Below are positions 1-64,000 of a stretch of DNA of 64,000 nt, one piece after another. The stretch is from NCBI GenBank assembly GCA_947503765.1, contig CANNFA010000001.1, forward strand, positions 744,001 through 808,000, given 5' to 3'. The stretch is from an uncultured Paracoccaceae bacterium (GTDB taxonomy: Bacteria > Pseudomonadota > Alphaproteobacteria > Rhodobacterales > Rhodobacteraceae). The position numbers and the translations under genes are program-made. Below the pieces are notes generated by a model, which was given only the letters and a program-made list of their open reading frames with translations, searched no databases and had not been told where the DNA came from. Positions within the stretch are counted from its first letter, which is position 1. Each line of letters opens with the position of its first letter.

Positions 1-555
1 GACGGCATCTACGACGCCTTCGCCGAAAAACTGGCTGCCGCGCTGGAAAAGCGCAAGGTTGGCGACGGTCTCAAGGAGGGCACCGACCTTGGCCCGCTGA
101 TCGACGCGGACGCCGTGGACAAGGTCCGCGAACACCTGGAGGACGCCAGGGCCAAGGGCGCCACCGTGTTCTACGGCGGCAACGGCCACGAGGCGGGCGA
201 GCTGTTCTTCGAGCCGACCATCGTCACCGGCGCGACGCAGGACATGGCCTTCGCGACCGAGGAAACCTTCGGCCCGCTCGCCCCGCTGTTCCGCTTCAGG
301 GACGAGGACGAGGTGATCGCGATGGCGAACGACACGATCTTCGGCCTCGCCTCGTATTTCTATGCGCGCGACCTTTCCCGCGTCTACAAGGTGGCCGAGG
401 CGCTGGAATACGGGATCGTCGGGGTCAATACCGGCATCATCTCGACCGAGGTGGCGCCGTTCGGCGGGGTCAAGCAATCGGGCCTCGGGCGCGAAGGCTC
501 GCGCCACGGGATCGAGGAATATCTGGAGATGAAATACATCTGCATGAGCGTCTGA
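1..555 (+). CDS. gabD: Succinate-semialdehyde dehydrogenase, C-terminal part (5' truncated by window edge)
   Basis: NAD(P)-dependent aldehyde dehydrogenase that oxidises succinate semialdehyde to succinate in 4-aminobutyrate degradation. The reading frame is open from base 1 and encodes the last 184 residues. It carries late family motifs: EETFGPLAPLFRF, the region following the catalytic Cys segment; NDTIFGLASYFYARD; and the C-terminal GGVKQSGLGREGSRHGIEEY block typical of GabD-type enzymes. The catalytic Cys and the NAD-binding fold lie upstream of the window. Another aldehyde dehydrogenase of the same superfamily is possible, but the SGLGREGS..EEY ending favours GabD. Confidence 0.85.
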   Translation, partial: DGIYDAFAEKLAAALEKRKVGDGLKEGTDLGPLIDADAVDKVREHLEDARAKGATVFYGGNGHEAGELFFEPTIVTGATQDMAFATEETFGPLAPLFRFRDEDEVIAMANDTIFGLASYFYARDLSRVYKVAEALEYGIVGVNTGIISTEVAPFGGVKQSGLGREGSRHGIEEYLEMKYICMSV

Positions 556-582
556 CCCGGCGCCGCCTTTCCGCTCGGGCAA

Positions 583-626
583 GTTCCCGGATCGGAACAA
601 TTGGTTCCAATTCCCTAACCGATCCG
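583..626. promoter_or_regulatory. Nested inverted repeats between gabD and the DUF6473 gene
   Basis: Three interleaved symmetrical elements are visible. CGGATCGG (588-595) faces CCGATCCG (619-626). AATTGG-TT-CCAATT occupies 599-612. GTTCC/GGAAC/GTTCC blocks lie at 583-587, 594-598 and 604-608, about one helical turn apart. The spacing suggests an operator or a 3' hairpin of gabD. Function is inferred only; no matching regulator gene is nearby. Confidence 0.4.
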
Positions 627-690
627 AAAACCTTCTCTGCCAGGATGGTCTTCGGGTCGGGGTCTCGCGGAATGCGCCGGGGGTGTGCGG

Positions 691-1518
691 ATGAACATGA
701 TAAGCCCGCAAGCGGGATCGCTTGAATACTACCCGTGCCATTACGGGTCGTCGAAACTGCTGTTCCGCGGGCCGCCGCGGCGGCTTCGGGGCCGCTATGT
801 CGCCTGCATCGGCAGCACCGAAACCTTCGGGCAGTACATCCGGCACCCCTATCCCGACCTGCTGGAGGATGCGCTGGGCCTGCCCTGCATCAACCTGGGC
901 TGCCGGAATGCCGGGATCGACGCGTTCCTGTCCTGCCCCAGCCTTGTCGACATCGCCGCCATGGCGAAGGTGACGGTGGTGCAGGTGATGGGGGCGGCCA
1001 ACATGTCGAACCGGTTCTACACCGTCGATCCGCGCCGCAACCACCGCTTCATCCGCGCCTCGCGCAAGCTCAAGCAGCTCTACCCCGAGATCGACTTTCG
1101 CGAATTCGAGCAGACCGCGCATATGCTGACCGCGCTGGCGCGCACCGGGCCGGAGCGGCTGCAACAGGTCCGTCATGAGGTGCAGACAGCCTGGGTCGCG
1201 CGCATGACATCGCTGATCGCGCAGATCGGCGGGCCGGTCGTATTGCTGTGGATGGCCGATCACGCGCCCTATTCGCGGGCCGCCGGCGGCACGATCTGCC
1301 GCGATCCGCTGTTCATCGACCGCGCGATGCTGGACGCGGCCGGCCGCGGCACGGCCGGCCTGATCGAGGTCGTGGCCTCGCCCGAGGAGGTGGATACCGG
1401 CTTTGCCGAGATGGTGTTCGGCCCGCTGGAGCAGGAGGCCGCGCGCGAGATGCTGGGCCCCGCCGCGCATCGCCGCGCCGGGGCCGCGCTGGCGGATGCC
1501 CTCCGCCGCCAGATATGA
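691..1518 (+). CDS. DUF6473 family protein
   Basis: A 275-residue soluble protein resembling the DUF6473 family found in Rhodobacterales. Near the N-terminus it has YVACIGSTETFGQYI followed by LGLPCINLGCRNAGIDAFL. This looks like the start of a nucleotide-binding or SGNH-like alpha/beta fold, with a conserved Gly-Ser and Asn-Ala-Gly pattern. No signal peptide or membrane segment is seen. The ATG at 691 was preferred over the GTG two codons upstream at 685; neither has a strong ribosome site. The gene stands alone between gabD and the T2SS operon, on the same strand. Biochemical function is unknown; similar proteins are sometimes annotated as sulfotransferase-linked, which I cannot confirm. 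Confidence 0.6.
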   Translation: MNMISPQAGSLEYYPCHYGSSKLLFRGPPRRLRGRYVACIGSTETFGQYIRHPYPDLLEDALGLPCINLGCRNAGIDAFLSCPSLVDIAAMAKVTVVQVMGAANMSNRFYTVDPRRNHRFIRASRKLKQLYPEIDFREFEQTAHMLTALARTGPERLQQVRHEVQTAWVARMTSLIAQIGGPVVLLWMADHAPYSRAAGGTICRDPLFIDRAMLDAAGRGTAGLIEVVASPEEVDTGFAEMVFGPLEQEAAREMLGPAAHRRAGAALADALRRQI

Positions 1519-1613
1519 CGGCGCACCCGCCAGGACCGAAACGCGCCGCCGCCCCCTTGATGAGCGTTGAGGCGCGGGCCGGGGTTTGCTAGGTCTCGTT
1601 TCACCCTGCACAT

Positions 1614-2081
1614 ATGTCCGAGATCCCGATGACCGATTCCACGCCCCATCGCTCCGCCCGCCGGGAGGCCGGGTTCTCGCTGCTCGAATTGATGGTGGTG
1701 GTGGTGATCCTGTCGATCCTGGCGCTGGTCATCGTCCCGCGGGTCATCGACCGTCCCGACCAGGCCCGCATCACCCGCGTCAAGTCGGACCTCGCCACGC
1801 TGGCCAACGCCGTCAAGCTCTACAAGCTGGACAATTTCCGCTATCCGACCACCGAACAGGGGCTGGAGGCGCTGGTGACACGGCCCACGTCCGAGCCGGT
1901 TCCCGCGAACTGGTCCGGCGGCGGCTATATCGACCGGCTGCCCAAGGATCCCTGGGGCAAGGAATACAGCTACCTGTCGCCCGGCGTGCACGGCGATTTC
2001 GACATCTTCAGCTTCGGCGCCGACGGGGTGCAGGGCGGCGACGGCGTCGATGCGGATTTGGGGACATGGAACCTGGAGTGA
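1614..2081 (+). CDS. gspG: Type II secretion system major pseudopilin GspG
   Basis: Major pseudopilin that builds the periplasmic piston of the type II secretion system. The 155-residue protein has a short basic leader ending in Gly, then FSLLELMVVVVILSILALV with Glu at mature position +5, the class III prepilin signal cut and methylated by prepilin peptidase. Family marks follow: TTEQGLEALV, GGYIDRLPKDPWGKEY, and an acidic DIFSFGADG end that in homologues binds calcium. ATG codons at 1614 and 1629 are both possible. It is the first gene of an eleven-gene operon; no prepilin peptidase gene lies in the window. Confidence 0.95.
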   Translation: MSEIPMTDSTPHRSARREAGFSLLELMVVVVILSILALVIVPRVIDRPDQARITRVKSDLATLANAVKLYKLDNFRYPTTEQGLEALVTRPTSEPVPANWSGGGYIDRLPKDPWGKEYSYLSPGVHGDFDIFSFGADGVQGGDGVDADLGTWNLE

Positions 2082-2512
2082 CCTGCGCCGACCGGGGCTT
2101 CACCCTGGTCGAGCTCATGGTCGTGATCGCGATCCTCGCCGTCCTGACGACAGGTGCCGTGCTGGGCGTGAACCGGCCGCGCACCGCGCTGGCGCAGGAC
2201 TGGTCGCAATTCGGCGAGGTGCACGCGCGGCTGCGTGAACAGGCGGTGACCGGACAACAGGTTCTCGGCCTCGCGCTGAGCGCCGCCGGCTACCGGCGAA
2301 TGAGGCGCGGGCCGGCGGGATGGTCCCCGCTGGGCGCGCAACAGGACTGGCGCGGCCGCGCAGATGTGCAGCGCCCGCTCGATGCGCGCGAGGTCGTCGC
2401 CTTCCTGCCAACCGGACGCAGCACGCCGGTCCGGCTGCGCTTTGCCGCAGACGGCCGTTCGGCGATCTGCGAAAGCGACGGATGGGGGCCGCTGGAATGC
2501 GCCGTCCGCTGA
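2066..2512 (+). CDS. gspH: Type II secretion system minor pseudopilin GspH
   Basis: Minor pseudopilin that joins the T2SS pseudopilus. About 148 residues. DRGFTLVELMVVIAILAVL has the Gly/Phe processing site and Glu+5, followed by a short globular domain ending in SAICESDGWGPLECAV. Two starts are credible: ATG 2066, overlapping gspG by 16 bases, and GTG 2078, whose GTGA overlaps the gspG stop. Either implies translational coupling. The globular part is poorly conserved, so the H assignment rests mainly on operon position and length. Confidence 0.85.
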   Translation: MEPGVTCADRGFTLVELMVVIAILAVLTTGAVLGVNRPRTALAQDWSQFGEVHARLREQAVTGQQVLGLALSAAGYRRMRRGPAGWSPLGAQQDWRGRADVQRPLDAREVVAFLPTGRSTPVRLRFAADGRSAICESDGWGPLECAVR

Positions 2513-2868
2513 CACGCGACGCGGGCATCAGCCTGATCGAACTGGTCATCGCGGTGCTGATCCTGTCGATCGGTGTGGTCGCCGGCTATCGCAGCCTCGG
2601 CCAGGCCCAGCGCGGCATCGGCGAGGAAATCCCCCGCCTGCTGGCGCATGAGGCCGCGCTGAACCGCGCCGCGGAATTGCGGCTTCTGGGCATGACGGCA
2701 GGGCGCGCGCTGCCGGGCACCGTGCGGCTCGGCCCCGAGGACTGGCAGATCGACGTGACCGAAGAGGCGACGGCCGGCGGCTTTGTCAGGGCGACGGTGC
2801 GCGCGCATGCCCCCGGCCGGCCCGGCGCGCTGGCGGTGGTCTATGTCCGGCCCGGAGCGGTGCCATGA
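2497..2868 (+). CDS. gspI: Type II secretion system minor pseudopilin GspI
   Basis: Minor pseudopilin of the GspI-J-K tip complex. The 123-residue protein has DAGISLIELVIAVLILSIGV, a prepilin signal with Glu+5, and a small beta-rich domain. ATG 2497 overlaps the gspH stop, and the 3' end overlaps gspJ by 4 bases (ATGA), so the genes are translated as one block. Length is usual for GspI (about 120 residues). The order H-I-J-K is the same as in classical gsp operons, which supports the name. Confidence 0.88.
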   Translation: MRRPLTRDAGISLIELVIAVLILSIGVVAGYRSLGQAQRGIGEEIPRLLAHEAALNRAAELRLLGMTAGRALPGTVRLGPEDWQIDVTEEATAGGFVRATVRAHAPGRPGALAVVYVRPGAVP

Positions 2869-3458
2869 GGCACACGCGCGGCTTTTCGCTGCTGGAACTG
2901 GTCGTGGTGATGGCAATGTTCGCGGTCGTCGCGCTGATCGGCCTGCAGGTGATCGCGCAGACCCTGCGCAACGACGAGCGCCTGACGAAGGCCAGCCGCG
3001 AGGCGTCGGACCTCGCCTATGGGCTCGCGCTCCTGCGCGCCGACCTGGGCGCCGCGATCGCGCTGCCGTTCCACCCGCCGAACGGCCTGCCCGCACCGCC
3101 GCTGGACGCACCGGCGCGCGAGGGGCGCTTTTCGCTCAGCCTTGGCGGGCAGGCATCGCTGGATGGCGATGGGGCGGGGCTGGCGCGCGTGACATGGCGG
3201 CTGGACCCGGCGGCGAACACGGTGACACGGCAGGTCTGGCCGGTGCTGATCCCCGGCGCGGCGCGGCTGGCAGGCCCCGAGGTCACGATGTTCGAGGGCG
3301 TGCGCGCACTGGCCCTTGAAGGATACGTGCCCGGTCAGGGCTGGGGCAGCGGCTTTCCCCGCCCCGGCAAGGATGCGCCGCCACTGCCCGCCGCCCTGCG
3401 CGTGACCATGGAACATGCGGCATTCGGCAGGGTGCAGACGATCGTGACGCTCCGATGA
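2865..3458 (+). CDS. gspJ: Type II secretion system minor pseudopilin GspJ
   Basis: Minor pseudopilin of the T2SS tip. The 197-residue protein opens with MRHTRGFSLLELVVVMAMF (Gly/Phe cleavage site, Glu+5) and one hydrophobic helix. A larger globular domain follows with LAYGLALLRADLGAAIALPF, the usual GspJ region after the helix, and a C-terminal LRVTMEHAAFGRVQTIV strand segment. It overlaps both gspI and gspK by 4 bases. Length and position fit GspJ well. Confidence 0.9.
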   Translation: MRHTRGFSLLELVVVMAMFAVVALIGLQVIAQTLRNDERLTKASREASDLAYGLALLRADLGAAIALPFHPPNGLPAPPLDAPAREGRFSLSLGGQASLDGDGAGLARVTWRLDPAANTVTRQVWPVLIPGAARLAGPEVTMFEGVRALALEGYVPGQGWGSGFPRPGKDAPPLPAALRVTMEHAAFGRVQTIVTLR

Positions 3459-4372
3459 GGCGGGAGCGCGGCATCGTCCTGATCAGCGCGCTGGTGGTGG
3501 TGCTGGTCATCGCCTCGGTTGCGGCGGCGCTGCTGGCGCGGGCCGGCACGGCGCGGATGCGGGCCGAAGGGGCGCAGCAGGCCGCGACGCTGGCCGCAAG
3601 GCTGGACGCGGCGCAGGCACTCGCCGTCCTGCTGGCCGCCGCGGATCCCGCGGATGAAGGAGGCGTGCACATGGGGCAGGCCTGGGCAGCGGGGCCGCAT
3701 GTCTACCCGATCGACGCAGGCCGGATCCGCATCGTCATGTCGGACATGCAGGGCCGGATGAATGTCAACTGGCTGGCCGGCAATCCCGACCCTTTCGCGG
3801 TCGAGGCATTCCGCCGCCTGTTCGCCGAAATCGACCTGCCGCCGGCGCTGCTTGACGCGATCCGCGACTTTCTCGATCCCGCCGGGCCGCGCAGCCTGCC
3901 GGCCTATCTGCGCCGGGCAGAGCCGTTGCAGCCGCGCGGCGGCCCGGTGCAGATTCTGGACGAGCTGCGCGCCGTCGCCGGAATGGACGCGGCGGCGTTC
4001 GACCTGCTGGAAACCTACGTCACCGCCCTGCCGCGCGATACGGCGGTGAACCTGAACACCGCGCCGCCGCCGGTCCTGCGCGCGATGCTGCACCCGTTTC
4101 CCGCCGAGCTTCAGGCGGAGTATGCCCGCCCGCGCCGCGACGACCCCATCGGCCATCTGCGGGAGCTGCGCGACATGACCGTCGCGGTGCTCGAAACCGA
4201 GGATCTCGGCGATCTGCCGGTGGACATGCTCGGCGTGTCGAGCATCTGGTTCAGCGCCGATCTCTACGCCGAACACGAGGGCCGGATCGCCGCCCGGCGC
4301 GCGATCCTGCGGCGCGAGGTGGGCGACGGCGTGCCGCCCTCGGTCGTCCATCGCTGGACGCTGCCCGATTGA
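3455..4372 (+). CDS. gspK: Type II secretion system minor pseudopilin GspK
   Basis: Large minor pseudopilin thought to cap the pseudopilus with GspI and GspJ. The 305-residue protein starts MRRERGIVLISALVVVLVIA. The position-5 Glu is absent after the Gly cleavage site, a known GspK trait. The globular part includes DMQGRMNVNWL and PRDTAVNLNTAPPPVLRAML, which is the GspK helix-hairpin/SAM-like signature (NxNTA). Its start overlaps gspJ; 31 bases separate it from gspL. Confidence 0.93.
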   Translation: MRRERGIVLISALVVVLVIASVAAALLARAGTARMRAEGAQQAATLAARLDAAQALAVLLAAADPADEGGVHMGQAWAAGPHVYPIDAGRIRIVMSDMQGRMNVNWLAGNPDPFAVEAFRRLFAEIDLPPALLDAIRDFLDPAGPRSLPAYLRRAEPLQPRGGPVQILDELRAVAGMDAAAFDLLETYVTALPRDTAVNLNTAPPPVLRAMLHPFPAELQAEYARPRRDDPIGHLRELRDMTVAVLETEDLGDLPVDMLGVSSIWFSADLYAEHEGRIAARRAILRREVGDGVPPSVVHRWTLPD

Positions 4373-4403
4373 TGCGGTTCCGGCTTTTGATCATAGTACC
4401 GCG

Positions 4404-5591
4404 ATGAGTGCCGACGACACAGCACAAGCCAAGACCCACCGGACGGCGGCCCCGGCGATATCGGGCCGGCCGATCCTGTGGCGCATCGGCGACGGGACAC
4501 CGCCGGACCGCGCCCATGTCGCGCTGGTGCCGGGGGCCGACACGCCGCTGCTGCCGGTGGACCTGCCGCCCCGGCTGCGCGGCATCGCCCGCGACCAGGT
4601 CGGACGGCGGATGCTGGCGGAACAGCTGTCGGTGCCGGCGGATCGCACGGAAATGCGCCCCGTCCTGCGCAAGGGCGCGCCATGGACGCGCGCCCTCGTC
4701 GCCGATGCCGCGCGGCTGCGGGACTGGCGCAGCCAGCTATCCGGCCAGTGCACCGGCCTGTTCCCCGACTTCGCCGCGCTGCCCTGCGCGCCGGGGGTCT
4801 GGACATTCGAGGCCGAGGGCGGCCAGATCCGCGCGCGCCTCGGCCCCGAGGACGGCTTCGCGGCAGAGCCGGACATCGCCGCCGCGCTGCTGCTGGACGC
4901 AGCTGCGGACGGAAAGCCCGGCGCGATCCTTCGGCTGGGCGACGCGGAGCCGGTGCTGGACACGGCACTGGACACGCTGGGCGTTCCGGTCTTCGGCGAT
5001 GCCGCCGCCCTGAATGCGGCCGGTCACGCGGGGTTCCTGAAATGGTCCGAGGCGGTGCGGAGCCTCGATCTGATGGCCCCGCCCGGTGCCGATTTCGACC
5101 GGCTGCGCACACGGATCCGGGGATGGGCGGCGCCGGCCGTCCTCGCCGTTCTGGCGCTGGCGATCTGGCTGGGGTCGGTCGCCCTGGACACGCGGCGGGC
5201 AGAACGGCGGGCCGCGATGGCGCGCGCCGATGCCGAGGCGCTGGTGCGCGCGCATTTCATACCGTCGGGTCCGATCCTCGACATGCGCGCGCAGGTCTCC
5301 GGCGCGCTGGCCGAGGCGCAGGGCGCGGCCGCGCCGCCCGTGGCGGACCCGCTGGTCCTGTTCCAGACCGCCGCGCCGTTCCTTGCCGGCGGCGGCGCCG
5401 CGTTGCAGACCGTATCCTACCGGGCCGATACCGGGCTGATCGTCGCCGTCGATCTGGCCGATTTCGCCGCGCTGGAGGCCTTGATCGCCGACCTGCGCGG
5501 CGCGGGATTTGCCGTCGAGGATCTCGACTCGGGTGCGCGGCAATCGGGGGGCGTGTCCGCCCGCCTGCGGCTGCTGAAGGCGGAGGCATAG
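4404..5591 (+). CDS. gspL: Type II secretion system inner-membrane protein GspL
   Basis: Inner-membrane platform protein whose cytoplasmic domain recruits the GspE ATPase and whose periplasmic domain contacts GspM. The 395 residues comprise a long cytoplasmic part (about 1-235), one membrane helix (AAPAVLAVLALAIWLGSVAL, about 236-255), and a periplasmic domain of about 140 residues with a ferredoxin-like end (IVAVDLADFAALEALIADLR). Sequence similarity in this family is weak. The name rests on topology, length and the position directly before a GspM-like gene, 2 bases away. Confidence 0.85.
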   Translation: MSADDTAQAKTHRTAAPAISGRPILWRIGDGTPPDRAHVALVPGADTPLLPVDLPPRLRGIARDQVGRRMLAEQLSVPADRTEMRPVLRKGAPWTRALVADAARLRDWRSQLSGQCTGLFPDFAALPCAPGVWTFEAEGGQIRARLGPEDGFAAEPDIAAALLLDAAADGKPGAILRLGDAEPVLDTALDTLGVPVFGDAAALNAAGHAGFLKWSEAVRSLDLMAPPGADFDRLRTRIRGWAAPAVLAVLALAIWLGSVALDTRRAERRAAMARADAEALVRAHFIPSGPILDMRAQVSGALAEAQGAAAPPVADPLVLFQTAAPFLAGGGAALQTVSYRADTGLIVAVDLADFAALEALIADLRGAGFAVEDLDSGARQSGGVSARLRLLKAEA

Positions 5592-5593
5592 CG

Positions 5594-6085
5594 ATGGACC
5601 GGCTTGCCTTTGCCCTTGCGCGCCTGACGCTCCGCGAGCGTGCGCTGCTGGGAATGCTGGGCGCGGTCGGGCTGCCGCTGGCAATCGCGTTTCTTGCCGT
5701 CCTTCCGATGCTGGACGCCCGAAACGTCGCCCGGCACGAGGCGCAGCAGACCGAGGCGCTGCGCTCCTGGGTCGCGTCCCGCGTCGCCGAACTGCCGCCC
5801 GAAGGCGCAGAGGCCGAATCCGACAGCGCCCCGCCGGAACCGATCGGCCTGAGCGGGCTGGAGCAAAGCCTGGTGGAGGCCGGACTGCGCGGCGCGGTCC
5901 GGCAATTGGCGAACGCGGCGGCGGGCGGGGTCGAGCTTGACTTCGACCCGGTGCCCTTTGACGGGCTGACCGGATGGCTTTTCGCCACGTCCCGCATTTG
6001 GGGCTACGACATCGCCGCCTTCCGGATCGAGCGCGATGCGCCGGGTCTTGTCACGGCGGGCTTCACGCTGATGCCCGCCGACTGA
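5594..6085 (+). CDS. gspM: Type II secretion system protein GspM
   Basis: Small bitopic inner-membrane protein that pairs with GspL in the assembly platform. The 163 residues have LTLRERALLGMLGAVGLPLAIAFLAVL, the basic patch and single membrane helix typical of GspM (usual form ..LSxRER..L). A Pro/Glu-rich linker and a ferredoxin-like periplasmic domain follow. The last residues, LVTAGFTLMPAD, match the final strand pattern of the family. It starts immediately after gspL and ends the first half of the operon. Confidence 0.87.
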   Translation: MDRLAFALARLTLRERALLGMLGAVGLPLAIAFLAVLPMLDARNVARHEAQQTEALRSWVASRVAELPPEGAEAESDSAPPEPIGLSGLEQSLVEAGLRGAVRQLANAAAGGVELDFDPVPFDGLTGWLFATSRIWGYDIAAFRIERDAPGLVTAGFTLMPAD

Positions 6086-6145
6086 TCCGCGCCGCGCGGT
6101 CGGGATATGGCTTTGGCGTTTGAGAAATGCTAGAATTGTCGGCAA

Positions 6146-7057
6146 TTGTTTTCCCGATCCATTCCTTCCGGAGCCGATTTCAGCTTGAGCATCACGCGCA
6201 TTCTTGCCCTGACGGCCGCCGTCATGGCCCTTGGCGTCGCCATCGGCAACGCCGCGCTGTCCCTTGCGGCCCCCGAACCCGCACCGTTCACCCCGCCCGA
6301 ACGCGCCGGCAGCGCGCCGGAGACAAGGGTGCAAACCGCCGCGCTGGAAGCGGCCTGGCCCGCAATCTTCGGGGTGGAGGCCGCGCCCGAGCCGGAGCCG
6401 GAGCCGCTTCCCGAACCGGAACCGGAGCCCGAGGCGGCGGCCGATCCGGTGCCAGAGCCCGATCCCGAGCCGGAAATCCGCTACGACTACCTTCTGACCG
6501 GCTTCGTCACCGACGGCCCGCGCAGTTGGGCATTGCTGTCGCTTGGCGGGATGCAGCAGATCGTGCAGGTCGGGGACGAGCTGGAAGGGACCGAGATCGT
6601 CACGAAGATCGACGATCGCGGCGTCTGGGTCACATGGCGGGGCCTCCCGCAGCTGATCCCGGTCAACCGCACCGATACCAGCCTGTTCGCACGCGACGTC
6701 ACGGCGCCCGAGGATGCCGCGCCGCCGCAGCCGGGCGGCGAATACGACGTGATCCTGGAACGGCTCGACCGGCACGGTCTGGAAGAGACTTTCCAGTCCG
6801 CCGGGCGGCTGGTGCTGACCGAACTGGACGGCGGCAAGAGCGGGCTTGATGTGGTCTGGATACGACAGGGCGAACTTTATGACCGCATCGGACTGCGTAC
6901 CGGCGATAAGATCTTGCGCGTCAACGGCTCCGTGGTGGAAACTGCGGACATGCTGGCATACCTGCCGGACGCAATGACACAAGGCGGGACCATCGACCTG
7001 GAAATTCTCCGCGAGGGAACCCGCCAGATCATAAAGGTCAACCTTGGGCAAGGTTAA
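6146..7057 (+). CDS. gspC: Type II secretion system protein GspC with PDZ domain
   Basis: Bitopic protein linking the inner-membrane platform to the GspD secretin. The frame encodes up to 303 residues: one N-terminal membrane helix, an acidic Pro/Glu repeat linker (bases about 6385-6475), the homology region (YDYLLTGFVTDGPRSWALLSLGG..VQVGDEL) and a C-terminal PDZ domain (LYDRIGLRTGDKILRVNGSVV). There is no ATG before the helix. TTG 6146 gives the longest form; TTG 6185, with GGAG about 11 bases upstream, may be the true start. The 3' end overlaps gspD by 14 bases. The position of C and D after M, rather than at the operon head, is unusual. Confidence 0.88.
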   Translation: MFSRSIPSGADFSLSITRILALTAAVMALGVAIGNAALSLAAPEPAPFTPPERAGSAPETRVQTAALEAAWPAIFGVEAAPEPEPEPLPEPEPEPEAAADPVPEPDPEPEIRYDYLLTGFVTDGPRSWALLSLGGMQQIVQVGDELEGTEIVTKIDDRGVWVTWRGLPQLIPVNRTDTSLFARDVTAPEDAAPPQPGGEYDVILERLDRHGLEETFQSAGRLVLTELDGGKSGLDVVWIRQGELYDRIGLRTGDKILRVNGSVVETADMLAYLPDAMTQGGTIDLEILREGTRQIIKVNLGQG

Positions 7058-8981
7058 CAGAGCAGTCCTTGTCGCCTTCGCGGTTCTTTGCGCCGCTGCC
7101 GCCACCGCCCGCGCGCAGATCGCGCTCGACCTTCGGGACGCGGATCTGCGCAGCTTCGTGGAAATCGTGGCAGAGGCGACCAACAGGAATTTCACGCTGG
7201 ACGCGCGCGTTCAGGGCAACGTGACGGTGATCGCGCCGGACACGGTGAATTCCGCCGCCCTTTACGAGATTTTCCTGAACGTGCTGGAACTGAACCGGCT
7301 GACCATCATCGAGGGCGAGCAGGTCGACCGCATCGTTCCCATGGACCTGGCGCGCGAGCTGGCGCCGGGCGAGCGGGTGCGCACCGCCGGCGGCGCCTTC
7401 GAGACGCGGATCTTCACGGTGCGCAACGTGCCGCTCGACCAGATCGTCGAGGTGGTGCGCCCGCTGCTGCCCGCCGAGGCGGTGCTGAGCGTGGTGCCGC
7501 AATCGGGCCTGCTGGTGCTGTCCGACCGGCGCGAGAACATCCAGCGGATGGCGACGTTGATCAACCGGCTGGACCGTCCCAGCGGCCAGACAATAGAGAC
7601 CATAAGGCTCAACCATTCGACGGCGACCGATGTGCTGGCCACGCTTCAGGCGCTGGACGTGGCCCCGCCCGGCGGCAGCCTGTCGGCCGACATACGGTCC
7701 AACGCGATCGTGGTGTCCGGCAATGACGAGTTCCGCAGCCGGATCCGGCAGGTCGTCGGGCAGCTCGACACGCCGCAGCGATCGATGGCGACCGCCGTGG
7801 TCGAGCTGAACTATGCCGACGCGCTGGAGCTGGAGGCGATCATCGCGCGCTCGGTGCTTGCGGCGACGCAGGACCAGGCCGGTGAAATCACCATTGTTGC
7901 CGAACCGCAGACCAATTCCATCCTGATCACCGCGCCCGCCGACCGGATCGGCACCATCACCGCGGCGATCAAGCGGCTGGACAAGCGGCCAAGCCAGGTG
8001 CTGGTCGAGGCGGTGATCTTCGAGCTGTCGGTGCAGACCCTGTCGGATCTGTCGGCGCAATTCGGCGGGCTGCTGAACAACGCGCTGTTCGGCGGGGCCG
8101 AGTTTTCAATCGGCGGTCGGCCTACCCTGACCAGCCTGGTCAGCGCCGCGCTGGACGGCACCGCGCTCAGCCCCGGCAGCGGCGGCATCTTCGGCGGCGC
8201 GACGACCAATTCGGGCGGCGACGGGCTGGTGGGGTTCGTCACCGCGCTGGCCAGTTCCAACACCGCGCGCCTGCTGTCGACCCCGTCCGTCCTGACGCTG
8301 AACAACACCCAGGCGGAAATCGTCGTGGCGCAATCGGTGCCCTTCGTCACCGGCAGCTATTCGACCGTCGGCGACAACGCGATCCCCGAGCAGCCGTTCC
8401 AGACCATCGAGCGCGAGGATGTCGGCCTGACCCTGCGGGTGACGCCGCAGATCACCGGCGACAACACGGTGCGCATGGCGATCGAACAGGAGGTGTCGAA
8501 CCTGACGCGCAACACCTCTGCCGCCGGCGGCGAGATCACATCGAAGCGCAAGCTCAACACCAACGTGCTGGTGGGCGACGGCCGGGTCATCATGCTGGGC
8601 GGGCTGCTCGAGAACGGCTCCGGCTCGGAAAGCCAGGGTGTGCCGGGCCTGAAGGATCTGCCGTTGCTGGGCGGGCTGTTCCGGGGCCGCGCGGTGAACC
8701 GCAACCAGCGCGTGCTGCTGCTGCTGATCCGCCCCCGCGTCGTCGCCGACGATGCCGAGGCGCACAGGCTGACCGCCGAGCTGGCGCTCGATACCCGCCG
8801 CGCGTCGGATGCGATCAAGCCGCCGCTGGATGACCGCTATCCGAACCTGCCGCCGCACAGCTTTCCGTTCGACGGGGCGAACCTGAACCAGCCGTTCGAT
8901 GCGGGGTTCATCGACCCCTATGCGCGCACCCGCACCTTCCCGCCGCTGCCGTCGCGGCTGGAATTCAATTCTTCGCCATAG
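7044..8981 (+). CDS. gspD: Type II secretion system secretin GspD
   Basis: Outer-membrane secretin forming the T2SS exit channel. The 645 residues begin with a signal peptide ending ATARAQ. The N0 domain follows (LDLRDADLRSFVEIVAEATNRNFTLD), then three N1-N3 repeats (LNHSTATDVLATLQALD, ELNYADALELEAIIARSVL), and the secretin domain with VPFVTGSYST, VGLTLRVTPQITGD and VPGLKDLPLLGGLFRG. The start is TTG 7044 inside the gspC end; no in-frame ATG precedes the signal peptide. About 50 residues follow the secretin core, possibly an S-domain for pilotin binding. No pilotin gene was recognised. Confidence 0.95.
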   Translation: MGKVNRAVLVAFAVLCAAAATARAQIALDLRDADLRSFVEIVAEATNRNFTLDARVQGNVTVIAPDTVNSAALYEIFLNVLELNRLTIIEGEQVDRIVPMDLARELAPGERVRTAGGAFETRIFTVRNVPLDQIVEVVRPLLPAEAVLSVVPQSGLLVLSDRRENIQRMATLINRLDRPSGQTIETIRLNHSTATDVLATLQALDVAPPGGSLSADIRSNAIVVSGNDEFRSRIRQVVGQLDTPQRSMATAVVELNYADALELEAIIARSVLAATQDQAGEITIVAEPQTNSILITAPADRIGTITAAIKRLDKRPSQVLVEAVIFELSVQTLSDLSAQFGGLLNNALFGGAEFSIGGRPTLTSLVSAALDGTALSPGSGGIFGGATTNSGGDGLVGFVTALASSNTARLLSTPSVLTLNNTQAEIVVAQSVPFVTGSYSTVGDNAIPEQPFQTIEREDVGLTLRVTPQITGDNTVRMAIEQEVSNLTRNTSAAGGEITSKRKLNTNVLVGDGRVIMLGGLLENGSGSESQGVPGLKDLPLLGGLFRGRAVNRNQRVLLLLIRPRVVADDAEAHRLTAELALDTRRASDAIKPPLDDRYPNLPPHSFPFDGANLNQPFDAGFIDPYARTRTFPPLPSRLEFNSSP

Positions 8982-9033
8982 GCCGCGCGATTTTCGGTCG
9001 CCGCGCCGGCGGCAAGTGCGGTAGGATCCCGCC

Positions 9034-10473
9034 ATGGCCGACCTGCCCTTTGCCTTTGCCCGCGATCAGCACCTTGTCCTTCAGGGCGGAACCGCGTTCT
9101 GCGGCCCCGGCGTGACCGGCTTCGGGCTGCGCGAGGCGCGGCGGCGGGCCGGTACCGCGCTTGCCGTCGAACGCATGGAACAGGACGCGTTCGAGGCGCT
9201 GCTGAACGCCCATTACCACCACGGCACGGCCGGGGATGGCGAGGCCGAACTGACCTTCGACCTTGAAGGCACCGGCCGGCATACCGCGCTGCGCGACCTG
9301 CTGGAGGACGCGGCCGAGGCGCCGGTGATCGAACTGGTCAACCAGCTCTTGCGGCGCACCGTGCGCAGCGCCGCGTCCGACCTGCATGTCGAGCCGCACG
9401 AGGGCGGCCTGCGCGCGCGGGTGCGGGTCGACGGGATGCTGCGCAACGTGCTCGACCGCAGCGACGTGCCGGTGCGGCGGGTGGTGTCGCGGCTCAAGGT
9501 GATGGCCGGGCTGGACACCGCCGAAACCCGGCTGCCGCAGGACGGGCGGATCGGGCTGCGCTATGGCGGGCGCGACATCGACGTGCGCATCTCGACCCTG
9601 CCCGGTCAGTTCGGCGAACGGGTGGTGCTGCGGATGCTGGACCGCCATTCGGGACTGCTGCCGCTGGACCAGCTTGGCCTGGCCCCGGAGCAGGAGCGCA
9701 TCCTGCACCGCCTTGCGGACCGGCCCGACGGGATCGTTCTGGCCACCGGGCCGACCGGGTCGGGCAAGACGACCACGCTCTATTCGCTGCTGCAACTGGC
9801 CGATCGCGGCCAGCGCAACATCGTGACGGTCGAGGATCCGATCGAGTATCACCTGCCTGGCATCAGCCAGACCCAGACCAATGCCGAGATCGGCATGACC
9901 TTTGCCGCCGGGCTGCGCGCCACGCTGCGGCAGGATCCAGACGTGATCCTGGTGGGCGAGATCCGCGACGGCGAAACCGCGCAGGTCGCGGCGCAGGCGT
10001 CGCTGACCGGGCATCTGGTGTTCTCGTCGCTGCATGCCAACAATTCGGTCGCGGCGGTCACAAGGCTGCGCGATCTGGGGCTGGACAATTACCTGATCGC
10101 CGCCACGCTGCGCGGCATCCAGGCGCAGCGCCTGCTGCGACTGGTGTGCACGGATTGCGCCAGCACCCATCCTGCGACCGGGGACGAGGCGCGCATGTTC
10201 CGCGACATCGGGCTGGAGCCGCCCGCAGACCTGCGCCGTGCCGAGGGATGCGGGACATGTGGCGGCACCGGCTATCTGGGGCGGCAGGCGGTGTTCGAGA
10301 TCGTCGAGATCACCGAGGAGATCGCCGCCCGCATCGCGGACAATGCAAGCGAGCTGGACTTGCGCCGGCTTGCGGTCGCTCCGGGTGAAACGCTTCTGGC
10401 GCAGGGATTGCAGCTGGCGGCGCGGGGGCTGACCGGCATGGACGAGGTGCGCCGCGTGCTCGGAGACCGCTGA
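9034..10473 (+). CDS. gspE: Type II secretion system ATPase GspE
   Basis: Cytoplasmic hexameric ATPase that powers pseudopilus assembly. The 479 residues carry Walker A GPTGSGKTT (239-247, K245), the Asp and Walker B boxes (TVEDPIEYHLPG; PDVILVGEIRDGETA), the His box (TGHLVFSSLHANNS) and the zinc motif C372-x2-C375 ... C406-x2-C409 that separates GspE from retraction ATPases. The N-terminal GspL-binding part (about 90 residues) is short compared with long GspE forms. The stop overlaps the gspF start by one base. Confidence 0.96.
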   Translation: MADLPFAFARDQHLVLQGGTAFCGPGVTGFGLREARRRAGTALAVERMEQDAFEALLNAHYHHGTAGDGEAELTFDLEGTGRHTALRDLLEDAAEAPVIELVNQLLRRTVRSAASDLHVEPHEGGLRARVRVDGMLRNVLDRSDVPVRRVVSRLKVMAGLDTAETRLPQDGRIGLRYGGRDIDVRISTLPGQFGERVVLRMLDRHSGLLPLDQLGLAPEQERILHRLADRPDGIVLATGPTGSGKTTTLYSLLQLADRGQRNIVTVEDPIEYHLPGISQTQTNAEIGMTFAAGLRATLRQDPDVILVGEIRDGETAQVAAQASLTGHLVFSSLHANNSVAAVTRLRDLGLDNYLIAATLRGIQAQRLLRLVCTDCASTHPATGDEARMFRDIGLEPPADLRRAEGCGTCGGTGYLGRQAVFEIVEITEEIAARIADNASELDLRRLAVAPGETLLAQGLQLAARGLTGMDEVRRVLGDR

Positions 10474-11681
10474 TGCAGCCCTTCGCCTGGATCGCCTATA
10501 CCGACAAGGGCCAGCGCCGCACCGGCACGCTGGTCGCCGAAAGCGAGCGCGCGGCGTTCGAGGCGCTTCGGGCGCAGGGGCTGATGGCCTCGGAAATCGA
10601 GGCGCGGGCGCCACGGCCGCCCGGCATTCGACGCGGACGCGCCCGGCTTGGCGCCGACGAGCGGGCGGTATTCTCGCGGCAGATGGCGGTGTTGCTGGCG
10701 GCAGACCTTCCGATGGAGGCGGCGCTGGACGCGGTGATCGAAAGCGAAGGCTCGCGCATGATGCAGGCCGTCGCGGCCGAGCTGAAGGCCGCCACGCTGG
10801 AAGGCTACCCCCTGTCGGACGCGATCGAACGCAGCCGCGCGGGGTTTCCCCCCTATTTCAGCGCGTCGCTGCGCGCCGGCGAAACCTCGGGCGACCTGGC
10901 ATCGGTCTTCGGCGGGCTGGCGGGCTACCTGGAGGCACAGGGCGCAAACCGGGCCGACATCGCGACCGCGCTGGTCTATCCGGCCTTCGTGGCGGCGGTA
11001 TCGCTGGTGGTCTGCGCGATCCTCGTGACCTCTGTCGCGCCAGAGGTGGTGGGCATGTTCGAGGTCACGGGCCAGCCCCTGCCGCGGATCACCGAGGTGG
11101 TGCTGGCAATCACGGACTGGATCGGCGCGCACTGGATCGGGCTGTGCGTGGCTCTGGGGCTGGCTGTCGTGGCCGGGATCGCTGCCTGGCGTGCGCCGCG
11201 CAGCCGCGACCGGCTGGAGCGGATATTCCTGCGGATCCCGGTCTTCGGGCGGCTCGGGCGGATGGCGGTTGCGGCGCAGTATCTGCGAACCCTCGCGCTG
11301 GTGCTGGGCAGCCGCCAGACCGCGCTGAACGCGGCCGCCAGCGCGGCGCAGGTCGTCACGGTGTCCACCCACCGCACCCAGGCCGAGGCGGCGGTCACGG
11401 CGCTGCGGCAGGGCGAAAGCCTGGGCGCGGCGGTGAAAGGCATCACTGTCCTGCCGGCGGTGGCGCTGCAACTGATCCGCGTCGGCGAGGATTCGGCCCG
11501 GCTCGCCCCGATGACGGAACGGGCGGCGATGCTGGTGGAAACCTGGCTGGCAAACGACCGCAAGCGGATCGCGGCGATCCTCGATCCGGTGCTGATGATG
11601 CTGGTGGGAACGCTGGTGCTGGTCATCGTGCTGGCGATCCTGCTGCCGATCTTCGAGCTGCAATCGGCCATTGCGGGATAA
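10473..11681 (+). CDS. gspF: Type II secretion system inner-membrane protein GspF
   Basis: Polytopic platform protein at the centre of the T2SS. The 402 residues contain two repeated T2SSF domains. The first has FSRQMAVLLAADLPMEAALDAV and YPLSDAIERSRAGFPPYFSASLRAGETSGDL; the second has YLRTLALVLGSRQTALNAA and VALQLIRVGEDSARLAPM. There are three membrane segments: two central and one C-terminal (ILDPVLMMLVGTLVLVIVLAILLPIF). It closes the operon and is followed by a hairpin. Confidence 0.95.
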   Translation: MQPFAWIAYTDKGQRRTGTLVAESERAAFEALRAQGLMASEIEARAPRPPGIRRGRARLGADERAVFSRQMAVLLAADLPMEAALDAVIESEGSRMMQAVAAELKAATLEGYPLSDAIERSRAGFPPYFSASLRAGETSGDLASVFGGLAGYLEAQGANRADIATALVYPAFVAAVSLVVCAILVTSVAPEVVGMFEVTGQPLPRITEVVLAITDWIGAHWIGLCVALGLAVVAGIAAWRAPRSRDRLERIFLRIPVFGRLGRMAVAAQYLRTLALVLGSRQTALNAAASAAQVVTVSTHRTQAEAAVTALRQGESLGAAVKGITVLPAVALQLIRVGEDSARLAPMTERAAMLVETWLANDRKRIAAILDPVLMMLVGTLVLVIVLAILLPIFELQSAIAG

Positions 11682-11729
11682 GCCACACAGCGTGCAGCGA
11701 TATTCACCCCCGGGTCCGACGGGATTGCG

Positions 11730-11760
11730 GCGTGCCCCGCTTCGGGCGAAAAGGGCACGC
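11730..11760 (+). terminator. Stem-loop after gspF, probable terminator
   Basis: GCGTGCCC (11730-11737) pairs with GGGCACGC (11753-11760), and an inner CGC-TTCGG-GCG hairpin sits in the loop. No T-tract follows. It lies 48 bases past the gspF stop, so it may end or attenuate the T2SS transcript before the next gene. Confidence 0.45.
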
Positions 11761-11793
11761 AGACGGACAGGCGCATGAAGGGGACGAAGCGGG

Positions 11794-12420
11794 ATGTTTT
11801 TCGAAGAAGGCTGGACCCCCCTGTCGGAGATCACCGCGGATGTCTTCCGCCGGCTCCAGGTGCTGAGGGCGGACAAGAAGATCGGCCGCGGGCAGGGCAG
11901 TCTCGGGGCCATTCTCGCGGTCTCCGTCTGGGATATCTGCGAGGCGACCACCAAGCTGGGCGCGACGGCCCCGGACGGCACCGTCGTTTCCGCCTCGAAG
12001 GACCTGGTGCTCTGGGCCGATCCGACGAACCTGTCGAACGAGCATGTGAACCTGCGCACCGGCAGCGTGGGATCGACCGAGCTTCCCGACGCGCATGGCG
12101 AGTTGCCGGATACCGAGACCCAGATCGCGCGCTACGGTCCGTTCCTGAACCTGCCGCTGGTGATCCCGATCAACACCTACCAGTCGTCGGTCGGATACAT
12201 GGCCGAGGAGGTGCGCGAGGATCTGAGCCAGGACACCGCGCTGATCGACGGGGCCCGGACGATCCTGTCCATGGTCGAGGCCGGCGAGCTGGTGACGCGC
12301 GAGATCGCCAAGGTGCGCATCGGCACCGCCCTGACACGGCGCAAGTTCAAGCTGGCCTGGGCGATGGCGGCGGCGAAACGGCCCGACCTGAAGACACCGA
12401 ACAGGTGGCAGGGGTTGTAG
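11794..12420 (+). CDS. Unrecognised 208-aa protein downstream of the T2SS operon
   Basis: I do not recognise this family. The 208-residue protein has no signal peptide or convincing membrane helix. It opens MFFEEGWTPLSEITADVFRRLQ, has a mixed alpha/beta middle (VSVWDICEATTKLGATAPDG; LNLPLVIPINTYQSSVGYMAEEV) and a basic C-terminus (LTRRKFKLAWAMAAAKRPDLK). Codon use matches neighbouring genes. It is in the same orientation as gspF, 112 bases downstream with a hairpin between, so it could be an independent gene. A link to secretion is only positional. Confidence 0.6.
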   Translation: MFFEEGWTPLSEITADVFRRLQVLRADKKIGRGQGSLGAILAVSVWDICEATTKLGATAPDGTVVSASKDLVLWADPTNLSNEHVNLRTGSVGSTELPDAHGELPDTETQIARYGPFLNLPLVIPINTYQSSVGYMAEEVREDLSQDTALIDGARTILSMVEAGELVTREIAKVRIGTALTRRKFKLAWAMAAAKRPDLKTPNRWQGL

Positions 12421-12720
12421 AGGCAGGCGTCAACTACCGGCAAATCGCGAAAGCCACGCCTTCGTCGGGCCGCGGCGCGGCGATCCGGAGCGTCGAATCC
12501 CTCGATTCATGGCTGCCAGCGTCGCCCAGGATCGAAGCTATACGCCGATGGCCGCCAGATCGTCGGGCCGTGGGGGCAGCCCGGCGACGGCGCGGCGGCC
12601 TTCGGCCTCGATTCCGCGCCATTTGGCAATATCCGCCCGCCCCGACCCCGCGCTCGGAAAAACCGGTTCAATCCGCCTGCCCCAAGGCGTAGAACACCCC
12701 AATCAGGCAGGAGACGCGAC
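12421..12720. other. 300-bp gap before gpmI, nothing clear
   Basis: No ORF with a ribosome site, no long palindrome and no tRNA-like fold was seen. The last bases (GCAGGAGACGCGAC before ATG 12721) supply a good AGGAG ribosome site for gpmI. The gpmI promoter presumably lies here but cannot be placed. Confidence 0.4.
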
Positions 12721-14241
12721 ATGACCCATCCCAAACCCGTGGTTCTGTGCATTCTCGACGGCTGGGGCCACCGCGACGAGACCGAGGCGAACGCCCCCGC
12801 GCTGGCCGACACGCCCAATTTCGACCGGCTCTGGGCCACCTGCCCGCATGCCTTCCTGACCACGTTCGGCCCCGATGTCGGGCTGCCCACCGGACAGATG
12901 GGCAATTCCGAGGTTGGGCATACCAATATCGGCGCGGGCCGGGTGGTGGCGATGGATCTGGGGCAGATCGACCTTGCGATCGAGGACGGGTCGTTCTTCG
13001 AGAACGACGCGATCCTCGCCTTCGCGGACAAGGTGAAGGCGGCGGGCGGTACGGCGCATCTGATGGGCCTGACCTCTCCGGGCGGGGTGCATGCGCATCA
13101 GGATCACATCGCGGCTGCGGCGCGGCTGCTGGCGGACCGGGGGGTCAAGGTGGCCGTGCACGTCATCACCGACGGCCGCGACGTGCCGCCGAAATCCGCG
13201 CGCGAGCAGGTGGCCCGGTTCGAAGCGGGCCTGCCGGACGGCGCCCGCATCGTCACCGTGTCCGGGCGCTACTTCGCGATGGACCGCGACAATCGCTGGG
13301 ACCGCGTCGAAAAGGCGTTCCGCGCCATGGTCCGCGCCGACGGCGCGCGCGCCGGAAGCGCCGATGCGGCGATCGCCGCCGCCTATGAGCGGGGCGAAAC
13401 CGACGAGTTCATAACGCCCACCGTGCTGGACGGCTTTGGCGGGATCGCGGATGGCGACGGTGTGTTCTTTCTCAACTTCCGGGCCGACCGCGCGCGCGAG
13501 ATCCTCGCGGCAATCGGCGATCCGGCCTTCGACGGCTTCGATGCCGGCGCGCGTCCCGGCTATTCGGCACTTCTGGGGATGGTCGAGTATTCCGACCGCC
13601 ACAACGCCTACATGAGCACCGCCTTTCCGAAGCGAAAGATCGTGAACACGCTGGGCGCCTGGGTCGCCGCCAAGGGCCTGCGGCAGTTCCGGCTGGCCGA
13701 GACCGAGAAATATCCCCACGTCACCTTCTTCCTGAACGGCGGCAAGGAGGATCCCGAGGTGGGCGAGGACCGGTTCATGCCGAAATCGCCCAATGTCGCG
13801 ACCTACGACATGCAGCCCGAGATGAGCGCGCCCGAAGTGTCGGACAAGCTGGTCGAGGTTATCGGCGCGGGCTACGACATGATCGTGGTGAACTTCGCCA
13901 ATCCCGACATGGTCGGCCATACCGGCGATCTGGATGCCGCGATCAGGGCCTGCGAGGCGGTGGACAAGGGTCTCGGCCGCGCGCTGGAGGCGCTGGACAA
14001 GGCCGGCGGGGCCATCATCGTGACCGCCGATCACGGCAATTGCGAAACCATGGTCGATCCCGAGACGGGCGGGCCGCACACCGCGCATACCACTAACCTT
14101 GTCCCCGTCATGGTGCAGGGCGGCCCCGCGGGCGCGGCGCTGCGCGACGGGCGGCTGGCCGATCTGGCACCGACGGTGCTGGACCTGATGGGGCTGGAGC
14201 CGCCTGCGGAGATGACCGGGCGGAGCCTTCTGTCCGAATGA
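12721..14241 (+). CDS. gpmI: 2,3-bisphosphoglycerate-independent phosphoglycerate mutase
   Basis: Interconverts 3- and 2-phosphoglycerate in glycolysis and gluconeogenesis using two manganese ions and a phosphoserine intermediate. The 506 residues include LCILDGWGHRDE at the N-terminus, GQMGNSEVGHTNIGAGR with the catalytic Ser at about residue 63, SPGGVHAHQDHI, SGRYFAMDRDNRWDRVEKAF, FFLNFRADRAREI and the metal-binding FANPDMVGHTG and TADHGNCE blocks near the end. Length is normal. The 3' end overlaps the next gene by 4 bases (ATGA), making an operon with envC and ctpA, an arrangement common in alphaproteobacteria. Confidence 0.97.
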   Translation: MTHPKPVVLCILDGWGHRDETEANAPALADTPNFDRLWATCPHAFLTTFGPDVGLPTGQMGNSEVGHTNIGAGRVVAMDLGQIDLAIEDGSFFENDAILAFADKVKAAGGTAHLMGLTSPGGVHAHQDHIAAAARLLADRGVKVAVHVITDGRDVPPKSAREQVARFEAGLPDGARIVTVSGRYFAMDRDNRWDRVEKAFRAMVRADGARAGSADAAIAAAYERGETDEFITPTVLDGFGGIADGDGVFFLNFRADRAREILAAIGDPAFDGFDAGARPGYSALLGMVEYSDRHNAYMSTAFPKRKIVNTLGAWVAAKGLRQFRLAETEKYPHVTFFLNGGKEDPEVGEDRFMPKSPNVATYDMQPEMSAPEVSDKLVEVIGAGYDMIVVNFANPDMVGHTGDLDAAIRACEAVDKGLGRALEALDKAGGAIIVTADHGNCETMVDPETGGPHTAHTTNLVPVMVQGGPAGAALRDGRLADLAPTVLDLMGLEPPAEMTGRSLLSE

Positions 14242-15350
14242 GGATCCTGTACCTCGTGCTGCTGGTCCTTGCGGGCGCCGCCCATGCGCAGGATGATCCC
14301 GGCGTGATCGCCCGCCGCGCCGCCGGCCAGCTCGAGGCGGCACAGAACGCGCTCGCCGCCGCCGAACAGGCCGGCGACCGCGTGGCCGCCCTGACCCTGA
14401 CGATCCGCGCCTATGAAAACGGGCTGATCGCCCTGCGCGAGGGGCTGCGCCGCGCCGCGATCCGCGAAGCCGCGCTGCGCAAGCGCTTCGAGGTCAAGCG
14501 CGCCGAGGTGATGCGCCTTCTGGGCGTGCTGCAAAGCATCGAATCCTCGCCCGCCGCGCTGCTCCTGCTGCACCCGTCCGGGCCGGTCGGCACCGCGCGG
14601 TCGGGAATGATCATCAGCCAGGTGACCCCGGCACTGCAACAGGAGGCCGAGACGTTGCGCGCCGCGCTTGAGGAAATCGCGCTGCTGCGCGCCCTGCAGG
14701 AAAGCGCGGCGGGCACGTTGCAGGACGGGCTGGCCGGCGTGCAGCAGGCGCGCACCGCGCTCAGCCAGGCGATCTCCAACCGGGTGGACCTGCCGACGCG
14801 GCTTCTGGCCGACCCCGCGGCGCTGGCCCGGCTGATCGACAGTTCCGAAACCCTGCAGGCCTTTGCCAGCGGGCTGACCGACATGGAAGTCGCCGGCGCC
14901 GGGCAGCCCGACTTCGACGCCAGCCGCGGCGGCCTGCCGCTGCCGGTGGCCGGCACGGTCCTGCGCCGCCCCGGAGAGGCCGACGCCGCCGGCATCGCCC
15001 GCCCCGGCGTGGTCGTCGCGACCGAGCCGCGCGCGCTTGTCACCACGCCCTGGCCGGCCACGATCCGCTATCGCGGCCCGCTTCTGGACTACGGAAACGT
15101 GATGATCCTGGAGCCGGGGGGCGGCTATCTTCTGGTGTTGGCGGGCCTCGAAGAGGTGTATGGAGACCTCGGAGAGGTGCTTCCCGCCGGCGCCCCGGTA
15201 GGTCTGATGGGCGGAAATGTACCACAGGGAGCCGCGTTTCTGGCCACCGCAACCGATGGAGGTGGTGCGGGCCGGACGGAAACGCTTTACATAGAAGCAA
15301 GAGCCGGCGAAGACCCGATCAATCCGGGGCAATGGTTCGCCATCGACTGA
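14238..15350 (+). CDS. envC: Murein hydrolase activator EnvC-like / M23-family protein
   Basis: Periplasmic coiled-coil protein with a C-terminal LytM/M23 fold that in EnvC homologues activates amidases during septum splitting. The 370 residues have a signal peptide (LYLVLLVLAGAAHAQ), a long Ala/Glu/Arg-rich coiled coil (about 30-215) and a LytM domain (LPVAGTVLRRPGEA..RPGVVVATEPRALVTTPWPATIRYRGPLLDYGNVMILEPGGGYLLVLAGL). The usual HxH zinc ligands are not seen: GYLLVLAGL replaces the GHxHx site. This fits a non-catalytic activator rather than an endopeptidase. It is translationally coupled to gpmI and precedes ctpA. Confidence 0.85.
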   Translation: MRILYLVLLVLAGAAHAQDDPGVIARRAAGQLEAAQNALAAAEQAGDRVAALTLTIRAYENGLIALREGLRRAAIREAALRKRFEVKRAEVMRLLGVLQSIESSPAALLLLHPSGPVGTARSGMIISQVTPALQQEAETLRAALEEIALLRALQESAAGTLQDGLAGVQQARTALSQAISNRVDLPTRLLADPAALARLIDSSETLQAFASGLTDMEVAGAGQPDFDASRGGLPLPVAGTVLRRPGEADAAGIARPGVVVATEPRALVTTPWPATIRYRGPLLDYGNVMILEPGGGYLLVLAGLEEVYGDLGEVLPAGAPVGLMGGNVPQGAAFLATATDGGGAGRTETLYIEARAGEDPINPGQWFAID

Positions 15351-15363
15351 CAACGAGGATTCC

Positions 15364-16707
15364 ATGAAGAAATTCGTGATGGCCGCGGTGGCCGGAACCC
15401 TGGCCGGGGTAATCGTCACCACCCAGATCGCCGGCCCGCTGCTGGCGCAGGAAGACGCGTCGAAATCCAATGTCTACGAACAGCTCGACCTGTTCGGCGA
15501 CATCTTCGAGCGGATCCGCGCCCAGTATGTCGAAAGCGTCGACGAAAAGGAACTGATCGAGGCGGCGATCAACGGCATGCTGACCTCGCTCGATCCGCAT
15601 TCCAGCTACCTGTCGCCCGACGACGCGGCCGACATGCGGGTGCAGACGCGCGGCGAATTCGGCGGGCTGGGGATCGAGGTCACGCAGGAAGACGGCTTCG
15701 TCAAGGTCGTCTCGCCGATCGACGACACCCCGGCCGACGATGCCGGGATCGAGGCGGGCGATTACATCACCCATGTCGATGGCGATTCGGTGCTGGGCCT
15801 GACGCTGGACGACGCGGTCGAGATGATGCGCGGCCCGGTTGGATCCGAGATCATCATCACCGTCGTGCGCGAGGGCACGGACGAGCCGTTCGACGTGTCC
15901 ATCATCCGCGACACGATCAAGCTGACGGCGGTGCGCACCCGGACCGAAGGCGACACCGTGGTGATGCGCGTGTCGACCTTCAACGATCAGACCTTCCCCA
16001 ACCTCGAAGCGGGAATGAAGGACGCGATCGAGGAACTGGGCGGCATCGACAACGTGCAGGGCTTCGTTCTGGACCTGCGCAACAATCCCGGCGGCCTGCT
16101 GACCCAGGCGATCAAGGTGTCCGACGCCTTCCTCGACGCGGGGGAAATCGTGTCGACCCGCGGCCGCGACCCGCAGGACGGCGAGCGGTACAACGCCACG
16201 CCGGGCGACCTGGCCGAAGGGCTGCCGCTGGTGGTTCTGATCAACGGCGGTTCGGCCTCGGCCTCGGAAATCGTCGCCGGCGCGCTGCAGGACCACCGCC
16301 GCGCCATCGTGGTCGGCACCAAGAGCTTCGGCAAGGGATCGGTGCAGACGGTGATGCCGCTGCGCGGCGACGGCGCGATGCGGCTGACCACGGCGCGCTA
16401 CTACACGCCCTCGGGCCGGTCGATCCAGGCCCTGGGCGTGTCGCCCGACATCGTGGTGCAGCAGCCCCCGACAAAACCCGCCGGCGAAGAGGACGAAGAG
16501 GACGCGTCAAGCCGTCCCTCCCGGTCCGAGGCGGACCTGCGCGGCGCGCTCGACAACGATTCGCTGACCGAGGACGAACGCCGCCAGATCGAAGAGGAAC
16601 GCGCCTCCGCCGAGGCCGCCGCGAAACTGCGCGAGGAGGATTACCAGCTCGCCTACGCGGTCGACCTGCTCAAGGGGCTGTCGGCCCTGAGCCTCGCCGC
16701 CGAATGA
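15364..16707 (+). CDS. ctpA: C-terminal processing peptidase, S41 family
   Basis: Periplasmic Ser/Lys protease that trims protein C-termini and is often tied to peptidoglycan hydrolase control. The 447 residues include an N-terminal signal or anchor helix ([24 protein letters not shown]) and a PDZ domain ([39 protein letters not shown]). The catalytic core carries S299 in [11 protein letters not shown] and K324 in SFGKGSVQ, 25 residues apart as in E. coli Prc. An acidic tail follows ([13 protein letters not shown]). The gene follows envC by 13 bases. Confidence 0.96.
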
Positions 16708-16712
16708 GGCAT

Positions 16713-16741
16713 GGCGGGCGGGCCGCAGATGCCCGCCCGCC
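16713..16741 (+). terminator. Strong hairpin after ctpA
   Basis: A perfect 11-bp stem, GGCGGGCGGGC (16713-16723) with GCCCGCCCGCC (16731-16741), encloses the 7-base loop CGCAGAT. It begins 6 bases past the ctpA stop and is followed by CCTTCATCT. This is a probable transcription terminator for the gpmI-envC-ctpA operon. Confidence 0.7.
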
Positions 16742-16742
16742 C

Positions 16743-16774
16743 CTTCATCTCGGCACAAATACTCCCGCCGGAGG
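16743..16774 (-). repeat. Dispersed extragenic element, copy D (upstream of rppH)
   Basis: Read on the minus strand this begins CCTCCGGCGGGAGTATTTG and ends near GATGAAG, matching copies A (20921-20952) and B (21069-21103) except for one or two bases in the core. Its plus-strand GCCGGAGG end lies just before the rppH start and serves as the ribosome site. Confidence 0.6.
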
Positions 16775-16775
16775 C

Positions 16776-17264
16776 ATGAAGATCCCGATACCGGTCGACG
16801 CCGAAAAACTGCCCTTCCGTCCCTGCGTGGGCGTCGCGCTGGCCAACCGCGCCGGCCGCATCTTCGCCGGCGAGCGCATCGACACGCCCGGCGCCTGGCA
16901 GATGCCCCAGGGCGGCATCGACCCCGGCGAAACCCCGCGCGACGCCGCCCTGCGCGAATTGCACGAGGAAACGGGCATCCCCCCCGATCTGGTCGCGGTC
17001 GAGGCGCAAACCCCGGACTGGATCCGCTACGACCTGCCCGAACATCTGCTGGGCAAGGCGTGGAAGGGACGCTACCGCGGCCAGCAACAGCTGTGGTTCC
17101 TGATGCGCTATCTCGGCGATGACGGGCAGATCGCCATCGACACCGAACATGCGGAATTCAGCCGCTGGCGCTGGATGACACCGGCCGAGCTGATCGCGGC
17201 GATTGTGCCATTCAAGCGGCAGACCTACATTGACGTCATGTCCGCCTTCCAGGAGACGCTCTGA
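16776..17264 (+). CDS. rppH: RNA pyrophosphohydrolase (Nudix)
   Basis: Removes pyrophosphate from 5'-triphosphorylated RNA (or diadenosine polyphosphates) and so starts RNase E-dependent mRNA decay. The 162 residues contain the Nudix box [20 protein letters not shown] (full GX5EX7REUXEEXGU pattern), [21 protein letters not shown] and WQMPQGG, plus the C-terminal [10 protein letters not shown] segment usual for RppH. ATG 16776 was chosen because GGAGG lies immediately upstream. The stop overlaps the next ATG. Confidence 0.94.
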
Positions 17265-17755
17265 TGCCCCTTCGCCAGACCGCCCGTATCGCCGCGCTGG
17301 CCGCGCTTTGCCTCGGACTCGCCGCACCGCCGGTATCGGCCCTGTCCTGCCGGCGGCCCGACATCGTGAACGCCTTTTCCGACGCCAATGCCGCCGACGA
17401 GGTCTATGTGATCGCCCGTGGCCAGTTCTCCGGCGGCCCCGGTCCGCGCCCCGGCGGCACCACCGACGGCAAGCCGCGCAGCTACCGCGCCACCTTCAAC
17501 GGCGAGACCATCCATCGCGGCGGCGCGAGCGAGCGGCTGGACACCGAGGTGATCGTGACCGAAACCTGCGCCGGCCCGTGGTGCGCCGAACTCGACACGC
17601 GCAACGAGGTGCTGACCTTCCTGCAGGTGAACGAGGCGGGCGGATCGCCGACGCTGGTGCTGGATCCATGCTACGGCAGTTTCTTCGCGAACCCGACGGA
17701 AGCCCAATTGCAGGCGATCCAGGATTGTTTCGAATACGGCTGCACGTCGAGCTGA
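17264..17755 (+). CDS. Small exported protein of unknown function
   Basis: I do not recognise this family. The 163-residue protein starts with a clear signal peptide (RIAALAALCLGLAAPPVSA, then LSC). The mature part has several Cys residues (RRPDIV..., ETCAGPWCAEL, DPCYGSF, DCFEYGCTSS), which suggests disulfide bonds in the periplasm. A central IARGQFSGGPGPR..SYRATFNGETIHRG stretch may be beta-sandwich-like. Its ATG overlaps the rppH stop, so it is probably co-transcribed. A long inverted repeat follows 33 bases after its stop. Confidence 0.65.
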   Translation: MPLRQTARIAALAALCLGLAAPPVSALSCRRPDIVNAFSDANAADEVYVIARGQFSGGPGPRPGGTTDGKPRSYRATFNGETIHRGGASERLDTEVIVTETCAGPWCAELDTRNEVLTFLQVNEAGGSPTLVLDPCYGSFFANPTEAQLQAIQDCFEYGCTSS

Positions 17756-17788
17756 CCGACGCCGCACGCGGGATGACGGACGTCCTTT

Positions 17789-17851
17789 TGCGTATTTGAA
17801 ACGAGAAGAAGCAGGGAGCGCACTGCTGCTTCTTCTCGTTTCAAATACGCA
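17789..17851. repeat. 26-bp perfect inverted repeat with 11-base loop
   Basis: The left arm 17789-17814 (TGCGTATTTGAAACGAGAAG then AAGCAG) is exactly complementary to the right arm 17826-17851, with GGAGCGCACTG between. The arm sequence resembles the TATTTCGAAACCGAAGAAG half of the dispersed element (copy C, 55623-55653), so the hairpin looks like two such half-elements head to head. It may end transcription from rppH and its partner. It lies within a frame that is open upstream of dnaE2, but that frame start is not used. Confidence 0.85.
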
Positions 17852-17895
17852 TGTATGGCCTGCAACCTGCGTCCGGCATGAAGGACTCGCTGCCG

Positions 17896-17915
17896 GAACA
17901 AAACGTGAATATACT
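17896..17915 (+). promoter_or_regulatory. Candidate LexA box and -10 for dnaE2
   Basis: GAAC-N7-GAAT (17896-17910) differs by one base from the alphaproteobacterial SOS box GAAC-N7-GAAC. It overlaps TATACT (17910-17915), a good -10 match just 6 bases before the dnaE2 ATG at 17922. No Shine-Dalgarno sequence is seen, so the mRNA could be leaderless. The -35 region is weak. Confidence 0.45.
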
Positions 17916-17921
17916 GCGGCC

Positions 17922-20894
17922 ATGTGTTTTGCCGAACTCGATATCACGTCGAACTTCACCTTCCTCACCGGTGGCTCCCACCCCGAGGAATACATGGACC
18001 GCGCCGCGTTTCTGGGGATCGGGGCGGTGGCCATCGCCGACGAGAACTCGATCGCCGGGATCGTGCGCGCCCACAGCCGGCTGCGCGAAATCGCGCGCGA
18101 GGTGCGGCTGCGGCAGGCGGCCGATCCGGTCGGCCCGCCCCGGCCCGACCATATTCCAGCGCCACCTTCAGCCCCGATCTTCAACGTCCCGCGCCTGATC
18201 CCCGGCGCGCGGATCGTGCTTCAGGACGGGTTCACCGTCACCTGCCTGCCGCGCGACCGCGCCGCCTGGAGCCGGCTGTGCCGCCTGGTCTCCGCCGGGC
18301 GGCTGCGGGCGGCGAAGGGCCATTGCCTGCTGGATTTCGACGACCTGACGACCTGGGCGGACGGGATGGAACTGCTGCTGCATCCGCCACGCGGTGAACC
18401 GGCACCGCCCGGCGCGGGCGCATGGCAGACACGGGCGCGGCACCTGACGCGCCGCTTTGCCGGGCAGGTGTCGCTGTTGATGGCCCCGCTTTACGACGGG
18501 CGGGACCGCGCCCGCTTTGCCCGGCTGGCCGGGCTGGCCGCGGATCTGGGCCTGCCGACCGTCGCTTCGGCCGCGCCGGTGATGCATCACGGCACGCGGC
18601 GCAAGCTGACCGATGTTCTGACCGCGATCCGCACCGGCTGCCGCGTCGACGATCTGGGCCGTGCCGCGCTGGCCAATGCCGAACAGCGTCTGCGCTCCGG
18701 CCCCGAGATGCTGCGCCTGTTCGCCGGGCACGAGGCCGCGGTGCGCCACAGCGCCGATATCGCGGACCGCTGCGCCTTCGACCTGGACCAGCTGCGCTAC
18801 GAATACCCCTCCGAGATCGCGCGCGGCGAAACCGCCGCCGACCGATTGTCGCGCCTCGCCCATGAAGGGCTGGACTGGCGCTATCCCTCCGGCGCGCCGG
18901 ACCGGGTGCGCGCCATGCTGCGCCACGAGCTGGAACTTATCGCGAAGCTGAAATACGAACCCTACTTCCTGACCGTCCGCGACATCGTCGCCTTTGCCCG
19001 GTCGCGCGGCATCCTGTGCCAGGGGCGCGGCTCGGCCGCCAATTCGGTGGTCTGCTACTGTCTCGGCGTCACCTCCGTCTCGCCCGAGATCGGCACGATG
19101 GTGTTCGAACGCTTCGTTTCGGAAGCGCGCGACGAGCCGCCCGATATCGACGTCGATTTCGAGCACGAGCGCCGCGAAGAGGTGATCCAGCACATCTATG
19201 ACCGCTACGGCCGCCACCGCGCCGGGCTGTGTGCCACGGTGATCCACTATCGCGGCAAGCGCGCCATCCGCGAGGTCGGCCGCGCCATGGGCCTGACCGA
19301 GGATACCATTTCCGCCCTGTCCTCGCAGCTCTGGGGGTTCTTCTCCGCCAGGGGAATGGAGGCGCAGCGGATGCGCGAGATCGGGCTCGACCCGGACGAT
19401 CCGCGCCTGGCGCAGACCATGGCGCTGATCCACGAGATCATCGGCTTTCCCCGCCACCTGTCGCAGCATGTCGGCGGCTTCGTCATCACCGAGGGGCGGC
19501 TCGATGAACTGGTCCCGATCGAGAACGCCACGATGGAGGATCGCACGGTGATCCCCTGGGACAAGGACGACATCGACGCGCTGGGGATCCTCAAGGTCGA
19601 CGTGCTGGCGCTGGGGATGCTGACCTGCATCCGCAAGGCGTTCGACCTGATCCGCACCCATCACGGCATCGCCTACGACCTTTCCACCCTGCCGCCCGAG
19701 GATCCGGCCGTCTACGACATGCTCGGCCGCGCCGACAGCCTGGGGGTCTTCCAGGTGGAAAGCCGGGCGCAGATGAATTTCCTGCCCCGGATGCGGCCGC
19801 GCTGCTTCTACGACCTGGTGATCGAGGTGGCGATCATCCGTCCCGGCCCGATCCAGGGCGACATGGTGCATCCCTACCTGCGCCGCCGCAACGGCGAAGA
19901 GCGGGTGATCTTCCCCTCGGACGACCTCGGCCGGGTGCTGGGCAAGACGCTGGGCGTGCCGCTGTTCCAGGAACAGGCGATGCAGATCGCCATCACCGGC
20001 GCCGGCTTCACCCCCGAAGAGGCCGACCGCCTGCGCCGGGCGCTGGCCACCTTCAAGAAACACGGCAATGTCAGCGAATTTCGCGGCCGGTTCCTCAAGG
20101 GCATGGCCCGCAACGGCCATGCCGCGGATTTCGCCGAACGCTGCTTTTCGCAGATCGAGGGATTCGGCTCCTACGGGTTTCCCGAAAGCCACGCCGCCAG
20201 CTTCGCGCAGCTGGTCTATGTCTCCGCCTGGCTGAAGCACCATCATCCCGGCATCTTCGCCTGCGCCCTGCTGAATTCCCAGCCGATGGGGTTCTACGCC
20301 CCGGCGCAGATCGTCCGCGACGCCCGCGAGCACGGGGTGGAAATCCGCCCTCCCGACATCAACCGCAGCCTGTGGGACAACGCGATGGAGACGGATGACG
20401 AGGGCGGGCTGGCGCTGCGGCTCGGCTTCCGGCAGGTGCGCGGCCTGGCGGAGGAGGACGGCGCCTGGCTGCTCGCCGCCCGCCTGAACGGTTACCGCAC
20501 GGTCGAGGACGTATGGCGCCGCGCCGGTCTGCCCGCGAAGCGCATCCGCGCCCTGGCCGAGGCCGACGCCTTTGCCGGACTCGGCATAGAGCGCCGCCAG
20601 GCCCATTGGCGGACCCGCGCGCTGCCCGATGGCGGCGAATTGCCCCTGTTCGGCGGCGATCTCGACGGCGAGGGGATCCGCGAGCCAAAGATCACGCTGC
20701 CGCCTGCAACGCCGGGCGAAGACGTGGTCGAGGATTACATCGCCATGCGTCTGACCCTGCGCGCCCACCCGCTCGCGCTGCTCAGACCGCTTCTGACCCC
20801 CGCCGTGACGGCACCGCTTCCGGCCGCCCCGGATACCGCCACCACGCCGCCGCCCGTCCACGGACACCCCCGCAACATGCGGCACTTTGCCTGA
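17922..20894 (+). CDS. dnaE2: Error-prone DNA polymerase DnaE2, C-terminally short
   Basis: Catalytic alpha subunit-like polymerase for damage-induced translesion synthesis, normally working with ImuA and ImuB. The 990 residues start at the family-typical MCFAELDITSNFTFLTGGSHPEEY (PHP domain). ILCQGRGSAANSVVCYCLG follows, then palm aspartates in PPDIDVDFEHERREEV (D408, D410), the LSQHVGGFVIT and GVFQVESRAQMNFLPRM blocks, and a helix-hairpin region. After YIAMRLTLRAHPLALLRP the usual C-terminal OB-fold (about 90 residues) is absent. The protein ends after a Pro/Thr-rich stretch. No imuA or imuB gene is adjacent. Confidence 0.93.
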   Translation: MCFAELDITSNFTFLTGGSHPEEYMDRAAFLGIGAVAIADENSIAGIVRAHSRLREIAREVRLRQAADPVGPPRPDHIPAPPSAPIFNVPRLIPGARIVLQDGFTVTCLPRDRAAWSRLCRLVSAGRLRAAKGHCLLDFDDLTTWADGMELLLHPPRGEPAPPGAGAWQTRARHLTRRFAGQVSLLMAPLYDGRDRARFARLAGLAADLGLPTVASAAPVMHHGTRRKLTDVLTAIRTGCRVDDLGRAALANAEQRLRSGPEMLRLFAGHEAAVRHSADIADRCAFDLDQLRYEYPSEIARGETAADRLSRLAHEGLDWRYPSGAPDRVRAMLRHELELIAKLKYEPYFLTVRDIVAFARSRGILCQGRGSAANSVVCYCLGVTSVSPEIGTMVFERFVSEARDEPPDIDVDFEHERREEVIQHIYDRYGRHRAGLCATVIHYRGKRAIREVGRAMGLTEDTISALSSQLWGFFSARGMEAQRMREIGLDPDDPRLAQTMALIHEIIGFPRHLSQHVGGFVITEGRLDELVPIENATMEDRTVIPWDKDDIDALGILKVDVLALGMLTCIRKAFDLIRTHHGIAYDLSTLPPEDPAVYDMLGRADSLGVFQVESRAQMNFLPRMRPRCFYDLVIEVAIIRPGPIQGDMVHPYLRRRNGEERVIFPSDDLGRVLGKTLGVPLFQEQAMQIAITGAGFTPEEADRLRRALATFKKHGNVSEFRGRFLKGMARNGHAADFAERCFSQIEGFGSYGFPESHAASFAQLVYVSAWLKHHHPGIFACALLNSQPMGFYAPAQIVRDAREHGVEIRPPDINRSLWDNAMETDDEGGLALRLGFRQVRGLAEEDGAWLLAARLNGYRTVEDVWRRAGLPAKRIRALAEADAFAGLGIERRQAHWRTRALPDGGELPLFGGDLDGEGIREPKITLPPATPGEDVVEDYIAMRLTLRAHPLALLRPLLTPAVTAPLPAAPDTATTPPPVHGHPRNMRHFA

Positions 20895-20920
20895 GCGGAG
20901 AGCGGAAAATAACTTTCAAG

Positions 20921-20952
20921 CCTCCGGCGGGGATATTTTCGAACCAGAGAAG
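20921..20952 (+). repeat. Dispersed extragenic element, copy A
   Basis: Begins CCTCCGGCGGGGATATTT, continues TCGAACCAGAGAAG, and sits 26 bases past the dnaE2 stop. It shares an 18-base identical core with copy B in opposite orientation. The two copies, with the hairpin between them, fill the 312-bp gap between dnaE2 and the convergent rnr gene. Confidence 0.75.
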
Positions 20953-21028
20953 CAACGAATGCTTAACCCTTTCTACCTAATCTGGAAACGCGGTACAGGC
21001 GGGGACGCCGATGACCGCAACCGGAGAA

Positions 21029-21060
21029 GGCCCCCTGTTCCCGGACCGGAGCAGGGGGCC
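21029..21060. terminator. Hairpin between convergent dnaE2 and rnr
   Basis: GGCCCCCTG (21029-21037) pairs perfectly with CAGGGGGCC (21052-21060) across a 14-base loop. It is flanked by inverted element copies A and B. It probably ends transcription from one or both convergent genes; there is no clear T-tract. Confidence 0.5.
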
Positions 21061-21068
21061 GGACCCGC

Positions 21069-21103
21069 CTCTTCTTCGGTTCTCGAAATATCCCCGCCGG
21101 AGG
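21069..21103 (-). repeat. Dispersed extragenic element, copy B
   Basis: On the minus strand it reads CCTCCGGCGGGGATATTTCG, then AGAACCGAAGAAGAG. The core is identical to copy A and the tail close to copy C at 55623-55653. It lies 103 bases beyond the 3' end of rnr (minus strand). Confidence 0.75.
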
Positions 21104-21206
21104 CTCCCGCACCCGACGCGCCGCCACGGCCAGCCTATCGCGGCGCCGCGCCGTTGCCGTGAAAGACGCGTCGCGCGGCAGCGCGGCTATTTCGCGCGCG
21201 GCCCTG

Positions 21207-23462
21207 CTAGCCTCGTGTGCGCTTGACCTTGCGCGCTGTGGCGGCCGATTTCCGGCGGGCCTTTGCCGCCTTGGCGCGCCGCGCACCGCCCTTGCCGCCC
21301 TGTGCATTCCGCGGCAGCGCCTTGCCGCGAAGCTCCAGCAGGTCCAGCATCAGCCCGCCGGTCACCGGCTCCGCCTCTGCCAGCCGCACCGTCACCTCGT
21401 CGCCGATCCCCAGCTCCAGCCCGGTATCCGCCCCGGTCAGGGTCTGCGCATCGCCGTCGTAGTGGAAGAACTCGCGCCCGATGGTGCGGATCGGAATCAG
21501 CCCGTCGGCGCCGGTTTCATCCAGCCGCACGAAGGCACCGAACCGCTGGATCCCCGAGATCCGCCCGGCGAATTCGTTGCCGACACGTTCGGACAGATAG
21601 GCGGCGAGGTAGCGGTCGTTGGTGTCGCGTTCGGCCATCATCGAGCGGCGCTCGGTCTCCGAGATGTGCTCGGCCGTGGCCTCCAGCCGCTCGATCTCCT
21701 CGGCGCCCAGCCCGTCCCTGCCCCAGTCATGGGCGGTGATCAGCGCGCGGTGCACCACCAGGTCGGCATAGCGGCGGATCGGCGAGGTGAAATGCGCGTA
21801 GGATTTCAGCGCCAGCCCGAAATGGCCGAAATTCTGCGGATGGTAATAGGCCTGCTGCATCGAGCGCAGCGTGGACATGTTGATCAGCTCGTCGAATTCC
21901 GTCCCCTCGGCCTGGCCCAGCAGCGCGTTGAGATGCCGCGTGTGCAGCACCTGCCCCTTGGCCAGCGTGAAGCCCGAGGCCTGCGCCACCTCGCGCAGCG
22001 CGTCGAGCCGGGCGGGATCGGGTTCCTCGTGCACGCGGTAGAGCAGCGGGCGGCGGCGGGCGAACAATTCCTCGGCGGCGGCGACATTGGCGAGGACCAT
22101 GAATTCCTCGATCAGGCGGTGCGCATCCAGCCGTTCGGTGAAGGCCACGGATTTCACCTGCCCGTCCTCGGTCAGCTCGATCCGCCTTTCGGGAAGGTCC
22201 AGTTCGAGCGGCTGGCGATCCGTCCGTGCCGAATCCAGCGCCCGCCAGGCGGCAAACAGCGGATGGATGATCGTATCCGCCAGCGGCGCGCATTTGTCGT
22301 TCGGCGTGCCGTCTTCGGCTGCCTGCACCTCGCGGTAGTTCAGCGACGCGGCCGATTTCATCAGCCCGCGGGTGAAGCGGTGGCGCAGCTTGCGGCCTGC
22401 CGCGTCGAGCGTGATCTCGACCGCGATGCAGGCGCGCGGCACGCCTTCGTGCAGCGAGCACAGATCGCCCGACAGCCGGTCGGGCAGCATCGGCACGACC
22501 CGGTCGGGGAAATAGGTGGAATTGCCCCGCTCGCGCGCCGCGCGGTCCAGTTCCGAGCCGGGGGTGACGTAGGCCGCGACATCGGCGATGGCGACCCAGA
22601 CGACATGGCCGCCGGGGTTTTTCGCATCGTCGTCGGCGCGGGCGAATACCGCGTCGTCGTGATCGCGCGCATCGGCCGGGTCGATGGTGACCAGCGGCAC
22701 GTCCCGCAGATCCTCGCGCCCGTCGAGCCCCTTGGGCCTGGCGCTGTCGGCCTCGGCGATGGCGGCGTCGGGAAACTCGTCCGGGATGCCGTGCTGGTGG
22801 ATCGCGATCAGCGACACGGCGCGCGGCGCCGACGGATCGCCCAGCCGGGCGACGATGCGGGCAGCGGGCAGGCCCATGCGTCCGCCCGGCCCGGTGGTTT
22901 CGGCTTCGACAAGCTCGCCGTCCTTGGCACCGCTCGCGGCGGCTTTCGACACGCGCCATTCCTTGTTCTGGCCCTTGTCGATGGGCAGGATGCGCCCGCC
23001 CTCGGCGCCGCCGCGAAAGACGCCCAGCACACGGCGCGGGTTGGTGCCGATGCGGCGGATCGGGCGAGCCTCGTAGCCATGCGCCTCGTCCGCGACCTCG
23101 GTCAGGCGTGCAAGGATGCGGTCGCCGCCGCCCAGCGCCGGGCCGGAGGCGGCGGGGATGACCAGGACGCGCGGCTCCGGCCCGTCGCCATGCCATTCCA
23201 GCGGGCGCGCGAACAGGTCACCGGACGAATCGGGGCCCTGCACCTCCAGCACCGAGACCGGCGGCAGGCGGTCGGGATCGCGGTAGGTCTTGCGCCGCTT
23301 TTCGAGGTGACCGTCGGCCTCCAGCTCCTTGAGCATCCGCTTCAGGTCGATGCGCTGCTGGCCCTTGATGCCGAAGGCGCGCGCGATGTCGCGCTTGCCG
23401 GTCTGGGTCGGGTTTTCGGAGATCCAGTCGAGGATCTGCTGTTTGCTGGGCAGGTTTGACAT
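21207..23462 (-). CDS. rnr: Ribonuclease R
   Basis: Processive 3'-5' exoribonuclease of the RNase II family that degrades structured RNA. The 751 residues start at MSNLPSKQQILDWISENP (a winged-helix segment). Cold-shock domains follow, then the RNB catalytic domain with TIDPADARDHDDAVFA (the catalytic Asp cluster), GNSTYFPDRVVPMLP, LNYREVQ and YAHFTSPIRRYADLVVHR. The protein ends in an S1 domain and a Lys/Arg-rich tail (GGKGGARRAKAAKARRKSAA) that in RNase R aids RNA binding. ATG at 23462 was chosen over upstream in-frame codons because it begins the conserved region. Confidence 0.96.
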   Translation of the reverse strand: MSNLPSKQQILDWISENPTQTGKRDIARAFGIKGQQRIDLKRMLKELEADGHLEKRRKTYRDPDRLPPVSVLEVQGPDSSGDLFARPLEWHGDGPEPRVLVIPAASGPALGGGDRILARLTEVADEAHGYEARPIRRIGTNPRRVLGVFRGGAEGGRILPIDKGQNKEWRVSKAAASGAKDGELVEAETTGPGGRMGLPAARIVARLGDPSAPRAVSLIAIHQHGIPDEFPDAAIAEADSARPKGLDGREDLRDVPLVTIDPADARDHDDAVFARADDDAKNPGGHVVWVAIADVAAYVTPGSELDRAARERGNSTYFPDRVVPMLPDRLSGDLCSLHEGVPRACIAVEITLDAAGRKLRHRFTRGLMKSAASLNYREVQAAEDGTPNDKCAPLADTIIHPLFAAWRALDSARTDRQPLELDLPERRIELTEDGQVKSVAFTERLDAHRLIEEFMVLANVAAAEELFARRRPLLYRVHEEPDPARLDALREVAQASGFTLAKGQVLHTRHLNALLGQAEGTEFDELINMSTLRSMQQAYYHPQNFGHFGLALKSYAHFTSPIRRYADLVVHRALITAHDWGRDGLGAEEIERLEATAEHISETERRSMMAERDTNDRYLAAYLSERVGNEFAGRISGIQRFGAFVRLDETGADGLIPIRTIGREFFHYDGDAQTLTGADTGLELGIGDEVTVRLAEAEPVTGGLMLDLLELRGKALPRNAQGGKGGARRAKAAKARRKSAATARKVKRTRG

Positions 23463-23618
23463 GGGCCACGCGGTACCACGGCGCGGCGCGCGCGTCATGC
23501 GGAAAGGTCGGCGGCGATTCTCGCATCGCGCAGCGGCCGCGCTTTCCGATGGCGGGAGCTACGGTGTACGGCGCGGGGAATGGCGGTGCCTGCGGGTTTT
23601 CCGATCAGGCCACTGCAT

Positions 23619-24758
23619 TCACGCGAAATAGTCCCGCAGGATCCGCTGGTAGATCGCCTTGAGCTGCACGATCTGCGCGGTCGGCACATGCTCGTCCGCC
23701 TGGTGCATCGTCTTGCCGACAAGGCCGAATTCCACCACCGGGCAATGATCCTTGACGAAGCGCGCATCCGAGGTACCGCCCGACGTGGACAGCCGCGGGG
23801 TCACGCCGGTCTCGGCCTCGACCGCATTCGCCACGAGATCGGACAGAGGCCCCGGCGGGGTCAGGAAGCTTTCGCCCGACACGCGCACCGACATCTCGAA
23901 CGGAACGCCGGTTTCCGCCGTCACCTGGTCGGCCATGGCTTGCAGCCATTCGGCAAGCCCCGCCCCGTCATGCGCGTCGTTGAACCGGATGTTCACGGTC
24001 GCGCGGCAGGCGGCGGGGATCACGTTGTTGGCCGGGTTGCCGGTGTCGATGGTGGTGACGGCCAGCGTCGAGGGGTCGAAATGCGCCGTTCCCTCGTCGA
24101 GGACATGCGACGCCAGCCGGTCGGCCAGCCGGGCCATGGCGTGAACGGGGTTCTTCGCCAGGTGCGGATAGGCCGAATGGCCCTGCACCCCCTGCGCCAC
24201 GACCCGCGCGGTCATCGAGCCGCGCCGGCCGATCTTGATCATCTCGCCCATCGTGTCGGGGCAGGTCGGCTCTCCGACAAGGCAGACGCGCATCGCTTCG
24301 CCCTGCGCGTCCATCCAGTCCAGCAGCGCGCGGGTGCCGTGTTCGGCGTCGCCCTCCTCGTCGCCGGTGATGGCCAGGATCACCGCGCCGTCCGGCGGCG
24401 TGTCCTGCACGAAATCCACCGCGGCGGCGACGAAGGCGGCGACGCCGGTCTTCATGTCCGTGGCGCCGCGGCCCCACAGGATGCCATCCGCGATCTCGCC
24501 GCCGAACGGATCGTGCGACCAGCCCGCCGGATCGCCCACCGGCACCACGTCGATATGGCCGTTGAAGCCGAAGGTCCGGGCCGCGCCCTTCGCGCCCCAC
24601 CGCGCGAACAGGTTGCCGATGCCGCCCCGATCCACGCGGGTGCAGGCAAAGCCGGCAGCGCCCAGTTCCTGCTCCAGCAGATCCAGCGCGCCGCCCTCGT
24701 CCGGGGTGACACTGGGGCAGCGGATCAGGCGGACGGACAGGTCGACGGGATCGGTCAT
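23619..24758 (-). CDS. dapE: Succinyl-diaminopimelate desuccinylase
   Basis: Zinc peptidase-like enzyme (M20 family) that removes succinate from N-succinyl-LL-diaminopimelate on the lysine and peptidoglycan precursor pathway. The 379 residues have [11 protein letters not shown] (metal His/Asp), [10 protein letters not shown] (bridging Asp), [13 protein letters not shown] (catalytic and metal Glu), [22 protein letters not shown] (dimerisation lid) and [21 protein letters not shown] near the end. ATG 24758 has AAAGGAG about 7 bases upstream. Its pathway partner dapD lies 2 kb away on the same strand. Confidence 0.97.
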
Positions 24759-25142
24759 GGCACGGCTCCTTTGCGTTCGAGTGCTACAGCGCCGCGCAAT
24801 CGCCTGCAATCGGGCCTGCCGTTCCGCCTTGATCGGGCGGGGGCGTCCGGCGATGTGGCCTAATCGTTACAAATATCTAATTTCCTTGACATAATGCCGG
24901 TTTACCCTCGCCATGCGGGGGCTTACCGGGGCAAGTTTGGCGCAAAACGAGGCAGATCAGCGCCGCATCAAGACGGCCCGAGCGACCGATCCCCGAACAT
25001 GCTTGCGCAATGCGGGCGGCAATACGGGTCTGCCGGGCGGGCCGTGCGGTGCCGTCGAGGCAGGAGAACGCGCATGACAACCGCCCCCACATTGCGGGAC
25101 GCGGCGGCCTAGGGCGGTGGCGCGTCGCAGGGCATACCGGGC
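24759..25142. other. 384-bp gap between dapE and the Hint gene
   Basis: Contains an AT-richer stretch at about 24861-24895. TTACAA (24867-24872) and CATAAT (24890-24895), 17 bases apart, could form a plus-strand promoter for the Hint gene; a TTGACA at 24886 has no partner. A 12-codon open frame (25074-25112) follows an AGGAG sequence and could be a leader peptide, but nothing more supports it. Confidence 0.35.
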
Positions 25143-26210
25143 ATGACCTGGCAGGCGATCGGTGACGGACGCCGGGCGTTGCGCCTTCCCGACCCGGCGC
25201 GCGCGCCGCAGCTTCTGCCCGTGGGCAGCGTGATGATCGAAAGCGCGCTGTCCGGTGACCGGCCGGCCGCCCTGACCCTGCTTGAGCTGGACCGCGATAC
25301 CGGCTGGCGTCACCATCTTGCGGTAACGCTGTCGCCGGGCGGGCTGATCACCGTGGCGCACCGGCAGGGCGGCTGCATGTCGGTCGCCTCGCTGCAAAAG
25401 CCGGACCTGATGGCGGACCAGATCCTGCGCCTGACCTGGTGCTGGGATGCCCCGGCCCGGCAGGGTGTGCTGACGGCCGAGAACATCACCACCGGCACGC
25501 TGGAGCAATGCGCATTCGACGCCCCGCCGCCTCTGCCGCTGGAGGATGCGGCGCTGCTGTGCGGCGGCGAGAATGCCGCCGGCCTGCGCTGCGACCCGGC
25601 GGTGACGCTTGTCGCGGTTTCCGACGAAATCGAACCGGTCGGCCCGATGCCCGGCCTGATGGCGGGAAGCTGGGTGGAAACGGCATCGGGCGGCCGCGCG
25701 GTCGAGCGGCTGCGCCCCGGCGATCTGGTGGTCACCGCCGAGCACGGGCTGCAACCCGTGCGGCAGGTCGCCGCGCGCGAGGTGCCGGCGCTGGGGCAGT
25801 TCCGGCCGATGCGCCTGCGCGCGCCGTTCTTCGGCCTGCGCGCCGATCTCGACGTGGCGCCGCATCACCGGGTTCTGATCGACGGCACCGATGCGGAATA
25901 CCTGTTCGGCACCGACACCGTGCTGGTCGAGGCGGGCCATTTGCGGCCCATGGCAGAACAGGTGCCCGCACGCGCCAGCCCGGTCGTGACCTACTACCAG
26001 GTGGTGCTGGACCGCCACGATTGCCTTCACACCGCCGGAACATGGTCGGAAAGCCTGTATCTCGGCCAGCTTGCCCGCCGCCCGGCGCAGCATGCCTGTT
26101 CGGTGCTGTCGCATGTGCCGCCCGAAGATATCCCGATCCATTCGGACATCGCGGGACCGCTGCTGAAACCCTACGAGGCGATGGTGCTGGTCTCGACCCT
26201 GTGCGCGTAG
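25143..26210 (+). CDS. Hint (Hedgehog/intein-type) domain protein
   Basis: Belongs to the Hint-domain proteins abundant in Rhodobacterales, whose role is unknown. The 355 residues comprise an unassigned N-terminal half (about 1-175) and a Hint fold: GLMAGSWVETASGGRAVERLRPGDLVVTAEHGLQPVR, then FGLRADLDVAPHHRVLIDG and GTDTVLVEAGHL. The A-G-S start has no Cys, Ser or Thr where a splicing or auto-cleaving Hint domain keeps its nucleophile, while the TxxH-type block (VAPHHRVL) remains. It is therefore probably non-splicing. No signal peptide is visible. It lies between dapE and a gene converging from the dapD side. Confidence 0.8.
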   Translation: MTWQAIGDGRRALRLPDPARAPQLLPVGSVMIESALSGDRPAALTLLELDRDTGWRHHLAVTLSPGGLITVAHRQGGCMSVASLQKPDLMADQILRLTWCWDAPARQGVLTAENITTGTLEQCAFDAPPPLPLEDAALLCGGENAAGLRCDPAVTLVAVSDEIEPVGPMPGLMAGSWVETASGGRAVERLRPGDLVVTAEHGLQPVRQVAAREVPALGQFRPMRLRAPFFGLRADLDVAPHHRVLIDGTDAEYLFGTDTVLVEAGHLRPMAEQVPARASPVVTYYQVVLDRHDCLHTAGTWSESLYLGQLARRPAQHACSVLSHVPPEDIPIHSDIAGPLLKPYEAMVLVSTLCA

Positions 26211-26219
26211 GCGCCGGCG

Positions 26220-26549
26220 TCAGTCCTCGAAGAACGGCGTCACCTGCGCCACGATCACCGCGTTCTCGTCAAGCGCCCGCTGCATCAGCGCGCGTTCCTC
26301 GTCCGCGATGTCGTGGCCTTCCGCCAGCCGCTCGTCCAGCGTGCCGTAGCCGGACACGTCCAGCGGCGCCATGTCCGCTTGTTTCAGGATCGCGACGGTT
26401 TCGCGCACGGCCTCCGGCTCGTCCACACCGCTGGCATAGACCATCAGCGCCGCGCCCGTGGCGCCGTCCGGCAGGCCGTCATCCTTGCTGCGGCCGACCT
26501 CGACCAGAAGGGTAAAGACCTGTTGGGGCCGTTTCTCGCGCTCGTTCAT
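26220..26549 (-). CDS. Small protein of unknown function next to dapD
   Basis: I do not recognise this 109-residue acidic, soluble protein. It begins MNEREKRPQQVFTLLVEVGRSKDDGLPDGATGAALMVYASG and has Glu/Asp-rich helices (VDEPEAVRETVAILKQAD). It looks like a compact alpha/beta domain without Cys or membrane segments. It follows dapD by 31 bases on the same strand, so it is likely co-transcribed with it. Codon use and GC content match the neighbours, which supports a real gene. Confidence 0.65.
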   Translation of the reverse strand: MNEREKRPQQVFTLLVEVGRSKDDGLPDGATGAALMVYASGVDEPEAVRETVAILKQADMAPLDVSGYGTLDERLAEGHDIADEERALMQRALDENAVIVAQVTPFFED

Positions 26550-26580
26550 GGCATTCCACAGGGTGCGCGGCGCACCCCCT

Positions 26581-27408
26581 TCAGTCCCGCAGCAGCTCGT
26601 TGATGCCGGTCTTGGAGCGCGTGCGCTCGTCCACCCGCTTGACGATCACCGCGCAATACAGGCTCACGCCGTTCTTCGACGGCAGGGTGCCGGCGACCAC
26701 GACCGAATAGGGCGGCACCTCGCCATACGTGACCTCGCCGGTCTCGCGGTCGACGATCTTGGTGGACTGGCCGATGAACACGCCCATGCCCAGAACCGAA
26801 CCTTCGCGGATGATGCAGCCCTCGACCACCTCGGACCGGGCCCCGATGAAGCAATTGTCCTCGATGATCGTGGGGCCGGCCTGCATCGGCTCCAGCACGC
26901 CGCCGATGCCGACCCCGCCCGACAGGTGCACGCCCTTGCCGATCTGCGCACAGGACCCCACCGTGGCCCAGGTGTCGACCATCGTGCCCTCGTCGACATA
27001 GGCGCCAAGGTTCACGAAGGACGGCATCAGCACGACGCCGGGCGCGATATAGGCCGATTTGCGCACCACGCAGGTCGGCACGGCACGAAAGCCCGCCTCT
27101 CGCCACTGGGTGTCGCCCCAGCCCTTGAACTTGCTGTCGACCTTGTCCCACCAGCCGCCGCCCTGCGGGCCGCCATCCTGCTGCTCCATGTCCTTGACGC
27201 GAAAGCCCAGAAGAACCGCCTTCTTGGCCCATTGGTTGACATGCCAGTCGCCGTTCTCCTGCCGTTCGGCCACCCGCAACTGCCCCGAATCCAGCGCGTT
27301 CAGCGTATCCTCGATCGCCTCGCGGGTTTCGCCCCCGGTCGCGGGGGTGATCTGGTCGCGGGTCTCCCAGGCGGCTTCGATGGCGGCTTCGAGCTGGGCG
27401 TTGGACAT
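26581..27408 (-). CDS. dapD: Tetrahydrodipicolinate N-succinyltransferase
   Basis: Transfers succinyl from succinyl-CoA to tetrahydrodipicolinate in diaminopimelate and lysine synthesis. The 275 residues have an N-terminal helical domain and a left-handed beta-helix built of hexapeptide repeats ([51 protein letters not shown] and [38 protein letters not shown]). A C-terminal extension contains [20 protein letters not shown]. The length matches the family. It is in the dap cluster with dapE downstream. Confidence 0.97.
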
Positions 27409-27502
27409 GGCGGCGCTCCGTTCGGTGGTTGGGTCTGCGTCGAGGTGCCGCTATAGAGCGATGACAGGCATGGCGCAATGGACGGCGAAAAGGGAGAGCT
27501 GG

Positions 27503-28348
27503 ATGAACGACGACAAGGCGCGGGCATTTCCCGACGTACAGGAAGACATCGAACGCTGGCGGCGCACGCCGAACACGCCGCAGACCCGAAGCCCGGCCTA
27601 CCGGCTCGCCTTCACCGACGACGATTTCATGTGCCGCGACGAGCTGCGCCCCGTGCGGCTTCAGCTCGAACTTCTGAAGACCGGCATGATCCTCGACGAG
27701 TACGGCGTGAATTCGACCATCGTGCTGTTCGGCGGTGCGCGGGTGCCCGACCCTGCGAACAAGGCCGGCGCGCGCACCGAGACGCTGGCGGAGTTGTCGA
27801 AATACTACGACGAGGCGCGGCGCTTCGCCCGGATCGTCACCGAACGCGGCCAGCGCGGCGGCGCCGACATGGACAACGTGATCGTCACCGGCGGCGGGCC
27901 GGGCGTGATGGAGGCGGGCAATCGCGGCGCCCAGGAGGCCGGCGGCGTGTCGATCGGACTGAACATCGTGCTGCCGCACGAGCAGGCGCCGAACGGCTAT
28001 GTCACGCCCGATCTGTGCTTCAACTTCCACTATTTCGCGATCCGCAAGATGCATTTCCTGATGCGCGCCCGCGCGATCTGCATCTTTCCGGGCGGCTTCG
28101 GCACGCTGGACGAGACGTTCGAATCGCTGACCCTGATCCAGACGAAACGGATGGCGCCGATCCCGTTCCTGCTGTTCGGAGAGGAGTTCTGGCGCCGGAT
28201 CGTCAACTGGGAGGCGCTGGCCGATGCCGGTACGATCTCGGCCAGCGATCTCGACCTGTTCCGTTTCGTCGAGACGGCGGAACAGGCGGTCGAGGTGATC
28301 GACACCTGGGACGCGCCCACAGAGGCGCCCAGCGGCATCCAGCAATAG
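27503..28348 (+). CDS. LOG-family (TIGR00730-type) protein
   Basis: Rossmann-fold protein of the lysine-decarboxylase-like/LOG family; characterised members release cytokinin bases or hydrolyse nucleoside monophosphates. The 281 residues include VLFGGARVPDP, NVIVTGGGPGVMEAGNRGAQEAGG, the catalytic and phosphate-binding FPGGFGTLDETFE (PGGxGTxxE), and FHYFAIRKMHFLMRA. ATG 27503 follows AGGGAGAGCT. It is divergent from dapD and converges on rlmN. The long N-terminal extension before the Rossmann core puts it with the larger bacterial subfamily. Confidence 0.88.
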   Translation: MNDDKARAFPDVQEDIERWRRTPNTPQTRSPAYRLAFTDDDFMCRDELRPVRLQLELLKTGMILDEYGVNSTIVLFGGARVPDPANKAGARTETLAELSKYYDEARRFARIVTERGQRGGADMDNVIVTGGGPGVMEAGNRGAQEAGGVSIGLNIVLPHEQAPNGYVTPDLCFNFHYFAIRKMHFLMRARAICIFPGGFGTLDETFESLTLIQTKRMAPIPFLLFGEEFWRRIVNWEALADAGTISASDLDLFRFVETAEQAVEVIDTWDAPTEAPSGIQQ

Positions 28349-28366
28349 CGCGCCGGGTCAGTCGCC

Positions 28367-29575
28367 CTACGCGCCGGTCTGGGTGCCGGATTCTGCGGCG
28401 ATCTGGGCGCGGCTTTTCCGGCCGCGCTCGGTCGCGGATTTGAGCTGGCCGCAGGCGGCCATGATATCCTCGCCCCTCGGGGTGCGCACCGGGCTGGCAT
28501 AGCCGGCCTTGTAGACGATGTCGGCGAACGCCTCGATCCGCGCCCAGTCCGACCGCTGGTAGGGCGCGCCGGGCCATTCGTTGAACGGGATCAGGTTGAT
28601 CTTGGCCGGGATGCCGCGGATCAGCCGCACCAGCCGGCGCGCATCCTCGTCGCTGTCGTTGACGCCCTTGAGCATCACGTATTCAAAGGTGATCCGCTCT
28701 GAATTGGACAGTTTCGGATAGGCCCGCAGCGCGTCCAGCAGGGCCGCGATGTTCCAGCGCTTGTTGATCGGCACCAGCCGGTCGCGCACCTCGTCGGTGG
28801 TGGCGTGGAAACTGACCGCCAGCAAACAGCCGATCTCCTCGGCGGTGCGGGCGATTTCGGGCACGACCCCGCTGGTCGACAGCGTGATGCGGCGGCGCGA
28901 CAGGGAAATCCCCTCGCCGTCCATGGCGATCTTCATCGCGTCGCGCACCGCCTCGAAATTGTACAGCGGCTCGCCCATGCCCATCAGCACGATATTCGAG
29001 ATCAGCCGCGTTTCATCCTTGGGCGCGCGGCCCGGCGCGGGCCATTCGCCCAGATCGTCGCGGGCGATCATCACCTGGCCGATGATCTCGGCGGCGGTCA
29101 GGTTGCGCACCAGTTTCTGCGTGCCGGTATGGCAGAACGAACAGGTCAGGGTACAGCCGACCTGGCTGGAAATGCACAGCGTGCCGCGACTGTCCTCGGG
29201 GATGTAGACCACCTCGACCTCGTGGCCGCCGGCGATGCGCACCAGGTATTTGCGGGTGCCGTCGGCGGACACCTGGCGCTGCACGATTTCGGGCACGCGG
29301 ATCTCGAAATTCTCGGCCAGCATGGCGCGGTACGGCTTGGCGAGATTGGTCATCGCCTCGAAATCGCGCACGCCCTTCTGGTAGATCCATTGCCAAAGCT
29401 GATCGGCCCGCATCCTTGCCTGCCGCTCCGGGGTTCCGGCCCCGATCAGCGCGGCGCGCAGCGCGTCGCGGGTCAGCCCGACGAGGTTGGCGCGCGCTTC
29501 GGGGACGGATTTGCGCGGAATCGTGACGAGATCCTGCGTGATCGGGGCGGAACCCTGCGAAATCGGGGCGGTCAT
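28367..29575 (-). CDS. rlmN: Dual-specificity 23S rRNA/tRNA adenine-C2 methyltransferase
   Basis: Radical-SAM enzyme that methylates C2 of A2503 in 23S rRNA and A37 in some tRNAs. The 402 residues have an N-terminal accessory domain ([23 protein letters not shown]), the radical-SAM cluster motif C141-x3-C145-x2-C148 ([14 protein letters not shown]), [36 protein letters not shown] and the C-terminal [11 protein letters not shown] segment with the second catalytic Cys. The length is typical. It converges with the LOG gene. Confidence 0.97.
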
Positions 29576-29692
29576 GGTCTGGACTCTCCGGAGAAGGTGG
29601 CCGGACAGATATAGTATCCGCGCCGCGAAATAAAGGTGCGGGGCGGCTGTACCATGCAGGCCGGACGCCTGCTTTTGCCAAGGTGCCGAGGC

Positions 29693-31258
29693 TCAGGCGC
29701 TGGCCGCGGCCGCGCCGGTGCTGTCGCGTGTGCGAAACAGCGGTGCGGGCATCTCGGCGAAGCCGGCCATCGTGCCGCCGCCCGGCAGCGGCTCGAACCG
29801 GCAGACCACGGCGCGCCCGTTCTGCAGCCGCACCTCGGCGGTCCAGCTGCTTCGGCCCGCCATCTCGGCAGCGAAGTCGCGCGCGTCGCCCCAGACCGGG
29901 CTGGGCATGCAGGCCTGCTGCCAGCCGCGCGACGCATCGAGGAAGGTCGCCGCCCCTGCACCGCCGCCATCCTCGCCCCAGAGCCGTGCATAGGCCCGGT
30001 TGGCAAAGCTCATCCGCCCATCTGCGGCAAACACCGCGATCGCCTCGTCCAGGGTGTCGATCACCGCCCGTCCGGTTTCCAGTTTTTCGCGGAAGGACCG
30101 GCCAAGCGTGACCTCGGCGCTGATATCCTCGAACAGGAAGGCCACCGCTCCGTCCGGGTGCGGCCGGCCGGTGATGCGGAAGGTGCGCCCGTCGGGCAGC
30201 GGCCAGGTCTCGTTATGGCCGCCGCCGGCGGCCGCGGCCTCCAGCTCCGACATCTGCTGCCGCCAGCTCTTGTAGTCGCGCGGCTCGGGAATCATCCGCC
30301 GTTCGCGCAGGTGGTCGAAGAACCGCGTCAGGCCGGGGCGCCCGATCAGGAATCCCACCTCGACGCCCAGAAGATCGCCCAGCGCCGGATTGAACAGCGT
30401 CAATTCGCGGCGCCGGTCGAATATCGCCAGCCCGACGCTGAGATGCGCGAAGGTCTGGGTCAGGGTCTGGATGAATTCGCGCAGCGCCCGCTCTGCCTTG
30501 ACCGCCGCGTCGGCCGGCACCGCCGAAATCAGCCGCTGGCGTCCGGTGATGGTCACGCGCGCCTCGAAATGGGCCGGCTCCGCCCGGCCCGGCAGCGGCA
30601 GGGTCAGACGCTGCGTCGTGCCCGGCGGCGGCGTGCTTTCGGTCAGTTCGGGAAACAGCACGGGGAACGCGCCGGGGCCAAGCTCGCCGTCCTTCGCGGC
30701 GCGCTGCGCCAGCGACCAGTAGGCCCCGTTCGCCCAGCAGACCGTGCCATGCTCGTCAAGCCGCCAGACCGGGACCGGGGCATGATCGGACGCCTCGCGA
30801 TGCGCGTCGAGTTCCGCCGCGAGGACGGCCGTGCTGTGCCGGTCGGGCCGTTCCGTACCGGCGCCGTTTCCCACATCCTCGAGCGCGATGCGAAGGCGCC
30901 CCGCCTTCGCCTCCAGCCGCAGGCGGGCGGTCGCGTCGGCGGATGGCACGAGCAGGCAGTCCTCTTCCCCGCAGGTACGAACGCGGGCCTGAAGTTCGGG
31001 AAAGCGCGGCGCGAGGAAGGCGACCAGCCGCGCCATGTCGCTGCCGCGCGACGGCGCGTAGCGCAGCAAGCGGCGGCCCGATTCGGTGGCATCCACCAGC
31101 GTGTCCGCGTCGAACAGAAAGGCCACATCGGACCCGGCGGCATCGTCTGCCTGCCCCCTGCGCCGCAACGAAACGGGTGCGGCAAGCAGGGCGGCCGTGG
31201 CCGTCATGAAGGCGACGAAGACCAGCACGCCCGCCTGGAAAAGGCCCGAGATTTCCAT
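29693..31258 (-). CDS. Membrane-anchored PAS-domain protein without output domain
   Basis: The 521 residues start with one membrane helix (MEISGLFQAGVLVFVAFMTATAALLAA). Three PAS-like modules follow, around 35-140, 160-280 and 290-510: FLFDADTLVDATESGRRLL, VWRLDEHGTVCWANGAYWSLA and GLAIFDRRRELTLFNPALGDLLGVE / AIAVFAADGRMSFANRAYARLWGED. No histidine kinase, GGDEF or EAL domain follows. It may be a sensory scaffold or regulator of a partner kinase. It lies 72 bases downstream of regB on the same strand, with a CtrA-type site between. Homologues occur in Rhodobacterales; the function is unknown to me. Confidence 0.75.
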   Translation of the reverse strand: MEISGLFQAGVLVFVAFMTATAALLAAPVSLRRRGQADDAAGSDVAFLFDADTLVDATESGRRLLRYAPSRGSDMARLVAFLAPRFPELQARVRTCGEEDCLLVPSADATARLRLEAKAGRLRIALEDVGNGAGTERPDRHSTAVLAAELDAHREASDHAPVPVWRLDEHGTVCWANGAYWSLAQRAAKDGELGPGAFPVLFPELTESTPPPGTTQRLTLPLPGRAEPAHFEARVTITGRQRLISAVPADAAVKAERALREFIQTLTQTFAHLSVGLAIFDRRRELTLFNPALGDLLGVEVGFLIGRPGLTRFFDHLRERRMIPEPRDYKSWRQQMSELEAAAAGGGHNETWPLPDGRTFRITGRPHPDGAVAFLFEDISAEVTLGRSFREKLETGRAVIDTLDEAIAVFAADGRMSFANRAYARLWGEDGGGAGAATFLDASRGWQQACMPSPVWGDARDFAAEMAGRSSWTAEVRLQNGRAVVCRFEPLPGGGTMAGFAEMPAPLFRTRDSTGAAAASA

Positions 31259-31309
31259 GATCGCCCTTCGTTCAACCCGCGTTTCAGGCTCACGCTAGAC
31301 CCGCGACCG

Positions 31310-31324
31310 TTAAATTCGTGTTAA
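31310..31324 (-). promoter_or_regulatory. Candidate CtrA-binding site upstream of the PAS gene
   Basis: On the minus strand the sequence reads TTAACACGAATTTAAC, a full TTAA-N7-TTAAC match to the CtrA consensus. It is located 52 bases before the start of the PAS-domain gene and just past the regB stop. This suggests cell-cycle or motility-type control. CtrA itself is not in the window. Confidence 0.45.
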
Positions 31325-31330
31325 ATGCGA

Positions 31331-32725
31331 TCAGGCTTGGATCGGCTGGTTCTCTCCGAGGCCGCGGCGGCTGTCCTGCGGGGCGGCGATCCGCTCCAGC
31401 GGCCAGCGCAACTCGACGATCGCCCCCGAGCGTTTGACCGACCCGCTGCCGGGCACCAGCGGGTCGCGGCCATTGGCAAAGCTCAACTCTGCTCCGGACC
31501 GTTCCAAAAGCGTCTTCGCGATGAAAAGCCCCAACCCCATACCCTCGTATTCCGGTCGTTGCGGCGGCTCTTCGGGGCCGCGCCGCTTGCGCACGAACGG
31601 ATCGCCGATCCGGCCGAGCACATGCGGCGGAAAGCCGGCGCCATCGTCGATGATCCGCAGCTCGATCGCCGCATCAGTCCAGACCGCGTCGATCCAGACG
31701 GTCGTTCGCGCGAAATCCACCGCGTTCTGGATCAGGTTGCGCAAGCCGTGGATGATCTCGGGGCGGCGCGCTACCTCAGGCTGCTGCGCGGCACCGCCGG
31801 CGCCAGGCGACAGATCGACGATCAGCGTCTTGCCGCGGCCGCTATGCGGCTCTGCGGCCTCGCGGATCACCTCGCCCAGCGGCGCGTGGCGCATGTGCAG
31901 ATCGTCCTTTCCCGCCTGCCCCATCGAGCGCAGGATGTCGCGGCAGCGGTCGGCCTGCTGGATGATCAGTTCGGCATCCTCGCGCAGCTCGTCGCGGTCC
32001 TCCAGCTCGTCGGCCAGCTCGCGGCTGACCAGCTTGATCGTCGCCAGCGGCGTGCCAAGCTCATGCGCCGCCGCCGCGACCACGCCGCCCAGATCGGTCA
32101 GCTTCTGCTCGCGCGCCAGCGCCATCTGGGTGGCCAGAAGCGCCTCGGACATGGAGTGAATCTCGGATGTGACGCGCCGCGCATAGACCGCCATGAACAC
32201 GATACCGGTGCCGATCGACACCCACATGCCGAACAGGAACACGGGGGCCATCTGCAGCACCACGCCCGCTTCGGTCAGCAATGGCAGATGCAGCCGCGCA
32301 ACCAGCGTGATCGCCAGGAAGGCCGCGCATCCCACAAGCAGCGTCGCCTCGAGCGACAGCGCCGTGGCCGAGATCGTGACCGGCGCCAGCACCAGGAGCG
32401 CGAAGGGATTGCTCAGCCCGCCGGTCAGGAACAGCAGGAACGCGAGTTGCGTGATGTCGAACAGCAGCATCGCGATCACCGCGCGCTCGGACAAACGCTT
32501 GCTGCGCGGATAGACGTAGACCATCACCAGATTGGCGATGACCGACGCGCCGACGGCCGCAAGGCAAAGCCCCAGTTCCAGCCGCAGCCCGAACACCGCC
32601 TGCCCGACCCCGATCGCGACCAGCTGCCCGGCAATGGCGAACCAGCGCAGCACCACGAGCGTGCGCAGGCGGACCCAGCGGTTGCGGATCTCGGCCGCCA
32701 GAAGGCGGGTATTGGGATCGGCCAT
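31331..32725 (-). CDS. regB: Redox sensor histidine kinase RegB (PrrB)
   Basis: Membrane sensor kinase that phosphorylates RegA when the quinone pool is reduced, controlling respiration, photosynthesis and carbon/nitrogen fixation genes. The 464 residues have six membrane helices (about 25-190), the ubiquinone-binding GGLSNPF motif, the H-box AAAHELGTPLATIK (H221), the redox-active C261 in DRCRDILRSMGQAGKDD, and N/G boxes (LRNLIQNAVDFA, DDGAGFP, GMGLGLFIAK). H221 and C261 are 40 residues apart, as in Rhodobacter capsulatus RegB (225/265). ATG 32725 gives a family-typical start. It is divergent from senC-regA. Confidence 0.96.
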   Translation of the reverse strand: MADPNTRLLAAEIRNRWVRLRTLVVLRWFAIAGQLVAIGVGQAVFGLRLELGLCLAAVGASVIANLVMVYVYPRSKRLSERAVIAMLLFDITQLAFLLFLTGGLSNPFALLVLAPVTISATALSLEATLLVGCAAFLAITLVARLHLPLLTEAGVVLQMAPVFLFGMWVSIGTGIVFMAVYARRVTSEIHSMSEALLATQMALAREQKLTDLGGVVAAAAHELGTPLATIKLVSRELADELEDRDELREDAELIIQQADRCRDILRSMGQAGKDDLHMRHAPLGEVIREAAEPHSGRGKTLIVDLSPGAGGAAQQPEVARRPEIIHGLRNLIQNAVDFARTTVWIDAVWTDAAIELRIIDDGAGFPPHVLGRIGDPFVRKRRGPEEPPQRPEYEGMGLGLFIAKTLLERSGAELSFANGRDPLVPGSGSVKRSGAIVELRWPLERIAAPQDSRRGLGENQPIQA

Positions 32726-32761
32726 GCGCGCCCCTAGATACTGCGTGCAACCCTTGATAAG

Positions 32762-32778
32762 TCCGCCCGCGGGGCGGA
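32762..32778. promoter_or_regulatory. Palindrome in the regB/senC divergent promoter region
   Basis: TCCGCCC-GCG-GGGCGGA, 7-bp perfect arms, sits in the 81-bp gap between the divergent regB and senC starts, 29 bases before senC. It could be an operator for RegA autoregulation or another factor. The match to the degenerate RegA consensus is not decisive. Confidence 0.35.
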
Positions 32779-32806
32779 TCAACGACAACGGACGGAGCGC
32801 GCTCGG

Positions 32807-33439
32807 ATGAACAGGTATTACATGGGGGCGGCGGCTGTCGCGTTGGTCGCGGTCGTGGGGGCAGGATACCTGGCCACCTTCGGGCGGGGCGGGGGCGATC
32901 CCTTTGCCGAGTGCCGCGCCAGCGCGGTCGCGGGCGGCGCGGGCAGTATCGGCGGGCCGTTCACGCTGGTGAATGCGGACGGCGAGACGGTGACCGACAA
33001 GGATGTCTTCACCAAGCCCTCGCTGCTGTATTTTGGCTACACCTTCTGCCCGGATGTCTGCCCGGCCGATGCCGCGCGCAACGCGGCGGCGACAGATCTG
33101 ATCCGCGAGCGCGGGCTGGACGTGCAGCCTGTCTTCATCTCGGTCGACCCGGAGCGCGACACGCCCGAGGTTGTCAAGGACTGGACCGGCTGGATGCACG
33201 ACGACATGATCGGGCTGACAGGCACGCCCGAGCAGGTAAAGGCGGCATCGAAGGCGTACCGCACCTTCTATCGCAAGCAATCGGGGGGCGACCCGGAATA
33301 TTATCTGGTCGATCACTCGACCCACACCTACCTTGTCTTTCCCGAAACCGGCTTTGCCGAGTTCTTTCGCCACGACGAGACGCCCGAACAGGTCGCCGAC
33401 CGCGCCGCCTGTTTCATCGAGGCGGCGGAGGGCGTTTGA
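32807..33439 (+). CDS. senC: SCO1/SenC copper-binding protein (PrrC)
   Basis: Membrane-anchored thioredoxin-fold copper chaperone for cytochrome c oxidase assembly, also proposed to pass redox signals to RegB/PrrB. The 210 residues have one N-terminal anchor (YYMGAAAVALVAVVGAGYLA). SLLYFGYTFCPDVCPADAARN contains the Cu-binding C-x3-C. ISVDPERDTPEVV follows, and the distal His is in LVDHSTHTYLV, so all copper ligands are present. The gene is divergent from regB and 59 bases before regA, the arrangement known from Rhodobacter. Confidence 0.95.
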   Translation: MNRYYMGAAAVALVAVVGAGYLATFGRGGGDPFAECRASAVAGGAGSIGGPFTLVNADGETVTDKDVFTKPSLLYFGYTFCPDVCPADAARNAAATDLIRERGLDVQPVFISVDPERDTPEVVKDWTGWMHDDMIGLTGTPEQVKAASKAYRTFYRKQSGGDPEYYLVDHSTHTYLVFPETGFAEFFRHDETPEQVADRAACFIEAAEGV

Positions 33440-33498
33440 CCCTGCCGGTGGAGCGGCTTAATGTCGCGCGACGTGGTGAGATGGAAAAGGACGCCCGG

Positions 33499-34053
33499 AT
33501 GCCGGAACACGACGCGCAGGAGCTTGGGGACGACCGCTCGCTGCTGCTGGTGGACGATGACGAGCCTTTCCTGCGCCGCCTCGCCCGTGCCATGGAGAAA
33601 CGCGGTTTCGACGTCGAGACCTCCGATTCCGTTGCCGGTGGCAAGGCCATCGCCACGGCCCGCCCGCCGGCTTACGCGATCGTCGATCTGCGGCTGGAGG
33701 ACGGCAATGGACTCGACGTGGTGGAGGTTCTGCGCGAGCGGCGGCCCGACAGCCGGATCGTGGTTCTGACCGGCTATGGCGCCATCGCCACGGCGGTGGC
33801 GGCGGTCAAGATCGGGGCGACCGATTACCTGTCGAAGCCGGCCGACGCCAACGACATCACCAATGCGCTTCTGGCGCGCAGCGACACCCTGCCGCCGCCG
33901 CCGGAAAACCCGATGAGCGCCGACCGCGTGCGCTGGGAGCATATCCAGCGGGTCTACGAGCTGTGCGACCGCAACGTGTCGGAAACAGCGCGGCGGCTGA
34001 ACATGCACCGCCGCACGCTGCAGCGCATTCTCGCCAAACGGAGCCCGCGGTGA
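33499..34053 (+). CDS. regA: Redox response regulator RegA (PrrA)
   Basis: DNA-binding response regulator activated by RegB. Starting at ATG 33499 (AAAAGGA 7 bases upstream) gives exactly the 184 residues usual for RegA; an in-frame ATG at 33481 is possible. The receiver domain has LLLVDDDEPFLRR, the phospho-acceptor D63 in AIVDLRLEDGNGLD, and VVLTGYGAIATAVAAVKIGATDYLSKP. A Pro linker (LPPPPENP) leads to the Fis-type helix-turn-helix NVSETARRLNMHRRTLQRIL. The stop overlaps the GTG of the following lipoprotein gene. The hvrA gene that follows regA in Rhodobacter is absent. Confidence 0.97.
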   Translation: MPEHDAQELGDDRSLLLVDDDEPFLRRLARAMEKRGFDVETSDSVAGGKAIATARPPAYAIVDLRLEDGNGLDVVEVLRERRPDSRIVVLTGYGAIATAVAAVKIGATDYLSKPADANDITNALLARSDTLPPPPENPMSADRVRWEHIQRVYELCDRNVSETARRLNMHRRTLQRILAKRSPR

Positions 34054-34571
34054 CCCGGCTCGCCCTGTCCGCCGCCTTGTGCCTTGGCCTCGCGGCCTGC
34101 GGCGCGGCGACAAGCACCACGACGCGCGACGCCTCCACCACCCCGCTGCGCCCCGATCGGGCCGGGCTGGCGATAGCCGGCAACGATCAGCGGATCGATT
34201 TCGGCCGGGCCGAGGCCGGGGCGATCGCCGCCGTGACGAAGGTTCTGGGTGCGGCGCCGGTCAGCCGGACGGACAATGCCGAATGCGGCGCCGGCCCGGC
34301 CACTCTGGTGAAATACGACCGCATCGACCTGCTCTTTCAGGGCGGCGCGTTCCGCGGCTGGTCCACGGACGACCCGCGCACAGCGGCCGCCAACGGCCTG
34401 TCGGCAGGCATCACGCGGCGCCAGCTCGAAGGCGGCGGCTACGGCCCGTTCGAGGCGACATCGCTGGGCGTTGAGTTTTCGGCAGGCGGCGTGTCGGGGC
34501 TGCTGCCCGACAACGCGCCGGACACGCCGGTACAGATGCTGTGGGCCGGGACCAGCTGTTTCTTCCGGTAG
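34050..34571 (+). CDS. Predicted lipoprotein of unknown function
   Basis: The 173-residue protein has a lipoprotein signal (LALSAALCLGLAAC, lipobox LAAC), so it should be anchored in an envelope membrane. The mature part has a Thr/Ser-rich start, then IDFGRAEAGAIAAVTKVLGAAP, a paired-Cys pattern (NAECGAGPAT, GTSCFFR) and LLFQGGAFRGW. I do not recognise the family. Its GTG start at 34050 overlaps the regA stop (GTGA), so it is probably translated with regA. It converges with the GNAT gene. Confidence 0.7.
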   Translation: MTRLALSAALCLGLAACGAATSTTTRDASTTPLRPDRAGLAIAGNDQRIDFGRAEAGAIAAVTKVLGAAPVSRTDNAECGAGPATLVKYDRIDLLFQGGAFRGWSTDDPRTAAANGLSAGITRRQLEGGGYGPFEATSLGVEFSAGGVSGLLPDNAPDTPVQMLWAGTSCFFR

Positions 34572-34585
34572 TAACGGCCGGACCC

Positions 34586-35068
34586 TCAGAAATCGTAGCG
34601 TTTCAGAACCTTGTCCACGCGGGTTCCGTCGCCCATGCGCACCCGGTGCAGCCGGCCGTAATCCTCGAAGCCGCGGCTTTGGTAATAGGCCAGCCCGCCC
34701 GGATTGTCGGCCCGGATCTCGGCATTGATCCAATCATAGCCTGCCGCGCGCGCGGCATTCACCGTCGCGCGGAACAGCGCGGATCCGATACCCAGCCCGG
34801 TATGTCCGATCCGCGCGAAGGTGGCGATCTGCGCGACGCGCGCGCCCAGATCGGGATGCGGCTCGATCCATTGAAAGCCCAGAAGCGCGCCGCGGGCATC
34901 CTCGGCCACGTGCCAGGTCGCGCGCGCATCCCGGGCCATCCAGCGCGCGATCGTCTTCGCATCCACCGGATCGGTCAGCGCGGTCGTGCCGCCCTGCGCG
35001 ATGATCCCGTTCAGAAGCTCCGCCACAGGGCGCGCATCAAGCGGTCCGGCGCGGCGCACATGGATCAA
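34586..35068 (-). CDS. GNAT-family N-acetyltransferase
   Basis: Acetyl-CoA-dependent N-acyltransferase of unknown substrate. The 160 residues show the GNAT fold: IHVRRAGPLDARPVAELLN at the start, AQIATFARIGHTGLGIGSALFRATVNAARAAG with the acetyl-CoA pyrophosphate-binding loop (R/Q-x-x-G-x-G/A type, here HTGLGIG), and ADNPGGLAYYQSRGFEDYGR, the end motif. The C-terminal DKVLKRYDF matches a Rhodobacterales subgroup. It overlaps the upstream HD gene by 4 bases. Confidence 0.88.
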   Translation of the reverse strand: MIHVRRAGPLDARPVAELLNGIIAQGGTTALTDPVDAKTIARWMARDARATWHVAEDARGALLGFQWIEPHPDLGARVAQIATFARIGHTGLGIGSALFRATVNAARAAGYDWINAEIRADNPGGLAYYQSRGFEDYGRLHRVRMGDGTRVDKVLKRYDF

Positions 35069-35658
35069 GACATCTGCCCCAGCAAGGCGGCATGGCGCGC
35101 CGTGAACGCCGCGCGAACCTCTTTCGGGGGGCGAAGGCGCAGTGTCAGCCCTTCGACAAGGGCTGGCGGGACGCGGCCGAACAGGCGGTTGGCCTCCGCC
35201 TCGGAAAAGCCGGCGATCTGGGTGGCTTCCAGCCAGGCCGACACCTTGTCGGCGCGCTTGATCTGCTTCTTTTCGGTCGCCGGAATCTGCGCGGGCAGAC
35301 CGAACCGGATATGCACCGCCGCCGCCAGCCGCGCGTCAAGCTCGCCATAACCCGGCCCGACCGCCGCCTTGACCGGCGAAATCATGTCGCCGATGACGTA
35401 TTCGGGCGCGTCGTGAAGCAGCGCGGCCAGCCGCCAGCGCGCCGGGGCATCGGGACGGATGCGGCCGAAGATCTCCTCGACCAGCAGCGAATGCTCGGCC
35501 ACGGAATAGGCGAAGTCGCCCCGCGTCTGGCCGTTCCAGCGGGCGACGAAGGCAAGCCCGTGGGCGATATCCTCGATCTCGATATCGACCGGCGTCGGGT
35601 CCAGCAGGTCGAGCCTGCGGCCCGAGAGCATCCGTTGCCAGGCGCGCGGTTGCGGCAT
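35065..35658 (-). CDS. HD-domain phosphohydrolase (YfbR-like)
   Basis: Metal-dependent phosphohydrolase of the HD superfamily; YfbR homologues are 5'-deoxynucleotidases. The 197 residues have VAEHSLLVEEIF (first His), ALLHDAPEYVIGDMISPVKAA (the HD pair plus Glu) and IKRADKVSAWLEATQ (last Asp), completing the H..HD..D metal set. ATG 35658 begins MPQPRAWQRMLSGRRLDLLDP, typical for this subgroup. It is coupled to the GNAT gene by a 4-base overlap. Confidence 0.85.
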   Translation of the reverse strand: MPQPRAWQRMLSGRRLDLLDPTPVDIEIEDIAHGLAFVARWNGQTRGDFAYSVAEHSLLVEEIFGRIRPDAPARWRLAALLHDAPEYVIGDMISPVKAAVGPGYGELDARLAAAVHIRFGLPAQIPATEKKQIKRADKVSAWLEATQIAGFSEAEANRLFGRVPPALVEGLTLRLRPPKEVRAAFTARHAALLGQMS

Positions 35659-36107
35659 CGCGTATCCCCCGTTGATCCGCCCGCCCGTCTGCCATAGCGC
35701 GGCACGGCGCGAAAGCCCGTTTGCAGCGCGGGAGCCGGATCGCGGATGTGCCAAGCTCGCACGAAACGCGGACCTCCGAACAGGCCGGCAACGCGCTGTC
35801 AGGGAGCCGGGCGCGCAGGCCGCCGCATTGGCGGCCCGGCCGGTCCCGGCCGATGGCATTCAATCTGGTCGGAGGCAAACAAACCGGAGGGCCACGGCGC
35901 AGACCGTGACCCTCCAGCCTTCCCACGCGGCCCTCACGACCCCTGGCAAATGCAATTCAGATCACGACCTTCTGGCCGGTGTCTCTGTCATACGCCGCGG
36001 CCGCGCTTCATGCAACAACAGAGCCTCTAAAACTCTTTTAAAATCAGCGCGTTGAAGGTAACGCCCCGTTAACCGCCCGGCACACGCAAGATGCCCTGCC
36101 GGTCCGG
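35659..36107 (-). other. 449-bp gap with one hairpin; possible small RNA or long 3' end
   Basis: Between two minus-strand genes. At 35885-35914 GGAGGG-C-CACGG faces CCGTG-A-CCCTCC around CGCAGA. On the minus strand the stem is followed by GGTTTGTTTG, which fits a factor-independent terminator. No gene ends close upstream (DUF2853 ends at 36108), so it may close a small RNA encoded in 35915-36107, a more AT-rich stretch. No promoter could be fixed. Confidence 0.35.
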
Positions 36108-36449
36108 TCAGGCGTAGACCGATTCCTTGCCGAAATGCTTGACCAGCATGTAATAGACGACAGCGCGGTACTTGTTCCGCTCGGAGCGGCCGTAAGTGTC
36201 GATGACCTTGTTGATCGCATCCATCAATTCCGGCCCATCGCGCAGCGCCAGCTTCTTGATCAGGAAATTGTCCTTCACGGTTTCCAGCTCTTCCGGCTGC
36301 CCGGCAGCAACGGTCGAGGCGTCGGCGTCGTAGATCGACGGCCCGCATCCGATCGTCACCTTGGTCAGCAGGTCCATGTCCGGCGTCATGTTGCACTTGG
36401 TCTTCAGATCGTCCGCATATCTTGCGATCAGCTCGTCACGTCTTCCCAT
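36108..36449 (-). CDS. DUF2853 family protein
   Basis: Small soluble helical protein of 113 residues matching the DUF2853 family: DELIARYADDLKTKCNMTPDMDLLTKVTIGCGPSIYDADASTVA, then EELETVKDNFLIKKL and NKYRAVVYYMLVKHFGKESVY. Family function is unknown, and a structure-based role is not evident from the sequence. It appears monocistronic. ATG 36449 lies behind GAGAGGGACCG, giving an adequate ribosome site. Confidence 0.85.
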   Translation of the reverse strand: MGRRDELIARYADDLKTKCNMTPDMDLLTKVTIGCGPSIYDADASTVAAGQPEELETVKDNFLIKKLALRDGPELMDAINKVIDTYGRSERNKYRAVVYYMLVKHFGKESVYA

Positions 36450-36585
36450 CGGTCCCTCTCCGCCAATTCATGTTGCGGGGCACGTCCGGCGCGTGCCCTT
36501 GCGCGGCAGGTTAGTCAGGAAACCCCCGCGGGAAAAGCCATTTCATGCCGCGCGCGCCCGGACCGTGGCGGCGGCGCGACGCGAA

Positions 36586-36612
36586 AAGGGCGCATCGCGG
36601 GGATGCGCCCTT
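36586..36612 (-). terminator. Factor-independent terminator of the PRC-barrel gene
   Basis: On the minus strand AAGGGCGCATC-CCCGC-GATGCGCCCTT forms a perfect 11-bp stem followed by TTCGC, with TTTT at the stem foot. It begins 35 bases past the stop of the PRC-barrel gene. Confidence 0.8.
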
Positions 36613-36646
36613 CGCCGGGATCGGGGCAGGATCGCAGCGAACCGCG

Positions 36647-37207
36647 TTACTGCGCCGTCTCGGTCCCGTCATCCTGCATGGGATCCTCGGGTTCCTCGCC
36701 CGCGCCGTCCGCAGGTGTATCGTTTTCCGGCGCTTCGGTCGTGGCCGGTGCCGCGCCGGCGCCCATCACCTGCGCGATGGGCGTGTCGTCCGGCAGGCCC
36801 TCGAGGGTGGATTCGTCCACTTCGGGCTGCGCCTTCAGCGACTCCTTGTCGGTGGGCAGGGTGAAGAAGGTGCCATCCGCGCTCAGCTGGAAATCCGCCA
36901 GCGGCAGGGCGACGGTATATTCGCCCATGCCCAGAAAGCCGCCGATACCCAGCACCGCCGCGGCGCCGCTGCCCTGGTCGATGACATAGTCGATCTCGGC
37001 GATCTTGTTGCCATCCGGGTCATAGGCGAGCATGCCGACCACGTCGCCGACCGTCATCTCCTCGATGCTGGTAAAGGCCGGTGCGGCGGGTTCGGCCGCC
37101 ACGGGCGGCTCGGCGGTGGCGCCGTCTGTGGCGGTGGTCTGCGCCATCGCACCGCCGGCCATCAGGGCCAGGATCGCCACGCTTGTCGTCAGGGGTCCGG
37201 GTTTCAT
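36647..37207 (-). CDS. Exported PRC-barrel domain protein
   Basis: The 186-residue protein starts with a signal peptide (SVAILALMAGGAMAQ), followed by an Ala/Pro/Glu-rich linker and a PRC-barrel fold (EEMTVGDVVGMLAYDPDGNKIAEIDYVIDQGSGAAAVLGIGGFLGMGEYTVALPLADF). The C-terminal tail is acidic and Pro/Thr-rich. PRC-barrel proteins bind RNA, proteins or pigments; exported forms in alphaproteobacteria have no settled role. ATG 37207 has GGAGGCAC upstream. The transcript ends at the hairpin 36586-36612. Confidence 0.83.
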   Translation of the reverse strand: MKPGPLTTSVAILALMAGGAMAQTTATDGATAEPPVAAEPAAPAFTSIEEMTVGDVVGMLAYDPDGNKIAEIDYVIDQGSGAAAVLGIGGFLGMGEYTVALPLADFQLSADGTFFTLPTDKESLKAQPEVDESTLEGLPDDTPIAQVMGAGAAPATTEAPENDTPADGAGEEPEDPMQDDGTETAQ

Positions 37208-37285
37208 CGCTGTGCCTCCTTTGCAGGTCACTGTCATGACCATGAAAGGCTCCGGCGGGCGCGATCGTTCCGCGAAACGACAAGA

Positions 37286-37304
37286 CCCCGCCGAACGGGC
37301 GGGG
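37286..37304 (-). terminator. Factor-independent terminator downstream of ahcY
   Basis: CCCCGCC-CGTTC-GGCGGGG on the minus strand, followed by TCTTGTCGTTT, 68 bases after the ahcY stop. The 7-bp GC stem and T-rich tail are typical. Confidence 0.75.
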
Positions 37305-37330
37305 CCTTGCCAAAACCGTGATGCAGCGCG

Positions 37331-37372
37331 GGCCGGTTTCCGCCATCGCGGGCCGGGCGGCGGAAACCGGCC
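37331..37372 (-). repeat. 14-bp perfect inverted repeat at the ahcY stop codon
   Basis: GGCCGGTTTCCGCC (37331-37344) and GGCGGAAACCGGCC (37359-37372) pair fully around a 14-base loop. The outer base touches the ahcY stop codon (37372-37374). It is an mRNA 3' hairpin upstream of the terminator at 37286-37304 and could protect the message from exonucleases. Confidence 0.7.
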
Positions 37373-38766
37373 TAGTAGCGGTAATGCTCGGGCTTGAACG
37401 GCCCTTCCGGGGTCACGCCGATATAGGATGCCTGGTCGGAAGACAGTTCCGTCAGCTTCGCGCCGACCTTGGCGAGGTGCAGGCGCGCGACCTTCTCGTC
37501 CAGATGCTTGGGCAGCACATAGACCTCGTTGCCGTATTGATCGCCCTTTGTGAACAGCTCGATCTGCGCCAGCGTCTGGTTGGCAAAGGACGCCGACATC
37601 ACGAAGGACGGATGCCCCGTCGCATTGCCGAGGTTCAGCAGCCGCCCCTCGGACAGCAGGATGATCCGGTTGCCCGACGGCAACTCGATCATGTCCACCT
37701 GGTCCTTGATGTTGGTCCATTTGTGGTTCTTCAGCGCGGCGACCTGAATTTCATTGTCGAAATGGCCGATATTGCCGACGATCGCCATGTCCTTCATCGC
37801 GCGCATGTGGTCCAGCCGGATCACGTCGCGGTTGCCGGTGGTGGTGATGAAGATGTCGGCGCTGTCCACCACATCCTCGAGCAGCACCACCTCGTAGCCG
37901 TCCATCGCGGCCTGCAACGCGCAGATCGGGTCGACCTCGGTGACCTTGACGCGCGCGCCGGCGCCGCGCAGCGACGCGGCAGACCCCTTGCCGACATCGC
38001 CGTAGCCGCAGACCACGGCGACCTTGCCGGCCATCATCGTGTCGGTGGCGCGGCGGATGCCGTCGACGAGGCTTTCGCGGCAGCCATACTTGTTGTCGAA
38101 TTTCGACTTGGTGACGCTGTCATTGACGTTGATCGCGGGGAAGGGCAGCAGACCGGTCTTCTGCAGATCGTACAGGCGGTGCACGCCGGTCGTGGTTTCC
38201 TCGGTCACGCCCCGGATCATGTCCCGCTGCTTGCCGAACCAGCCGGGGCTTTCGGCCATGCGCTTGCGGATCTGGGCAAAGAGGGCCTCTTCCTCCTCGC
38301 TCTGGGGGACGGCGATCAGGTCTTCCTCGCCCGCCTCGACACGCGCGCCGAGCAGGATGTAGAGCGTCGCATCCCCGCCATCGTCGAGGATCATGTTGCA
38401 GCCGCCTTCCTCGAACTGGAAGATCCGGTCGCAGTAATCCCAGTATTCCGGCAGCGTTTCGCCCTTGACGGCAAAGACCGGCACGCCCGCCTCGGCGATG
38501 GCGGCGGCGGCGTGATCCTGCGTCGAGAAGATGTTGCACGACGCCCAGCGCACATCGGCGCCCAGATGCACCAGCGTCTCGATCAGGACAGCGGTCTGGA
38601 TGGTCATGTGCAGGCTGCCGGCGATGCGCGCACCCTTGAGCGGCTTGGCCTCGCCGTATTCGTCGCGGATCGACATGAGGCCGGGCATCTCCGTTTCGGC
38701 GATGTCCAGTTCCTTGCGCCCGTAGGCGGCAAGAGAGATGTCCTTGACGAGATAATCCTTGGCCAT
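37372..38766 (-). CDS. ahcY: Adenosylhomocysteinase
   Basis: NAD-dependent hydrolase that splits S-adenosylhomocysteine into adenosine and homocysteine, relieving product inhibition of methyltransferases. The 464 residues include [38 protein letters not shown], the second signature [39 protein letters not shown] (NAD-binding loop), [11 protein letters not shown] and the C-terminal KPEHYRY lid. The bacterial 40-residue insert is present. Its 3' end carries two hairpins; upstream lies a duplicated non-coding region. Confidence 0.98.
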
Positions 38767-38834
38767 GTGCGGCGGCTCCTGTGACTGGCTGATATCCGGG
38801 CAGGCTTTAACACCGGCGCGGAAGGTTCGGCAAG

Positions 38835-39241
38835 GCGATCAGCCCCCGGCGCGGCCGCCCCTGGGCGTGCGTCGGCGGGGCGGGCTTGCGGGGCGGTTTA
38901 TCGCCGTCTTCCCGCATGACATTCGTTCGGCGCGGGGTGTCTGGTTATGCGCGCGCCCTCGGGGAGGGGCGGGCACGTCGGGAAGGGGCGGGCGCGTCGG
39001 GAAGGGGCGGGCGCGTCGGCGCTGGTTGTCTCCGCCACCCTTGGGCACCGATCATCTTTCATCAAAAGGAGCACGCGATCAGCTCACGAAGCGGCCGCCC
39101 CTGGGTGGGCGCGGGCATGACGGTCGAGCGGTGCGGTTTATTCCAGCCTTCCCGTATGACTGCGCCCCGGCGCGGGACGTCGAACATGCGCCCGCCCGAG
39201 GGAAGGGGCGGGCGCGGCGGGGGCTGGTCGCCCCCGCCACC
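38835..39241. repeat. Diverged non-coding tandem duplication, 240-bp period
   Basis: Unit 1 (about 38835-39040) and unit 2 (about 39075-39241) align at a 240-base offset: GCGGCCGCCCCTGGG at 38851 and 39091, GCGGTTTAT at 38893 and 39133, CTTCCCG.ATGAC at 38908 and 39148. Unit 1 holds 38 extra bases, two additional 19-mers, which shifts the later match to an offset of 202. Unit 2 folds into hairpins 39188-39215 (10 bp) and 39216-39238 (9 bp). The block fills the 521-bp gap between EVE and ahcY. The indels are not multiples of three, which argues against coding. Confidence 0.75.
38963..39019 (+). repeat. Three tandem 19-bp repeats
   Basis: GGAGGGGCGGGCACGTCGG (38963-38981) is followed by two identical copies of GAAGGGGCGGGCGCGTCGG (38982-39000 and 39001-39019). 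They lie inside unit 1 of the 240-bp duplication; unit 2 has a single related copy at about 39201-39219. There are no spacers, so this is not a CRISPR. Confidence 0.9.
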
Positions 39242-39287
39242 TTTATCCGAGGGTTTTCTCTACCCCCGCACCCACTGCCCTACCCGT

Positions 39288-39707
<420 letters not shown>

Positions 39708-39724
39708 GATCGCTCTCCGTTCGT

Positions 39725-40690
39725 TCATTCCGGGCGCAGCGGGCGGGCCAGCAGTGCCTCTGCCGCCTCCGCCACGCTGGCGCGTCCGTTCAGCACCGCG
39801 GCGATGGCATGGGTGATCGGCATGTCCACCCCGTCGCGCCCGGCCAGCGTATCGACCGCACGGGCGGTGGCAATCCCCTCGGTGGTGGCGGTGACATCGG
39901 CCTGTCCCGCGCGGCCCAGCCGCAGCCCGTAGGCGAAGTTGCGCGATTTCTCCGAGGTGCAGGTCAGCACGAGATCCCCCAGCCCGGACAGCCCGGCCAG
40001 CGTTTCGCGCCGGGCGCCGCGCGCGAGGGCAAGGCGCAGCATCTCGGCATGGCCGCGGGTCAGCAGCGCGGCGCGGGCGCTTTCGCCCAGCCCCGCGCCG
40101 ATGGTCATGCCGCAGGCGATGGCGATCACGTTCTTGAGCGCGCCGCCCAGTTCCACACCGGCCAGATCGGCGCTGCGGTAAAGGCGCAGAACCGGCGTGG
40201 ACAGCCGCGATTGCAGCAGCCGCGCGGCGGTCTCGTCCGCGACGGCAAGCGTCAGGGCGGTCGGCAGGCCGGCGGCGATGTCGACGGCAAAGCTCGGTCC
40301 CGACAGCAGCGCCGGGATCGCGCCGGGCGCGCGCGCGGCGATCACGCCGGCAGGGCCAAGGCCGCTGCCGAGATCCACCCCCTTGCAGCAGGCGACAAGG
40401 GGCTTGCCCGTCCAGAGCGCGGAATCCTGCGCAAGGAAGGCGGCGAGCGCCTGCATCGGCACGGCCAGCAGCAAAACGTCCGCGCGCGCGGCCTGCGCAA
40501 GGTCTGCGGTGGGCGTTACGCCGGGCGGCAGGGTGACACCGGCAAGCCGGGCCGCGTTCTGGCGACTGCTCGCCATGGCGCGCGCCTGCGCCGGATCGCG
40601 GGCCCAGAGCGCGACTTTCTGATCGCCGCGCGCCAGCGCCACGGCCAGGGCGGTGCCGAAGGCCCCCGCGCCCAGCACGGCGACGCTCAT
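39725..40690 (-). CDS. gpsA: Glycerol-3-phosphate dehydrogenase [NAD(P)+]
   Basis: Reduces dihydroxyacetone phosphate to sn-glycerol 3-phosphate for phospholipid synthesis. The 321 residues have the Rossmann motif [14 protein letters not shown] at the N-terminus, [50 protein letters not shown] with the catalytic Lys, and [26 protein letters not shown]. It overlaps the tsaD stop by 4 bases, so expression is coupled. Length is slightly below the usual 330. Confidence 0.96.
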
Positions 40691-41784
40691 GCCTTGGCCC
40701 CCCGCTTGCCGCCGCCCAGCATCGGCGCGCTGGCAGCGTCGAGCGGCCAGCGCGGGCGGGCGGCCAGCGTCATGTCGTCGGTGTGCCCGGCGCGAAACCG
40801 CTCCAGCCCCGCCCAGGCGATCATCGCCGCATTGTCGGTGCATAGCGCCAAGGGCGGCGCGGAAAAGCGCGCGCCGGCCTCTGCCGCCACGATTTCCAGC
40901 GCCGCGCGAATCGCCGCATTCGCCGCGACGCCGCCGGCGACGGCCAGCGCGGGGTCGCCGGGCGCCTCGGCCATATAGAGCGCCAGCGCGCGGCGGGTCT
41001 TCTCGGCCAGCACATCCGCCACCGCCGCCTGGAACCCGGCGCAGAGATCGGCGCGGTCGGCCTTCGTCAGCCCGCCCGCCTTGGCCACCAGCGCGTCGCG
41101 CGCCCGCAGCATCGCGGTCTTCAGCCCCGAAAACGACATGTCGCAGCCCGCCCGGTCCAGCAGCGGGCGCGGGAACGCGAACCGCGCCGGATCGCCCGCC
41201 TTCGCCGCGCGCTCTACATGCGGCCCGCCCGGCTGCGGCAGGCCCAAGAGCTTTGCGGTCTTGTCGAACGCCTCTCCGGGTGCATCGTCGATGGTGCCGC
41301 CGAGGCGTGTGAACTCCGCTGCCCCGCGCACCACGACGAACTGGCAATGCCCGCCGGACACCAGCAGCACCAGATACGGAAAGGCCAGCCCGTCCGTCAG
41401 GCGCGGGGTCAGCGCGTGACCGGCCAGGTGGTTGACCCCGACAAGCGGCAGCCCCGCCCCGGCCGCCATCCCCTTGGCGCACATCACACCCGCCAGCACG
41501 CCGCCGATCAGCCCCGGCCCGGCCGTCACCGCGATGGCGTCCATGTCGCGCAAAGTCAGCCCCGCCTCGTCCAGCGCCCGCTCGACGCACAGGTCGAGTT
41601 TTTCGACATGGGCGCGGGCAGCGATCTCGGGGACGACGCCGCCAAAGGCCGCATGCAGCGCCTGCTGATCCGCGACGACATTGGCCAGGATCTCGGGGCG
41701 CGCACCGGCCGCCTGCCGCACGATGGCGGCAGCGGTGTCGTCGCAGCTGCTTTCCAGCCCCAGAATGGTCAGCGCGTCGGCCAT
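40687..41784 (-). CDS. tsaD: tRNA N6-adenosine threonylcarbamoyltransferase
   Basis: Kae1/Qri7-type enzyme that adds the threonylcarbamoyl group to A37 of ANN-decoding tRNAs. The 365 residues have [37 protein letters not shown], the metal-binding VNHLAGHAL (H-x3-H), [36 protein letters not shown] and the ATPase-fold [13 protein letters not shown]. It is divergent from hemD across a 93-bp gap and heads the tsaD-gpsA-EVE unit. Confidence 0.97.
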
Positions 41785-41877
41785 GTGCCCGCCGGTTGCA
41801 AGGGATTTGACAGGCAGGTAACACCGCACCCGGGCCCGAACAATAGCGGCCCCTGCCCGCCGAGGAAATGCGCCCGC

Positions 41878-42585
41878 GTGACCACCCTGCTTCTGACCCG
41901 GCCTCGCGTTCAGGCGGCCCGCTTCGCCGCCGACCTTCGTGCGCGGCTGCCCGGCCTGCCCATCGTCGTCTCTCCCGTGCTGGAGATCGTGCACCGCCGC
42001 GTGCCGGTCGACCCCCACGGCGTCGCCGCATTCGTTCTGACATCGGAAAACGGGGCGGAGGCGCTGGCGGCCAACGCCGACGTGGCCGGAAAGACCGCGT
42101 TCTGCGTCGGCACGCGCACGGCCGAGGCGGCGCAGGCCGCCGGAATGCGCGCGATTTCCGCCGATGGCGATGCGGAGGATCTGTTCGCACTGATCCGGGC
42201 GCGCGCACCCTCGGGACCGCTGGTTCTGGCGCATGGCGTCCATGCCGCCGGCAATCTGGGTGCGCGGCTTCGCGCGGCGGGCGTCGATGCGCGCGATCTG
42301 GTGCTTTATGATCAGACGGCCCGCGCGCTGACTGCCGAGGCACGGGCGCTGCTGGCCGGCGATGCGCCGGTGCTGGCGCCGCTTTTCAGCCCGCGCAGCG
42401 CGGCCCTTTTGGCGCTTGAGGACATCCGCGCGCCCCTGACGCTGGTGGCGATCAGCGACAACGCCGCGCGTGCCTGGGCCGATGCCGGCGGCGCCGCGCC
42501 GCGGCGGCTGGAGGTGGCAGACCGCCCCGACGCGGCGGCGATGCTGACGGCAATCGCGGCAGTTTGCCCGCCGTCTTCCGCTTGA
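41878..42585 (+). CDS. hemD: Uroporphyrinogen-III synthase
   Basis: Closes and inverts ring D of hydroxymethylbilane to make uroporphyrinogen III, the branch point to haem, sirohaem and bacteriochlorophyll. The 235-residue HemD has the weak family motifs [45 protein letters not shown] and [12 protein letters not shown]. No in-frame ATG is available; GTG 41878 begins the conserved LLLTRP motif. It starts a hemD-mic60-hemY operon; hemC is not in the window. Confidence 0.9.
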
Positions 42586-42666
42586 GGCCCCGCCACCGCC
42601 GCACTAGTTTGACTCGGGAACCTTCCCCCGGCATGTCCGGGGTCGGATGGAAAAGGGCTGGATTCG

Positions 42667-44103
42667 GTGGCAAAATCACCAAAGAGCGACAAGAACACGC
42701 CTGAAGGCAAGGCACGGGACGACATGGCGGACATCGCGAATCCGAAAGCCGCCGCGGAAAACGACGACATGGCGCACAAGCCGGCCGGGACCGAGGCCGA
42801 CGAGGCAGAGACTTCCCCGCCCGAGCCGCCCTCGGCCGAGGGGCTGACCGATACCGATGAGAACGCGGCGGACGCCGTCCCCGAAGCGGAGCCAGACGCG
42901 ATGCCGACCGACGAGGCCGCGCCGGAGGACCCGGACGGCGCGCCGGAGGAGTCCCCGACCGCCAGTGACCCGGTCGCGGCGGCTGCCGACACGCCGCAGG
43001 CCGCCGAAACCGCGCCCCGCGGCCCCGCCTCCGACGCCGCAGCCATGCCGATTGCCGCCGCGCCGCCAAGCCGCGGCGGCGCGGGCGGCCTGATCCTGGG
43101 CGGCGTGATCGCCGCGCTGATCGGCGCCGGCGCGCTCTATCTCGCGCAAAGCCAGGACTGGGTGACGCTGGGCGGCCCCGACGAGGCGCTGCTGGCCCGG
43201 CTCGATGCGCTGGAGACGGGGCTGGACAAGACCGAGGCCGATCTTGCCGCCGCAACCGAAAAGATCGCCGCGCTGGAACAGGCCGAACCCGACCTGTCCG
43301 CCGTCACCGCCGCCATCGGCAAGGTACAGACCGCCGCCGATGCGACCGCCGCCGATCTGGCCGCGCTGACCGAACGGCTGGACGCGACCGACGCGCGGCT
43401 TTCGGAACTGGCCGTCACGCAGATCCCCGAGGCGGAACTGCCCAAGGCGATTTCCGACGCCTACGACGCCAAGCTGTCGGACCTTCTGGCGACCATCAAC
43501 ACCCGATTTGCCAAGATGCAGACCGGGCTCGACACCAAGCTGACCGAGCTGGAACAAAGCCAGCAGGACGCCGCCAAGGCGGAGGCCGACGCTTTGCGCG
43601 CCGCGCAGATGGCCGAGGCTCGCGCCGCGATGGGCAAGGTCAGGACCGCGCTGGATACCGGCGCGCCCTATGCCGGCCCGCTTGCCGAGGTGGCCGACCT
43701 GTCCGGCGCCGGCATCCCAGATCCGCTGGCCGCCCATGCCGAAGAGGGTATCCCGACGCTGGATGCCCTGCGCACCCGCTTCCCGGAAGGTGCGCGCCGC
43801 GCCCTGACCCTGTCGTCGCGCGTTGCCGCCGAAAGCGGTGAGATGAGCCGATGGGAGGCATTCCTGCGCACCCAGACCGGCGCGCGTTCGCTGGAAGCGC
43901 GCGAGGGCGGCGACCCCGACGCCGTGCTGTCGCGCGCCGAGGCGGCACTGGCACGGGGCGATCTGGATACCGCACTGACCGAGCTGAAGGCCCTGCCCGA
44001 GGCCGGACAGGACGCCATGGCGGATTGGGCCGCGCTGGCCGAAACCCGGCGCGACGCGCTGAACGCAGCCGCCGATCTGGCGGCCCGAATTGAACAGAAT
44101 TGA
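42667..44103 (+). CDS. Mitofilin/Mic60-like inner-membrane protein
   Basis: Alphaproteobacterial relative of mitochondrial Mic60, which shapes cristae and tethers inner to outer membrane. In bacteria it is linked to intracytoplasmic membranes. The 478 residues have a long acidic, Pro/Ala-rich N-terminal part, one membrane helix (GGLILGGVIAALIGAGALYLAQ, about 140-160), a coiled coil (about 175-330, LDALETGLDKTEADLAAATEKIAALEQ) and a C-terminal mitofilin-like helical domain (ALTLSSRVAAESGEMSRWEAFL). The start is GTG 42667. The position between hemD and hemY is a recognised context for bacterial mic60. Confidence 0.82.
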   Translation: MAKSPKSDKNTPEGKARDDMADIANPKAAAENDDMAHKPAGTEADEAETSPPEPPSAEGLTDTDENAADAVPEAEPDAMPTDEAAPEDPDGAPEESPTASDPVAAAADTPQAAETAPRGPASDAAAMPIAAAPPSRGGAGGLILGGVIAALIGAGALYLAQSQDWVTLGGPDEALLARLDALETGLDKTEADLAAATEKIAALEQAEPDLSAVTAAIGKVQTAADATAADLAALTERLDATDARLSELAVTQIPEAELPKAISDAYDAKLSDLLATINTRFAKMQTGLDTKLTELEQSQQDAAKAEADALRAAQMAEARAAMGKVRTALDTGAPYAGPLAEVADLSGAGIPDPLAAHAEEGIPTLDALRTRFPEGARRALTLSSRVAAESGEMSRWEAFLRTQTGARSLEAREGGDPDAVLSRAEAALARGDLDTALTELKALPEAGQDAMADWAALAETRRDALNAAADLAARIEQN

Positions 44104-44113
44104 GGACGGCTGA

Positions 44114-45640
44114 ATGCTCTGGTCTCTGATAAAGGTCATCCTGTTCGTCGCCCTCATCGCGGCGGCCGCATGGGGGGCGGGATACCTGCTGGAAACCGAC
44201 GGCGGGATCCGCGTGGCGGTGGCGAATACCGAGTTCAACCTCGGCCCCTTGCAGGCGGTGATCGCGGTGCTGGTGCTGCTCGTGGCGGTCTGGCTGCTGC
44301 TCAAGATCGCGGGCCTTCTGGTCGCCGTGCTTCGGTTCCTGAACGGGGACGAAACCGCGATCTCGCGCCATTTCGCCCGCAACCGCGAGCGCAAGGGCTT
44401 TCAGGCGCTGGCCGACGGCATGATGGCGCTTGCCTCCGGCGAGGGGCGGCTGGCGATGACCAAGGCGCAGAAGGCCGAGAAATACCTTCACCGGCCGGAG
44501 CTGACCAACCTGATCACCGCGCAGGCGGCGGAACTTGCCGGCGACCACACCAGGGCCGAGGAGACCTACAAGCGGCTTCTGGCGGACGACCGTACACGCT
44601 TCGTCGGGGTGCGCGGGATCATGAAGCAGAAGCTGGCCGAAGGCGACACCGACACCGCGTTGAAGCTGGCGGAAAAGGCATTTGCCCTGAAGCCCCGGCA
44701 CGAAGAGACGCAGGACATCCTGCTGCGCCTTCAGGCGGAGCATGGCGACTGGGCCGGCGCGCGCCACACGCTGGGCGCCAAGCTGAAGCACGGCACCATG
44801 CCGCGCGACGTGTACCGCCGCCGCGACGCGGTTCTGGCGCTGACCGAGGCCAGCGAAGTGCTGGACGAGGATGCCAGCATCGAGGCGCGCGAGGCCGCGA
44901 TCGAGGCGAACCGGCTGTCGCCCGACCTGATCCCCGCCGCCGCCATGGCCGCGCGCGGCTATATCGACCGGAACAAGCCGCGCTATGCCGCGCGGGTGCT
45001 GAAAAAGGCGTGGGAGGTGCAGCCGCATCCCGACCTCGCCGCCGCCTTCGCCGAGATCGCGCCCGAGGAAACCCCGGCAGAGCGGCTCAAGCGGTTCGGC
45101 ACGCTCACGCGGCTGAAACCCGACCATCCCGAAACGCGCATGCTCATGGCAGAGCTGAACCTCGCGGCCGAGGATTTCCCCGCCGCCCGCCGGGCACTGG
45201 GTGATCTGGCGCAGGCCGATCCCACCGCCCGCTCGCTGGCGATCATGGCCGCGATCGAGCGCGGCGAGGGGGCGGACGAATCGGTGGTGCGCGCCTATCT
45301 GACACGCGCGCTGACCGCCTCGCGCGGGCCGCAATGGGTGTGCGACAACTGCCAGTCGATCCACAGCCACTGGGCGCCGGTCTGCTCCAACTGTTCGGGC
45401 TTCGACACGCTGTCCTGGCGCGTGCCGGCAGAGGGCGAAGTGGCGATGCCCGGCTCTACCGGGATGCTGCCGCTGATCGTCGGCTCCCCGCGCGAGCCGG
45501 CGGCCGACCTGCCCGTGCCGGCAGCGGACCCCCTTGCCGCCGATACCGATTCCCCGCCCGAAGAACCCGGCACCCCGCCCTCGCCGCCCGATGTGGCCGA
45601 GGCGGAAATCGTCGAGGAGAATTCCGCCACCAAAGCCTGA
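44114..45640 (+). CDS. hemY: HemY-like TPR protein with C-terminal metal-binding ribbon
   Basis: Membrane protein of the HemY N-terminal family, tied to haem biosynthesis by gene context; exact function is unsettled. The 508 residues have two N-terminal membrane helices (1-25 and about 45-70), the motif GDETAISRHFARNRERKGFQALADGMMALASG, then TPR-like helices to about 400. WVCDNCQSIHSHWAPVCSNC provides two C-x2-C pairs, a rubredoxin-type ribbon like that at the end of LapB. A Pro/Glu-rich tail follows. It is 10 bases after mic60. Confidence 0.85.
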   Translation: MLWSLIKVILFVALIAAAAWGAGYLLETDGGIRVAVANTEFNLGPLQAVIAVLVLLVAVWLLLKIAGLLVAVLRFLNGDETAISRHFARNRERKGFQALADGMMALASGEGRLAMTKAQKAEKYLHRPELTNLITAQAAELAGDHTRAEETYKRLLADDRTRFVGVRGIMKQKLAEGDTDTALKLAEKAFALKPRHEETQDILLRLQAEHGDWAGARHTLGAKLKHGTMPRDVYRRRDAVLALTEASEVLDEDASIEAREAAIEANRLSPDLIPAAAMAARGYIDRNKPRYAARVLKKAWEVQPHPDLAAAFAEIAPEETPAERLKRFGTLTRLKPDHPETRMLMAELNLAAEDFPAARRALGDLAQADPTARSLAIMAAIERGEGADESVVRAYLTRALTASRGPQWVCDNCQSIHSHWAPVCSNCSGFDTLSWRVPAEGEVAMPGSTGMLPLIVGSPREPAADLPVPAADPLAADTDSPPEEPGTPPSPPDVAEAEIVEENSATKA

Positions 45641-45689
45641 TTTTGGGGCTGTTCTTGCCGTGCGCGCGGTGCTAAACGCCCCGCCAGTG

Positions 45690-45765
45690 GCCGCACTAGC
45701 TCAGCTGGTAGAGCACATCATTCGTAATGATGGGGTCGGGGGTTCGAATCCCTCGTGCGGCACCA
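45690..45765 (+). tRNA. tRNA-Thr (CGT)
   Basis: A 76-base cloverleaf. The acceptor stem GCCGCAC pairs with GTGCGGC. The D arm is AGCTCAGCTGGTAGAGC. The anticodon stem-loop CATCA-TTCGTAA-TGATG has anticodon CGT. The T arm is GGGGGTTCGAATCCCTC, and CCA is encoded. It lies 49 bases after hemY. Anticodon CGT reads ACG, hence threonine. Confidence 0.96.
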
Positions 45766-45972
45766 CTTTTCGCCGAGATTGCCCCGTCGCTGAAGACGCA
45801 GCCACGGCTTTGACCGCCGGGATCAACATCGTGTGTGCGTCGCATTTCCCTGTCGAATAGCACTCCTTTCCCTTTTCCGTCAGTGCCTTACGCCTAAAGA
45901 CCTCGCAGGAATTTGAAACCCTGTCGAGACCTTGCTAGGTAATGGTCCTACCCCGCACCGGATACGCTAGGT

Positions 45973-45986
45973 CGTCGGTGCCGACG
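45973..45986. promoter_or_regulatory. Palindrome upstream of ehuB
   Basis: CGTCGG-TG-CCGACG lies 37 bases before the ehuB start, where an operator of an ectoine-responsive regulator could sit. It could equally be a 5' mRNA hairpin. No regulator gene such as ehuR/enuR is in the window. Confidence 0.3.
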
Positions 45987-46022
45987 GGTGCGAGAACGAA
46001 AACGAGATAAGGGAGAACGATA

Positions 46023-46895
46023 ATGAGCAATCATGGCCTCTATCCCGGGTTGGCGGCGGCGCTGGCCCTTGGCATGACTTTCACGGGCAGCGCGCAGGCG
46101 GCATCGCTTGCGGAAATCCAGGAAAGCGGCACCATCCGCATCGCCGTCGCAAACGAGATTCCCTATGGCTATATCGACCCGACGGGCGAGGCCAAAGGCG
46201 CCGGGCCGGACGTGGCCAAGCACATCATGGATCAGCTGGGCGTCGACAATATCGAGTGGATCACCACCGATTTTTCTGGCCTGATCCCCGGCCTGCAGGC
46301 CGACCGGTTCGACATGGTCGCCGCCGAGATGGCGATCCTGCCGCAGCGCTGTGAGAAGGTGATCTATTCCGAACCGAACTCGTCCTATGGCGAGGGGCTG
46401 CTGGTGAAGTCCGGCAACCCGATGGACATCCACGCCTATACCGACTTTGCCGAGAACAAGGAACTCAAGGTCGCGATCATGGCCGGCGCGGACCAGCTCG
46501 AGATGTTGCAGGCGCTGGGCGTCGACGAAAGCCAGATGGTCACGCTGTCGTCCAACTCGGACGCGATTTCCAGCGTGTCGACCGGGCGGTCGGATGCCTA
46601 TGCCGCGACCAGCCTGACGGCAGGCAACCTGGCATCGAAGTCCGACAAGGTGGAATCGGTCAGCGGCTTCGAGGATCCGGTGATCTCGGGCGAGCCGGTG
46701 CGCAGCTGGGGCGGTTTCGTGTTCCCGCAAGGGGCCGAGGATCTGCGCGATGCGGTCAACAAGGAACTGGCCGCGTACAAGGAAACCGATGACTGGGCCG
46801 ATACCCTCATGGGCTACGGATTCTCCGATGCCGACGTGAAGGGGTCGATGCAGCGGACCACCGAGGATCTGTGCGCCAAATCCATCGCGGGCTGA
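46023..46895 (+). CDS. ehuB: Ectoine/hydroxyectoine ABC transporter substrate-binding protein
   Basis: Periplasmic binding protein of the Ehu importer, which takes up ectoines as osmoprotectants or nutrients. The 290 residues have a signal peptide (AAALALGMTFTGSAQA/AS). The SBP type 3 fold follows: IRIAVANEIPYGYIDPTGEAKGAGPDVAKHIMDQLG, FDMVAAEMAILPQRCEKVIYSEPN and VRSWGGFVFPQGAEDLRDAVNKEL. EhuB is the best match from the EIPYGYID and MxILPxRCxxVxF-type motifs. The start follows AAGGGAGAA. First gene of ehuBCDA; ectoine catabolic genes are not in view. Confidence 0.92.
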   Translation: MSNHGLYPGLAAALALGMTFTGSAQAASLAEIQESGTIRIAVANEIPYGYIDPTGEAKGAGPDVAKHIMDQLGVDNIEWITTDFSGLIPGLQADRFDMVAAEMAILPQRCEKVIYSEPNSSYGEGLLVKSGNPMDIHAYTDFAENKELKVAIMAGADQLEMLQALGVDESQMVTLSSNSDAISSVSTGRSDAYAATSLTAGNLASKSDKVESVSGFEDPVISGEPVRSWGGFVFPQGAEDLRDAVNKELAAYKETDDWADTLMGYGFSDADVKGSMQRTTEDLCAKSIAG

Positions 46896-46969
46896 CAGGC
46901 ACCGATCCTTGACATGCATTCCGGGGGCGGCGCAGGCTGCCCTCGGAGCAACAAGCGGATATTCTGCCC

Positions 46970-47641
46970 ATGCATTGGACCGAATACCTCGTCCCCCTGG
47001 GACAGGGGGCCTGGGTGACGGTACAACTCACCTTCTGGTCAACCATTTTCGGCGCGATCCTGTCCTTCGCGGCGGGGATCGGCAAACTTTCGGGTTTCGC
47101 GGCGATCCGCTGGCTGTCGGTCAGCTATATCGAGATATTCCGCGGCACATCGCTTCTGGTACAGCTTTTCTGGCTATATTTCGCATTGCCCATCGTGGGC
47201 GAGATGGCGGGGATCGACCTGCGCTTCTCTCCGGTGATCGTCGGCATCCTGGCGCTGTCGCTCAATATCGGGGCCTATGGCGCCGAGGTGGTGCGCGGCT
47301 CGATCCAGGCGGTGACGCGCGCGCAATACGAGGCGGCGCGCGCGCTGAACTTCACCCCGCGCCAGACCCTGTTCCGCATCGCGCTGCCGCAGGCGATCCC
47401 GGAAATGATGCCGCCTTTCGACAACCTGGCGATCCAGAACCTGAAGGACACCGCGCTGGTGTCGCTCATCACACTGGGCGATCTGGCCTTCCGGGCCGAA
47501 CAATTGCGCAATTTCACCCAGGACAGCACCACAATCTTCTCGCTCGTCCTCATCATGTATTTCGGAATGGCCCTGGTGCTGACCGCAATGATGCGCGTTC
47601 TGGCGCGCATGGTCGGCCGCTGGCGGCAGACGGGGCGGTAG
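46970..47641 (+). CDS. ehuC: Ectoine ABC transporter permease
   Basis: Inner-membrane permease of the HisM/GlnP family. The 223 residues have about five membrane helices and the ABC-contact EAA loop (YEAARALNFTPRQTLFRIALPQAIPEMMPP). The N-terminus GQGAWVTVQLTFWSTIFGAILSF and IEIFRGTSLLVQLFWLYFALP are typical of polar amino-acid-type permeases. It follows ehuB by 74 bases and precedes the second permease by 4 bases, so EhuC and EhuD probably form a heterodimer. Confidence 0.92.
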   Translation: MHWTEYLVPLGQGAWVTVQLTFWSTIFGAILSFAAGIGKLSGFAAIRWLSVSYIEIFRGTSLLVQLFWLYFALPIVGEMAGIDLRFSPVIVGILALSLNIGAYGAEVVRGSIQAVTRAQYEAARALNFTPRQTLFRIALPQAIPEMMPPFDNLAIQNLKDTALVSLITLGDLAFRAEQLRNFTQDSTTIFSLVLIMYFGMALVLTAMMRVLARMVGRWRQTGR

Positions 47642-47645
47642 GGCC

Positions 47646-48338
47646 ATGCTTTTCGGTATCGAATGGGACACCTCCGACAACCTGACCTTCGCGATCTCGA
47701 TCCTGCCGATCCTGATGCGCGGCCTCTGGGTGACGCTTCAGGCGGCGGTTCTGGGGTTTTTCGTGGCGATGGTACTGGGGCTGGTGCTGGCCGCCCTCAA
47801 GGCGGTGCCGGCGCGGATCGTGTCATGGCCGACGCGGGTCATCGCGGAATTCCTGCGCGACACGCCGCTCTTGATCCAGCTGTTCTTCCTTTACTATGTG
47901 CTGCCGGAATTCGGGCTGATCCTGCCGGCCTTCCTGACCGGCGCGCTGGCGCTGGGGCTGCAATACAGCGCCTACCTGTCCGAGGTCTACCGCGCCGGCA
48001 TAGAGGCCGTGCCGCGCGGCCAGCACGAGGCGGCGCGGGCGCTGGATCTCACCCCGCGCGACACCTTCATCCGCATCATCCTGCCGCAGGCCATCCCCCG
48101 GATCATCCCGGCCATGGGCAATTACCTCGTGGCGATCACCAAGGACGTGCCGATCCTGTCGGTGGTCACGGTGCTGGAATTGCTGGGCGTGGCGCGGATC
48201 ATCGGCGACCGCACGTTCAACTACCTGGTGCCGCTGACCATGGTGGGCGGCATCTATTTGATACTCACGCTACTGGCCTCCTACGGCGTCCGCCGGCTTG
48301 ACAGGTCGCTGCCCAAAACGGGGATACCACTGAAATGA
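47646..48338 (+). CDS. ehuD: Ectoine ABC transporter permease
   Basis: Second permease of the Ehu importer. The 230 residues contain the same family marks: [47 protein letters not shown] and the EAA loop [33 protein letters not shown]. The partner EhuC shares this architecture, supporting a heterodimeric channel. The stop overlaps the ehuA start by 4 bases (ATGA). Confidence 0.92.
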
Positions 48339-49111
48339 CCGATCCGATCATCAAGTTCGACGCCGTTGGCAAGCGGTTCGGCTCCGTCACCGTTCTCGAC
48401 GGGCTTGATTTCGAGGTGGCCGAGGGCGAGAAGGTGACGATCATCGGCCCGTCCGGGTCGGGCAAATCCACCATCCTGCGCATCCTGATGACGCTTGAGA
48501 GCATCTCGGACGGCGTCGTCTATGTGGGCGGAGAGCCGCTTTGGCATGAACGCAAGGGCGGAAACTTCGTGCCCGCAAGCGAATCGCATCTGCGCGAGAT
48601 GCGGCGCCTTCTGGGCATGGTGTTCCAGTCCTTCAACCTGTTCCCGCACATGACGGTCCTGCGCAACCTGACCGAGGCGCCGGTGCGGGTGCTGGGCCTG
48701 TCGCGTGCCGAGGCGCGCGAGCGCGGGCTTGAATTGCTGGACATGGTGGGGCTGGCCGACCAGGCCAAGAAATTCCCGCATCAATTGTCGGGCGGTCAGC
48801 AGCAGCGCGTGGCGATTGCCCGCGCACTGGCGATGCGCCCGAAGATCATGCTGTTCGACGAGCCGACATCGGCACTGGATCCCGAACTGGTCGGCGAGGT
48901 GCAGGCGGTGATCCGCCAGCTGGCCGAGGAACACGACCTGACGATGCTGCTTGTCACCCACGAGATGCGGTTTGCGCGCGAAATCTCGGACCGGGTCTGC
49001 TTCATCGACGGCGGCCGGATCCGCGAAGAGGGCGCGCCCGAGGAATTCTTCACCAACCCCAAGGAAGAGCGGACCCGCGATTTCCTGCACGCGATCCTTG
49101 CCGATAACTGA
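48335..49111 (+). CDS. ehuA: Ectoine ABC transporter ATP-binding protein
   Basis: Cytoplasmic ATPase energising the EhuCD permease. The 258 residues have Walker [10 protein letters not shown] (38-46), a Q-loop in [17 protein letters not shown], the ABC signature LSGGQQQR, Walker [15 protein letters not shown] and the H-loop [12 protein letters not shown]. An insert of about 13 residues before the Q-loop ([24 protein letters not shown]) fits EhuA. It ends 4 bases before the 3' end of the tRNA-Arg encoded on the other strand. Confidence 0.94.
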
Positions 49112-49115
49112 ACGG

Positions 49116-49192
<77 letters not shown>

Positions 49193-49382
49193 TAATACGC
49201 GCATCGTTAGACGATTGGCAGTAACGGCGCAATCAGTCATGGCAGACGCGTGGGTCATGATTTCACTACCCAACCTGCCCCACCCTGAAAACTGTTCACA
49301 TCCAGCATCGACTGAAAACACGCACTTGCGTGAATGGAACCGTAGATCTAGATTAGAAAGAGAACATAGGAAGAACACCTAG

Positions 49383-49901
49383 ATGGCCGAGGACAAAATC
49401 CGAGAAGAACAGCGCCACTTTGAAGAAATTAACCGCGAACATGCACTAAGGGTGCATGACAAAATCCACGCTCTTTACGTCGACACTCGTAAGGCAGCAA
49501 TCGAATCTGCCACCGTCGCCATTCGGTCGATGATCTTGGTAAATGGCGGTGCCGTTATCGCGTTGCTCGGTTTTATAGCCTCGATCGGCAAAGGCGATGG
49601 TGGGAAAATTCAGGTAACTGAATTTATTGCGCCAATTACATGTTTCGGGTGGGGAGTGTTCTTCGGTGTTGCCACCACTGTGGCCATATTTTTTGTTAAT
49701 TCGCTGGACAATGATTATTTGGCATCAAATCGTCTGATTTATAAACCCCCTTACAAAGAAGATGGAGAAATATCTTCTCGGTTGAAGAAATTTCGGACTG
49801 CTTTCTATGTCTTAGCATGCGTTCTCGCGGTTCTTTCGCTGTGCGCTTTTGTTTTGGGGGTAATCACTATTTCCACCGCAATGGAACAGATGAATCTATA
49901 G
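49383..49901 (+). CDS. Unknown three-helix membrane protein in an AT-richer patch
   Basis: I do not recognise this 172-residue protein. The N-terminal 45 residues are charged and helical (EEQRHFEEINREHALRVHDKIHALYVD). Membrane segments follow at SMILVNGGAVIALLGFIASIG, FIAPITCFGWGVFFGVATTVAIFFV and FYVLACVLAVLSLCAFVLGVITI, with a charged loop between the last two. The IRSMILVNGGAVIALLGF motif resembles many uncharacterised bacterial membrane proteins. Codon use is clearly more AT-rich than that of the neighbours (AAA, AAT, TTT, ATT common), which suggests recent acquisition beside tRNA-Arg. Confidence 0.7.
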   Translation: MAEDKIREEQRHFEEINREHALRVHDKIHALYVDTRKAAIESATVAIRSMILVNGGAVIALLGFIASIGKGDGGKIQVTEFIAPITCFGWGVFFGVATTVAIFFVNSLDNDYLASNRLIYKPPYKEDGEISSRLKKFRTAFYVLACVLAVLSLCAFVLGVITISTAMEQMNL

Positions 49902-50060
49902 AATTATCCTCAAAGCCGCACCTCGCAAAAAAATATAGCGTTCAAACGGCCGTTTCCTGCTTCCCGAACTTACAAACGTAAACGGTGAACCCGGCTGCGG
50001 CATCATTTTTTCTTTGCGAATGACGCGAGACTCCGCAGAATCGCAGCACCGAGGCGCGTC

Positions 50061-50372
50061 TCAGTGCGTCCAGGAACCGCGGCGGTGGGTGGCGAAATTC
50101 TCGCCGTAGCCACCGGCACGGACGTTGGGCTTGCGCGTCTGCGGTTCCGTCACCACGGCATTGATGCCACGTTCTTCGGCATAATCCAGCGCCGCCTCTT
50201 TCGTGGGAAAGCGTATCCGCACCTGGGCCTGGGTATCGTCGCTGGAGGTCCAGCCCATCAGCGGGTCGATTTCCCGCGCCTCACCTGCAACGAATTCCAG
50301 AACCCAATCGCGGGTTCTGGCGGTTCCCGATGACATGGCCGTGCGGGCCGGACGATAGATGCGCGCGGGCAT
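50061..50372 (-). CDS. NDUFS4-like ETC complex I subunit protein
   Basis: A 103-residue member of the ETC complex I subunit family, homologous to the mitochondrial NDUFS4 (18-kDa) accessory subunit. Motifs: [60 protein letters not shown] and the end [24 protein letters not shown], in which the GYADNF-like block is conserved. It probably sits on the complex I peripheral arm. The nuo operon is not in the window. ATG 50372 has AGGAGATCG upstream. Confidence 0.9.
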
Positions 50373-50737
50373 GGGCGATCTCCTTGTTCCGGCGACGATA
50401 TGACAGAAACCGCGGGCGCAGTGCAACCGCGCATTTCGCGCAGGCCGGGTGGACAGTCGGGGCCGGAGGGGTGCAAGTGGCTGCCGGCCCCGCGCGCAAT
50501 CATGAGAGGGGTGGGTGCGTCGCGCGGGACCGACAGCCGTAGGCTGCTTGCAGATTCGACACTATAAAACCTGCGGGTATTTGGCAAGGATTGATATACC
50601 TTGGGTTGAGCGAAATCCCGCCGATGCCGATGGCTCCGAACGCACCCGCTCACGGGTTCGGGGATGGCGACGGGGAACACGATCCGCAAGCCGGACGTTG
50701 GTCCTGGTCAACCCAGCCGAACACACGAGGCATCGAC
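50373..50737. other. 365-bp divergent gap between NDUFS4-like gene and sodC
   Basis: Contains GGGGCCGG (50459-50466) facing CCGGCCCC (50484-50491), an 8-bp stem with a 17-base loop. An AT-richer stretch at 50554-50605 (ACTATAAAAC, TTGATATACC) may hold the sodC promoter. No convincing -35/-10 pair or ORF was found. Confidence 0.35.
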
Positions 50738-51250
50738 ATGAGACTTCCGCTTCTTCTTACCGCCCTTCTTGCCGCACCGCTGACCGCCGGCGCGGCCAGT
50801 CATTCCGGCGCGCTGTCGGCCGATGTCACCGGCGCGGACGGCACGGCCCATGGCTCCGTGAGCGCCCAGCAGACGGCCAGCGGGCTGATCGTTCTGACCC
50901 TCGACCTCAAGGATGTGCCGCCCGGCGAGCACGGGGTGCACCTGCACGAGACCGGCGATTGCTCGGCCGGGGATTTCAGCTCGGCCGGCGGGCACCTCGC
51001 GGATGGCAAGGAGCATGGCGTGATGGCCGAGGGCGGGCCGCATCCGGGCGATCTGCCTAATATCCACATCCCCGACAGCGGCGCGGCGAAGGTGGTGTAT
51101 TTCGCCCAGCCGGACCTGACCATGGACCTGATGAGCGACGCGGACGGCACCGCCTTCATCGTTCATTCGGGCGCGGACGATTATGCCAGCCAGCCCTCGG
51201 GTGCGGCGGGCAGCCGGATCGCCTGCGGGGTATTGTCCAAGGGCATGTAA
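50738..51250 (+). CDS. sodC: Periplasmic Cu,Zn superoxide dismutase
   Basis: Dismutates superoxide in the periplasm. The 170 residues have a signal peptide (LLLTALLAAPLTAGA/A). All metal ligands are visible: HLH and the bridging His in GVHLHETGDCSAGDFSSAGGH, the zinc His/Asp in KEHGVMAEGGPHPGDLPN, and the last copper His in FIVHSGADDY. The structural disulfide Cys pair is present (TGDC, RIACGVL). ATG 50738 was chosen as it begins the signal peptide. It precedes uvrB on the same strand by 111 bases. Confidence 0.95.
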   Translation: MRLPLLLTALLAAPLTAGAASHSGALSADVTGADGTAHGSVSAQQTASGLIVLTLDLKDVPPGEHGVHLHETGDCSAGDFSSAGGHLADGKEHGVMAEGGPHPGDLPNIHIPDSGAAKVVYFAQPDLTMDLMSDADGTAFIVHSGADDYASQPSGAAGSRIACGVLSKGM

Positions 51251-51361
51251 CGCGGCCCCCGCGGCCAGACGGGGCTTGAACAAACCGGGGCCGGGCCCAA
51301 TTCTGGGACTGGCCCCGTTCCTTTGCCCGCCTGCCCCTGAAACAGCCCCGGTCCTCGCCCC

Positions 51362-53557
51362 ATGCACAACAACCGCCCCGACCAGATGCCCATGATGCAC
51401 GCCGCCGCCGCCGACGTTTCCGAGCGCGAGAAACTGGAGGGCGGCAAGCGCATCGTGATGCAGACCGAGTTCTCGCCGGCCGGGGATCAGCCAAAGGCGA
51501 TCGCCGAGTTGACCGAGGGTGTCGCGCAGGGCGAACGCGACCAGGTGCTGCTGGGCGCGACGGGCACCGGCAAGACCTACACCATGGCCAAGGTGATCGA
51601 ACAAAGCCAGCGGCCGGCGATCATCCTTGCCCCCAACAAGACGCTCGCCGCGCAGCTTTACGGTGAATTCAAGGGCTTCTTCCCGGATAACGCCGTCGAA
51701 TACTTCGTCTCCTACTACGATTATTACCAGCCCGAAGCCTACGTTCCGCGCACCGATACCTTCATCGAGAAGGAAAGCCAGATCAACGAACAGATCGACC
51801 GGATGCGCCACTCCGCGACCCGGGCGCTGCTGGAACGCGACGACGTGATCATCGTCGCCTCGGTATCCTGTATCTACGGCATCGGCTCGGTCGAGACCTA
51901 TGGCGCGATGACCCAGGATCTGCATGTCGGGCACGACTACGACCAGCGGCAGATCATGGCCGACCTCGTGGCGCAGCAATACCGCCGCAACGACCAGGCG
52001 TTCCAGCGCGGCAGTTTCCGGGTGCGCGGCGATTCGCTGGAGATTTTCCCCGCCCACCTCGAAGACCGGGCGTGGAAACTGTCCTTCTTCGGCGAAGAGC
52101 TGGAGAGCATCACCGAATTCGATCCGCTCACCGGCGAGAAGACCGACACTTTCGAGCGGATCCGCGTCTACGCCAACAGCCACTACGTCACGCCGCGCCC
52201 GACGATGAACCAGGCGATCATCGGCATCAAGAAAGAGCTGCGAATCCGGCTCGACCAGTTGGTCGGCGAGGGCAAGCTGCTGGAGGCGCAGCGGCTGGAA
52301 CAGCGCACGAATTTCGACCTGGAGATGCTGGAAGCAACCGGCGTGTGCAACGGGATCGAGAATTACTCGCGCTACCTGACGGGCCGCGCGCCGGGCGAGC
52401 CGCCCCCCACCCTGTTCGAGTTCATCCCCGACAACGCGCTGGTGTTCTGCGACGAAAGCCACGTTTCGGTCCCGCAGATCGGCGCGATGTACAAGGGCGA
52501 CTACCGGCGCAAGTTCACGCTGGCCGAACACGGGTTCCGCCTGCCGTCCTGCATGGACAACCGCCCCCTCAAGTTCGAGGAATGGGACGCGATGCGCCCG
52601 CAATCGGTCTATGTCTCGGCCACCCCCGCCGCGTGGGAGCTGGAGCAGACCGGCGGCGTCTTCACCGAACAGGTGATCCGCCCCACCGGCCTGCTGGACC
52701 CGCAGGTGGAAATCCGCCCGGTGGAGATGCAGGTCGACGATCTGCTGGACGAGGTGCGCCGCGTGGCGGCGGACGGATACCGCACGCTGGTCACCACCCT
52801 GACGAAGCGCATGGCCGAGGATCTGACCGAATACCTGCACGAACAGGGGATCCGCGTGCGCTATATGCATAGCGACATCGACACGATCGAGCGGATCGAG
52901 ATCCTGCGCGATCTGCGGCTTGGCGCCTTCGACGTGCTGGTGGGGATCAACCTGCTGCGCGAGGGGTTGGATATTCCCGAATGCGGGCTTGTGGCGATCC
53001 TCGATGCCGACAAGGAAGGGTTCCTGCGCTCGGAAACCTCGCTGATCCAGACCATCGGCCGCGCCGCGCGCAACGCCGACGGGCGGGTCATCATGTATGC
53101 CGACCGGATCACCGGCTCGATGGAACGCGCGCTGAAGGAGACCGAGCGGCGGCGCGAAAAGCAGATGGCCTACAACGTCGAACACGGCATCACCCCGGCA
53201 ACCGTTCGCAAGAATGTCGAGGATGTTCTGGCCGGGCTCTACAAGGGCGACGTGGACATGAACCGCGTGACCGCCAAGGTCGAGGCGCCGATGGCCGGGG
53301 CGAACCTGCAGGCGCATCTGGACGGGCTGCGCGATGCCATGCGCAAGGCCGCCGAGAACCTCGAATTCGAGGAAGCCGCGCGCCTGCGCGACGAGGTCAA
53401 GCGGCTGGAAGCGGTGGATCTGGCGATCCACGACGACCCGCTGGCGCGCCAGCAGGCCGTGGCCAAGGCGTCTGAGGCGGCGGTCGGCAAAAGGGGCCGC
53501 TCAACTGCCGGCCGCGCCGGCCAGCGCGGTGGCAATGTGAAACGGTGGAAGAAATAG
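51362..53557 (+). CDS. uvrB: Excinuclease ABC subunit B
   Basis: Damage-verifying helicase-like core of nucleotide excision repair. The 731 residues carry Walker A GATGTGKT (65-72), the beta-hairpin ([12 protein letters not shown]), [27 protein letters not shown], helicase motifs V/VI ([25 protein letters not shown]) and a C-terminal UVR domain ([27 protein letters not shown]) for UvrC contact. A Lys/Arg-rich tail follows. ATG 51362 gives about 35 residues before the conserved core; ATG 51389 or 51395 are alternatives. No clear SOS box was seen upstream. Confidence 0.97.
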
Positions 53558-53574
53558 GCGGGGGCGTGCGCCCG

Positions 53575-53847
53575 CTACCGGTCGAACAGCAGCTTGCCCA
53601 CGATCAGAACCACCACCGCGCCGGCCAGCGCCGCGACAAGGATCGCCACGACGCCCGCGGCGGCAAGTGCGCCGATGCCGAGCGCGGCCAGCAGGAAGGG
53701 CGTGGCCAGCGCGCCCACCACGCCCAGCACGATGTAAAGCGCGCGGTTGCGCCCGGCCACCGTGCCGGCGAACCAGCCGGCCAGCAGCCCGATCAGGACG
53801 ATCAGCACCAGCGACACCGTGCCCAACGTGTTCAGCAAACCTTCCAT
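53575..53847 (-). CDS. Small GlsB-like membrane protein
   Basis: A 90-residue, almost wholly hydrophobic protein with three predicted helices (TVSLVLIVLIGLLAGWFAGTVAG, LYIVLGVVGALATPFLLAALGIG, AAAGVVAILVAALAGAVVVLIVGKLL). The GWFAG..G.....YIVLGVVGAL pattern resembles the GlsB/YeaQ/YmgE (transglycosylase-associated) family, whose role is unclear. ATG 53847 was used; the in-frame codon at 53856 is GTG. It converges with uvrB. Confidence 0.6.
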   Translation of the reverse strand: MEGLLNTLGTVSLVLIVLIGLLAGWFAGTVAGRNRALYIVLGVVGALATPFLLAALGIGALAAAGVVAILVAALAGAVVVLIVGKLLFDR

Positions 53848-53903
53848 CGACGCCACTCCCGTTCAAAAATCTTCATGGCCGTGAACATAGGGCCGCGCGT
53901 CCG

Positions 53904-54266
53904 TCAGTCGAAATCGAAGATTTCCGACAGGATGGATTTCCGCCGCCGCTTGCGGCGATAGCCATCGTCGCGGTCATCGCGGTCACGGTCGTCGCGGTCA
54001 CGATAGCGGTCGTCGGACTCGCGGTAACGGTCCTTTCCTTCGCGGCGTTCACGCGGTGCGGTCCGGTCCGGCTCCTGCCAGGCCCTGGGGCCGGGCGCGG
54101 CCGGCATGTCGGGCTCCGGCGGGACCATCGGCCCGGAGGCCTGGTCGATGATCTTGTCCAGCTCGCCCCGATCCAGCCAGACACCGCGGCATTTCGGGCA
54201 ATAGTCGATCTCGACCCCGTGCCGTTCGCTCATGTTCAGATCGACCCTGCAGACCGGGCATTGCAT
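53904..54266 (-). CDS. TFIIB-type zinc ribbon protein with Arg/Asp repeat
   Basis: The 120-residue protein starts with a zinc ribbon, MQCPVCRVDLNMSERHGVEIDYCPKCRGVWLDRGELDKII (C-x2-C ... C-x2-C), of the zf-TFIIB family. A Pro linker follows, then a low-complexity Arg/Asp/Tyr stretch (YRESDDRYRDRDDRDRDDRD), a basic patch (YRRKRRRK) and an acidic end. Homologues are common in proteobacteria and uncharacterised. The RD-rich tail could be an RNA- or protein-binding disordered region. The start has AGGAGAAC upstream. Confidence 0.82.
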   Translation of the reverse strand: MQCPVCRVDLNMSERHGVEIDYCPKCRGVWLDRGELDKIIDQASGPMVPPEPDMPAAPGPRAWQEPDRTAPRERREGKDRYRESDDRYRDRDDRDRDDRDDGYRRKRRRKSILSEIFDFD

Positions 54267-54326
54267 CGCGTTCTCCTCTCCGTTGCCAATCGCAGATAGG
54301 AACGCGGGGCGCCGCCCGCAAGCGCG

Positions 54327-54770
54327 TCAGGGGCGCAGGAACTTGGCCCCGCCTACGATGCGCGCGGCGGGCGCCTCCGGCGCCGGGTCGGCCAGGGCTT
54401 CGGGCAGCGCGGCGGGAATTGCGGCACGGGCGGCCGGGGGCGCGGCGGACACGAACAGCCCCTCGTTGCAGGCCACCCCGTCGCCATCCGCGTCGTTGCG
54501 GCGGTGATAGCCCAATCTGCCCTGCCCGGCGGGCACCAGGTTCACGGCCGCCGCCGCCTCGCAGCCCGCGCGCGCCACGAGGTGGCGCATCGCATCGCCC
54601 GGCGGATAGTCCGACACGCGCAGGTAGACGGCGGTGCCGATCGCCACGGCCAGCGGCGGAATGCTCAGGAGGCTGGCGACGATCCGCAGCGGCGACAGCG
54701 CCCGCGCCCGGGTTCGCGCGGCGCGGGCCATGCGCCGGGCGCGGCGTCTTTCGGTGGCGGTGCTGTCCAT
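54327..54770 (-). CDS. Excalibur calcium-binding domain protein
   Basis: The 147 residues comprise a very basic cytoplasmic N-terminus (ERRRARRMARAARTRARAL), one membrane helix (IVASLLSIPPLAVAIGTAVYL) and an extracytoplasmic Excalibur motif: RHLVARAGCEAAAAVNLVPAGQGRLGYHRRNDADGDGVACN, with the DxDxDGxxC calcium loop and paired Cys. The C-terminus is Ala/Pro-rich. Function is unknown; the domain occurs on exported nucleases and surface proteins. ATG 54770 begins MDSTATERRR. It is divergent from deoD. Confidence 0.8.
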   Translation of the reverse strand: MDSTATERRRARRMARAARTRARALSPLRIVASLLSIPPLAVAIGTAVYLRVSDYPPGDAMRHLVARAGCEAAAAVNLVPAGQGRLGYHRRNDADGDGVACNEGLFVSAAPPAARAAIPAALPEALADPAPEAPAARIVGGAKFLRP

Positions 54771-54849
54771 CCGCGCATCCTTGCCGATGAATATGGCAAG
54801 GCTTGGGCGGCTGTGACAGAATACCCGCGAAAAGAAGGAGTTCCCGCAG

Positions 54850-55554
54850 ATGACCACCCATATCGGCGCAAAACCCGGCGACATCGCCGAAACCGTCCTG
54901 ATGCCCGGCGATCCGCGCCGGGCGGAATGGGCGGCCGAGACGTTTCTGGACGCGCCGCGCAAGATCAACGAGGTGCGCGGGATGCTGGGTTTCACCGGCA
55001 CATGGAAGGGCAACCCGGTCACGATCCACGGATCGGGCATGGGCATGCCCTCGCTGTCGATCTATGCCAACGAGCTGATCCGGGATTTCGGCGCGAAGAC
55101 GCTGATCCGCATCGGTTCTGCCGGCGCGATGCAGGAGGCGGTGAAGATCCGCGATCTGGTACTGGCGATGACCGCCACCACCCTGTCGACGCCGTCGCGC
55201 GGCATGTTCCGCGAGTTGAGCTTTGCGCCCTGCGCCGATTTCGGCCTGCTGCGCGCCGCGGTCGCCGCGGCCGAGGCGAAGGCGCATGCCTGTCATGTCG
55301 GCGGCATCTATTCGTCGGATGTGTTCTACGACGAGCGTCCGGACCTGACCGAGACGATGACGCGCCACGGCGTGCTTGCGGTGGAGATGGAGGCGGCGGA
55401 ACTGTACATCCTTGCCGCCCGTCACAAGGTGCGGGCGCTGGCGGTGCTGACCGTTTCGGATCACCTGATCACCGGCGAGGAATTGCCGTCTGGCGACCGC
55501 GAGCGGTCGTTCGGTGAAATGGTGGAAGTGGCGCTGGAGGCCGCATTCGCCTGA
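54850..55554 (+). CDS. deoD: Purine nucleoside phosphorylase, DeoD type
   Basis: Cleaves purine (deoxy)ribonucleosides with phosphate in purine salvage. The 234 residues have [22 protein letters not shown] (phosphate loop), [68 protein letters not shown] (ribose-binding Met-Glu) and [11 protein letters not shown] with the catalytic Asp. Length is typical for hexameric DeoD. AGGAG lies about 10 bases before the ATG. Confidence 0.96.
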
Positions 55555-55581
55555 CGCCGCGCCCCATGGCGGGCGGCGCCG

Positions 55582-55653
55582 GGGGGGCTGTCTGCCCCCC
55601 GCCCCGGCCCTGCGGCCGGGACTCCCCCCGAGGATATTTCGAAACCGAAGAAG
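55582..55653. repeat. Dispersed extragenic element, copy C, with two hairpins
   Basis: The hairpin GGGGGGC-TGTCT-GCCCCCC (55582-55600) is followed by CCCGGCC-CTGC-GGCCGGG (55603-55620) and then CCCCCCGAGGATATTTCGAA, ACCGAAGAAG (55624-55653). The first hairpin recurs base for base at 63749-63767, and the tail matches copies A and B. It lies 27 bases past deoD and could end its transcript. Confidence 0.75.
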
Positions 55654-55757
55654 CCGGGGGTCAGGTGCCATATGTGCCGGGCGAGCGCGTTGGTCTTCGA
55701 AAAAGCTGCCTTGCTCCGGCGGGGTGAACGCTTGAAGCCGGATGACTGCGGAGGGCT

Positions 55758-55946
55758 TTATTGGCCACGCAGGCAGATGCGCGGGGCCTTGCCGTCTTTG
55801 GTCACGGTTCGCGCCCCGCAATAGAGGCAGTGCCAGTCACCTGCGTGCTTGCTGTAGCGCCAGCGGCATTGCGGCGTCAGGGTCGTGTATCGCCATTTCC
55901 ACCACAGGTAGATGGCGACACCGAGCGCGAGGACGACAAGGATCAA
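55758..55946 (-). CDS. Small membrane-anchored zinc-ribbon protein
   Basis: The 62-residue protein has an N-terminal membrane helix (MILVVLALGVAIYLWWKW) and a Cys/His-rich module, CRWRYSKHAGDWHCLYCGARTVT..APRICLRG, able to hold one zinc (C, H/C-x2-C, C). I do not recognise a named family. The composition (Trp-rich, paired Cys) is not that of a random frame and the predicted topology is sensible, so I treat it as a real gene. It lies downstream of sdhB on the same strand, beyond a hairpin. Confidence 0.55.
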   Translation of the reverse strand: MILVVLALGVAIYLWWKWRYTTLTPQCRWRYSKHAGDWHCLYCGARTVTKDGKAPRICLRGQ

Positions 55947-55963
55947 GGCCGGGCTACTGCGCG

Positions 55964-56029
55964 GCCCGTGCCGGGCGCCTGTTCAGACGGGGTTCGGCAC
56001 GAGCGTGGGCACAGGCGCTGGCCACGGGC
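55964..56029 (-). terminator. Long two-part hairpin at the 3' end of sdhB
   Basis: GCCCGTG (55964-55970) pairs with CACGGGC (56023-56029), and inside it GCGCCTGT (55975-55982) pairs with ACAGGCGC (56011-56018), leaving a 28-base loop. The outer stem reaches the first base of the sdhB stop codon. It is a probable end or stabiliser of the sdh transcript; no T-tract is seen. Confidence 0.5.
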
Positions 56030-56808
56030 TAGACCTGCCGATTGACCATCAGTTTCTTGATCTCCGAGATCGCCTTGGCCGGGTTCAGGCCCTTGGGGCA
56101 GGTCTTGGTGCAGTTCATGATGGTGTGGCAGCGATAGAGCTTGAACGGATCCTCGAGCGCGTCGAGCCGTTCGCCCGTCGCCTCGTCGCGGCTGTCCACG
56201 ATCCAGCGGTAGGCATGCAGAAGTGCGGCCGGCCCGAGGAACCGGTCGGAGTTCCACCAATAGGACGGGCAGGCCGTGGAGCAGCAGGCGCACATCACGC
56301 ATTCATAAAGACCGTCGAGCTTCTTGCGATCCTCGATCGACTGGCGCCATTCCTTCTGCGGGCGGTTGGTCTTGGTCTCGAGCCAGGGCTGGATGCTGGC
56401 ATGCTGGGCATACCAATGCGTCAGGTCAGGGATCAGATCCTTGACCACCGACAGGTGCGGCAGCGGATAGATCTTCACGTCGCCCTTGATCTCGTCCAGC
56501 CCGTAGATGCAGGCCAGCGTGTTGATCCCGTCGATGTTCATCGCGCAGGAGCCGCAAATCCCCTCGCGGCAGGAGCGGCGGAAGGTCAGGGTGGGGTCGA
56601 TCTCTGTCTTGATCTTGATCAGCGCGTCCAGGACCATCGGCCCGCACGTGTCCATGTCGACGAAATAGGTGTCGACGCTGGGATTCTCGCCGGTGTCGGG
56701 GTTCCAGCGGTAGATCTGGAACTTGCGCAGGTTGGTCGCACCATGCGGCTTCGGCCAGGTCTTGCCGGTGCGGATCCGGGAATTCTTGGGGAGCGTGAGT
56801 TGTACCAT
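56029..56808 (-). CDS. sdhB: Succinate dehydrogenase iron-sulfur subunit
   Basis: Electron-transfer subunit of complex II. The 259 residues bind three clusters: [13 protein letters not shown] with a further Cys for the [2Fe-2S], [13 protein letters not shown] and [14 protein letters not shown] for the [4Fe-4S] and [3Fe-4S] centres. The conserved SYWWN and [16 protein letters not shown] segments follow. It is the last gene of sdhC-D-A-B, separated from sdhA by 62 bases. The AGGAGAGA ribosome site is clear. Confidence 0.98.
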
Positions 56809-56870
56809 GTCTCTCTCCTATCGGATGAGCGCGGCCGGGACCGCCGCTGCGTGCAGGAATGCCCCGCGCA

Positions 56871-58676
56871 TCAGAACGTCCGCGCCTTCGGCGCGATCTT
56901 CTGCTTGGCGATGCCGCCCTCATCCTCGGTGGTCAGCGTGTCGGTGATGACCGGGCGATAGGTCAGATCGACCTTGTTGCCGTCGACGCGCGCGACGGTG
57001 TGGACGCGCCACGCCTTGTCGTCGCGGTCGGGGTGATCCTCATGCGCATGGGCGCCGCGCGATTCGTGCCGCGCCTCGGCGCCGGTGATCGTGGCCAGCG
57101 CGTTCGGCATGAGGTTCGTCAGTTCCAGCGTTTCCATGAGGTCGGTGTTCCAGATCAGCGACCGGTCGGTGACGTGCAGATCGTCCAGCTTGGCGGCGAT
57201 GTCGGTCATCCTTGTCACGCCGTCCTTTAGCGTGTCGGTCGCGCGGAACACGGCCGCGTCGGCCTGCATCGTGCGCTGCATCTCCAGCCGCAATTCGGCG
57301 GTCGGGGTGCCGCCCTTGGCGTTGCGGTAGCTGTCGAAGCGGGCGAACGCGGCGTCGATCGCGGCCTCGGGTGCGGCGGGCACGGCGCTTTCCGCGTCGA
57401 CGACCTTGCCGGCGCGGATCGCGGCGGCGCGGCCGAAAACCACGAGGTCGATCAGCGAGTTGGACCCCAGCCGGTTCGCCCCGTGCACCGAGGCGCAGCC
57501 GGCCTCGCCCACGGCCATCAGGCCGGGCACCACGGCGGTCGGGTCATCCTTGGTCGGGTTCAGCGCCTCGCCCCAGTAATTGGTGGGGATGCCGCCCATG
57601 TTGTAATGCACCGTCGGCAGGACCGGGATCGGCTCGCGGGTGACATCGACACCGGCGAAGATCCGGGCGCTTTCCGAGATGCCGGGCAGCCGTTCGGCCA
57701 GCGCCTCGGCGGGCAGGTGGTTGAGGTTGAGGTGGATGTGGTCCTTGTGCTCGCCCACGCCGCGGCCTTCGCGGATTTCCATCGTCATGGAGCGGCTGAC
57801 ATAGTCGCGCGGCGCCAAATCCTTGTATTGCGGCGCATAGCGTTCCATGAACCGCTCGCCCTCGGCATTGGTCAGGTAGCCGCCTTCGCCGCGCGCACCC
57901 TCGGTGATCAGGCAGCCCGAGCCGTAGATGCCCGTCGGGTGGAACTGCACGAATTCCATGTCCTGAAGCGGCAGGCCCGCGCGCGCCACCATGCCGCCGC
58001 CATCGCCGGTGCAGGTATGCGCCGATGTGGCCGAGAAATAGGCGCGCCCGTAGCCGCCGGTGGCCAGCACCGTCATCTTGGCGTTGAAGACGTGCATCGT
58101 GCCGTCGTCGAGCTTCCATGCCAGGACGCCGCGGCACTGGCCGTCATCGCTCATCAGCAGGTCGATGGCGAAATATTCGATGTAGAACTCGGCCCGCTCC
58201 TTGAGCGACTGGCCATAGAGCGTGTGCAGGATGGCGTGGCCGGTCCGGTCGGCGGCGGCGCAGGTGCGCTGCACGGCCGGGCCATCGCCGAATTCGGTGG
58301 TGTGGCCGCCGAACGGGCGCTGGTAAATCTTGCCCTCTTCGGTGCGGCTGAACGGCACGCCGTAATGTTCCAACTCGTACACCGCCTTGGGCGCCTCGCG
58401 CGCGAGGTATTCCATCGCGTCGGTATCGCCCAGCCAGTCCGACCCCTTGACGGTGTCGTACATGTGCCATTGCCAGTTGTCCGGGCCCATGTTGCCGAGG
58501 CTCGCGGCGATGCCGCCCTGCGCGGCGACGGTATGGCTGCGGGTCGGGAACACCTTGGTCACGCAGGCGGTGCGCAGGCCCTGTTCGGCCATGCCCAGTG
58601 TCGCGCGCAGCCCGGACCCGCCGGCGCCGATCACCACGACGTCATAATCATGCGTCTCGTAGTCGTATGCGGCCAT
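56871..58676 (-). CDS. sdhA: Succinate dehydrogenase flavoprotein subunit
   Basis: Catalytic FAD subunit that oxidises succinate to fumarate. The 601 residues have the Rossmann motif [21 protein letters not shown], the covalent-FAD His in [15 protein letters not shown], the active-site region [23 protein letters not shown] with the catalytic Arg, [17 protein letters not shown], and [18 protein letters not shown]. The final KIAPKARTF is typical of alphaproteobacteria. It follows sdhD by 9 bases. Confidence 0.98.
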
Positions 58677-58685
58677 GTCGGTTCC

Positions 58686-59057
58686 TTAAAGCACGAGTTT
58701 GGCCAGCGCGAACAAGCCCGCGGCCATCAGGAAGTAGGAGAACGTGATCACGAAGACCACCAGAAGCTTGCGGGCGGTGCCGCCGACGTAATCCTCGATC
58801 ATCGTGTGGCAGCCGCGGATGAAGTGCTGCAGTCCCACGACCAGGAACAGGCCGGTCAGGATCGCCGGGATCGGGTGCGAGAATGTCGCGACCACCTCTT
58901 CATAGCTGCTGCCCAGCGCACGTCCGATGATGAACAGGAAGAACGGCAGCATCACGGCCAGCCCGGCGCCGGACACGGTCATGTACCAGTGGGTTTCGGT
59001 CCCGGTGCCGGCGGCGCCCTTGCCCTCGGCGCGCTTGCGGGCGGTGAGATAACGCAT
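58686..59057 (-). CDS. sdhD: Succinate dehydrogenase membrane anchor subunit
   Basis: Small membrane subunit that with SdhC binds haem b and ubiquinone. The 123 residues have three helices (WYMTVSGAGLAVMLPFFLFIIGRAL, PAILTGLFLVVGLQHFIRG, LLVVFVITFSYFLMAAGLFALAKL) and the HFIRGCHTMIEDYV segment with the likely haem or quinone ligands. ATG 59057 gives the usual length. It is 11 bases from sdhC and 9 from sdhA, so the block is one operon. Confidence 0.93.
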   Translation of the reverse strand: MRYLTARKRAEGKGAAGTGTETHWYMTVSGAGLAVMLPFFLFIIGRALGSSYEEVVATFSHPIPAILTGLFLVVGLQHFIRGCHTMIEDYVGGTARKLLVVFVITFSYFLMAAGLFALAKLVL

Positions 59058-59068
59058 GGCGGCCCCCG

Positions 59069-59458
59069 TCAGACGATGATGATGGTCAGGATGGTCAGGA
59101 CGACCGACCCGATGATGCAGACCCAGCCGAGTTTCTCGGCCGTTTCGATATCCATGCCGCGCCCGGCATCGAAGATGAAGTGCCGCAGCCCCGCCAGGTA
59201 ATGGTACCAGATGCCCAGCAGCGACAGGGTGAACAGCAGATCGCCGAACCACGAGGTCATGAAGCCGTCGACCCTTGCGAAGGTTTCCGGCCCCGATGCG
59301 GCGCCGATCAGCCAGATCACCAGCAGAATGGCGGATCCGATCAGCGCGTTGCCGGTGATCCGGGTCAGCAGCGAGCTGACCGATGTCATCTGGAAGCGGT
59401 AATACTGCCCCAGCATGAAGGGCGAGAGCGGCCGTTCCACGGGTTTGGGTGCAGGCAT
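59069..59458 (-). CDS. sdhC: Succinate dehydrogenase cytochrome b556 subunit
   Basis: Membrane subunit of complex II carrying one haem b ligand. The 129 residues begin with RPLSPFMLGQYYRFQMTSVSSLLTRITGNAL (the RPLSPH..-like entry with the SxxxRxTG quinone-site motif). Three helices follow and the haem His lies in YHYLAGLRHFIFDAG. It is first in sdhCDAB; AAAGGAG sits 6 bases before the ATG. The 234-bp region upstream should hold the operon promoter. Confidence 0.95.
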   Translation of the reverse strand: MPAPKPVERPLSPFMLGQYYRFQMTSVSSLLTRITGNALIGSAILLVIWLIGAASGPETFARVDGFMTSWFGDLLFTLSLLGIWYHYLAGLRHFIFDAGRGMDIETAEKLGWVCIIGSVVLTILTIIIV

Positions 59459-59692
59459 GACGGCTCCTTTGCTTGTGGCGCGATTGCGCCGGCTGTGGAC
59501 TCATAGGACAGGATCGGCGGGAAAGTCACGGGGGGAAGGCCGGATTCGGCAGGAGAATTTTGACGCAGGCCAGCGGCGGGCGCTTTGTGATCACGCAAAC
59601 GAACGCCGTGATCATCCCGTTTGATCTCAGTTTGAGCATGACCCGACCGGCCGCGAAACCGCGCCGCGCGGGGGCCAGCAGTAGGCGCGCCG

Positions 59693-60451
59693 CTATCTGC
59701 GGGGGGCGATATCGTGCAGATATTCGGCGAATTCGGTGCACATGATCACTTCGCGCGTCTTCGCGTCGTAGAACGCGTTGGCGGTGCCGCATTCCTCGAC
59801 CCGGACCAGAACCCGCTTGGGCAGGGACAGGTCGGCATTCATCGCGCGGATCTGGTCCTGCATGACCTTTCCCGTGTAGCGGCCGAATTCGTCCACCCGG
59901 TGATCCACCAGAATGCGGATCGACCGGCCCGGCCCGCGCTCGTAGAGCTGCTTGATGACCGTGCCCCAGCTTTCGCGGGCCTTGTTGTATTCGTCCACGC
60001 AGGTCCGCTGCCGCGGTGCGGGCAGTTCCAGATCGTCGGCCACGCGCTGCCGCGCATCCGGATCGGCACCGTAGAACAGGCAGACGAAGGTGTAATAGCG
60101 TTGCAGGTCGGGGCCGTGCACGTCCCAATAGGCCGGCTCGAACCCGCTACTGTTCTTGGTCTCGCCCAGAAAGCCGTAGGCGGTGTGATAGGCCATCTCG
60201 ATCGCGGTGTCGCCGTCGAACAGCGCGTCGATCATGAAGACCGACAGCACGTCGGCCGCGTCCTCTTCCTGGCCGAAGATGGGCAGCTTGAGGATGTCGA
60301 TCAGCGCGTGGCCGAATTCGTGGTAGAAGATCGCCTTGAGGTTGGCCGTCAGGTATTCATGGCGGTCGGCCCGCAGCCGCGCGGCATCGGCCGGATGGGC
60401 GAGCGCCAGGGATAGCGACAGGGCGACAAGAAGCGCGGCAAAGGTCTTCAT
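59693..60451 (-). CDS. Exported DUF4344-type metallopeptidase
   Basis: The 252-residue protein has a signal peptide (FAALLVALSLSLALAHPADA/A) and the zincin motif YHEFGHALID (HExxH-type) with a downstream EEDAAD acidic motif, as in the DUF4344 family. Two Cys pairs may form disulfides (FVCLFYG, RTCVDEYN, EECGTAN, VIMCTEF). It is predicted to be a periplasmic zinc peptidase, substrate unknown. It stands between sdhC and the mesaconyl-CoA hydratase gene, on the same strand, and probably has its own promoter. Confidence 0.82.
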   Translation of the reverse strand: MKTFAALLVALSLSLALAHPADAARLRADRHEYLTANLKAIFYHEFGHALIDILKLPIFGQEEDAADVLSVFMIDALFDGDTAIEMAYHTAYGFLGETKNSSGFEPAYWDVHGPDLQRYYTFVCLFYGADPDARQRVADDLELPAPRQRTCVDEYNKARESWGTVIKQLYERGPGRSIRILVDHRVDEFGRYTGKVMQDQIRAMNADLSLPKRVLVRVEECGTANAFYDAKTREVIMCTEFAEYLHDIAPRR

Positions 60452-60522
60452 CGGGCAAAGCTACCATCAAAGGGATTACCGGACGATTAAGGCCCGCGGC
60501 TGCCCTTCGGTCAAGCCCGAAC

Positions 60523-61557
60523 TCAAAGCGGCATCAGCGCCCAGTAATCGAGATCCAGAAGGACATCGGGCAGATAGCGGCCCGCATCGTCCTTCAGGGC
60601 GAAGGGCGCGCCGCCGCCCCGCGTCGCCACCAGGCGCAGCCGGATCGCGCCCACGCCCGGGGCGCCGGTTTCGGCCTTGTCCAGCACCTCGGACCAGGCG
60701 TGCAATGTTTCGCGCGCGAAACACGGGTTGGCATGGGTGCCGGCATTGAGGCCGACGATGGTCTGCGCATTGGCCAGCCCGTTGAAGGACAGCGCCCGCG
60801 CCATGGACATCACATGCCCGCCATAGATCAGCCGGCGCCCGTCTTCGCGCGCGCCGGTGTCGAAATGCACCCGCGCCGTGTTCTGCCACAGGCGCGTGGC
60901 CATCATGTGCTCGGCCTCTTCGAGCGTCACGCCGTCGACATGGTCGATCCGCTCGCCGATCTCGTAGTCGCCCCAGCGATGCGGCTCGCCGGCGAGGGCG
61001 AAATCATAGCCGGTGAAATCGAGGCCCGGCGGGACATGCAGGCTGGCCGGATCAACCGCATCCGCAAGTTGCGGGATCACCGGCTCGGGCGCGGGGGCGT
61101 CCGGGTCGCGTTTGCGGACCATGACCCAGCGCACGTAGTCGAGCACCGTCTGCCCCTCCTGGTTCAGCCCGCTGGTGCGGACCCAGACGATTCCGGTCTC
61201 GCCGCCGGAGGTCTGCTTGACGCCGATCACCTCGGACACGGCGCCGAGCGTGTCGCCGGGCCAGACCGGCGCGCGCCAGCGTCCCTCGGCATAGCCCAGG
61301 TTGGCGACGGCGTTCAGCGAGATGTCGGGCACCGTCTTGCCGAACACGGTGTGGAACGCGATCAGGTCGTCGAGCGGGCTGGCCGGCAGCCCGCAGGCCT
61401 GCGCGAAGGCGTCCGAGGAATGCAGCGCGTGGCGCGCAGGATAGAGCGCGTGGTACAGCGCCCGTTCGCCGGCGCCGACGGTGCGCGGCACGGCGTGGTG
61501 CAGCACCTGGCCCGGCGCGTAATCCTCGAAGAAGCGGCCCGCGCCGGTCTTGGCCAT
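60523..61557 (-). CDS. mch: Mesaconyl-CoA hydratase (beta-methylmalyl-CoA dehydratase)
   Basis: MaoC-like double hot-dog enzyme that hydrates mesaconyl-CoA to beta-methylmalyl-CoA in the ethylmalonyl-CoA pathway. The 344 residues match this family in length and content: GRFFEDYAPGQVLHHAVPRTVGAGERALYHALYPARHALHSSDAFA, GYAEGRWRAPVWPGDTLGAVSEVIG and GGHVMSMARALSFNGLANAQTIVGLNAGTHANPCFARET. ATG 61557 is used; GTG 61563 overlaps the DUF1737 stop. The cluster also holds a malyl-CoA lyase-like gene. Confidence 0.88.
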   Translation of the reverse strand: MAKTGAGRFFEDYAPGQVLHHAVPRTVGAGERALYHALYPARHALHSSDAFAQACGLPASPLDDLIAFHTVFGKTVPDISLNAVANLGYAEGRWRAPVWPGDTLGAVSEVIGVKQTSGGETGIVWVRTSGLNQEGQTVLDYVRWVMVRKRDPDAPAPEPVIPQLADAVDPASLHVPPGLDFTGYDFALAGEPHRWGDYEIGERIDHVDGVTLEEAEHMMATRLWQNTARVHFDTGAREDGRRLIYGGHVMSMARALSFNGLANAQTIVGLNAGTHANPCFARETLHAWSEVLDKAETGAPGVGAIRLRLVATRGGGAPFALKDDAGRYLPDVLLDLDYWALMPL

Positions 61558-61559
61558 GC

Positions 61560-61763
61560 TCACAACTCTCCGAGTTTCTGGTCGGGGCTGTATGTACCCT
61601 CAACGTCCTTGGTGACGGCCTGCGCACAGCGCATCCGGCCGGTCGCGGCATCGAACCCGTAGGCGGGGGCGCCGTAAAGCTCCCAGCCTCGGGACAGCGC
61701 GCGCGTCACCTTGTGGCAGAAGGCAGAGGTGTCGTCCTCGGTCAGCAGGCGGTAGGCTTTCAT
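61560..61763 (-). CDS. DUF1737 family protein
   Basis: A 67-residue small protein of the DUF1737 family: MKAYRLLTEDDTSAFCHKVTRALSRGWELYGAPAYGFDAATGRMRCAQAVTKDVEG. The LxxGWxLxGxP centre is the family mark. Function unknown. It lies between mch and nnrU in a tightly packed minus-strand operon (8 bases from nnrU, overlapping the possible GTG start of mch), so it may serve the same pathway or simply travel with it. Confidence 0.85.
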   Translation of the reverse strand: MKAYRLLTEDDTSAFCHKVTRALSRGWELYGAPAYGFDAATGRMRCAQAVTKDVEGTYSPDQKLGEL

Positions 61764-61771
61764 GGGCGGAC

Positions 61772-62335
61772 CTATGCAGCGAAGGGATAATAGCCGAGCC
61801 AGGTGTGAACCCAGGCGATGACGCCGAAGACCACCACGCTGATCACCGCAAGGCGCAGGTCGCCCATCGCGCTGCCGCCCTGCCAGGGCGTCCAGATCGG
61901 TTCGGCACGGTTGATCGTGACGATCTCGACGATCGCCCACAGGCCGAGCAGCCCGAACAGCAGAAGCGAGGCCAGATCGCCGTTGACGATCAGGTGCGCA
62001 ACCGCCCAGGTCAGCATGCCCAGCAGCATCGGGTGCCGCATCCGGGCGCGCAGGCGGCTTTTCGAACTGCCCAGGCCGAACAGCGCGACGGCGATCAGCA
62101 TCAGGAGGTTGTTGAGGTGCCGCGTCCAGGCCGGGGTGTCGTAGACCGGAACGATATCGGCCGCGCGATAGCCGATCACCATCAGCACCAGCGAGACCAG
62201 CAGCACCAGCGCGAGCGCGCCCTTGGCCCCGCCATCGCCGATCCGGGCGGTCATCGCCGCGCGCTGCGCCGGTGCGGCACGCTTGAACAGGTGCGCTGCC
62301 CACCACAGCGCGATACCGAGGATCAGAAGGGTCAT
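61772..62335 (-). CDS. NnrU family membrane protein
   Basis: The 187 residues have about five membrane helices and the NnrU signature: LILGIALWWAAHLFKRAAPAQRAAM, YDTPAWTRHLNNLLMLIAVALFGLG, RMRHPMLLGMLTWAVAHLIVNGDLASLLLFGLLGLWAIVEI. NnrU was first noted in denitrifiers, but many copies are unrelated to nitrogen oxides; the isomerase-like relative Z-ISO is in the same superfamily. Here the operon partners are malyl/mesaconyl-CoA genes, so its role is open. It overlaps the upstream gene by 4 bases. Confidence 0.87.
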   Translation of the reverse strand: MTLLILGIALWWAAHLFKRAAPAQRAAMTARIGDGGAKGALALVLLVSLVLMVIGYRAADIVPVYDTPAWTRHLNNLLMLIAVALFGLGSSKSRLRARMRHPMLLGMLTWAVAHLIVNGDLASLLLFGLLGLWAIVEIVTINRAEPIWTPWQGGSAMGDLRLAVISVVVFGVIAWVHTWLGYYPFAA

Positions 62336-63192
62336 TGTGCCATCTCCAATGCGGTGATCGCCGCGGCGCGGGCCAGGGTCGCGCGGGCGGTGCTGACATG
62401 CAGGTTCTCGACGATGCTGCCATCGACCACGGCAACCCCCTGCCCTTCGGCTTCGGCGGCCTCGAACGCGTCGATCTGGCGCCGGGCGAGATCGACCTCG
62501 TCCTCGGAAGGGGCGAAGGCGGCGTTGGCGGCGGCGATCTGGGCCGGGTGGATCAGCGTCTTGCCGTCGAAGCCCATGTCGCGGCCCTGTTCGCATTCCG
62601 CGCGCAGCCCGTCCTCGTCGCGAAAGGCGTTGTACACGCCATCGATGCAGACCGCGCCATGGGCACGCGCCGCCAGCAGCGCGGTTTGCAGGCTGGTCAG
62701 CAGCGGCATCCTGTCGGCGCGGTGGCGGCAGTCGAGATCCTTGGCGAGATCGTTGGTGCCCAGCACCATGCCCTTGAGCCGCGGATGCGCGGCGATGGCG
62801 GCGGCGTTGAGGATGCCGGCGGGGGTCTCGATCATCGCCCACAGGTCGATATCGCCGGCAAGCCCGGCCAGCGCATCCAGATCGGCGGGCGCGCCGACCT
62901 TCGGCAGCAAGAGCGCATCCGGCACCGCCGAGACCGCGGCGGCGATGTCGGCCCGGCCCCAATCCGTATCCGGCGCGTTGACGCGCACGATGCGCGCCCG
63001 GCTGCCGTAACCGCCCTGCCGCAAGGCGCGCACCAGCGTGTCGCGGGCGGCGTCCTTTTCGGCGGGCGCCACGGCGTCCTCGAGATCGAAGATGATGGCG
63101 TCGGCCGGCAGGGCACGGGCCTTGTCCAGCGCACGCTCTTTCGAGGCGGGGATATAGAGAACGGAACGGTAGGGCCGGGTATGGCTTGCCAT
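62332..63192 (-). CDS. HpcH/HpaI (CitE-like) malyl-CoA lyase/thioesterase-like protein
   Basis: TIM-barrel enzyme of the CitE/malyl-CoA lyase family. The 286 residues include RSVLYIPASKERALDKARALPADAIIFDLEDAVAPAEK, RIVRVNAPDT, LWAMIETPAGILNA (metal Glu), MVLGTNDLAKDLDC, and CIDGVYNAFRDEDGL / GFDGKTLIHPAQI. Length and the YIPASKERALDKA start fit (3S)-malyl-CoA thioesterase (Mcl2) better than the larger malyl-CoA lyase Mcl1; the reaction is inferred. ATG 63192 was chosen over 63210 because AAGGCGAG lies upstream. It heads an operon with nnrU, DUF1737 and mch. Confidence 0.85.
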   Translation of the reverse strand: MASHTRPYRSVLYIPASKERALDKARALPADAIIFDLEDAVAPAEKDAARDTLVRALRQGGYGSRARIVRVNAPDTDWGRADIAAAVSAVPDALLLPKVGAPADLDALAGLAGDIDLWAMIETPAGILNAAAIAAHPRLKGMVLGTNDLAKDLDCRHRADRMPLLTSLQTALLAARAHGAVCIDGVYNAFRDEDGLRAECEQGRDMGFDGKTLIHPAQIAAANAAFAPSEDEVDLARRQIDAFEAAEAEGQGVAVVDGSIVENLHVSTARATLARAAAITALEMAQ

Positions 63193-63410
63193 GATTCTCG
63201 CCTTGTTCATCTGCGCCCGTGAAACGACCATGCGGCGGCCATCGAGGCAAGCGCCGAATTGCCGCGGAAAACAGCGGCTTGAATGATGAAAGCGGTGTGC
63301 CGGACGGAAGGTTAACAAATTGTTTCCGATTGCCGCGCCATTCTTTGCGCATCCCGGACACGAGCGGCACAGCGCGCCGGCGGGTCCGGCAGGCAGAAGG
63401 GACGGCATTG

Positions 63411-63719
63411 ATGAAACAGGCATTTCTGGCACTCACCCTGGGGCTCGGCACGGCGGTTGGGCATGGCGCGGCGGCAAAGGCCGGCAATTGCGCCGACCGC
63501 GACATCGTCATCGCGCGGCTGGCCGAAGGCTATGGCGAAAGCCGCCAGTCGGTCGGGCTGGGCACGAACAGCGCGGTGATCGAAACCTTCGCCTCGCTGG
63601 AAACCGGCACCTGGACCATCACCGTGACGACGCCGGAGGGCATCACCTGCCTGGTGGCGAGCGGCCAGGCCTTCGAACGGGTGGACGAGGCGCCGGCGCC
63701 GGCAGGCGTGGGGCTGTGA
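63411..63719 (+). CDS. Small exported protein of unknown function
   Basis: The 102-residue protein has a signal peptide (MKQAFLALTLGLGTAVGHGAAAKA) and a small mature domain with two Cys (GNCADRDIVIARLAEGYGESRQSVGLGTNSAVIETFASLETGTWTITVTTPEGITCLVASG), probably one disulfide. Similar small periplasmic proteins are common in Rhodobacteraceae, often annotated as hypothetical. It is divergent from the malyl-CoA lyase-like gene; GAAGGGACG provides a ribosome site. Confidence 0.7.
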   Translation: MKQAFLALTLGLGTAVGHGAAAKAGNCADRDIVIARLAEGYGESRQSVGLGTNSAVIETFASLETGTWTITVTTPEGITCLVASGQAFERVDEAPAPAGVGL

Positions 63720-63748
63720 CCCGGCGGTCGGTCGCGGGCGGCGACGCC

Positions 63749-63803
63749 GGGGGGCTGTCTGCCCCCCGGAGCCCCCCGAAGGTACTTCCGGCAAGATGAG
63801 GGG
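63749..63803. repeat. Dispersed extragenic element, copy E
   Basis: The hairpin GGGGGGC-TGTCT-GCCCCCC (63749-63767) is identical to that at 55582-55600. It is followed by GGAGCCCCCCGAAGGTACTT, CCGGCAAGATGAGG, a diverged form of the GATATTT...GAAGAAG tail. It lies 30 bases after the small exported protein and 134 before mdh, and could end the former transcript. Confidence 0.65.
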
Positions 63804-63936
63804 GCCGGGGAAGGCGGCAAAGGCGGCGCGCATCCCGGCCGCGAAACCGAAATGCCGCAGAGCGCCGCGCTTGCGCCCTGCGCGGTGAAGGACTAGGCAT
63901 CGCGTCGAAATCCAACTGGACCGGAGACGCAATCAC

Positions 63937-64000
63937 ATGGCCAGACCGAAAATCGCCCTGATCGGGGCCGGACAGATCGGCGGGACGCTTGCGCATCTCG
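63937..64000 (+). CDS. mdh: Malate dehydrogenase, first 21 codons (3' truncated by window edge)
   Basis: The visible start [21 protein letters not shown] is the characteristic N-terminus of alphaproteobacterial LDH-like malate dehydrogenase, with the NAD-binding GAGQIGG loop. The enzyme oxidises malate to oxaloacetate in the TCA cycle. ACCGGAGACG gives a GGAG ribosome site about 11 bases upstream. In related genomes mdh leads into sucCD; here only its start is in view. It sits beyond sdhCDAB, on the opposite strand. Confidence 0.9.

Follow-up and report, generated by a model that had tools for sequence, protein, structure and literature searches.

Two repeat units beside ahcY

The window (the whole stretch of DNA analysed here, 64,000 nt long) holds a gap (38766..39288) between ahcY, coding for S-adenosylhomocysteine hydrolase (37372..38766, - strand; Pfam PF05221, E 4e-144), and an EVE-domain gene (39288..39728, - strand; Pfam PF01878, E 4.4e-51), and this gap contains two units of a repeat, both on the + strand, to which ahcY is a neighbour only. 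Unit 2 (39071..39239) is a complete copy of 169 nt that matches positions 1-169 of our covariance model (149.7 bits, E 1.5e-21) and ends about 50 nt from the 3' end of the EVE-domain gene. Its long hairpin is made of a left arm (39077..39112, + strand; alignment columns 7-42, RNAalifold on 27 copies) and a right arm (39188..39229, + strand; placed from the sequence and RNAalifold), which enclose a loop; its conserved, non-palindromic core reads GCGGTTTAT..CC.GCCTTCCCG.ATGAC (39133..39160, + strand; placed by the columns of alignment A1, described below). The unit closes with a terminal hairpin of 9 bp with the apical loop TGGTC (39216..39238, + strand; read from the sequence). In an alternative fold the beginning of the right arm forms a local 10-bp hairpin (39188-39215), the stems then being 39188-39197/39206-39215 (10 bp) and 39216-39224/39230-39238 (9 bp). 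No T run follows these hairpins, which consequently do not qualify as an intrinsic terminator.

Unit 1 (38831..39036, + strand; 96.6 bits with the covariance model) is a degenerate copy whose right arm is expanded by 38 nt; the nhmmer match to it covers 38835-38982 (+ strand), and its right end near 39036 was read from the sequence. The expansion is the product (2 x 19) of a 19-mer array of 3.2 copies (38959..39019, + strand; Tandem Repeats Finder, repeat families D3/D4). Between the units runs a direct repeat (38835-38920 / 39075-39160; 86 nt, 77% identity) with a spacing of exactly 240, which becomes 201 past the expansion (240 minus 38 minus one base). The 240-base register, the 38-base expansion built of two 19-mers, the one-base slip and the hairpins of 10 and 9 bp had all been described in the initial annotation, and all are confirmed in the sequence.

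The same annotation had read the pair as a tandem duplication, a view that the comparison with other copies does not bear out. Identity between the two units is 74%, less than the 76% that copies of this genome share on average, and each is closer to copies elsewhere: the nearest relative of unit 1 is another locus (78%) and the nearest of unit 2 are two other loci (83%). The idea that the window pair arose by a recent local duplication is therefore rejected. Local duplication nevertheless occurs in the repeat family, since the neighbouring pairs A, C (its first two copies), D and E of this genome are mutual best matches (88-91%) and look like local duplications; pairs B and F, which are not mutual best matches, do not look so, and neither does array C's third, partial copy. 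Separately, in a tree of the copies the partner of unit 1 is arrF_1 and that of unit 2 is arrF_2 (L041 11497-12002), in the same order, and it is therefore possible that the window doublet was copied, and moved, as a whole. Elsewhere in the window, 12447-12607 gives a weak match to the model (E 0.11) and is possibly a decayed copy.

A dispersed intergenic repeat of Rhodobacteraceae

The window units are two members of a dispersed, palindromic intergenic repeat of Rhodobacteraceae, about 170 nt long. The 27 intact copies of the genome to which the window belongs (the source genome) measure 168-171 nt and have a mean column identity of 82% in alignment A1, which comprises 27 of the 30 loci of that genome, with L001, L025 and L030 excluded for an insert or truncation. 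All share one layout, in which the left arm is followed by a loop (about 78 nt) that contains the conserved non-palindromic core, then by the right arm and the terminal hairpin. On the + strand the RNAalifold consensus of the 27 copies is a single long hairpin with 31 arm pairs and four minor pairs, and this hairpin is missing from the consensus fold of the - strand. A local stem of 6 bp or more can form at the start of the right arm in 25 of the 27 A1 copies; the terminal hairpin has a stem of 6 bp or more in 20/27 A1 copies, 20/37 copies of the cross-genus alignment A4 and 31/59 Thioclava copies, with TGGTC as its commonest apical loop. Many of the core columns in A1 are invariant or nearly so, and the TTTAT of the core is retained in most of the displayed copies from other genera, in which the outermost left arm is variable. 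Arrays of 4 and 5 copies occur in L310, of 4 in L311 and of 3 in L312. The five copies in L310 (12666-13528) lie head to tail with a period of about 182 nt, between an FtsX/MacB-type gene and methylmalonyl-CoA mutase. In some Thioclava copies (L258 6244-6401 and L271 2647-2805) the right arm is apparently lengthened by an additional insert of about 80 nt, which is similar to a different repeat common to L255, L278, L283 and L304.

With unit 1 as a DNA query, BLAST returned 37 matches in the 3.98-Mb source genome, part and arm-only matches included, and the covariance model found 42 there at E 1e-4, a recurrence well above what chance would give. The consensus matched 35 of 394 genomes of Rhodobacteraceae, the source genome included, by BLAST at E 1e-6 in a survey that scored two candidates per genome, and the covariance model at E 1e-5 matched 22 of 120, again including the source genome. 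In a sample of the class, two of 96 genomes matched, both of them Rhodobacteraceae (the source genome and one other), and none of 94 sampled genomes from other alphaproteobacterial families did so with the covariance model under Infernal's stricter filters. When 24 genomes, chosen mostly for having matches, were searched with the model, 22 gave matches: 57 in G282, 42 in the source genome, 23 in G013, 21 in G169 and 7 or fewer in the others. Four sister species have 2, 0, 1 and 0. The covariance search of the genome and its relatives that the initial annotation had put forward as a check thus returned 42 matches here and 0 to 57 in the other Rhodobacteraceae tested. A pattern scan of a species-genome collection found the repeat in at least 108 stretches, and the 80 stretches listed carry names that we take to be placed in Rhodobacterales, or are unnamed alphaproteobacterial MAGs. 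A 1.2-kb query around one copy gave 28 BLAST matches in Thioclava pacifica and 36 in Thioclava sp. JE_KL1, counts that include flank and part matches. The repeat was present in one of 72,556 plasmid records and in none of 50,697 phage records.

The element is non-coding, as had been claimed for the window pair: indels between copies disrupt any common reading frame, and no copy overlaps a called gene, either among the 32 copies above 60 bits in the source genome (32/32 between called genes) or among the 123 copies of 108 loci from the public collection (0/123; none of 155 in total). Copies sit mostly behind gene 3' ends, chiefly between convergent genes. The 95 copy-bearing gaps among the 108 loci, some of which share contigs and are thus not fully independent, comprise 53 convergent, 39 tandem and 3 divergent gaps, to be set against 55, 268 and 104, respectively, for the copy-free gaps of these loci, and against 12, 52 and 46 for copy-free gaps at least 200 bp long; convergent gaps are enriched over other gaps of 200 bp or more with p 3e-12. 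The 24 gaps with copies in the source genome show a weaker convergent excess (10 convergent, 12 tandem, 2 divergent), with p 0.009 when compared with all other gaps and p 0.11 when compared with the 24 others that are at least 200 bp long. In the tandem gaps of the 108 loci, 16 copies are oriented with the genes and 23 against them. Our own scan found an intrinsic terminator within 120 nt outside the repeat at 0/32 copies of the source genome, 3/83 named-locus copies and 23/59 Thioclava copies; both gene and terminator calls in these counts come from our own scripts, not from curated annotation. The ten genes scanned next to or close to arrays, in two genomes, encode unrelated proteins of metabolism, transport and regulation, and no partner gene common to the arrays was found among them. 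Adjoining one copy, L104 1183-1482 matches the cspA thermoregulator below threshold, with 36 bits where the cut-off is 78.

Preservation of the strand-specific fold

A strand-specific long hairpin and the terminal hairpin have been preserved in this family, as demonstrated by covariation, by mismatches that are G.U more often than A.C, and by the slow change of the arms at orthologous sites. In the cross-genus alignment A4 (37 copies, 34 distinct), both sides have changed in 14/31 pairs, with a score of 0.207 vs 0.089 when shuffled; pairing is seen in 91.5% of cells and in 41-55% with slid partners, and the real alignment was equalled by none of 500 shuffles. Among the 59 Thioclava copies, change on both sides affects 22/31 pairs (score 0.237 vs 0.087). 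Both alignments were fitted to the covariance model and therefore lean toward the structure, and in A1, aligned without a model, just 4/35 pairs change on both sides and the covariation term is near zero. The non-Watson-Crick cells of the arms, read on the + strand, stand at G.U:A.C = 48:5 and 53:8, and at 81:15 in Thioclava; counted as inferred events, the ratios are 22:4 and 23:4. Substitution directions are balanced both in the arms (A1, 21:24; A4, 31:30) and in the loop (A1, 60:74; A4, 107:116), so that the G.U excess is not the result of strand-biased mutation, and the two observations together speak for a folded single + strand. This strand, whether as RNA or as ssDNA, appears to be under selection, in keeping with the earlier description of a structured module. 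The best + strand fold of both window units is the long hairpin, with modest z scores against shuffles (-2.24 for unit 2 and -1.35 for unit 1); on the - strand, the window units score -1.99 and -0.77.

The comparison of two Thioclava species (20 regions of G413 and 33 of G414) revealed ten two-sided orthologous sites that carry copies in both, seven of them with equal orientation. Divergence was measured, with 60-nt flanks, at eight same-orientation sites, these seven and the one-sided L255/L278: mismatches number 27/470 in the arms (5.7%), 113/564 in the loop (20.0%) and 122/842 in the flanks (14.5%), so arm divergence lies below that of the loop (p 6e-12) and that of the flanks (p 7e-7). At one degenerate site, L258/L282, the arms are as diverged as the loop (12/51 and 14/64); without it, the arms differ at 15/419 positions (3.6%). 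At three of the ten orthologous gaps the whole element, terminal hairpin included, lies in opposite orientation (L258 3338, L261 1509 and L266 1509 vs L282, L291 and L298). Loop similarity, which ranks 5th, 13th and 1st of 33 at these sites, supports a flip at one of them and does not tell flip from re-insertion at the other two. The three opposite pairs differ at 12/170 arm and 53/216 loop positions, and since these pairs of doubtful orthology also have slow arms, some of the slow change in the arms may be a property of the whole family, for instance through gene conversion. One further site (L268/L292) has a copy in T. pacifica only, L288 bears an extra inverted copy, and one deletion remnant occurs among the Thioclava sites; no empty site with clean junctions was found in this comparison, the best candidate, in L288, holding a remnant.

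Known repeat families and candidate roles

The present repeat is best read as a family new in itself but of a kind already known, the REPIN/ERIC-like palindromic repeats; a literature search (titles, abstract starts and motif letters, with subscription papers mostly outside it) returned no description of it. REPINs are characterized as REP doublets forming hairpins, the 16-mers of GI doublets starting 71 bp apart (PMC3116915). Like them, the repeat is an intergenic inverted doublet whose conserved ends form one long hairpin with compensatory changes, and it occurs in ordered tandem clusters that take in flanks; unlike them, it is about 170 nt long, has a RAYT-type (Y1) transposase in 0/12 genomes and has no gene shared among the ten scanned beside or near its arrays. 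It also has the terminal inverted repeats, the size under 200 bp and the absence of coded protein typical of MITEs of the ERIC/Correia type, and it resembles ERIC/IRU/RU-1, Correia/NEMIS and other MITE-like repeats in being dispersed and in forming highly base-paired long stem-loops from inverted ends (PMC2229807). It differs from them in being GC-rich, most of those repeats being described as A+T-rich (PMC2229807), and in being found only in Rhodobacteraceae among the genomes searched; no TA at its ends and no target-site duplication was visible by eye in the aligned flanks. The CIR repeats of Caulobacter and Brucella, described as about 110 bp long with a conserved GANTC site, are likewise alphaproteobacterial, intergenic, of inverted organisation and outside genes (PMC2229807), but the GANTC methylation site is missing from the present copies (0/27 and 1/37, when shuffles give 7.8/27), and membership of that family is rejected on this ground. 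REP sequences share the extragenic, palindromic and repeated character, but they are short stem-loops, of 14-40 nt in E. coli (PMC12306157).

The reading that we favour, on balance probable though far from assured, is that this new REPIN/ERIC-like family is kept as folded hairpins acting at transcript 3' ends. Run-through RNA from a flanking gene would fold into the hairpins of the repeat, and these would fix or shield the 3' ends of transcripts and block transcription from the opposite side. The distribution suggests that the family spreads by copying into new gaps and by local tandem duplication, presumably through machinery other than a RAYT transposase in the genomes tested. The main point against a simple role in the 3' UTR is the orientation in tandem gaps (16 with the genes, 23 against them), which weakens it because orientation is unfixed while the fold is strand-specific, and a plain role of this kind would predict a single orientation; moreover, survival of insertions only where they are harmless would produce this distribution as well. 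A rather unlikely variant would be a lineage-specific mobile hairpin, serving bacteria as a ready-made, orientation-tolerant 3'-end insulator, that spreads free of RAYT, re-occupies or flips within the same gaps between species, and whose copies are then held by selection for the strand-specific fold.

The somewhat unlikely alternative that has most to be reckoned with is a selfish, non-autonomous repeat (REPIN- or MITE-like), whose fold would be needed by a transposase acting on ssDNA hairpins and whose location at 3' ends would reflect tolerated insertions. The patchiness of range and of copy number (from 0 to 57 matches in a genome; 2, 0, 1 and 0 in the sisters), the opposite orientation at 3/10 Thioclava sites, the extra copy in L288 and the one-species site L268/L292 all suit such an element, G.U pairing fits ssDNA equally well, and slow arms extend to pairs that may not be orthologous. 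However, a dead copy should drift, whereas the arms change more slowly than the flanks at orthologous sites (27/470 vs 122/842, p 7e-7); no target-site duplication was seen, and the ten genes scanned around arrays have ordinary functions in metabolism, transport or regulation. RAYTs belong to the Y1 transposase class, and a search for Y1_Tnp (PF01797), positive as a control in 5/14 named genomes, E. coli included, found it missing in 12/12 copy-bearing genomes, so that no RAYT partner was found in these 12. Some BIMEs have been reported to bind protein or to absorb supercoils between convergent genes, and the palindrome could in principle be such a DNA-level site, in line with the strong enrichment in convergent gaps in both orientations; we consider this improbable, however, in that a double-stranded site gives no reason for an excess of G.U over A.C on one strand. 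That strand-specific fold, with its conserved loop core, would also suit a small regulatory RNA family, with each copy transcribed from its + strand, but beyond the repeat the copies of the source genome show only a faint likeness in their flanks, so that no shared promoter is evident there, no Rfam family corresponds, and copy numbers and sites vary widely, which makes such a family very improbable.

Scarcely credible is the explanation with which the analysis of this locus had begun, a tandem regulatory module of ahcY linked to the SAM cycle. The repeat does lie 69 nt from the ahcY start, but its + strand is antisense to the gene, and homologues of the AhcY and EVE proteins were found at none of 190 loci from the repeat searches (most of them in other genomes, with some redundancy and not always with a full copy) and in none of 17 other regions of the source genome. 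In three sister species with mutually agreeing gene order (tblastn), an HD-domain gene is followed by ahcY, the 36647 gene and DUF2853, reading opposite, and then by the EVE gene. Relative to these three same-genus genomes the block DUF2853, 36647 gene, ahcY is inverted in the window (36108-38766), and the gap with both units forms one junction of this three-gene inversion. The fetched ahcY regions of the three sisters contain no significant copy; in one of them, G004, the stretch that separates ahcY from the HD-domain gene has a weak arm-only match of 20.9 bits (E 0.18 when 121 kb are searched, E 0.001 for 701 bases), which may be a decayed copy or chance, and which is the other observation in favour of the module. 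The repeat is thus upstream of ahcY because of a rearrangement, whether or not it took part in it, and is probably not a special switch for this gene. In addition, no Rfam family, the SAM/SAH riboswitches included, reaches its gathering score in window 38700-39350 or in eight loci of other genera, and a riboswitch or known RNA is rejected accordingly.

What had appeared to be a local duplication is therefore a repeat family that spans many genera of Rhodobacteraceae and whose stems are apparently under selection. If the role at 3' ends is true, it may explain how convergent genes are separated without T-run terminators in some GC-rich Rhodobacteraceae; if it is false, the question becomes what moves REPIN-like DNA where RAYT is missing. 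Both readings are testable in the type strain Thioclava pacifica DSM 10166, which carries many copies.

The initial annotation had also suggested a relic of a hairpin-element family related to GGGGGGCTGTCTGCCCCCC. The repeat is indeed a dispersed hairpin element, but the kinship is not supported: the 17-mer core of GGGGGGCTGTCTGCCCCCC recurs at two further window sites, 55583 and 63750, with different flanks, and therefore looks like a different family. These sites are the two exact occurrences of the hairpin repeat GGGGGCTGTCTGCCCCC (55583-55599 and 63750-63766), each with CCCC-rich DNA that contains GAGGATATTT or GAAGGTACTT within about 50 nt after it, and GGGGGCTGTCTGCCCCC is probably a second intergenic repeat family.
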